This document shows, one piece after another, positions 1 through 24,193 of a DNA stretch of 24,193 nt; position 1 is the first letter of the stretch; the number at the start of each line of letters is the position of its first letter. Origin of the DNA: a virus; IMG/VR virus record IMGVR_UViG_3300008113_000666, positions 22,110 through 46,302 of that record; one strand, given 5' to 3'. A program made the translations under genes and the position numbers. Under the pieces are notes generated by a model. It was given only the letters and a program-made list of their open reading frames with translations. It had not been told where the DNA came from and ran no database searches.

Positions 1-144
1 CTTGTTTTTCTGTCTGCTAAGATACTTAAAAAACTCAACTTGTCTCAAGCGGTCCTTTGCCTCTTTTAGGGTTTTTGACTCGCCCAAATTTCTTCCTTTA
101 GAAGAGACGACACGATACACACCGCTCTTCTTTTTTATAATCAT
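1..144 (-). CDS. Small basic protein of unknown function, C-terminus cut by window edge
   Basis: The frame reads 48 codons from an ATG at 144 to the window edge with no stop, so the gene is incomplete. The visible part begins MIIKKKSGVYRVVSSKGRNL and continues with a Lys/Arg-rich, probably helical stretch. A short beta-like YRVVSSKGR segment followed by a charged helix is common in tiny phage proteins, but I do not recognise a family. Its ATG overlaps the stop of the upstream gene (141-302) in an ATGA arrangement, so the two are translationally coupled in the leftward late-type operon. Confidence 0.6.
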   Translation of the reverse strand, partial: MIIKKKSGVYRVVSSKGRNLGESKTLKEAKDRLRQVEFFKYLSRQKNK

Positions 145-302
145 TTTTTGAGTGACTTCATAAGTGCTTTTTGAGATCTAGCCATAATTCTAGACGCTCT
201 TTTCATGTTTCCTTGACCAGCATTGGCCACTCTTTCTGACTTGTCTTCGAGCTTCCAGGCTTTGTCTGCAAGTCTCATTGCTTTTTTAGTAGGGTTTTTC
301 AT
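141..302 (-). CDS. Small basic helical protein, 53 aa, unknown function
   Basis: The gene starts at ATG 302 (MKNPTKKAMRLADKAWKLED) and ends at TGA 143-141. It has 53 residues, about a third of them Lys or Arg, and a heptad-like spacing of hydrophobic residues that predicts one or two amphipathic helices. There is no signal peptide or membrane segment. It lies 19 nt downstream of the 584-residue structural-type gene and overlaps the next gene by ATGA, so it is probably co-transcribed with both. A minor virion or DNA-binding role would fit its charge, but nothing in the sequence proves it. Confidence 0.6.
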   Translation of the reverse strand: MKNPTKKAMRLADKAWKLEDKSERVANAGQGNMKRASRIMARSQKALMKSLKK

Positions 303-321
303 GATTTATGTTTTTGTGTGT

Positions 322-2076
322 TTATTGGTTCCAGATTTTAATACGATTTGAACCGTTGCTGGTCTGAAAAGTTCTGTTTCGGTATTTATCTGCTACCGCT
401 TGATAAAGATCTTTTCTTTTTACTACTTTAGCTCCTTGTCCTCCTCTGTCGTGTACGACTGGCTCATTTCCAGCATTAAGAAGCATAGTGGGTGGGCCAA
501 TTCCACCTTCTTCGTTAAAAAGAATTGCTGGGTATCTATGTATTTCTCTTGCCCCTATATATCGAGGATCACTTATGGCCATCGGGTCATTTGGTCTTGT
601 CACATCTAAAGCTGGGTATGTTAACCAGAGCCTGTCGTCTCGCTGGACATTTTTGTAGTAATCTTCAAAGAATTTATATGCTTCGTCATTTGTTGGGTGA
701 CCAGTGAACTCCCTCGTAAAATATTTCCCTCTTTCATGATCCTGTATTCCATCATCAATATATGACCCAAGAGACATTCCGTTTAAAATAGTACTTCCTA
801 TTGAACCGTCTGGATTTACAATGGGCACCTGTACTATACCAGGTTGTCTACCCCAGGGGTTATTGGCAAACGTTTCCTGGTTATTTCCTATCATAATAGA
901 CATAAGACTGTTAGCCCCACTAGGGTCTGAGTAGGTATGACCGTCTGGAAGTATGGCGCGTTCTATATATGAAGCTACAAAATCATTAAACATTCCTTCG
1001 GGAAGCTCTTGTTTTGCAACTTGAAACAGTCCGTATATATCATTAAACTCTTCTGGGCTGTTATACATTAAAGAGTTCATATATGCATCAAATCTTCCAA
1101 CTCTTGACTGTCTATAATCTTCTCTAGTATCAGTAAGCATGGATGGTCGCTGTTTAGAAACTGGATGAAGATTCCCTTGTTCGTCTACATATTGCGGACT
1201 CTTCCAGTACTCTTGTGCTGGCGCGATTCTATTTACCGTTGGATCAGATGGTTGTATTTTGGCTGGCTTACCAGTGTGTACGTCTACTGGAGCATATTTA
1301 TCCGTAACTAAAGTTGAATTCGCAAATTCCTGACTTGCCCCTCGAGGAGTTTCTCCGAAATCTGGAGGCTTTAAAACTGTAGTAGTTAGATTAGGATTGC
1401 TGTCCCATGGGTAGTAACCAGACATCCTGTACTCAGGCTGCCCTTCAAATTGACGATCAACCTCTAGCCTAGTTTGAGTACCTCTCCTCCAGGCCGCCCC
1501 TTTCTGAGCTTCGTAAAAACTCTGATTCGCCGCGCTATTGGCCCACAGCTCTGCTAAGGCTGGATCGCTTTGAAACAACTGAAACAGTTCCTCTTGTGTT
1601 GTGGCTGAAGGGTACGTGTTTATAGCGTCAGCATAAGTAAGCACTCTGGTGGGCCTGCCAGGGGTAATTTCATCCCAGTGAAGGTAGGCTCTTGGTGAAT
1701 TTGGTATTTCTGCGTCTAAAGGAGAAAATGGGTCATACCCAAGCGCCTCTAACCTTGCACGCTGAGCCTCTCTAGCGGCCTTTTCCTCAGCTTTTTTTCT
1801 AGCTTTGTCTTCAATTTCTTTTGCCTTTGCCGCCTCAGCGGCAGCAAGCTTAGCCTCAATTCCTTTGTTTATCTCGTCGACATAGGCCATATTCTCCGTG
1901 TTCTGACGAAGCTGGTCTTCAGACTCTGCGTACTGAATCCTGCCTCCGCGAACAACTGGCTCAAGACGTACTTTATCCATATCTCCAGACCCACCAACAA
2001 CCTCCATTAGAGGCGTCTTGCCCCTGTCTTTCCGACGAACCTTTTCCTTTTCTGAATTTCTCTTTATTGGCCTCAT
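322..2076 (-). CDS. Probable phage structural protein, 584 aa, family not recognised
   Basis: This is a long soluble protein with no signal peptide or membrane segment. Residues 1-40 are very basic. Residues about 65-110 form an Ala/Lys/Glu-rich segment with strong coiled-coil character (EAKLAAAEAAKAKEIEDKAR). The rest is rich in Tyr, Asn, Pro and Gly, typical of a virion protein. The first ATG at 2076 is used because the stop of the preceding gene (2095) lies only 18 nt upstream. Its place in a leftward block of late-type genes, together with composition and size, suggests a capsid- or tail-associated protein. I see no protease, lysozyme or adhesin motif. The function is inferred from context only. 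Confidence 0.7.
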   Translation of the reverse strand: MRPIKRNSEKEKVRRKDRGKTPLMEVVGGSGDMDKVRLEPVVRGGRIQYAESEDQLRQNTENMAYVDEINKGIEAKLAAAEAAKAKEIEDKARKKAEEKAAREAQRARLEALGYDPFSPLDAEIPNSPRAYLHWDEITPGRPTRVLTYADAINTYPSATTQEELFQLFQSDPALAELWANSAANQSFYEAQKGAAWRRGTQTRLEVDRQFEGQPEYRMSGYYPWDSNPNLTTTVLKPPDFGETPRGASQEFANSTLVTDKYAPVDVHTGKPAKIQPSDPTVNRIAPAQEYWKSPQYVDEQGNLHPVSKQRPSMLTDTREDYRQSRVGRFDAYMNSLMYNSPEEFNDIYGLFQVAKQELPEGMFNDFVASYIERAILPDGHTYSDPSGANSLMSIMIGNNQETFANNPWGRQPGIVQVPIVNPDGSIGSTILNGMSLGSYIDDGIQDHERGKYFTREFTGHPTNDEAYKFFEDYYKNVQRDDRLWLTYPALDVTRPNDPMAISDPRYIGAREIHRYPAILFNEEGGIGPPTMLLNAGNEPVVHDRGGQGAKVVKRKDLYQAVADKYRNRTFQTSNGSNRIKIWNQ

Positions 2077-2094
2077 GGTAGATTTATTAGAACC

Positions 2095-2304
2095 TTATCT
2101 TATGCGTCTAAAGTATTTTGGATCTCCCTTATACAGCCATGAAGACTCTCCTTTGGGTTTTGGACCCTCCATATCCTCTAATCCAGCCAGTAATCCAGAT
2201 ACACGCCCCTGATAATTTGAGAGGCGCTCAAGAAGCTTCGCTACGTCCTTCTTAGGAGGCTTCGGAGTCTTTCCGCCATTGCTATATTTCTTCATGCACT
2301 TCAT
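2095..2304 (-). CDS. Small basic protein with MKC..KY..GG start, 69 aa
   Basis: The protein begins MKCMKKYSNGGKTPKPPKKD, then has a helix with LLERL and a basic C-terminus (KYFRRIR). The N-terminal pattern MKC-(x)-KY-xx-GG-x-P-K is shared with the neighbouring gene at 2326-2625, although the remainder differs. The start at 2304 is supported by a TATATTTG -7 box ending exactly 4 nt before the ATG, implying a leaderless transcript. A second ATG four codons in could also serve. Function unknown. The shared N-terminus may be a functional tag or just a common leader. Confidence 0.7.
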   Translation of the reverse strand: MKCMKKYSNGGKTPKPPKKDVAKLLERLSNYQGRVSGLLAGLEDMEGPKPKGESSWLYKGDPKYFRRIR

Positions 2305-2308
2305 GAGA

Positions 2309-2316
2309 CAAATATA
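2309..2316 (-). promoter_or_regulatory. Bacteroidetes-type -7 box (TATATTTG) 4 nt before start codon
   Basis: On the minus strand TATATTTG matches the TAnnTTTG consensus and is followed by TCTC and then the ATG of the 69-aa gene. No TTG is seen 20-21 bp upstream, so the -33 half is weak. Spacing and sequence match those of the stronger promoter at 2630-2660. Transcription would start at or within a base or two of the ATG. Confidence 0.55.
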
Positions 2317-2325
2317 ACTAATGAT

Positions 2326-2625
2326 TTAAAGGAATCTAGGAGACCCGTAATCCAGGTTTCTAGCAGCCTGCTTCTTAGCAGCCTTCTTCTCTTCTCTGTT
2401 CTTCTTCATACGATCAACAAGACCTGGCTTCTCTGGCTTTACTATCCTGCTTCTGTCAAACTGAGGTCTAGAAGACATAGTCCCAGCCTTCTGTCCACTA
2501 CGAGACATACCAGCATAGTCTACTTCGAAGCTATCATAAGTGGCAGATGGGAGTTTACAGCTGGCATCCATCTTACCTTTTTTGGGTGGCCATGCACCAC
2601 CGTCCTTATATTTAACGCATTTCAT
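2326..2625 (-). CDS. Small basic protein with MKC..KY..GG start, 99 aa
   Basis: The preferred start is ATG 2625, giving MKCVKYKDGGAWPPKKGK. An in-frame ATG 45 nt further upstream lies inside the promoter and is rejected. The protein is Lys/Arg-rich with a helical basic segment near the C-terminus (DRMKKNREEKKAAKKQAAR). It has no membrane segment. It shares its N-terminal signature with the gene at 2095-2304. It is the first gene of the leftward block, reading away from the control region. A virion-associated or DNA-binding role is possible; no family is recognised. Confidence 0.65.
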   Translation of the reverse strand: MKCVKYKDGGAWPPKKGKMDASCKLPSATYDSFEVDYAGMSRSGQKAGTMSSRPQFDRSRIVKPEKPGLVDRMKKNREEKKAAKKQAARNLDYGSPRFL

Positions 2626-2629
2626 GCCA

Positions 2630-2660
2630 CAAATATAAGAAACATTCAGGGCACACGCAA
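2630..2660 (-). promoter_or_regulatory. Leftward promoter giving a leaderless transcript
   Basis: On the minus strand TTG (2660-2658), a 20-bp spacer and TATATTTG (2637-2630) form a complete Bacteroidetes -33/-7 promoter. TGGC and then the ATG of the 99-aa gene follow immediately. The gap of 4 nt between TTTG and ATG puts the transcription start at or next to the initiation codon. Confidence 0.65.
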
Positions 2661-2740
2661 CCGCTTCCACAACTGCTTTGCCTGTGTGGCAAGCGGGGCT
2701 CTCGCAAGCCCCCGTAAGCCTTCAAGCTTTAGAAGCGTAG

Positions 2741-2771
2741 CAAAGTTACAACTTTTTTGGGTAAAAGTCAA
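2741..2771 (-). promoter_or_regulatory. Leftward Bacteroidetes-type promoter
   Basis: On the minus strand TTG (2771-2769), a 20-bp spacer and TAACTTTG (2748-2741) match the -33/-7 consensus. It would transcribe leftward through the two GC-rich hairpins at 2678-2712 into the late-type block, giving a structured leader of about 110 nt. It may act together with the second promoter at 2630-2660. Confidence 0.55.
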
Positions 2772-2811
2772 GTAGGTGTGTGGGCCTTTTTATTCACAGA
2801 TCATGACGAGA

Positions 2812-2862
2812 GTAAAATTCCACGTTTTTTGCCCTCGTTCGCCATACGAGTGTAAATTTTAC
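2812..2862. repeat. Inverted repeat GTAAAATT/AATTTTAC with nested hairpin
   Basis: GTAAAATT (2812-2819) and AATTTTAC (2855-2862) are exact reverse complements. Between them lies a second perfect stem, CTCGT (2834-2838) and ACGAG (2846-2850), around a 7-nt loop. The layout could be an operator pair or a cruciform near an origin. No T-run follows, so it is not a terminator. Confidence 0.45.
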
Positions 2863-3234
2863 CGAGTTATACAGGGGTTGGGGATTCCGCCACATACATG
2901 ACGTCACGTAACGCAACCCGAATCGCAAACGCGAGACCCCGTCCCCTAAGCTTTCAGCTTAATTCAGCATACTTTTCAGCTTTTTTGACTGATTCTGAGG
3001 AAATTAGGCAGCTTTGGTTGAAGCAGAACTGCAAGAAATCGCTGTATTCGGCTAGTTTTCAGCGAGGTACAAACCCTCACCTAAACCTTCCTGCTCAGAC
3101 CTCACGTCAGGGGGGAGTGCACACGGGCGTCACGCTGGCATCGCGGCTGCATCATGCGGGCATCACGTCACGTCACGCGCACACACATCGCCTGCACCTG
3201 CTTGCGCTACGCTTGCGCGATCTGATGGGGTCTT

Positions 3235-3265
3235 TTAATACCCCTAAAGGGGTATTAACTTTTTT
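3235..3265 (+). terminator. Strong intrinsic terminator
   Basis: A perfect 10-bp stem (TTAATACCCC at 3235-3244 and GGGGTATTAA at 3249-3258) with a TAAA loop is followed by C and six T. It works rightward. Because no protein gene lies just upstream, it either ends a non-coding transcript from the control region or insulates the next promoter from read-through. Confidence 0.75.
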
Positions 3266-3291
3266 ATCAGAAAAAAATAATCAGGATTTTG

Positions 3292-3324
3292 TTTGGAATT
3301 CTGGGATTCGCCGTAGTACCTTTG
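3292..3324 (+). promoter_or_regulatory. Rightward early promoter P1
   Basis: TTTG (3292-3295), a 21-bp spacer and TACCTTTG (3317-3324) form a -33/-7 promoter. It shares TTTGGAATT, a second GATTC and TTTGTGG with promoters at 4120-4152 and 5173-5205. It sits just after the terminator and drives the gene at 3371 with a leader of about 40 nt. Confidence 0.7.
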
Positions 3325-3370
3325 TGGCCATCGGTTTCGCTGTTGGAGCCGAATCAAATCAACCTCAGCT

Positions 3371-4006
3371 ATGCTGAACTACACCTCCCTCCTCTCTGAC
3401 CTTCGGTCAACTGTCAACGCCCTGTCCTGCCGTCCCACCGCAGAGCGCAAGGACCATGCCCTACAACTCCTTATGGAGTTGGCATCGTCCATCTCAGCCA
3501 TCGACGTTCCCGAAGGGAACAAGGTTGCCAAGGCTAAGCCTCAAGCAGCTAAAGCTGCTAAGCGTCAGGTCAAGCCTGTGAAGACCGCCAAGCCTTCTCC
3601 TACGGAGAAGATTGCTGACAAGCAGGAGATTGCAGCAGCAACCCCGAAGGGGTTTGCTGTGACCAAGGCCGACAAAGCTGTGGCTGCTGACCGTGTTGCG
3701 AAGCAACAAGCCGAGGCTGCTGAGCGTAGCGCCAAGCGTGAGACAGCAGTCGCTTCACCGAAGGTGAATGCCAAGTCCAACGAAGCTATGCTTCGGATGC
3801 AGACCGCCCTTCAAGCTCTTACAGAGCTTGCATCGGCCAACGCTGAAGCTACGAACGAAGTTCGTAACGACATCACCTCACTTGAGGCTAGGGTTGCTGC
3901 CCTCGAGGCTAAGCCGAAGGCTAAGCCTGCTGCTAAGCGTTCAGCTAAGGCTGAAGCCTTTGCTGACATGCTCCTCGACAGCGACTTCGACGGGATGCCT
4001 TTCTAA
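3371..4006 (+). CDS. Lys/Ala-rich histone-like protein with SSB-like C-terminal tip, 211 aa
   Basis: Residues 1-45 form a mostly helical non-repetitive head. Residues about 50-125 are a low-complexity Lys/Ala/Pro/Thr tract with AKAKPQAAKAAK-type repeats, like histone H1-type bacterial and phage proteins. Residues about 130-180 predict a coiled coil (LQALTELASANAEAT, then ITSLEARVAALEAK). After a second AKPAAKRSAKAEA patch the protein ends DSDFDGMPF, an acidic tip closing in Pro-Phe like the protein-docking tail of SSB. I infer a nucleic-acid-binding protein able to dock replication partners. It is the first gene after promoter P1. At the DNA level it is packed with perfect triloop hairpins unrelated to frame. 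The fold is unassigned; it could instead be a scaffold-type protein. Confidence 0.75.
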   Translation: MLNYTSLLSDLRSTVNALSCRPTAERKDHALQLLMELASSISAIDVPEGNKVAKAKPQAAKAAKRQVKPVKTAKPSPTEKIADKQEIAAATPKGFAVTKADKAVAADRVAKQQAEAAERSAKRETAVASPKVNAKSNEAMLRMQTALQALTELASANAEATNEVRNDITSLEARVAALEAKPKAKPAAKRSAKAEAFADMLLDSDFDGMPF

Positions 4007-4031
4007 GGCATTCTGTCGACCCCTCGCGGGG
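3397..4031 (+). repeat. Series of perfect short hairpins inside and just after the Lys/Ala-rich gene
   Basis: Perfect stems around 3-nt loops occur at 3397 (5 bp, TTC), 3506 (6, GAA), 3594 (7, TAC), 3640 (6, GAA), 3694 (6, GAA), 3754 (6, GAA), 3781 (6, TAT), 3812 (8, TAC), 3850 (7, GAA), 3912 (4, GAA) and 3995 (7, TCT, containing the stop codon). Others with loops of about 4 nt lie at 3464 (7 bp), 3544 (6), 3947 (5) and 4020 (4). Stems differ in sequence; only the shape and the loops GAA and TAC recur. They fall in all three codon phases, so protein repeats do not explain them. Confidence 0.7.
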
Positions 4032-4119
4032 GCTATCGTGACGTCACGTCATGACCTGCACACACATGCTATGCGGTACAAGCGGGGTCACGAAACCAAG
4101 CTACGCTTGAAAAAATAAA

Positions 4120-4152
4120 TTTGGAATTGTGGAATTCAGTTCCGTATCTTTG
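4120..4152 (+). promoter_or_regulatory. Rightward early promoter P2
   Basis: TTTG (4120-4123), a 21-bp spacer and TATCTTTG (4145-4152) form the promoter. The stretch AAATAAATTTGGAATTGT is nearly identical to P3 at 5173-5205. It drives the 46-codon gene at 4179 and probably the following genes. Confidence 0.7.
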
Positions 4153-4178
4153 TGGTCATCAATCAAACCCCAACACTC

Positions 4179-4319
4179 ATGGACAACGTCATGTCACACA
4201 AGTTGCGAATCATCCTCGAATTCGCAGATACCTTCGGTATCGATGCAGTCGTAAACAGCGACGATTTCAACACGCTCTCTGTAAGAGAGCAAATGATAGT
4301 CATGGACCATAACGCCTAA
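4179..4319 (+). CDS. Small acidic protein, 46 aa (or 42 aa), unknown function
   Basis: The frame reads MDNVMSHKLRIILEFADTFG and ends LSVREQMIVMDHNA. Two starts are possible. ATG 4179 gives 46 residues. ATG 4191 gives 42 residues and carries the ACGTCATG context seen before several neighbouring genes, so it may be the true start. Promoter P2 ends 26 nt upstream and the next gene follows after 11 nt. The gene contains two perfect triloop hairpins, at 4227-4241 and 4274-4290. No family is recognised. Confidence 0.6.
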   Translation: MDNVMSHKLRIILEFADTFGIDAVVNSDDFNTLSVREQMIVMDHNA

Positions 4320-4330
4320 CACATAACGTC

Positions 4331-4654
4331 ATGTCAAGCGAATCACGCTACTGGTGGAACGAAGAATACGTAGTATTCATCGCCACAGACCTCAAGAAGT
4401 TGAATGCAGAACTACGTTCTGCGGATGAGAACCACACATGGTACCCAGGTTACCTGACGCGAACCCCATGGGCAGGGCCTGAAGCCGACGATTTTGCGGC
4501 GGTAGATTTCGAGGACCTTCCTCACATGGCAAAGGTGGTCATGGTGTCAGGCCTAGACGGGTATGACGCCACGAGCATGGACGAGTGGGCTGAGGAATTC
4601 CACCAAGTTACCAAGTTGTTTTACAACGCAATCAAACGACAAGTCACACGATAA
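4331..4654 (+). CDS. Acidic soluble protein, 107 aa, unknown function
   Basis: The protein begins MSSESRYWWNEEYVVFIATD and is rich in Asp, Glu, Trp and Tyr. It has no signal peptide or membrane segment. The start has the ataACGTCATG context. The gene follows the 46-aa gene after 11 nt and precedes the 165-aa gene after 11 nt, so all three form one operon from P2. A 7-bp TAC-loop hairpin lies inside at 4406-4422. Its acidic charge is typical of small early phage proteins that bind host factors or mimic DNA, but no specific motif is visible. Confidence 0.7.
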   Translation: MSSESRYWWNEEYVVFIATDLKKLNAELRSADENHTWYPGYLTRTPWAGPEADDFAAVDFEDLPHMAKVVMVSGLDGYDATSMDEWAEEFHQVTKLFYNAIKRQVTR

Positions 4655-4665
4655 CACATCACGTC

Positions 4666-5163
4666 ATGAACACTCTTTCAATGTCTTACAACATTGAGGC
4701 TGCTATGCAAGCCTTTGTCAACGGAATTCAGAATCAAGGCGGAGCCTCGATCATGTTCAAGCCTGTGGGGTCCCTCGGTTCACCATATAAAATGGTGAGT
4801 ATGAGATTCGACACCGCCCCCGACCATGGGTACATGGCGTCATATGAGGACTTCGGCGGTCAAGGCGAAGCCTTCTGTGAATCAACTGAGAATATCTACG
4901 CTTTGCGTAGCTTGTTCTTGGAGCTTGCCATGAGAATTATCGAGAGAGGAGGGCGGTTACCAAACGGCTACGACGACGACGAGATGTACGGATTGTACAT
5001 CGGGGCATGGGTTGAGAACGGCAGGGTCGTGGGCGACATCTCACGTCACTTCACGAATGAGGACGAAGTCCTTGAGTTCTCGATTGCTAACCATCAGCGT
5101 GCCTACTACGACTGCGCCGCAGGATGTGCGGTGAGCGTAGCAGAAAAAGTAACCGTAGGTTAA
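4666..5163 (+). CDS. Soluble protein, 165 aa, unknown function
   Basis: The protein starts MNTLSMSYNIEAAMQAFVNG with the atcACGTCATG context. It contains a mixed alpha/beta body and a Cys-containing C-terminal part (AYYDCAAGCAVSVAEK). There is no signal peptide. It is the last gene before promoter P3, whose A/T-rich upstream region begins at its stop codon. Perfect triloop hairpins lie inside at 4862-4874, 4896-4910 and 5060-5072. No family is recognised. Confidence 0.7.
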   Translation: MNTLSMSYNIEAAMQAFVNGIQNQGGASIMFKPVGSLGSPYKMVSMRFDTAPDHGYMASYEDFGGQGEAFCESTENIYALRSLFLELAMRIIERGGRLPNGYDDDEMYGLYIGAWVENGRVVGDISRHFTNEDEVLEFSIANHQRAYYDCAAGCAVSVAEKVTVG

Positions 5164-5172
5164 AAAAATAAA

Positions 5173-5205
5173 TTTGGAATTGTCGAATTCCTTTCCTTAT
5201 CTTTG
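5173..5205 (+). promoter_or_regulatory. Rightward early promoter P3
   Basis: TTTG (5173-5176), a 21-bp spacer and TATCTTTG (5198-5205) match the consensus. The region is a near copy of P2, including AAATAAATTTGGAATTGT. It drives the 90-aa gene at 5226 with a leader of about 15-20 nt. Confidence 0.7.
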
Positions 5206-5225
5206 CAGCATCGAACAACACAACA

Positions 5226-5498
5226 ATGGAAAACTCAATCAAGTACCCACGCTACTGCTCCGTCACGGGGCAGGGGATGTACGAAGGCTATGTCATCGAC
5301 GATGGAATGTACCATGCCTCAGACGTAGCGTCACTCATGAAAGTTCTTTCAGAACAGTACTGTGTCGAATTCTCTGACGACGACATCGTCATACTTGAGC
5401 AGCTCGACGACCTGTATGATGTGCTGTGGTACTGGACGGAGTGGGAAGATAGCGACATCATCGAAGATGATGCAAACATCACTGAATCAGCAATTTAA
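5226..5498 (+). CDS. Acidic protein, 90 aa, with C-x-x-TG-x-GM-x-x-GY motif
   Basis: The N-terminal half has RYCSVTGQGMYEGYVIDDGM, a pattern I associate with small Bacteroidetes phage proteins in which a Cys-x-x-Thr-Gly turn precedes a beta hairpin. The C-terminal half is strongly acidic (WTEWEDSDIIEDDANITE). No second Cys pair is present, so zinc binding is not supported. It lies 20 nt after the -7 box of P3. Function unknown. A role as an inhibitor or DNA mimic is possible on charge alone. Confidence 0.7.
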   Translation: MENSIKYPRYCSVTGQGMYEGYVIDDGMYHASDVASLMKVLSEQYCVEFSDDDIVILEQLDDLYDVLWYWTEWEDSDIIEDDANITESAI

Positions 5499-5510
5499 TC
5501 ACAAACAAAC

Positions 5511-5532
5511 CCTTTAATTCATTTTCAATGAA
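5511..5532 (+). promoter_or_regulatory. Start-codon inverted repeat with CTTTAATTCATTTT motif
   Basis: TTCATT-TTC-AATGAA (5518-5532) is a perfect inverted repeat whose right arm contains the ATG (5528) of the secreted-protein gene. The same CCCTTTAATTCATTT-type motif with an inverted repeat over the start codon occurs before the ERF gene (12132-12153) and the SSB-like gene (13611-13645). Confidence 0.55.
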
Positions 5533-5887
5533 AACGTTCATTTTTGTTTCTTTGCTCGCCATCGGCGCAGCAGTTTCCGCTCAGTCGAACTTCGAAGCGA
5601 AAACCTCCTCAGGAGGCGGCGGATTTGATGTCACCTCAGGTGTGGCCACCAACGACAAGTTCGTCGTAGACGGCAAGGCATTCGACATCCTGAAAACCTC
5701 TAGTGGAGCACTTTATGTGGTGGCTGTTGGCAAGTCAGGAACTGGATACCCAGTTTGGATTGGCACTCCTACGGAGGATGAGTTCGAAGGTCGGAGAGTT
5801 CACGTCACCCGTAACGGATCGTACTGCGTCTACCTGCTCGGAAAAAGCGGATTCCCTTATGCCAAATGGCTGAATAAGGTGTCCTAA
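5528..5887 (+). CDS. Secreted or periplasmic protein with signal peptide, 119 aa
   Basis: The protein has a classical signal peptide (MKTFIFVSLLAIGAAVSAQ) with a likely cut after VSA at residue 18. The mature part is about 100 residues, Gly/Ser/Val-rich and predicted beta-structured, with one Cys. There is no lipobox and no membrane segment after the signal. A secreted product inside an early block is unusual and suggests action in the host envelope, such as surface exclusion or blocking of other phages. That is inference. The start codon lies in the repeated TTCATTnnnAATGAA motif, and a tRNA-like element follows 7 nt after the stop codon. Confidence 0.7.
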   Translation: MKTFIFVSLLAIGAAVSAQSNFEAKTSSGGGGFDVTSGVATNDKFVVDGKAFDILKTSSGALYVVAVGKSGTGYPVWIGTPTEDEFEGRRVHVTRNGSYCVYLLGKSGFPYAKWLNKVS

Positions 5888-5894
5888 TCACATC

Positions 5895-5973
5895 AAGTCA
5901 GCGTAGGGGAAGCTGCGGCGCAGCCTACGGGAACGGACTCCATGTCCGTGGCGGTTCGATTCCGCCCTGACTT
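5895..5973 (+). ncRNA. tRNA-like RNA: canonical acceptor stem and T-arm, non-canonical D-arm region
   Basis: AAGTCAG (5895-5901) pairs with CTGACTT (5967-5973) over 7 bp. The T-arm GGCGG-TTCGATT-CCGCC (5950-5966) is perfect and joins the acceptor strand directly, as in tRNA. A 17-nt arm (5933-5949) can form 5 bp around CTCCATG, which would read as anticodon CCA (Trp) after U33, or 6 bp around 5 nt. The D-arm region (5902-5929) is instead a bulged hairpin, CGTAG-GGGAA-GCTGC-GGC-GCAGC-CTACG. There is no variable loop, position 8 is C rather than U, residue 37 is U and CCA is not encoded. It is either a degenerate tRNA-Trp or a tRNA mimic. Confidence 0.6.
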
Positions 5974-6000
5974 CTAAATCAAACCCAATAACATTACGTT

Positions 6001-6321
6001 ATGTCTAACAAACTCCACACCTTCTACGTCAAGGCTACGAAACATGAGCTGACTATCCTAGACGAGATGGTTAACTTCATGGGGCAGCGCATCCTATTAG
6101 TCGAACACCCCATCCTTGGGGATGAGGCGCCAGTCATCGCAGTATGCCACGAGCACATGTCCAAGAGCGAAGAGGGCTACGTCTACGGAGCGGCGGCAAA
6201 CACAACGTTCTTCGACACCGACGACATGTACGAAGGCAGTGACTACGAACCGCTCTTCATCGGCGACAAACTAACCTATCGCTTCATTATTGAAAACTAC
6301 GACCGAAGCACCGAATTCTAA
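6001..6321 (+). CDS. Acidic protein, 106 aa, unknown function
   Basis: The protein starts MSNKLHTFYVKATKHELTIL and has alternating beta-like segments (RILLVEHPILGDEAPVIAVC). It is acidic in its second half. The start context attACGTTATG is a one-base variant of the ACGTCATG motif seen at neighbours. It follows the tRNA-like element by 27 nt and precedes the next gene by 12 nt. No signal peptide, membrane segment or known motif is present. Confidence 0.7.
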   Translation: MSNKLHTFYVKATKHELTILDEMVNFMGQRILLVEHPILGDEAPVIAVCHEHMSKSEEGYVYGAAANTTFFDTDDMYEGSDYEPLFIGDKLTYRFIIENYDRSTEF

Positions 6322-6333
6322 ACACATCACGTC

Positions 6334-6633
6334 ATGAAAACAACCACCGAAATCTACAAGTTCGACACCCTGAGCATCTCAGGTTGCTACCTCCTAGCTA
6401 TCGTGAACTACGACTACTCAGGGATGACGACCGAAGAGCTGAAGCCGCTCGACGACTTCTTCATGGACATCAGGAACGTCATACAGCGGCGTCACCCTGA
6501 CGAGGACATCAGCTACCTGCTCGTTATGGCAGGGGAGCCACAGGAACCATCGTTTGAGCTGTGTGCTGTCAGCGGACTATACTCCGAATGCTACGAAGTA
6601 GATGTAATGGTACATGCAAAGAGCAAAGCGTAA
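6334..6633 (+). CDS. Acidic protein, 99 aa, unknown function
   Basis: The protein begins MKTTTEIYKFDTLSISGCYL and contains an acidic helical stretch around residues 30-50, then a beta-like end (PSFELCAVSGLYSECYEVDV). The start has the atcACGTCATG context. The next gene starts 4 nt after the stop, so both are probably in one transcript. No family is recognised. Confidence 0.7.
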   Translation: MKTTTEIYKFDTLSISGCYLLAIVNYDYSGMTTEELKPLDDFFMDIRNVIQRRHPDEDISYLLVMAGEPQEPSFELCAVSGLYSECYEVDVMVHAKSKA

Positions 6634-6637
6634 CGTC

Positions 6638-6847
6638 ATGACTACCGACCAAGAACTCGACCTCATCTTCGCCTATGAAAACGGCGACCTCACGGAGCAA
6701 CAAACGCTCCACCTGTTTGGACACCTCATCAAGTCAGGCATGATACGAGGCCTGCAAGGACACTACCAACGAACCGCAAGGTTCCTCATCGACCAACAAT
6801 ACGTCAGCCCATCGGGTGACATCCTCATTGACCTCGCAGAACTCTAA
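6638..6847 (+). CDS. Widespread small phage protein (LIxxGxxxxLQGHYxRTAxxLI family), 69 aa
   Basis: The start at ATG 6638 has the gtaACGTCATG context. An upstream in-frame ATG would overlap the previous gene and is not needed. Residues 8-22 read DLIFAYENGDLTEQQ, followed by LFGHLIKSGMIRGLQGHYQR and TARFLID. This signature recurs in small proteins of unrelated tailed phages, from memory of annotations, and has no assigned function. It is predicted to be all-helical. Recognition rests on pattern memory, not on a search. Confidence 0.75.
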   Translation: MTTDQELDLIFAYENGDLTEQQTLHLFGHLIKSGMIRGLQGHYQRTARFLIDQQYVSPSGDILIDLAEL

Positions 6848-6849
6848 TC

Positions 6850-7023
6850 ATGCGGTACACAGAACGAAACGCCATCGCAGAGGCCATCCTGCGGAACGAG
6901 AAAACGTACAACGGAGTTGATCTCCCCTCACCTCAGGTGGCGGGTACGTACACACAGCAGAGGACGTATGCACTGCTTTGTGCAGACCAAATCATCAGGA
7001 ACTCAAACAGCAAGCAACCATGA
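6850..7023 (+). CDS. Small basic protein, 57 aa, unknown function
   Basis: The frame starts at ATG 6850, 2 nt after the previous stop codon, and ends at TGA 7021-7023, which overlaps the next ATG (ATGA at 7020). It reads MRYTERNAIAEAILRNEKTY then VDLPSPQVAGTYTQQRTYAL. An N-terminal helix and a Tyr/Thr/Gln-rich middle are visible. The tight packing at both ends supports it as a real gene. Confidence 0.6.
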   Translation: MRYTERNAIAEAILRNEKTYNGVDLPSPQVAGTYTQQRTYALLCADQIIRNSNSKQP

Positions 7024-7403
7024 GCCGTATCAAGGTCAGGTTTCACCTCAGCAAGGGCGTTCACTTCATGCATTGGCAGGTCAGGATTGGGGATGCTGTC
7101 TCCTACTACGACCCGTCACAAGTGCGACTTACCATGACCAATGCAAGGTTGGTTAACCACGCCTCGACTGCAAAGAAAATCTTTGAGGGTGAGAACAAGA
7201 GTGTGTGCTCATGGGTGGCATGCGAATCACTTGAGGTCATGCCCAAGGATGACGCCCCACTCACACTCACCTACGAGAAGTGCAGGGTGTTCTACAACCC
7301 CAAACGTCAGCCGAATTGGACGGACATCAACGGCAACATCTTAGATGGGACAACCCACAAGACAATCGTTTCAATCGAAAACCGCTTATACAAACAAGCA
7401 TGA
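7020..7403 (+). CDS. Soluble protein, 127 aa, unknown function
   Basis: The chosen start is ATG 7020, coupled by ATGA to the previous stop; an in-frame ATG at 6978 lies inside the upstream gene. The protein reads MSRIKVRFHLSKGVHFMHWQ and appears beta-rich, with FHLSKGVHFMHWQVR, then VSYYDPSQVRLTM and later LTYEKCRVFYNP. It is basic overall and has three Cys. It overlaps the FISUMP gene by ATGA at 7400, so these two products are made together. No domain is recognised. Confidence 0.7.
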   Translation: MSRIKVRFHLSKGVHFMHWQVRIGDAVSYYDPSQVRLTMTNARLVNHASTAKKIFEGENKSVCSWVACESLEVMPKDDAPLTLTYEKCRVFYNPKRQPNWTDINGNILDGTTHKTIVSIENRLYKQA

Positions 7404-7873
7404 AAACTATCCGTAACGGAGACGACATCCAAATCGTTCAGGATATAGACGAGTGGGTTGTCCTTCAAACAGCCGCTATGTGCATCAACCCCGACAACGG
7501 GGATTGCTACTACAACTGGCATGCTGTCGATGACCCACGAGGACTTTCTCCCGAAGGATTCCACGTTCCGTCACATATGGAGTGGCTTGAACTTATTAGG
7601 TGCTGCGGGGGTGACGAAAAAGCGGGTAACTTATTGAGATCGACGAAAAAGTGGGGCGGAACTGGACCTGTCAAAGGATTCAATGCCATCCCTTCAGGAT
7701 GCCGAAGCGGATATGGAATCTTCAACTATGATGAGTTCTACGCGAGTTGGTGGTCTTCCACCCCTAATGGTTCAGCGGCTTGGTACTGCTCCCTGTACTC
7801 TAAGGACTCGATTGCCTACCGAGGCAGCGCCGACTTTCAAAACGGATTCTCTGTACGCTTAATCAAAGATTAA
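7400..7873 (+). CDS. FISUMP-domain protein (Fibrobacter succinogenes major paralogous domain), 157 aa
   Basis: Residues 36-64 (CYYNWHAVDDPRGLSPEGFHVP then EWLELI) and 116-154 (SWWSSTP, AWYCSLYSKDS, NGFSVRLIKD) match the FISUMP (Fib_succ_major, TIGR02145) pattern YNWxAVxDPRGLCPxGWHVPSxxEW ... WWSST ... GFSVRLIKD. Known members are mostly exported Bacteroidetes and Fibrobacter proteins. This copy lacks a signal peptide and consists of the domain plus a 30-residue N-terminal extension, so it would stay in the cytoplasm or join the virion. It is translationally coupled to the upstream 127-aa gene. A binding or adhesin role is plausible, but the family has no agreed biochemical function. Confidence 0.85.
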   Translation: MKTIRNGDDIQIVQDIDEWVVLQTAAMCINPDNGDCYYNWHAVDDPRGLSPEGFHVPSHMEWLELIRCCGGDEKAGNLLRSTKKWGGTGPVKGFNAIPSGCRSGYGIFNYDEFYASWWSSTPNGSAAWYCSLYSKDSIAYRGSADFQNGFSVRLIKD

Positions 7874-7878
7874 AACTC

Positions 7879-8118
7879 ATGACACAAGACAAGAAATACC
7901 CCAACGGACTGCGAGAGTACCTTGAGACACTCGTCATGATGTCAGTTGAGCTGGAGTCAAGGGACCTGCCCATGCATCTCATCAACTACATAGATCACGC
8001 TATCGACTGGTCGGAAGAGTTCGAGCAAATGTACAGCGGCAGAAACATGAGGATATGGGATGGTGATTGGTTGGATGCAATCCAAGAATTTGTAGATGAG
8101 AAAATTTCCAAGTCATGA
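7879..8118 (+). CDS. Acidic helical protein, 79 aa, unknown function
   Basis: The protein reads MTQDKKYPNGLREYLETLVM and then LPMHLINYIDHAIDWSEEFE. It is predicted to be all-helical and acidic, without membrane segments. The start lies 5 nt after the FISUMP stop codon and the stop overlaps the next start by ATGA. No family is recognised. Confidence 0.7.
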   Translation: MTQDKKYPNGLREYLETLVMMSVELESRDLPMHLINYIDHAIDWSEEFEQMYSGRNMRIWDGDWLDAIQEFVDEKISKS

Positions 8119-8354
8119 ATGAACTACCTGAAGATGAGTTGATTGAGTTGGCCGAAGGCCCCAACAACGAGATAGCTGATGCCGCTATGGCAGAGCTACG
8201 CCGACGATTCGACGCCTCATACGTGTGGTGTCCATGTCTTGACTACGCTGTAGTCAAAAAGGACGAATGCGAGAAGATGCTCGAAGCTGAACAATCCCAA
8301 GCGGGTATAGATGCGCCCAAAATGGACGGAAGTATACCCGATAGCACCCAATAA
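8115..8354 (+). CDS. Small acidic protein with WCPCLDY motif, 79 aa
   Basis: The protein reads MNELPEDELIELAEGPNNEI, then AMAELRRRF, then YVWCPCLDYAVVKKDECEKM. The Cys-Pro-Cys pair and the later Cys could form a small metal- or disulfide-stabilised hairpin. The first half is helical. ATGA overlap with the upstream gene indicates coupling. Two perfect hairpins overlap the gene: GGCC-GAA-GGCC near 8150 and TTGACTAC-GCT-GTAGTCAA at 8239-8257. Function unknown. Confidence 0.65.
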   Translation: MNELPEDELIELAEGPNNEIADAAMAELRRRFDASYVWCPCLDYAVVKKDECEKMLEAEQSQAGIDAPKMDGSIPDSTQ

Positions 8355-8361
8355 TAACGTC

Positions 8362-8445
8362 ATGCGCCTAAAATTCACGCCATGGGAATGCACAAAGAAA
8401 CCAAGGAAACAATCACGACCCTTACACAATGCTTTGAGTCAGTGA
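8362..8445 (+). CDS. Possible 27-aa basic leader peptide overlapping the next gene
   Basis: ATG 8362 carries the strong ataACGTCATG context found before real neighbouring genes, but opens only 27 codons (MRLKFTPWECTKKPRKQSRP and so on) to TGA 8445. It overlaps the longer frame starting at ATG 8382. It may be a leader peptide that couples to that gene, or a relic of the gene's earlier start. Support is the start motif only. Confidence 0.3.
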   Translation: MRLKFTPWECTKKPRKQSRPLHNALSQ

Positions 8446-8684
8446 TTTGGATGGCCATCAGGTATGCAAACGGTCGGCATACCTATGCACCATCTGATGT
8501 GAGGCATGCGATCAAGATGTTCCAAAAAGTGTATCCGTCATGGAAACCACAGGAAGACATCACGATTAAGAGGCCTAACCTAGTGGACGAACCCGAACTA
8601 TTCTACGAATCAGATTACTTGTGGGACTTAGTAAACAACGAAGATGAGCGAGAAAAAGAAAACCTACAAGGAGATGTACCTTGA
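8382..8684 (+). CDS. Soluble protein, 100 aa, unknown function
   Basis: The protein reads MGMHKETKETITTLTQCFES, then an amphipathic helix VIWMAIRYANGRHTYAPSDV, and an acidic end. The start may be ATG 8382 or 8388. An in-frame stop at 8355 prevents a longer form, so the ACGTCATG at 8362 does not serve this frame. It overlaps the next gene by 41 nt. A 7-bp hairpin (GGTATGC/GCATACC) lies around 8460-8483. No family is recognised. Confidence 0.65.
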   Translation: MGMHKETKETITTLTQCFESVIWMAIRYANGRHTYAPSDVRHAIKMFQKVYPSWKPQEDITIKRPNLVDEPELFYESDYLWDLVNNEDEREKENLQGDVP

Positions 8685-8865
8685 GCAGAATGCTCCAAAC
8701 ATGGGGCTAGACAAGCTTCAAGGAGACCTCAACATACTATTCGACATCCTTCACCCGTATCAAATGTGGGTAAGAGAGAGCGAGTCTCACATAACGGTAA
8801 GGACGGACTTCAAAACAAGGTATGAACCTCAACTGAATCTGTTCTTTGGTGAACCAAACAAATGA
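8644..8865 (+). CDS. Basic helical protein, 73 aa, unknown function
   Basis: The protein reads MSEKKKTYKEMYLEQNAPNM, then LDKLQGDLNILFDILHPYQM. It overlaps the upstream gene by 41 nt in another frame. A shorter form from ATG 8674, within AAGGAGATG, would nearly remove the overlap. Its TGA overlaps the next ATG (8862). No domain is recognised. Confidence 0.6.
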   Translation: MSEKKKTYKEMYLEQNAPNMGLDKLQGDLNILFDILHPYQMWVRESESHITVRTDFKTRYEPQLNLFFGEPNK

Positions 8866-8993
8866 TAGAGCCATACTATCAGACATCCATATGGATCTGC
8901 GTGTTGCTTGGATGGCTAGTAACCATCAGAACCAACACCGAACTAAGAAACGAATTAGTAAAACTAAAAACACAATCAAATGAAAATCAATGA
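8862..8993 (+). CDS. 43-aa single-pass membrane protein
   Basis: This frame was read directly from the sequence. It reads MIEPYYQTSI, then a hydrophobic segment WICVLLGWLVTI (residues about 8-22), then a polar helix NTELRNELVKLKTQSNENQ. It starts by ATGA overlap with the upstream gene and ends 14 nt into the next gene. The layout, one N-terminal membrane helix with a short cytoplasmic or periplasmic coil, resembles small phage membrane proteins and spanin-like peptides. No function can be assigned. Confidence 0.5.
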   Translation: MIEPYYQTSIWICVLLGWLVTIRTNTELRNELVKLKTQSNENQ

Positions 8994-9594
8994 AGTAGTT
9001 AAGGACGCAGAGGTCAGGAAGCGCGTCCGTCGAAACCTGAAGCACTGGTATGCTCAGTCCACCAGCGAAGACAGGTACGAAGGAGAACGTTGGTACTCCG
9101 AAGCAAGCATGTTCTGCCAGTTTCTCTCTGAGAAATACAACGTAAGCAAGGTGGTTGCAGCAGGTGTAGTCAGTGCGTTATCACCTAACAACAAGTGGGG
9201 ACGCAATAAGATCGACGCAGAGATTGTTCTGTCAGCAGTATCGCTGGGCATTGACCAAAGCCAAGTGAAGGTGTCCACCTTCAACGCGAACAAGAAGCGT
9301 GCTTTCTTGATCGCAAACGGAAGTCAGAAGATGCTCAAGTCCTCACCTAAGACCTATGCCTTCGCAAAGAATATCGGTGATGAGGATCCCAATCACGTAA
9401 CCATCGACCGCTGGCACATCAGAGCTTGCCAAACCACGAGCAAGACGCCTGTGCAAGTGAAGGAGCACGTCACCTCCAAGCAGTATTCTGTCATCGAACA
9501 GGAGACCATCAAGGTAGCCAACGACCTGGGCCTGAAGCCACATCAGCTGCAAGCAACCGTGTGGGTCACTATTAAAAATCGGTGGAACCGATAA
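8980..9594 (+). CDS. Phage protein with VxxALSPxxxW signature, possible DNA glycosylase-like fold, 204 aa
   Basis: Residues 56-84 (SKVVAAGVVSALSPNNKWGR, then NKIDAE) and 136-148 (DPNHVTIDRWHIR) match a family of phage proteins of unknown function, annotated from memory as DUF7178-like. In that family an ALSP..W block, a KA..I..G block and a D..V.vDrW block recur. The helical layout with a late Asp is reminiscent of HhH-GPD DNA glycosylases, but the helix-hairpin-helix is not clearly visible. It begins inside the end of the 43-aa membrane gene. Placed just before the replication genes, a role in DNA modification or repair would fit. That is inference. Confidence 0.65.
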   Translation: MKINEVVKDAEVRKRVRRNLKHWYAQSTSEDRYEGERWYSEASMFCQFLSEKYNVSKVVAAGVVSALSPNNKWGRNKIDAEIVLSAVSLGIDQSQVKVSTFNANKKRAFLIANGSQKMLKSSPKTYAFAKNIGDEDPNHVTIDRWHIRACQTTSKTPVQVKEHVTSKQYSVIEQETIKVANDLGLKPHQLQATVWVTIKNRWNR

Positions 9595-9616
9595 CCAATA
9601 ACAATCTGTCAATCAA

Positions 9617-9691
9617 ATGATTATCTCGATTTACCTAAAGCTTTTTCTAAGTCGCTTCGGCTTTCATCCCAACTTCACCTCTGAACTCTAA
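9617..9691 (+). CDS. Possible 24-aa hydrophobic peptide
   Basis: The frame MIISIYLKLFLSRFGFHPNF and four more residues fills most of the gap between two genes and is preceded by AATCAA, like other starts here. It has a mildly hydrophobic, basic N-terminal helix. It is too short to support by sequence alone and could be chance. Confidence 0.25.
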   Translation: MIISIYLKLFLSRFGFHPNFTSEL

Positions 9692-9703
9692 ACACAGAAC
9701 AAC

Positions 9704-10558
9704 ATGAACAACTCATTCGAAACCCTGAACTGGCTGGTTCAAAAAGAGCAGCTCTTCCTTGCAGATGGCACGCCAACTGACATCTTCGCTGTAGTACGTC
9801 AAGACAACCGTGACGTGTTTGCGTCAGTGAAATCTGGTTACGCAGAATTCCAGAATCATCAGATGCTGGAGCTTGTGAAGTCGATCTCAAGCGTGGCCAA
9901 CATGGAGATTCACAAAGCTGGATGCTTTCAAGGCGGCCGTAAGACCTACGTACAGCTTGTCTCGCCAGTGTCTATCGACGGGATCGGCGACAACAAAGAC
10001 AAAGTAAACTTCTACAGCACATGTCTCAACTCACATGACGGGACGACTGCCTTGTCTTGGGGCAGCACCAACATCACCATCAGCTGCCAAAACACATTCC
10101 ACCGTGCCGTCAAGAGTATGAATAGCAGCGCACGTCATACCCGCCGCTCGATCGACGAAGTATTGAACATGATCAGCTTGAACATGCCCATGATCGACGA
10201 GTCTGTGCTTGAGGCAGAGCGCACCGCAGAGACCATGATGGCCATGTCCAAGAAGCTTGTGAAGCCGCGAGATGTGGAGGAGTTCATCAAGAACATTTTC
10301 AAGGTTGACTTCGCGGTTGACACCAAGGAAAACACCAACGCTAAGCGATTCAATCGGGCTGAGGTTCTCAAGGAGGCGATCCGATCTGAGATGGCGCAGA
10401 AGGGCAACACTGCTTGGGGCATGTTCAGCGGACTCACCAAGTTCACTACACACCTGTCAAGCAAGAACGCAGACAGCCGTGAGGCCAACAAGTACTCTGG
10501 CATCTACAACAACATGGACAACGTAGGCTTCAAGCTTGCATCTCAATCAGTAATCTAA
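9704..10558 (+). CDS. DUF932 / phage-plasmid-like protein (TIGR03299 type), 284 aa
   Basis: The N-terminal half contains DIFAVVRQDNRDVFASVKSG, then YAEFQNHQMLELVKSI, then a GCFQGGRKTYVQL block. This is the order expected for DUF932 proteins: a VVR.D dipeptide strand, a QN pair, and aG...gG.k. A later CQNTFHRAVK matches the conserved C.N.....f......sH-type segment. The C-terminal 120 residues are helical and variable. DUF932 proteins are frequent in phages and plasmids, near recombination genes, and no biochemical activity is established. Length is typical. The start is preceded by AGAACAACATG with no Shine-Dalgarno sequence. Confidence 0.8.
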   Translation: MNNSFETLNWLVQKEQLFLADGTPTDIFAVVRQDNRDVFASVKSGYAEFQNHQMLELVKSISSVANMEIHKAGCFQGGRKTYVQLVSPVSIDGIGDNKDKVNFYSTCLNSHDGTTALSWGSTNITISCQNTFHRAVKSMNSSARHTRRSIDEVLNMISLNMPMIDESVLEAERTAETMMAMSKKLVKPRDVEEFIKNIFKVDFAVDTKENTNAKRFNRAEVLKEAIRSEMAQKGNTAWGMFSGLTKFTTHLSSKNADSREANKYSGIYNNMDNVGFKLASQSVI

Positions 10559-10571
10559 ATTAGCCGACACA

Positions 10572-10754
10572 ATGAACATCACACAGGAGATGAACCACAT
10601 CCAAAGACAGAACGAACTAGTAGATAAAACCAAGCTCTTGGACCGAGTGCTTGAGGCGTATGCAGAGTACCTCCGCAAGGGGGACTCTGACATACTCCTG
10701 AGCAAGCTGAGTGTCATAGTGGATGACGCTGAGAACTTTGGTTTCACCAAATAA
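10572..10754 (+). CDS. Small helical protein, 60 aa, unknown function
   Basis: The protein reads MNITQEMNHIQRQNELVDKT and then LLDRVLEAYAEYLRKGDSDI. It is predicted to be two amphipathic helices with coiled-coil potential. It follows the DUF932 gene by 13 nt and precedes the next gene by 7 nt. No family is recognised. Confidence 0.6.
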   Translation: MNITQEMNHIQRQNELVDKTKLLDRVLEAYAEYLRKGDSDILLSKLSVIVDDAENFGFTK

Positions 10755-10761
10755 CACAGAC

Positions 10762-10959
10762 ATGTATGTGATCACAGCAACAAGAAATTCTCGATTAGAG
10801 ATTTTCACCTTTCCTGTCGGTGTCTTTGACGACAGAGACGCAGCTATCCAAGCAGCGAAAGACCACAAAGAAGAGTTCGGGAAGCATTACGACTACTACG
10901 TATACGCCTTCGAGTTAAACACAGCAAACGCAAGTTCACCACCTATCTTCATGGTATGA
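10762..10959 (+). CDS. Small protein, 65 aa, unknown function
   Basis: The start at ATG 10762 gives MYVITATRNSRLEIFTFPVG, then DDRDAAIQAAKDHKEEFGKH, then a Tyr-rich strand. An in-frame ATG at 10723 is rejected because it lies inside the upstream gene. The predicted beta-beta-helix-beta layout is compact. The stop overlaps the ATG of the DnaA-like gene by ATGA, so the two are coupled. Confidence 0.65.
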   Translation: MYVITATRNSRLEIFTFPVGVFDDRDAAIQAAKDHKEEFGKHYDYYVYAFELNTANASSPPIFMV

Positions 10960-11345
10960 GTAAGGAAGTAATGGATCTCGTAGACGAGTGCTACATGTGT
11001 ATCTTGGGATTTGAGATGACGCGAGAACAAAAAGCGATGGCACTGAAGTCGAGGCTTGCGGAACATGTAAGACCTCGCTCAGCTATCTTGGTAGCCTTGA
11101 CTACAAGGTTCAGTATCTCCGAAGTCGCAAGAACGCTTGGCATAAATCACGCAACGGTCATCCATCACCGTAGAAATCACGATGGAAACTACAAGCACTG
11201 GGGAGGCTATGACGTCATGTACATCACGGCTCTCGAAGTGGTCAACAGAAACCTTTTAAGCAACAGAAATGAACAAGTTAATTTTGATCCTGCCGCTAAC
11301 TCTTGCGGCGTGCTCCAGCACGAAGAAGGCGGTCCACCCTGCTGA
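10956..11345 (+). CDS. DnaA domain IV-like DNA-binding protein, 129 aa
   Basis: Residues 36-74 contain RPRSAILVALTTRFSISEVA followed by RTLGINHATVIHHRRNHDG. This matches the helix-turn-helix and the DHTTV-like signature loop of DnaA domain IV, which binds DnaA boxes. The ATPase domain of DnaA is absent and the whole protein is 129 residues. An N-terminal helix pair (residues 1-35) precedes it. Such stand-alone domains in phages may bind the origin, titrate host DnaA or act as repressors; the sequence does not distinguish these. The last 25 codons overlap the lipoprotein gene in another frame. Confidence 0.75.
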   Translation: MSKEVMDLVDECYMCILGFEMTREQKAMALKSRLAEHVRPRSAILVALTTRFSISEVARTLGINHATVIHHRRNHDGNYKHWGGYDVMYITALEVVNRNLLSNRNEQVNFDPAANSCGVLQHEEGGPPC

Positions 11346-11424
11346 GTGTTGCGTCCACAACTTACTGACGTCATTGGAGTCAATGCACTCTTGCAAACCT
11401 GAATCCTGTGACTTTGACGAATAA
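11269..11424 (+). CDS. Small lipoprotein, 51 aa, overlapping the DnaA-like gene
   Basis: This frame was read directly from the sequence: MNKLILILPLTLAACSSTKK, then a Cys-rich end (AECCVH, HSCKPESCDFDE). LTLAAC is a good lipobox, so signal peptidase II would cut before Cys15 and leave a 37-residue lipid-anchored peptide with four more Cys. It starts inside the 3' end of the DnaA-like gene in a different frame, with 77 nt of overlap. Size and lipobox recall Rz1-type outer-membrane spanins, but those usually overlap their inner-membrane partner and are Pro-rich, so that assignment is weak. It could also be an exclusion lipoprotein. Confidence 0.6.
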   Translation: MNKLILILPLTLAACSSTKKAVHPAECCVHNLLTSLESMHSCKPESCDFDE

Positions 11425-11441
11425 TAATGTTGCCCAAAGAC

Positions 11442-11472
11442 TTGACTCATACCTTTCTGAGGCTTATCTTTG
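11442..11472 (+). promoter_or_regulatory. Rightward promoter P4
   Basis: TTG (11442-11444), a 20-bp spacer and TATCTTTG (11465-11472) followed by CGGCATC form a complete Bacteroidetes promoter. It resembles P2 and P3 at the -7 box but lacks their GGAATT block. It drives the gene at 11503 after a leader of about 25-30 nt. Confidence 0.65.
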
Positions 11473-11502
11473 CGGCATCTAAAAACTCAAACCCGTAACG
11501 TC

Positions 11503-11670
11503 ATGCACGATTACAATTTTCATGGAGTTCAAGTTGGAACCGAGCTAGAGTTCACGTACTCATACGACAGGGACGGTGACACGTTCTTGACCCCAAGTAG
11601 GAGTCTCGCCGTATCGAGGGGCAAAAACGTCAAGCTGGTCAAAGTATCAAGAGCAGAAGATGGTAACTGA
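11503..11670 (+). CDS. Small basic protein, 55 aa, unknown function
   Basis: The start at ATG 11503 has the gtaACGTCATG context. An upstream in-frame TTG at 11470 falls inside the promoter and is rejected. The protein reads MHDYNFHGVQVGTELEFTYS and then RDGDTFLTPSRSLAVSRGKN, and looks all-beta. It overlaps the next gene by 11 nt. No family is recognised. Confidence 0.65.
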   Translation: MHDYNFHGVQVGTELEFTYSYDRDGDTFLTPSRSLAVSRGKNVKLVKVSRAEDGN

Positions 11671-12028
11671 GAATGATGTTATAGAGATGGTAATGTCTGA
11701 TCCATCAATCAGGAGAGGATCAAAGTCCATCATCATAGGCGACATAGTGGATGCAGGGATTGACGACTGGATCGACACAGATGTCTCCTCCATACTTGAG
11801 GATTACTCAAGTGGATTTAAGGATCACACGGAAGTAATCATCAAAGCAAAGAAAGTCCTTAACATGCACGATCATCCTGAGCTTGAGATAGAATCAATCG
11901 CAGGAAACCTATCGAACAAAACAGACTTCGACAAGATGTACCTAAGCTCCACGAACAACATGCTTGACTTCATGTGCTCGTATGTGAAGGTTTACACTAT
12001 CGTAAAAGACCTAAGGTCAGAACGCTGA
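11660..12028 (+). CDS. Acidic helical protein, 122 aa, unknown function
   Basis: The protein reads MVTENDVIEMVMSDPSIRRG and is acidic and mostly helical, with no membrane segment or Cys motif. It starts inside the end of the previous gene and ends just before a predicted structured RNA at 12035. Placement directly before the recombination genes is the only hint of role. Confidence 0.65.
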   Translation: MVTENDVIEMVMSDPSIRRGSKSIIIGDIVDAGIDDWIDTDVSSILEDYSSGFKDHTEVIIKAKKVLNMHDHPELEIESIAGNLSNKTDFDKMYLSSTNNMLDFMCSYVKVYTIVKDLRSER

Positions 12029-12034
12029 CCGACT

Positions 12035-12107
12035 GGACAAGCGCATGGTGTGCAGAGAGAGTCTGCAACGGGCTTACGTGTTGAGCCTGATGAAACAAAG
12101 CTCGTCC
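12035..12107 (+). ncRNA. Candidate structured RNA: three-way junction followed by a T-run
   Basis: GGACAAGC (12035-12042) pairs with GCTCGTCC (12100-12107) with one A.C mismatch. Inside are two hairpins: TGCAGA-GAGAG-TCTGCA (12051-12067) and an 8-bp stem of 12069-12076 with 12082-12089, including two G.U pairs. The closing stem is followed by TTTTA, so the element may also terminate. It lies in the 120-nt gap before the ERF gene, so it could be a small RNA, a leader or a conditional terminator. The fold was drawn by eye. Confidence 0.45.
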
Positions 12108-12131
12108 TTTTACATCAAAAAAAAACACAAA

Positions 12132-12153
12132 CCCTTAATTCATTTTAAATGAA
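12132..12153 (+). promoter_or_regulatory. Start-codon inverted repeat before the ERF gene
   Basis: TTCATTT-T-AAATGAA (12139-12153) is a perfect 7-bp inverted repeat that includes the ATG (12149). It is preceded by ACCCTTAA, as at 5511 and 13611. It may be a protein-binding operator or an RNA hairpin that hides the start codon. Confidence 0.55.
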
Positions 12154-12766
12154 CATTCAATCAAAGTTGCTGGCTGTTCAGTCAGATTTAAAGGCCCCTA
12201 AAGGCCAGTTCAATTCCTTCGGGAAGTACAACTACCGCTCATGCGAGGACATCCTCGAAGCGGTGAAGCCATTGCTTATGAAGCATGGACTTACCATGAC
12301 TATATCCGATAGGATCGAAGAGCATGGTAGCCGTGTATACATCATGTCCACGGTAACTGTCTTTGACCATGATGGGAACGCCCATAGCGTGAATGCTTAT
12401 GCTCGTGAAGAGGATTCCAAGAAGGGCATGGACGCATCACAGGTTACTGGCGCAACGTCATCTTATGCTCGCAAGTATGCTCTCAATGGCATGTTCCTGA
12501 TCGACGACACCAAGGATAGCGACTCTACCAATACCCACGGCAAGGAGCCAGCTAAGTCTATGGGTAGCGTTCCAATCGGAGGCGCGGCTGCTCGTGACGC
12601 CATTGCAGAAGAAGAGGCCAGCCAAGAGCCATCTATCATGGACAAGGCTATCGCCTACATCAAGTCTGCTTCCGACAAAAAGAAGGCTTACGAGAACGTG
12701 GTAGCTAAGTATGGCAACGACCTGTCCGACCGACAGAAAGAAGCCATCAAGAAGTTCGTTCGATGA
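12149..12766 (+). CDS. erf: ERF-family single-strand annealing recombination protein, 205 aa
   Basis: Residues 22-45 (FNSFGKYNYRSCEDILEAVK then PLL), 46-75 (HGLTMTISD and VTVFDHDGN) and 96-120 (SQVTGATSSYARKYALNGMF) are the ordered blocks of the ERF superfamily. The family anneals complementary single-stranded DNA in phage recombination and genome circularisation. The C-terminal 60 residues form a flexible linker (GKEPAKSMGSVPIGGAAARD) and a basic helical tail. Length is typical. Its stop overlaps the start of the exonuclease gene by 4 nt, giving a two-component recombination pair like RecE-RecT. Start codon use may be controlled by the inverted repeat over the ATG. Confidence 0.88.
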   Translation: MNIQSKLLAVQSDLKAPKGQFNSFGKYNYRSCEDILEAVKPLLMKHGLTMTISDRIEEHGSRVYIMSTVTVFDHDGNAHSVNAYAREEDSKKGMDASQVTGATSSYARKYALNGMFLIDDTKDSDSTNTHGKEPAKSMGSVPIGGAAARDAIAEEEASQEPSIMDKAIAYIKSASDKKKAYENVVAKYGNDLSDRQKEAIKKFVR

Positions 12767-13545
12767 GCCTCTCTGAGAAATTGATGGATCGGTACGGCAA
12801 GGAACACTTGTCGTACTCTTCCATCAAGAGGGCCCTCACCGACACGGCTCTCTTCGACCTTCATATGAGAGGCCTGCTTGACCACAAGTCAGACGCACTG
12901 GAGTTTGGGTCTATGTACGACATGCTTCTATTCGACGCAGATAAAGCGATGAGTACGTATGTTGTCCTTGATCATGATGACGTCATGGAGCGATGCTCTG
13001 CCGCTACTCAATCGACCAAGTCCCCCAAGGCCACGAAAGAGTACAAAGAGGTAAAGGATTCAATCGAGGAAGAACTCAAGAGCAAAGGCAAGATGGTTTG
13101 CAGCCATGAAGACTGGAAGACAGCTAACGAGATGATCGACCGCCTCCATTCCTGTGGCGTATACCAGCAATACCTTGTTGGAGAATACCAAAAAGAAATA
13201 TACACGAAGATCAATGGCGTTACTGTTAAGGGTTATCTTGATTGCCTTGGCAATGGCTTTATTTCAGACAGCAAGTCTACACGTAGCGTCGACGGCTTCA
13301 GGTATGACGTCAACAAGCTGTGCTACGACATTCAGGCTTATATCTACTGCAAAGCCATTGGGATCAACACGTTCTTCTGGGTTGTGCAAGAGAAGGCATA
13401 CCCATATCTACCAGCAGTCGTCAAGTGTACAGAAGAAACCCTTTTTAAGGGAGAGATGAAGTTCTTTCAAGCCATAAGCAAGATCAACAACTTCATGGAG
13501 GCACAAGAAGACCCAATGAAAGACTTTAATTATTTCGAAGTATGA
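12763..13545 (+). CDS. RecE/exonuclease VIII-like PD-(D/E)XK exonuclease, 260 aa
   Basis: The N-terminus LSYSSIKRALTDTALFDLHM is the usual S.S..K.....P..f.. start of RecE/DUF3799-type nucleases, followed by LEFGSMYDMLLFD. Catalytic candidates are E145 (QKEIY), D160 in GYLD, D169 and K171 in ISDSKS, and Q191 in DIQAYIYCKA. This spacing fits a PD-(D/E)XK exonuclease with the Q-x-x-x-Y motif. Such enzymes resect 5' ends and load the partner annealing protein, here the adjacent ERF. ATGA overlaps tie it to ERF upstream and to a 29-aa membrane peptide downstream. Confidence 0.85.
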   Translation: MSLSEKLMDRYGKEHLSYSSIKRALTDTALFDLHMRGLLDHKSDALEFGSMYDMLLFDADKAMSTYVVLDHDDVMERCSAATQSTKSPKATKEYKEVKDSIEEELKSKGKMVCSHEDWKTANEMIDRLHSCGVYQQYLVGEYQKEIYTKINGVTVKGYLDCLGNGFISDSKSTRSVDGFRYDVNKLCYDIQAYIYCKAIGINTFFWVVQEKAYPYLPAVVKCTEETLFKGEMKFFQAISKINNFMEAQEDPMKDFNYFEV

Positions 13546-13631
13546 CGAACAACATCAAAGCGCCCATCATTTCTGGGCTAGCACTTCTGTGCTACGTAGC
13601 AATCATGACCCTTTTAATTCACCTTTTTTAA
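13542..13631 (+). CDS. 29-aa membrane microprotein
   Basis: The frame opens at ATG 13542 by ATGA overlap with the exonuclease stop and reads MTNNIKAPIISGLALLCYVA followed by IMTLLIHLF. Residues about 8-28 form one strong membrane helix. It ends 10 nt before the SSB-like start, inside the repeated AATTCA motif. Coupling to the upstream gene and a clear membrane helix support it, but no function is known. Confidence 0.45.
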   Translation: MTNNIKAPIISGLALLCYVAIMTLLIHLF

Positions 13632-13645
13632 TTCATTTCAAATGA
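13611..13645 (+). promoter_or_regulatory. Start-codon inverted repeat before the SSB-like gene, with motif duplicated
   Basis: TCATTT-C-AAATGA (13633-13645) is a perfect inverted repeat including the ATG (13642). The upstream CTTTTAATTCA is present twice (13611 and again from 13624). It is the third case of this arrangement in the window, and an SSB-like product could in principle bind such a site in its own mRNA. Confidence 0.5.
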
Positions 13646-13962
13646 GCGACAACTCAAAGAAGTATGACTCCGTATTCGTAGGATACGCAGAAGACCCCAA
13701 GTACAACGAAGAAGGCAAGTACGTGTCACAACGTCTTCGCCTCAAGGTCAACGAGCTTGAAGACCTGATCAAGCGATATAGCACCCCTAAAAAGCCAGAC
13801 GGAACTGGGGGTAACGTGTTCTTGACGGTAGGTGTGAGCAAGAATGGTCGATCATTCGCCACTGTATGGGATCCCAACAGCGAGAAGGCCAAAGAGAAAC
13901 AAGAGAGCAAGTCCTCTTACTCAAGTAAGCCAAGTGCGTCTGAAGAGGATCTCCCCTTCTAA
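13642..13962 (+). CDS. SSB-like single-stranded DNA-binding protein, 106 aa
   Basis: The protein begins MSDNSKKYDSVFVGYAEDPK, has a beta-rich central part (YVSQRLRLKVNEL, GGNVFLTVGVSKNGRSFATV) and ends in a Ser-rich linker with SEEDLPF. The acidic tip with terminal Pro-Phe is the classical SSB docking tail. At 106 residues it is shorter than typical bacterial SSB (about 150-180), and the OB-fold is inferred, not obvious. It sits between the ERF/exonuclease pair and the primase-helicase, which fits ssDNA protection during replication. The 3371-4006 protein ends in a similar tip. Confidence 0.7.
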   Translation: MSDNSKKYDSVFVGYAEDPKYNEEGKYVSQRLRLKVNELEDLIKRYSTPKKPDGTGGNVFLTVGVSKNGRSFATVWDPNSEKAKEKQESKSSYSSKPSASEEDLPF

Positions 13963-14266
13963 AGTATTCGGGCTTTACGCCGTTCTAGAGTGGGGGCTGA
14001 AGGGTTTAGAACTCATCGGCCCTCACTCTTTTAGCGGTGTTGGAAAAGAAGGCAAGCAAGTTTCTTTCTTCTGCATCATACTAGAGCACGAAGGATACGT
14101 AGTGTCTATACCAAGTAACACAGAGGACTTCACCATCGTGATGATAGAGAATAAGAAAGGAGACAACTGCGTAGTCATGGAGTCAGCTTCATGCTCTGGC
14201 AAGTCTCTCTCTCTGGAAGAGATGGTTCCACTGATCAAAAGAAAATTCAAGCTCGACGTCATATGA
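13934..14266 (+). CDS. Soluble protein of about 110 aa, unknown function, start uncertain
   Basis: The coding frame is convincing after 13963 (QVSFFCIILEHEGYVVSIPS, then EEMVPLIKRKFKLDVI) but has no ATG there until 14135 or later. GTG 13934 gives 110 residues with 29 nt overlap into the SSB-like gene. ATG 13844 would give 140 residues, but its first 40 look like out-of-frame noise. A frameshift from the SSB-like frame at CCC-TTC-TAA cannot be excluded. The stop overlaps the next ATG by ATGA. The family is not recognised. Confidence 0.55.
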   Translation: MRLKRISPSKVFGLYAVLEWGLKGLELIGPHSFSGVGKEGKQVSFFCIILEHEGYVVSIPSNTEDFTIVMIENKKGDNCVVMESASCSGKSLSLEEMVPLIKRKFKLDVI

Positions 14267-14511
14267 ACGAAAAGAAAGATATAGTCTACTGCAATCTTCT
14301 GGTGGCATACAAGAAGGACAAGAGGGTAACAAACAAGGAGGTTTGGTGTCTGTGTTCTTCCCCTGACCCAGGAGACATCGTGGCAGACGACCACAGTCGA
14401 TCGATAATCGAGAGGCAGTGCTACCCACCCACCTATAAGGGTGAAAGAAAAATCATAGTCAAAAAAGTAATCAATCACAAGTTCCTATGGAAGAAAAATA
14501 TGAGTTCATAA
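14263..14511 (+). CDS. Small basic protein, 82 aa, unknown function
   Basis: The start at ATG 14263 (ATGA overlap) gives MNEKKDIVYCNLLVAYKKDK. A longer frame from 14191 would run inside the upstream gene. The sequence is beta-like with several Cys (YC, CLCSSPDPGD, QCYPP) and a basic end. It overlaps the DUF3310 gene by 25 nt. The Cys residues are not arranged as a clear zinc finger. Confidence 0.65.
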   Translation: MNEKKDIVYCNLLVAYKKDKRVTNKEVWCLCSSPDPGDIVADDHSRSIIERQCYPPTYKGERKIIVKKVINHKFLWKKNMSS

Positions 14512-14729
14512 ACAGCCCCCGCCACTACAATGAGTTCTCTAAAGAGGCTTGGGAGATGATGGTAGACATCTGGGGGATTGAGAAGTTTATCGCCTTTTGC
14601 GAGATGAACGCCTTCAAGTACAAGATGCGTGCTGGCACAAAGCTTGGCGAGACGGCTGACAAAGACATCATGAAGGCTAAGTGGTACTTAGACAAGGCGG
14701 CTGAGTTAAAGTACGGGCAATGCAAGTAA
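14487..14729 (+). CDS. DUF3310 family protein, 80 aa
   Basis: Residues 10-75 (SPRHYNEFSKEAWEMMVDIW, IEKFIAFCEMNAFKYKMRAG, KDIMKAKWYLDKAAEL) match the DUF3310 pattern P.HY......e.id.i......f..gn..KY..RaG.K.....Dl.KA.wYL. The family is very common next to phage replication genes and is sometimes annotated as nucleotide-kinase-like, without firm evidence. Length is typical. It overlaps the primase-helicase start by 10 nt. Confidence 0.85.
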   Translation: MEEKYEFINSPRHYNEFSKEAWEMMVDIWGIEKFIAFCEMNAFKYKMRAGTKLGETADKDIMKAKWYLDKAAELKYGQCK

Positions 14730-16501
14730 CAATCTTTGAGAGCATCTACCACACGAAGGCACCTCGTTATATCTCCATGGGTTACGCCCTTCGGAGGATC
14801 GCAGAGGGGTCTAGCAAGGATGCTATAGAACTGGTTCGGAATGGCGACAAGGAAGCTAAGAAAAGGCTTCCCATCGTCCTGTTCAGCGGTCAGTTCTCAG
14901 ACAGGTCTGATGACGGATTGTTTGACCACAGCGGGTTTATCGTTCTGGACTTCGACCACGTAGACTCAGCGTCTATGACGAAGTCTGTGCTAGCCACGGA
15001 CCCGTATGCTTACGCTACTTGGATCTCTCCTTCTGGAGATGGCATCAAGCTTCTCGTGAGGATCACGAATCCAGAACGCCATAGGGATCATTTTAGGGCC
15101 CTTAAAACGTACTTCAACAAGCAGTATGGAGTCAGCCCAGACGAGTCGGGGATCAATGAATCTAGGGCCTGTTTTGAGTCCTTCGATCCAGACATCGTGG
15201 TCAACGAGTCTGCTGATAAGTTTGGGGCCTTCACGAGTGAGCGTAGCGACAATCAGGTAGCGGTATCTAAAGATCACTACACCGACTACATGAAGCTGAA
15301 TCTTGCAGCCAAGATGATCAGGGTTGCAGAGGATGGCGCCAAGCATGCGGCTCTCCTAAAGTCTGCCCGTCTATGTGGAGGTTACATATCCGCTGGAAGG
15401 ATGGAAGAGGAAGAGGTCGTAAGGGTGTTGCACAGAGAGATCTGCAAGAAGAACATCGAGTCAGAAGATCAGGCTCTGGCTACCATCAGGGATGGTATCG
15501 AGCTTGGCAAGAAGGACCCCATCAAAACGCTCATGTCTAACGAGAAGAGCGCTCAGCGAGAGATGCTCTTGAGCGATGGTGACATGTCTTTCGTGTCGTC
15601 TGACGACGAGGACTTTAGGTGGATCGACAGCTACGCCAATGGAAACATCCAGATTGGGCTTGACACAGGCGATCAAGAGCTTGACAAATACTTCAGGTAT
15701 AAGAAAGAGTTCCTGATTATCAACGGCCACAGCAACGTAGGCAAAACGACCATGGCCCTGTATCTCATGGTGAATGCAGCTGTGCGTCACGGATGGAAGT
15801 GGGTAGTGTACTCCTCTGAGAACAGGACCTCTTCGCTTAAGATGACGCTGATGCAGTTCGGGTTCAACAAGCGAGTGAACGAGATGTCTTACGACCAGCG
15901 CAAGACCGCTTACAAATGGGTGCAAGAACACTTCACGGTGATCAACAACAACCAAGTGTATAGCTACGCTGAGATTATCCTGTTCTTGGAGAAGGTGCTG
16001 CGCCACCAACCTGTGGATGCTGTGTTCGTAGATCCATACAACAGCCTCAAGCTGGACATGGGGAACTCAAACATCGGGGTGCATGACTATCACTACGAAG
16101 CTGCGTCAGAGTTCCTGACGTTCAGCAAGGCGAACAACATCGCCGTGTGGTTGAACATGCATGCCGTGACTGAGGCTCAGCGCAGGAAGGGGGATGACGG
16201 CCTGCCTGTGGCTCCGTATGCAGAGGACACTGAAGGAGGAGGCAAGTTTGTCAACAGGGCAGACTGCTTCGTAACTATACACAGAAAGGTTCAGGCGCCA
16301 GACCCAAGTCTTCGCAAAACAACTGAACTCCATGTGCGTAAAGTGAGGGAGACAGAGACTGGAGGCGCACCATCGCCAATAGACAACCCAATCACCTTCA
16401 CTATGAACACTCCGATGACTGCATTCAGGATAAATTCAACTGGAAGAGAGTTGTTCGAACCAGCTGGTTTACAGTTTGATGTATATCATCAATTCAATTA
16501 A
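14720..16501 (+). CDS. Primase-helicase: BT4734-like primase domain plus DnaB-type ATPase, 593 aa
   Basis: The N-terminal part has FIVLDFDHVD (residues 73-82) and SPSGDGIKLLVRI (103-115), which are the D-x-D metal site and the SPSG.G.K motif of VirE/BT4734-like archaeo-eukaryotic-type primases common in Bacteroidetes elements. The C-terminal part is a RecA-fold helicase with Walker A GHSNVGKTT (336-344) and Walker B AVFVDPYN (434-441). A His/Gln-containing region follows (WLNMHAVTEAQRRKG). Together these would prime and unwind DNA at the phage fork. The domain order primase-then-helicase resembles T7 gp4, but with an unrelated primase fold. It is the longest replication gene here. Confidence 0.85.
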   Translation: MQVTIFESIYHTKAPRYISMGYALRRIAEGSSKDAIELVRNGDKEAKKRLPIVLFSGQFSDRSDDGLFDHSGFIVLDFDHVDSASMTKSVLATDPYAYATWISPSGDGIKLLVRITNPERHRDHFRALKTYFNKQYGVSPDESGINESRACFESFDPDIVVNESADKFGAFTSERSDNQVAVSKDHYTDYMKLNLAAKMIRVAEDGAKHAALLKSARLCGGYISAGRMEEEEVVRVLHREICKKNIESEDQALATIRDGIELGKKDPIKTLMSNEKSAQREMLLSDGDMSFVSSDDEDFRWIDSYANGNIQIGLDTGDQELDKYFRYKKEFLIINGHSNVGKTTMALYLMVNAAVRHGWKWVVYSSENRTSSLKMTLMQFGFNKRVNEMSYDQRKTAYKWVQEHFTVINNNQVYSYAEIILFLEKVLRHQPVDAVFVDPYNSLKLDMGNSNIGVHDYHYEAASEFLTFSKANNIAVWLNMHAVTEAQRRKGDDGLPVAPYAEDTEGGGKFVNRADCFVTIHRKVQAPDPSLRKTTELHVRKVRETETGGAPSPIDNPITFTMNTPMTAFRINSTGRELFEPAGLQFDVYHQFN

Positions 16502-16536
16502 CGCTTAATTCATGTCTAGGAACCAGAAATAGGGTG

Positions 16537-16544
16537 TAACTTTG
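16537..16544 (+). promoter_or_regulatory. -7 box (TAACTTTG) 4 nt before a GTG start
   Basis: TAACTTTG is followed by CCGT and then the GTG of the nuclease gene at 16549. The 4-nt gap equals that at the two leftward MKC genes, predicting a leaderless mRNA. No TTG is seen at the -33 position. Confidence 0.45.
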
Positions 16545-16548
16545 CCGT

Positions 16549-17082
16549 GTGAAGAAAGTAAAGCAGGGCACGCAGCCCAGGTCCAGTGCTCGTAAAAAGC
16601 ACTTGGGCCGCTACAAAAGCAGCCTTGAAAAGCAGTGCGCTGACTTACTTTGTGACAACGGCCTAGAATTTGTCTATGAGGAAAATGAGTATGTCCTGAT
16701 GGATCAGTTCGTTTACAATGGCGTATACTTAAAGATGACTGCCTCAGGTAAAGACCTGTCAGACAGAACCAATAAGGCGGTTCTCCCCATAAAGTATACA
16801 CCCGACTTCGTGGCTAAAGACGGAAGCTGGATCATAGAGACGAAGGGATTTACTCCTTCACATCATGATTTTCCTATGAGATGGAAGCTTTTCCTCAACT
16901 ACCTTCGTAACTTTGAAAACAAACCGAAGCTTTTCATAGTTAAGAACAGAGCACAAATTGAAGAAGCAATAAGCATAATCAAGGATGATAGATCTAACAA
17001 AGGAGGATCTGGCGAGGGTGTACGCCCTAGCAACAGAAAGACTCCAAATAATCGCAACAGAACTCTACGAGGATCTGTTTGA
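16549..17082 (+). CDS. PD-(D/E)XK endonuclease (DUF1064/resolvase-like), 177 aa
   Basis: Residues 21-45 (RYKSSLEKQCADLL and GLEFVYEENEY) and 83-100 (YTPDFVAKDGSWIIETKG) give the catalytic set E27, D86 and E97-x-K99 of a PD-(D/E)XK nuclease of the DUF1064 / phage resolvase type. A basic N-terminus (KKVKQGTQPRSSARKK) probably contacts DNA. It may cut branched DNA at packaging or recombination, or degrade foreign DNA. The last 30 residues (NKGGSGEGVRPSNRKTPN) are low-complexity and overlap the next gene by 98 nt. The start is GTG 16549, directly after a TAACTTTG box. Confidence 0.8.
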   Translation: MKKVKQGTQPRSSARKKHLGRYKSSLEKQCADLLCDNGLEFVYEENEYVLMDQFVYNGVYLKMTASGKDLSDRTNKAVLPIKYTPDFVAKDGSWIIETKGFTPSHHDFPMRWKLFLNYLRNFENKPKLFIVKNRAQIEEAISIIKDDRSNKGGSGEGVRPSNRKTPNNRNRTLRGSV

Positions 17083-17266
17083 TGGGAATGGTGACCCCAA
17101 AGTTCACCCAGGTCAGGTTACAAATCTGGTTTCCTCATTCAGGATGAAGGCATTGCTTGAGATGGATATGATAAGGGAGGCTGTAGTTCAATACTCAGAA
17201 CACCACCATCTCAATGGTCAACCCCAACAGACGAGCATATTCGACGACCACAGGAAAGGTCGCTGA
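16985..17266 (+). CDS. Helical protein, 93 aa, unknown function
   Basis: The protein reads MIDLTKEDLARVYALATERL and then VTNLVSSFRMKALLEMDMIR, predicted to be helical throughout, ending in a His/Gln-rich acidic-basic tail (EHHHLNGQPQQTSIFDDH). It overlaps the upstream nuclease by 98 nt and the downstream nuclease by 53 nt. Being wedged between two nucleases suggests an accessory subunit, but no motif supports this. Confidence 0.65.
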   Translation: MIDLTKEDLARVYALATERLQIIATELYEDLFDGNGDPKVHPGQVTNLVSSFRMKALLEMDMIREAVVQYSEHHHLNGQPQQTSIFDDHRKGR

Positions 17267-17714
17267 AGTAAGGTTTAAGTCTGCGGCACAGGCCTTGGGC
17301 TTGACTGTAGAGAAGTCCACCAGAACAGAAGACACCAGAGAACACGTAGACTTCTGGATGGCTTATGGAGGTGACCAGAGATGGGGTGTTGACGTGAAAG
17401 GAAACAACTTGCCACATGAGATATGGTGCGAGTTCAAGAACGTCAACGGAGACACAGGATGGATGTATGGGTCAGCCCATATCATCGCCTTTGACATGCC
17501 AGAAGAAGGAGGGTTCTGCATAGTCAACAGGCAAGATCTTGCCAGATACTGTGAAGAGAATGTAGAGGATGTCTTTGTGAAGCACCCTCTAGATGCGTAC
17601 AAGAAAAAATATCAAAGACAAGGAAGAAGCGATGTTATAACGAAGATCTCTATACTCGATTTGATGACAATCGATTCATATAGAGTGTGGTACTACCACT
17701 TAGATTATAGGTAG
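17214..17714 (+). CDS. PD-(D/E)XK nuclease-like protein, 166 aa
   Basis: Residues 14-63 (GKVAEVRFKSAAQALGL, REHVDFWMAYG, RWGVDVKGNN) contain E18, D46 and D60-x-K62. This is the E-D-(D/E)xK layout of restriction-type endonucleases, in which K.AE..F...... starts the fold. The remainder (WCEFKNVNGDTGWMYGSAHI, FCIVNRQDLARYCEE) fits the later strands of the same fold. I infer a nuclease, perhaps for Holliday junctions or for host DNA. It is the second PD-(D/E)XK protein within 700 bp. It overlaps the 93-aa gene by 53 nt. Confidence 0.65.
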   Translation: MVNPNRRAYSTTTGKVAEVRFKSAAQALGLTVEKSTRTEDTREHVDFWMAYGGDQRWGVDVKGNNLPHEIWCEFKNVNGDTGWMYGSAHIIAFDMPEEGGFCIVNRQDLARYCEENVEDVFVKHPLDAYKKKYQRQGRSDVITKISILDLMTIDSYRVWYYHLDYR

Positions 17715-17719
17715 ATTTG
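17712..17719 (+). promoter_or_regulatory. Possible -7 box (TAGATTTG) before nrdJ
   Basis: TAGATTTG fits TAnnTTTG and lies 32 nt before the nrdJ ATG, at the stop of the upstream gene. There is no TTG about 20 bp upstream, so it is weak. The leader after it is A-rich (CACCAAAAAAAATG). Confidence 0.4.
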
Positions 17720-17751
17720 CCGCCTTGTCCAATTAAAAAACACCAAAAAAA

Positions 17752-19650
17752 ATGTCTGTTTCAAATGTTAGCTCCCTCACTCCGTGGGGGGAAGTAGGGT
17801 ACCCTGTCTTTAAGCGTACCTATGCCCGCCCTTACGAAGGGCGTACAGAAGAGTGGCCTGAGACGGTTGAGCGCGTTGTAAAAGCGTGCAATGACCAGCT
17901 TGGATGTGGTTTCTCTGATCAGGAACAAGAAGACCTGAGGCAAATCATGTTGTCCCTGAAGGGGACCGTAGCAGGGCGATTCCTGTGGCAGCTTGGCACT
18001 GAGACCGTGGATCGCCTTGGGCTCCCATCGCTTCAGAACTGCGCTTTCGTGGTGGTGGATCATCCCATCAGGCCATTCACTTGGGCATTCGAAATGCTCA
18101 TGCTGGGCAGTGGTGTTGGGTTCAACATCCAGAGAGAGAATGTACAGGAACTTCCTCGTCCATGGGCAAATGTCCACATCGAAAGGGTTGACAAGAATGA
18201 TGCGGACTTCATCGTTCCCGACAGCAGAGAAGGATGGGTAGAGTTGCTCAGGCGTGTCCTTGAGGCATCGTTCGTTACTGGAAAGGGATTCACCTTCGCC
18301 ACACATCTCATCAGAGCCAAGGGCACACCAATTAAGGGATTCGGTGGCACGGCATCAGGGCCAGAGGATTTGGTATGGGGTATGATGGAGATAAACAAAA
18401 TCCTAAACTCCAAGAACGCTCAGTTTCTCAAGCCAGTAGATTGTCTCGACATCATGAACATAATTGGCCGCATCGTGGTAGCTGGTAACGTTAGACGTTC
18501 AGCGCAGATCGCCATTGGTGACGCAGACGATGTAGAGTACCTGAACGCTAAGCGCTGGGATCTTGGTAACGTTCCGAACTGGAGAGCGATGTCAAACAAC
18601 AGCGTTGTGTGTGGTAACATCGACAACGTTCATGAGTCCTTCTGGGAAGGATACAACGGGAATGGAGAGCCATACGGCATCATCAACCTGACTGCCTCAC
18701 GTAAGATGGGGCGCACTGGAGAGACTCAATACCCTGACCCAGACGTGCAAGGATTCAATCCATGTGCAGAGCAAAGCCTCGCGAACTTCGAGACGTGCTG
18801 CTTGGCTGAGATCTACCTGCCCAACATAGAGTCCTACGAAGAGCTGAAGAAGGTTGCAACGTACTTGTACAGGGTCAACAAGCATAGCCTTGCCATCAAG
18901 TGCGCCGTGAAAGAAACCGAGCACATCGTACACAAGAACATGCGTATGGGAATTGGTGTCACTGGATACCTTCAGGCTACTGAGGAGCAGCGTTCATGGC
19001 TTGACTTGTGCTACAGCTACCTCAGAAGCTACGACGACGAATACTCTAAGCTCGCTGGTTTCCCTAAGAGCATCAAGCTCACCACGGTGAAGCCATCTGG
19101 AACGCTCAGCCTTCTTGCTGGCGTCACCCCAGGAGCGCATCCAGCATACAGCCAGCACTACATCCGCAGAATCCGTATGGCTTCTGAGAGCGAGCTAGTG
19201 GCAGTTGCTAAGGACAAAGGGTATCATGTAGAGTATGTCCGCAACTTCGACGGAACACTTGACAGGGGCACAAGCGTTGTAAGCTTCCCATGCAAGTTTC
19301 CCCAAGGGACAACTTTGGCGAAGGACATGACGGCGATAGACCAGCTAGAAGTTATCAAGCGGTTGCAGAAAGAATGGTCTGATAACGCTGTTTCCGTAAC
19401 CATCTACTACAGACTCCATGAGTTAGACGACATCAAGTTGTGGTTGAAAAACAACCTGCACATTGTGAAGTCGGTCTCTTTCTTGCTGCACTCTGACCAC
19501 GGGTTTGATCAAGCTCCTTTAGAGGAGATCGATGAGGACACGTACATTGAGATGAGCGCCAAGGTTGAACCGATCACTGGCCTGTCTAGCCTTGGGTTCG
19601 ATGAGGTTGAAGTGTCTGACTGTGATTCAGGAGCATGCCCAGTACGATGA
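17752..19650 (+). CDS. nrdJ: Class II (adenosylcobalamin-dependent) ribonucleotide reductase, monomeric RTPR type, 632 aa
   Basis: The enzyme reduces ribonucleotides, probably triphosphates, to deoxyribonucleotides for phage DNA. FNPCAEQSL (335-343) gives N336, C338 (thiyl radical) and E340. C97 in SLQNCAFV and C349 in FETCC are the disulfide pair; C349 lies 11 after C338, as C419 does after C408 in the Lactobacillus leichmannii enzyme. C624 and C629 in DCDSGACPVR form the C-terminal shuttle pair, with the same 5-residue spacing as C731/C736. No ATP-cone is visible. At 632 residues it is about 100 shorter than that enzyme. Class II enzymes need host or scavenged B12 and no NrdB partner. It ends the rightward block. 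Confidence 0.93.
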   Translation: MSVSNVSSLTPWGEVGYPVFKRTYARPYEGRTEEWPETVERVVKACNDQLGCGFSDQEQEDLRQIMLSLKGTVAGRFLWQLGTETVDRLGLPSLQNCAFVVVDHPIRPFTWAFEMLMLGSGVGFNIQRENVQELPRPWANVHIERVDKNDADFIVPDSREGWVELLRRVLEASFVTGKGFTFATHLIRAKGTPIKGFGGTASGPEDLVWGMMEINKILNSKNAQFLKPVDCLDIMNIIGRIVVAGNVRRSAQIAIGDADDVEYLNAKRWDLGNVPNWRAMSNNSVVCGNIDNVHESFWEGYNGNGEPYGIINLTASRKMGRTGETQYPDPDVQGFNPCAEQSLANFETCCLAEIYLPNIESYEELKKVATYLYRVNKHSLAIKCAVKETEHIVHKNMRMGIGVTGYLQATEEQRSWLDLCYSYLRSYDDEYSKLAGFPKSIKLTTVKPSGTLSLLAGVTPGAHPAYSQHYIRRIRMASESELVAVAKDKGYHVEYVRNFDGTLDRGTSVVSFPCKFPQGTTLAKDMTAIDQLEVIKRLQKEWSDNAVSVTIYYRLHELDDIKLWLKNNLHIVKSVSFLLHSDHGFDQAPLEEIDEDTYIEMSAKVEPITGLSSLGFDEVEVSDCDSGACPVR

Positions 19651-19710
19651 AGCATGTCTCTCAATGCTGGATAAGTCAGCTATACCATTTCGGTACATGC
19701 AGATAACAGG

Positions 19711-19736
19711 AAAGGGGCTAGCGCCCCTTTCTTTTT
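19711..19736 (+). terminator. Intrinsic terminator after nrdJ
   Basis: AAAGGGGC (19711-19718), TAGC loop and GCCCCTTT (19723-19730) form a perfect 8-bp stem followed by CTTTTT. It ends the rightward transcript. The minus-strand side lacks a T-run, so it serves the converging late genes poorly. Confidence 0.8.
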
Positions 19737-19778
19737 GCCCATAGGTTACATAACGGGCATATATGTTTAGTTTAAGTA

Positions 19779-20012
19779 TTACCTTCTAGATCCGCCAGTT
19801 ATTCTGGTCTTGTCGTTTATTCTAATCTTGGCCCCATCTGGAGCGCTACCTACGGCCTTAAACTTCTTCTTTATAATTGCTCCGTTCTTGGAGACGACAA
19901 CCTCCTTTCCTTCAAAAGGAACCTCTTTGCCGTCGATACCAACGGTCCATGTTCCCTTGTTTATTATTTTTTCCCTTCCAAATCTTTTGACTACCTTAGG
20001 TTCGTTTGGCAT
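19779..20012 (-). CDS. Small basic beta-rich protein, 77 aa, unknown function
   Basis: The protein reads MPNEPKVVKRFGREKIINKG, then WTVGIDGKEVPFEGKEVVVS, and ends TRITGGSRR. It is Lys-rich and predicted beta-stranded, without signal or membrane segment. It starts 1 nt after the M43 protease stop codon, so it is coupled to it, and is the last gene of this leftward late block before the convergent terminator. It could be a small virion decoration protein, but no family is recognised. Confidence 0.65.
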   Translation of the reverse strand: MPNEPKVVKRFGREKIINKGTWTVGIDGKEVPFEGKEVVVSKNGAIIKKKFKAVGSAPDGAKIRINDKTRITGGSRR

Positions 20013-20013
20013 C

Positions 20014-21246
20014 TTATTGTTTTATTTTTTGTATTACCTCCATTATGTCTTCTGGCTTTCTTGCTGGGTGACGTTGTAGCTGCAAGCCTCCGCAGTTACA
20101 TTCATCGCCATACACCGACAGCAACAAATTTAAGTCATTTGACGTTACGTTATGGTCTAGATCTAAATCGCCATCAGTACATCCCTGACATCCATAGTAG
20201 GAGAGAAGATACAGAAGGTCACTAGTTCCGACATGGCAGTCACCATCAAAATCTCCGAAACAAAAAGTTTCGTCAGAGAAAAGCTCTGATCTCTGGTACT
20301 CAAGCATGGCATGCATCCTGTTTATCTGGCCAGGAGTAAATGTGTCTCTGCACTCTTCTGGGCAGTAGTCCATGTGATTATTTGCCTGAAACGGAACCCC
20401 ATAATACGTCACCTCTGGGCAATAGTAGCCAGGCTCCTCAGGGCACCCTTGGCTTACTTTGGTAGGAGGGGTGTCGCATATGTAGTCGCCAGTGTGTTCA
20501 CAGTCACCAATGTTCTGGCCGCAGGAAGAGACGATGCCGTCTCCGTTCTTGAATACGTGGTGAAGGCCACAGTAATGCCCCATCTCATGAGTGAGCGTCT
20601 CGTTTTCAAAACGCCACGTAAGCTGAGGTCCAGTGACGCCAAACACCTCAGTCTCAACCCATACTCCGTCAAGCGTTGACCAAGGGTAGTATGTCACCCA
20701 TGCGAACCCAAGGATAGACGAACAGAAGTCTGGGGCCACGTAGACATTGCAATACTCTGCTGTGTTCCACTTAACCATGTTTGTCCACTGAGCCATCTGC
20801 GTCCCGTAATTAGGGAAGCACACCCCTCCATCTTGCCTATAAGAGCCTGCCCAAGAGAATGACCCAAGGTGTGTGTAAGTGGTATGAACAAGATTGAATG
20901 ATATGTTAGTTTCATCGAAGTCAACATTTAGCTGTTCAAATGCCCCTTGGATTACGTCTAGGTTTATGTTGCTGTTTGGAAAGTATTGATTATCATGCAG
21001 TACGTGAACAACACAATTTATTTCTTTTTCTGTGTTTGTTCTGTCGTAGTTAACCATACCCATGGGCAATGGATTTCCCTGAGATCCAAGGACAACACAC
21101 TCTTCTTGGGCAAGGGCAGGCGATCCGCACGAAGAGAAGCACAAGAAAAGAGTTATCACTATTATGCCTATAGCCTTTAAAAGAGCAAAGGCATCACAGT
21201 CGTGTATCTCTTGATAAAATCCAACTGGCTTTTTTCTTATCTCCAT
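20014..21246 (-). CDS. Secreted M43-type zinc metalloprotease with dockerin-like C-terminal repeats, 410 aa
   Basis: HEMGHYCGLHH (residues 220-230) is the HExxHxxGxxH zinc site of metzincins, with E221 as general base and ligands H220, H224 and H230. M292 in NHMDYCPEEC is the Met-turn, as in M43 pappalysin-like proteases. Residues 24-46 form a hydrophobic segment ending SPALA-Q, a likely signal peptide after an unusually long cytoplasmic N-terminus. Residues 331-380 hold two Ca-binding dockerin-like loops (GDFDGDCHVGTSDL and DGDLDLDHNVTSNDL). Many Cys suggest disulfides in the periplasm or outside. The gene overlaps the holin stop by 1 nt (TAATG), so it occupies the place expected for a lysis enzyme. 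Confidence 0.88.
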   Translation of the reverse strand: MEIRKKPVGFYQEIHDCDAFALLKAIGIIVITLFLCFSSCGSPALAQEECVVLGSQGNPLPMGMVNYDRTNTEKEINCVVHVLHDNQYFPNSNINLDVIQGAFEQLNVDFDETNISFNLVHTTYTHLGSFSWAGSYRQDGGVCFPNYGTQMAQWTNMVKWNTAEYCNVYVAPDFCSSILGFAWVTYYPWSTLDGVWVETEVFGVTGPQLTWRFENETLTHEMGHYCGLHHVFKNGDGIVSSCGQNIGDCEHTGDYICDTPPTKVSQGCPEEPGYYCPEVTYYGVPFQANNHMDYCPEECRDTFTPGQINRMHAMLEYQRSELFSDETFCFGDFDGDCHVGTSDLLYLLSYYGCQGCTDGDLDLDHNVTSNDLNLLLSVYGDECNCGGLQLQRHPARKPEDIMEVIQKIKQ

Positions 21247-21698
21247 TATTTCCTGTTTAGTCTTACCTTTTCGTATGATCTTCCCGCGAAGTATGCTGTA
21301 AATGCAGTTGTCATGAGTATACTGAACGTTTCAACATAAGAGTCTTTTATGTTAAACGACAGATTATCAAAGCTGTCCGTGGCAACAAATATAGTAAAGA
21401 TAACCACTAAATAAGAGAGCATCATAGGCCTGATATTCTTTGATAGCCAAGAATCAGACATCATATCCGACTTCCATCTTTCGGTTACATTATTCTGAGC
21501 GTTAGCCTCGTAGTCCATTAGCATTTTCTCGAACTCCATCTTTTCCTGTGCTGTCATATTAGGATCAAGATCTATAAGCCTCTTGACTACGCCAAGTGCG
21601 CCTTGGTCAGGAAGCAGTTCTCCTACCGTATCTAGAACCTGAGGCGCTTTGTCCTTAAGCCACGCCCCCACCTTAGTATCTTTTAGTTTCTTTCTCAT
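21246..21698 (-). CDS. Holin (GTA-type 3TM-like), 150 aa
   Basis: A soluble N-terminal part (residues 1-70, with DLDPNMTAQEKMEFEKMLMD) is followed by ERWKSDMMSDSWLSKNIRPM and hydrophobic segments at about 91-108 (MMLSYLVVIFTIFVA) and 121-139 (ETFSILMTTAFTAYFAG). The ERW.sD..SDswLsk.iRP.....L pattern with a late FFgGRs.EK-like end is typical of the GTA_holin_3TM family. Two clear membrane helices are visible. Holins permeabilise the inner membrane at the end of the cycle. The gene overlaps the giant virion protein by ATGA and the M43 protease by TAATG. Confidence 0.75.
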   Translation of the reverse strand: MRKKLKDTKVGAWLKDKAPQVLDTVGELLPDQGALGVVKRLIDLDPNMTAQEKMEFEKMLMDYEANAQNNVTERWKSDMMSDSWLSKNIRPMMLSYLVVIFTIFVATDSFDNLSFNIKDSYVETFSILMTTAFTAYFAGRSYEKVRLNRK

Positions 21699-24193
21699 CT
21701 TGATTCTAAGTACTTGTTTTCTATTACCTGTATCAAGTACTTGGAGTGAGGCATGAAACTTCCATCTGGCAAGTACTCAAGCATGGAGTTGTATTTCTGA
21801 TTTAGCTCGTCGAGTGCTTCAATCTTTTCTGAGTCAGACATCCCCTTAAATTTATCGGTCTGCATGAATTGCTGCATGTCTTTGTACCTCAAGGAATTAG
21901 ACATCTCAAGTATGTTGTTTAGTTCTTCAGCCGTGAGGGAGAATCTAAAGTCCTCTGGCGTGTTTCCAACAAACTCATACTTAGCTCCGCTAGCCATAAG
22001 GTTTTGCATGGCTTTCTGAGCTTTACCCCTGCTGAAGGATGGAACCTCAAGCTTTCTGTGTACAGAAGAGGCGTAGTACGGAGTGCCTATAGCCTTTGGT
22101 AACTCTCCAGTTCTCATATATAGATTGAGTATCTCTATCGAGACTGGATCAGTTCCAGACGTGCTGGTCTTGTAGGGGTCAAACATGTAGTAAGCGAACT
22201 GCCTCCCGCCCTTTGGCGCCTGACTAATTCTTTCTCCTTTCCAGTTCACCTTGACGGGGAGACCGTCAGTATTAAATGTTCTTTCTTTTACATGGTTGAT
22301 AAGCCTGTCTGAAAGATCAGCATCTCTCTTGTCTGGCATAAACTCTCTTGTAGCCATATTAGCACCAGAGAAGAAGTTAGGGATGGCCATTGCACTGTAC
22401 GCCTTGAACAAGCTCTCAGCATATTTCTCCATGGCTATGTTAAGTTTCTCTGGATCCGATTCTGTTATTATCTCAAAGGCTCCGTTTAGGCCCTGTAAGA
22501 AACTCTGGTCCATCATATAAGATATAAGCGCTGCGTTCTCCATGCCGAGCGCCCTCTTGAGTATGTTGATTCCTTTGGTGGGTTCTTTTATGGCGTCTTT
22601 AGCCGCATCTATAGTCATGCTTTGGGCGTATGCACCCATTATAGAACCCAGCACACCAAGGGTCTGGTAGCTCTTGTATACATCATCTGTTCTTGGTGCT
22701 GGATCCTCTCCTCCTAACCATCTCTTAAGAGCCGAGACGTTTATGCTGTTAGGGGGCATTACATCATACATCAGATTTGTTTTTTCATCGTCCTCCCAGT
22801 CTATACCAGGGCTTATTATTCCATTGGCGATAAGCTGTAAAGACATTTGAGTAAACACCTGGCCAATCATAACCTTTGTCGCGTTTTTTGATGCTTCGTC
22901 AGCCTTGCCATTCATGATATTTACAGCAACTCTAGCCGACCCAAACGCTGGTGATATATACGTAAGGGATTCCTCCATAAAGTTGGCAATCGTAGTAACA
23001 TAGGGGACGTTTGATCTTATGAAGAACTTGAAGAATCCTGGAGCGTCAAATCCTTTTGAGTTCTCAAACATCTTTCCAAGGCCTCTAGATAAATTACTTA
23101 TAATCCACATGCTACCTCTAGCAAGACCGCCTTCTTTCTGGAATGTCATCTTGGCTCCTTCGTCCTTAGCTCTATCCATAGCTTCTCTGCTTGGGTACTT
23201 AAGGAATCTAGCAAGCTCCTCTCCTTTAAGTCCCATGCCAACACCTATGTGATAAAGCTCTGTTGCCTCTGCATATCTTCTGAATGGTATGTCACCAAGA
23301 GACAGTAACCTAAACATAGTTTCAGCAGGGATCCCGAAGGTACCAGCCACAAGAAGCTTTGCTCTTGAGTTCAGGGATGCTCTTCCGCTTTTGGTCTGGG
23401 GAAGGTCATTAGAAAGAGCAGCAATCAAGGATCTGACTGGCATAAAACCTCTATCCATTCTCCATTCTGTTGTCTCTCTTTGTTTTCCAGTTACAACCTG
23501 CTCTGCCGCTTCGACCCATCCAGACCCAAATTTCTTCAGTCCGTACAAGTACGCAGCCATACTGATTCTCTTAGCTGGGGACTTTACCCCCATGGCATTA
23601 AGAAGCTTTTCTATTGGGTAAGACGCCACGTCCACCATGGTTCTTGGGAACATCTGCGCTATGTTATAGGCTATGTTTTTAGCCTGAGACATAGACGTCA
23701 AAAGATTACCCTGCATAAGCTGTATCCCTATGTCTGACCAGCTCTTGTCAACCAAAGTATTTACCATGGTGTCAAGCTTGTTCTGAGCTTCTAGATAGGA
23801 GTTCATAGCCTCCTTAAGTTCAGCCTCAAGATCCTCTCCAGCTATAGCTCTGTCAACAAGGGATTCATAATTTCTGTAAGAAACCATATAGTTCTCAGCC
23901 GCCTCCTGAAGTTTGGTCTTCATATCGTCGGTAAGAACTTTGCCCTGACTTTCCGCAAGGCTAGAAATCATGCCATATATGCCAAACGAAGTAGACGTTT
24001 TCAGTTCTCCGAACTGTCTGAGGAGCCTACCAATAGAGGTACCCATCTTGGCAAGATCCTCAAGGACAGACGGTATCGCTTCAGTCCTTCCTTCAGCTTG
24101 AAGTCTATTTATTAGCTCGATGCCAGCCAGAACACCTACATCATCATTTCTATTCATAAGGGACCCAAGCTTGTCTCCCCTCATCATCGAGAT
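21695..24193 (-). CDS. C-terminal part of a very large phage virion-type protein (at least 830 aa), cut by window edge
   Basis: The frame is open to the last base of the window; two codons (Ile-Ser) lie before the first visible ATG at 24187, so the protein probably continues upstream. It is mostly helical, with coiled-coil-like stretches (EDLEAELKEAMNSYLEAQNK) and several hydrophobic segments (RSLIAAL, VTTIANFMEESLTY, LGVLGSIMGAYAQSM). Motifs such as NIAQMFPRTMVDVASYPIEK and GIPAETMFRLLSLGD resemble the large polyvalent or internal virion proteins of podo- and siphophages, which may be ejected with DNA. This is family-level pattern memory. It is coupled to the holin by ATGA at its stop. Confidence 0.7.
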   Translation of the reverse strand: MSMMRGDKLGSLMNRNDDVGVLAGIELINRLQAEGRTEAIPSVLEDLAKMGTSIGRLLRQFGELKTSTSFGIYGMISSLAESQGKVLTDDMKTKLQEAAENYMVSYRNYESLVDRAIAGEDLEAELKEAMNSYLEAQNKLDTMVNTLVDKSWSDIGIQLMQGNLLTSMSQAKNIAYNIAQMFPRTMVDVASYPIEKLLNAMGVKSPAKRISMAAYLYGLKKFGSGWVEAAEQVVTGKQRETTEWRMDRGFMPVRSLIAALSNDLPQTKSGRASLNSRAKLLVAGTFGIPAETMFRLLSLGDIPFRRYAEATELYHIGVGMGLKGEELARFLKYPSREAMDRAKDEGAKMTFQKEGGLARGSMWIISNLSRGLGKMFENSKGFDAPGFFKFFIRSNVPYVTTIANFMEESLTYISPAFGSARVAVNIMNGKADEASKNATKVMIGQVFTQMSLQLIANGIISPGIDWEDDEKTNLMYDVMPPNSINVSALKRWLGGEDPAPRTDDVYKSYQTLGVLGSIMGAYAQSMTIDAAKDAIKEPTKGINILKRALGMENAALISYMMDQSFLQGLNGAFEIITESDPEKLNIAMEKYAESLFKAYSAMAIPNFFSGANMATREFMPDKRDADLSDRLINHVKERTFNTDGLPVKVNWKGERISQAPKGGRQFAYYMFDPYKTSTSGTDPVSIEILNLYMRTGELPKAIGTPYYASSVHRKLEVPSFSRGKAQKAMQNLMASGAKYEFVGNTPEDFRFSLTAEELNNILEMSNSLRYKDMQQFMQTDKFKGMSDSEKIEALDELNQKYNSMLEYLPDGSFMPHSKYLIQVIENKYLESR

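Follow-up and report, generated by a model that had tools for sequence, protein, structure and literature searches.

Given that one gene of a phage was reported to carry perfect hairpins about every 40 nt, in all three codon phases, the question arises whether such an array is a by-product of the encoded protein, the outcome of a mutational process or a structure maintained by selection, and, in the last case, whether it works as RNA or as DNA. The window that we analyzed, the whole stretch of 24,193 nt (positions 22,110 to 46,302 of the virus record IMGVR_UViG_3300008113_000666), is part of a 46.3-kb phage contig and encodes, among others, an ERF annealing protein, a DUF3799 PDDEXK protein, a BT4734-like/DnaB-like primase-helicase, and a B12-type ribonucleotide reductase. 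The terminase and the primase have their relatives in phages of Flavobacterium, Cellulophaga, and Maribacter, from which we infer an aquatic Bacteroidota host. The phage also encodes an M43 (pappalysin-like) metallopeptidase (20014-21246, minus strand), which has a C-terminal DxDGDCHV dockerin-like stretch and adjoins a holin-family gene, and, in its early region, a protein with a Fib_succ_major (FISUMP) domain (7280-7873, plus strand). The promoter of the hairpin-bearing gene, which is the first early gene and is here called gene 1, and two further early promoters (Table 1) are near-identical, reading TTTGGAATTNNNGAATTC...TANNTTTG. Each has an inverted repeat (GGAATT-N-GATTC at gene 1) that separates its −33 box from its −7 box; this common repeat suggests a shared operator of the early genes.

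The gene-1 open reading frame has 11 perfect stems with 6 bp or more and a loop of 3-4 nt, whereas codon-preserving shuffles of the gene (n = 1000) averaged 1.16 and never exceeded 6, so that none of them reached 11. For loops of 8-9 nt, the gene is no richer than the same shuffles. All five dense genes tested exceed their shuffles, with 0 of 1000 reaching the observed count in each. The excess over chance claimed in the preliminary description thus stands, but its expectation of 0.16 hairpins for the gene was too low because the K/A-rich codons raise the chance rate. The hairpins that it placed at 3464, 3506, 3544, 3594, 3640, 3694, 3754, 3781, 3812, 3850, and 3995 are all present and perfect, with stems of 6-8 bp, and the one that it placed at 3947 exists but begins at 3940. 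Their loops, said to be mostly GAA or TAC, are less uniform than that (five GAA and two TAC, then TAT, TCT, TTAT, TAAA, and TAAG), and the three codon phases are indeed all represented, though unevenly, 8 of 11 loops starting at phase 2. The gene is packed as described, but the array extends further: its density falls through four small genes downstream to ~5.5 kb and reaches background near 5.6 kb. The window's own leader upstream of gene 1 holds few hairpins. At downstream early genes, a small hairpin (for example aaaatcTACgattttATG) separates a TANNTTT box from the start codon, and, judging from this layout, the hairpin at the ATG would form the very 5′ end of the mRNA of such genes.

Table 1. 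Positions of the hairpins and of associated features; window coordinates unless a related phage is named.
Feature	Position	Strand	Basis or remark
DnaA-box-like site TTATTCACA, one mismatch	2790..2798	+	the window's one such site, upstream of the array
Block ATACAGGGGTTGGGGATT...GACCCCGTCCCC...CAGCATACTTTTCAGCTTTT	2868..2990	+	by-eye match to the conserved start of the relatives' hairpin leader
Gene-1 promoter, Bacteroidota type, TTTG...TACCTTTG	3292..3332	+	direct repeat, pattern search, sequence
Gene 1, 211-aa basic K/A-rich protein; its DNA is the core of the hairpin array	3371..4006	+	ORF
Perfect hairpin caactccTTATggagttg	3464..3481		
Perfect hairpin gttcccGAAgggaac	3506..3520		
Perfect hairpin agcagcTAAAgctgct	3544..3559		
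Perfect hairpin cttctccTACggagaag	3594..3610		
Perfect hairpin aaccccGAAggggtt	3640..3654		98% relative: loop change G3646A, stem intact
Perfect hairpin tgttgcGAAgcaaca	3694..3708		98% relative: loop change G3700A, stem intact
Perfect hairpin ttcaccGAAggtgaa	3754..3768		
Perfect hairpin cgaagcTATgcttcg	3781..3795		
Perfect hairpin caagctctTACagagcttg	3812..3830		
Perfect hairpin tacgaacGAAgttcgta	3850..3866		
Perfect hairpin ttcagcTAAGgctgaa	3940..3955		
Perfect hairpin atgccttTCTaaggcat	3995..4011		spans the gene-1 stop codon, closes the dense array
Copies of the gene-1 promoter	4120-4160 and 5173-5206		direct repeat and pattern search
Sparser continuation of the array, next small genes	4227..5542		hairpins at 4227, 4274, 4364, 4406, 4780, 4896, 4983, 5176, 5375, 5456, 5518, 5527
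Hairpins between TANNTTT box and start codon	5518-5542; L127: 5755-5780, 6048-6070		
129-aa candidate initiator	10956..11345	+	Bac_DnaA_C E=0.0011, weak similarity to DnaA domain IV, below Pfam's cut-off
106-aa candidate phage SSB	13642..13962	+	by tail only: SSB-like C-terminus EEDLPF
Palindromes GTGTCGTTAACGACAC in L166 (MW202828)	13745, 14264, 14540, 14808, 15144, 15596, 15886		

The same array recurs across a group of uncultured phages. Strict searches found only one relative, at 98% identity, while searching with the reductase yielded 80; among these were gene-1 homologues at 64% to ~28% amino acid identity, whose alignments brought the total to ~30 contigs. Nearly all of these homologues are hairpin arrays in the same place, and even the sparsest full-length ones (L157, L158, and L160) still exceed codon shuffles, the fragment L155 showing no such excess. 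In one large clade, that of the L127- and L138-like phages, the array also fills the non-coding leader of ~450 nt upstream of gene 1, and in the relatives it runs from near a putative promoter (putative start near −450) to roughly the stop codon of gene 1. Elsewhere in the related phages (~700 kb) there is no array and never more than 7 hairpins per 800 bp, and none was found in the cultured or circular relatives scanned (Elemovirus, MW202828, Maribacter phage Panino, and MW202701). One of these, MW202828 (L166), has seven copies of a single perfect palindrome, GTGTCGTTAACGACAC, in its early region, which are probably operator sites. At the end of the leader, the relatives have nested outer stems and conserved unpaired motifs. 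In L127-L146, ~60 nt upstream of the gene-1 ATG by alignment column count, lies a separate conserved bulged hairpin (AGAAGAATGGAATTCTATGAATTCTTCTTCT or ATGAAGAAGGAGTCTTATGACTTCTTCAT), preceded on its 5′ side by two hairpins with the conserved internal loops CGCATGAG...CCGCAGGA inside covarying outer stems; these may form an independent regulatory element.

The anatomy of the arrays is uniform in everything but sequence: a repeat search finds nothing in common among the hairpins. Across 36 arrays, stem length peaks at 6-7 bp for triloops and at 7-8 bp for 2-nt loops, whereas the background for other loop sizes falls steadily, and stems of at least 10 bp are almost absent in loop classes 2-4. 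The median spacing in the relatives is 39 nt, in keeping with the interval of about 40 nt first described, with ~38% of the array length in hairpins and no helical phasing found in the spacing. A Y-R pair closes 90-95% of the triloop hairpins against a background of 51%; it is mostly C-G, which closes 65-75% of the triloops, and, of the loops closed by C-G, 43-50% read GNA or the complementary TNC, compared with 13-17% in the background (~3-fold). In L127-L160, leaders tend to carry their C-GNA-G loops on the template strand and coding parts on the sense strand, an opposite bias that is partly a lysine codon effect and for which the origin-linked reading set out below has no explanation. We therefore dropped the sense-strand bias of GAA loops as an RNA or strand signal. 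We likewise dropped the reading of contig ends within the array (7 of 64) as sequencing drop-out, since ends are also common 2-3 kb downstream.

The array is real and is kept by selection across dozens of phages despite changes in its letters. In three independent phage pairs that are 98-99% identical, changes amount to 2/845 in stems versus 83/4550 in spacers (Fisher P=1e-4), so that stems change ~8-fold more slowly than spacers, while loops behave like spacers. At greater distances, stems change by double Watson-Crick substitutions, and homologues thus have the covarying stems that selection on structure implies. Of the two outcomes named in the preliminary description as refuting it, similar counts in codon-preserving shuffles and homologues without covarying stems, neither was obtained. 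When 17 arrays are aligned, most hairpins are either perfect or missing (a bimodal pattern), and between many perfect ones there are one to six compensated pair changes; in the leader, all 17 phages form a hairpin at site −119, in 12 distinct sequences, 16 do so at site −166 with 10 sequences, and 15 at site −276 with 11, all of these being counts over related sequences with non-independent cells. Hairpin positions are therefore largely conserved while the stem letters turn over by Watson-Crick compensation. Two explanations without structural selection have to be set against this picture. A by-product of protein sequence or codon use in K/A-rich repeats has a negligible probability: lysine codons do favor C-GAA-G on the coding sense strand, and the Lys-rich repeats of some homologues also raise the number of pairs around 8-9-nt loops, but codon-preserving shuffles never give the observed counts, and the non-coding leader is hairpin-dense too, which refutes this explanation for the main effect. 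Mutational maintenance deserves more weight, although we consider it improbable. Short-range template switching, which can generate stems and make them perfect (PMC8794818) and has been proposed for nematomorph mitochondrial coding palindromes (PMC6649704), would here create and perfect hairpins at a hot spot, such as an origin, with selection in a minor role. The scarcity of intermediates between perfect and absent hairpins, the transversion types among the double changes (28 of 57), and the replacement of overlapping hairpins by one another between relatives are all as this process would have it. However, the three 98-99% pairs contain no double stem change where unbiased conversion predicts ~8 (Poisson P=5e-4), stem lengths have a maximum at 6-8 bp and do not simply decay, the non-coding leader keeps its hairpins in place, and nothing similar occurs elsewhere in the genomes. 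Template switching may well supply new hairpins at this locus, but as the sole cause, which the preliminary description had offered beside selection, it is weakened.

If selection acted on RNA folding, G-U pairs should be tolerated and A-C pairs should not. Terminator-like stems with one mismatch in the same genomes have a GU:AC ratio of 24:2, whereas one-mismatch stems in the arrays (stems of at least 7 bp) have 33:23 (Fisher P=0.002 for the comparison) and those of the leader alone 3:4. At internal and closing positions of the aligned hairpins, the ratio is 36:2 when counted in cells but only ~3 versus 1 in independent events. The covarying leader helix has no one-sided changes, and both sense and antisense strands fold better than codon shuffles (z −2.8 and −4.2, respectively, as RNA; −2.5 and −2.9 as DNA). 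Searches of Rfam gave no match at the gathering score in the window and only sub-threshold ones in L127 and L144. Covariation is strong, but the preference for G-U that covarying helices of a structured cis-regulatory RNA would have is little or none, and the constraint looks Watson-Crick and strand-symmetric, which points to hairpins or cruciforms of DNA more than to ordinary structure in mRNA. Because the pairing lacks a clear wobble preference, both strands fold comparably, and the loops follow C-GNA-G, we lean towards an action of the hairpins at the DNA level. Extrusion of the phage N4 promoter hairpins from supercoiled DNA needs a C:G closing pair and a loop G and A (PMC4496689), and hairpins of this type (a 5-7-bp stem and a C:G-closed 3-nt loop with 5′ G and 3′ A on one strand) are enriched in the arrays without being universal. 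An RNA function is nonetheless conceivable, if doubtful, with the leader and gene-1 mRNA forming an armored or protein-binding chain of hairpins that might, for example, protect the first early transcript from nucleases, titrate a host RNA-binding protein, or serve autoregulation by the gene-1 protein. It would fit the coincidence of the relatives' array with one transcription unit, from the putative start to the stop codon, the hairpins at or near the 5′ ends of downstream early genes, and the unpaired motifs and nested stems of the leader; the mismatch ratios, the leader helix, the equally good folding of the antisense strand, and the Rfam result all speak against it. Selection on structure, as originally proposed, is hence supported, while its RNA form is weakened. 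We regard it as very unlikely that the hairpins serve a virion-packaged RNA polymerase as promoters, in the manner of phage N4, even though their size, triloop, and C-G closing rule are those of N4 early promoters and related phages encode virion-sized proteins of 2473 and 3249 aa. With 20-40 copies per locus, they share no recognition sequence, and the promoter of the window's gene 1 is of the ordinary Bacteroidota type. The giant proteins of G013 and G044, examined as candidates for an N4-like virion polymerase, gave no RNA polymerase match in PHROGs, Pfam, PDB sequences, or a simple motif search.

The protein encoded by gene 1 belongs to no Pfam or PHROG family, and the gene was without a match in the phage collection and bacterial genomes searched. 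Its C-terminus, ...DSDFDGMPF, resembles an SSB tail, and most homologues have an acidic C-terminal tip ending in PF (DFDGMPF, DDFPF, DDLPF, FDESPF, or EDINVPF), the L127-like clade having a gene-1 protein without this tail. An AlphaFold model, which at a mean pLDDT of 69 is too weak for a fold search, has an N-terminal helical hairpin, further helices, and long disordered parts. In one relative (L116, 3139-3877, minus strand), gene 1 is duplicated in tandem, and both copies lie inside the array.

Our leading reading, to which we give a probability of about 0.4, is an origin-linked array of extrudable DNA hairpins. We favor it because of the DnaA-box-like sites, the AT-rich block, the weakly DnaA-like protein, and the basic gene-1 protein with its SSB-like tail. 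In the relatives, the 1 kb upstream of gene 1 has DnaA-box-like sites at a density of 0.97/kb, 7-fold above the 0.14/kb of other regions; the AT-rich block comes next and then the first hairpin. The DnaA-like protein is the 129-aa candidate initiator of Table 1; the 106-aa candidate SSB listed there has no Pfam match. The GC skew turns near the array, but this is confounded by gene orientation, which diverges there too. On this reading, the working form would be single strands, or cruciforms extruded by negative supercoiling, and the array might act at an origin of replication next to the early promoter. After unwinding of the region, the two strands could fold back, keep the bubble open, and limit coating by SSB, and the folded array might then offer a loading place for the phage helicase-primase and for the basic protein of gene 1 with its SSB-like tail. 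Hairpins in single-stranded DNA are linked to the start of replication in single-strand initiation and primosome assembly, and the array, as modeled here, would resemble these sites in that link but differ from them in hairpin number, the known ones having one or a few defined hairpins. More tentatively, and with less confidence than we place in the origin-linked reading, one may speculate that the array is a sequence-free structural element of replication or transcription, which would act through folded strands or cruciforms, not through sequence recognition, together with the SSB-tailed protein that it encodes. Several observations count against an origin and DNA model: the promoter-to-stop extent of the array, the nested stems, and the unpaired motifs are RNA-like, the window's leader is poor in hairpins, the domain of the DnaA-like protein scores below Pfam's cut-off, and the L127-like clade is tailless.

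Among the families and RNA models searched and the open-access papers in PMC, none describes such an array, in line with the initial impression that it was new, and it is apparently undescribed; N4 promoters and nematomorph palindromes come nearest in kind, and each fails a defining test. Like the array, the palindromes in nematomorph mitochondrial genes (PMC6649704) are many perfect inverted repeats inside protein-coding genes, perfect or absent, and gained and lost between species. However, they reach up to 284 bp and are scattered over the mitochondrial genes, with no agreed function, whereas the phage stems are of 6-9 bp with loops of 2-4 nt, are confined to one early transcription unit and its neighbors, and are position-conserved in a non-coding leader under purifying selection; long perfect repeats in several unrelated coding genes, the mark of the nematomorph type, are not seen, the hairpins being confined and stems of at least 10 bp nearly lacking. 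The N4 early promoter hairpins (PMC4496689) share with the array a short stem, a C:G-closed 3-nt loop with G..A, and a place in the early region, but they are few, with conserved recognition bases read by the virion RNA polymerase, while the array has 10-40 hairpins of free stem sequence, and neither shared bases nor such a polymerase gene was found. RNA stems made by template switching (PMC8794818) are similar in being perfect and in changing by multi-base compensation; there, however, a mutation mechanism in RNA genes is at issue and not a local array of hairpins, and stem divergence in the array is suppressed. Finally, REP and other palindromic repeats of bacteria (PMC3733652) are short, hairpin-capable palindromic DNA in many copies, yet REPs share a family sequence, whereas the array hairpins share none, with up to 12 different hairpins at one leader site in 17 phages, and lie inside a gene and its leader.

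What this locus presents is one DNA stretch that meets two codes, a protein and a chain of perfect hairpins at fixed places with changing letters. Its close and distant relatives form a natural data set for separating hairpin selection from template-switch mutation. The use of short cruciforms and single-stranded DNA hairpins in vivo has long been debated, N4 promoters being among the few accepted examples, and the Watson-Crick-only pairing of the array offers a testable system for it.
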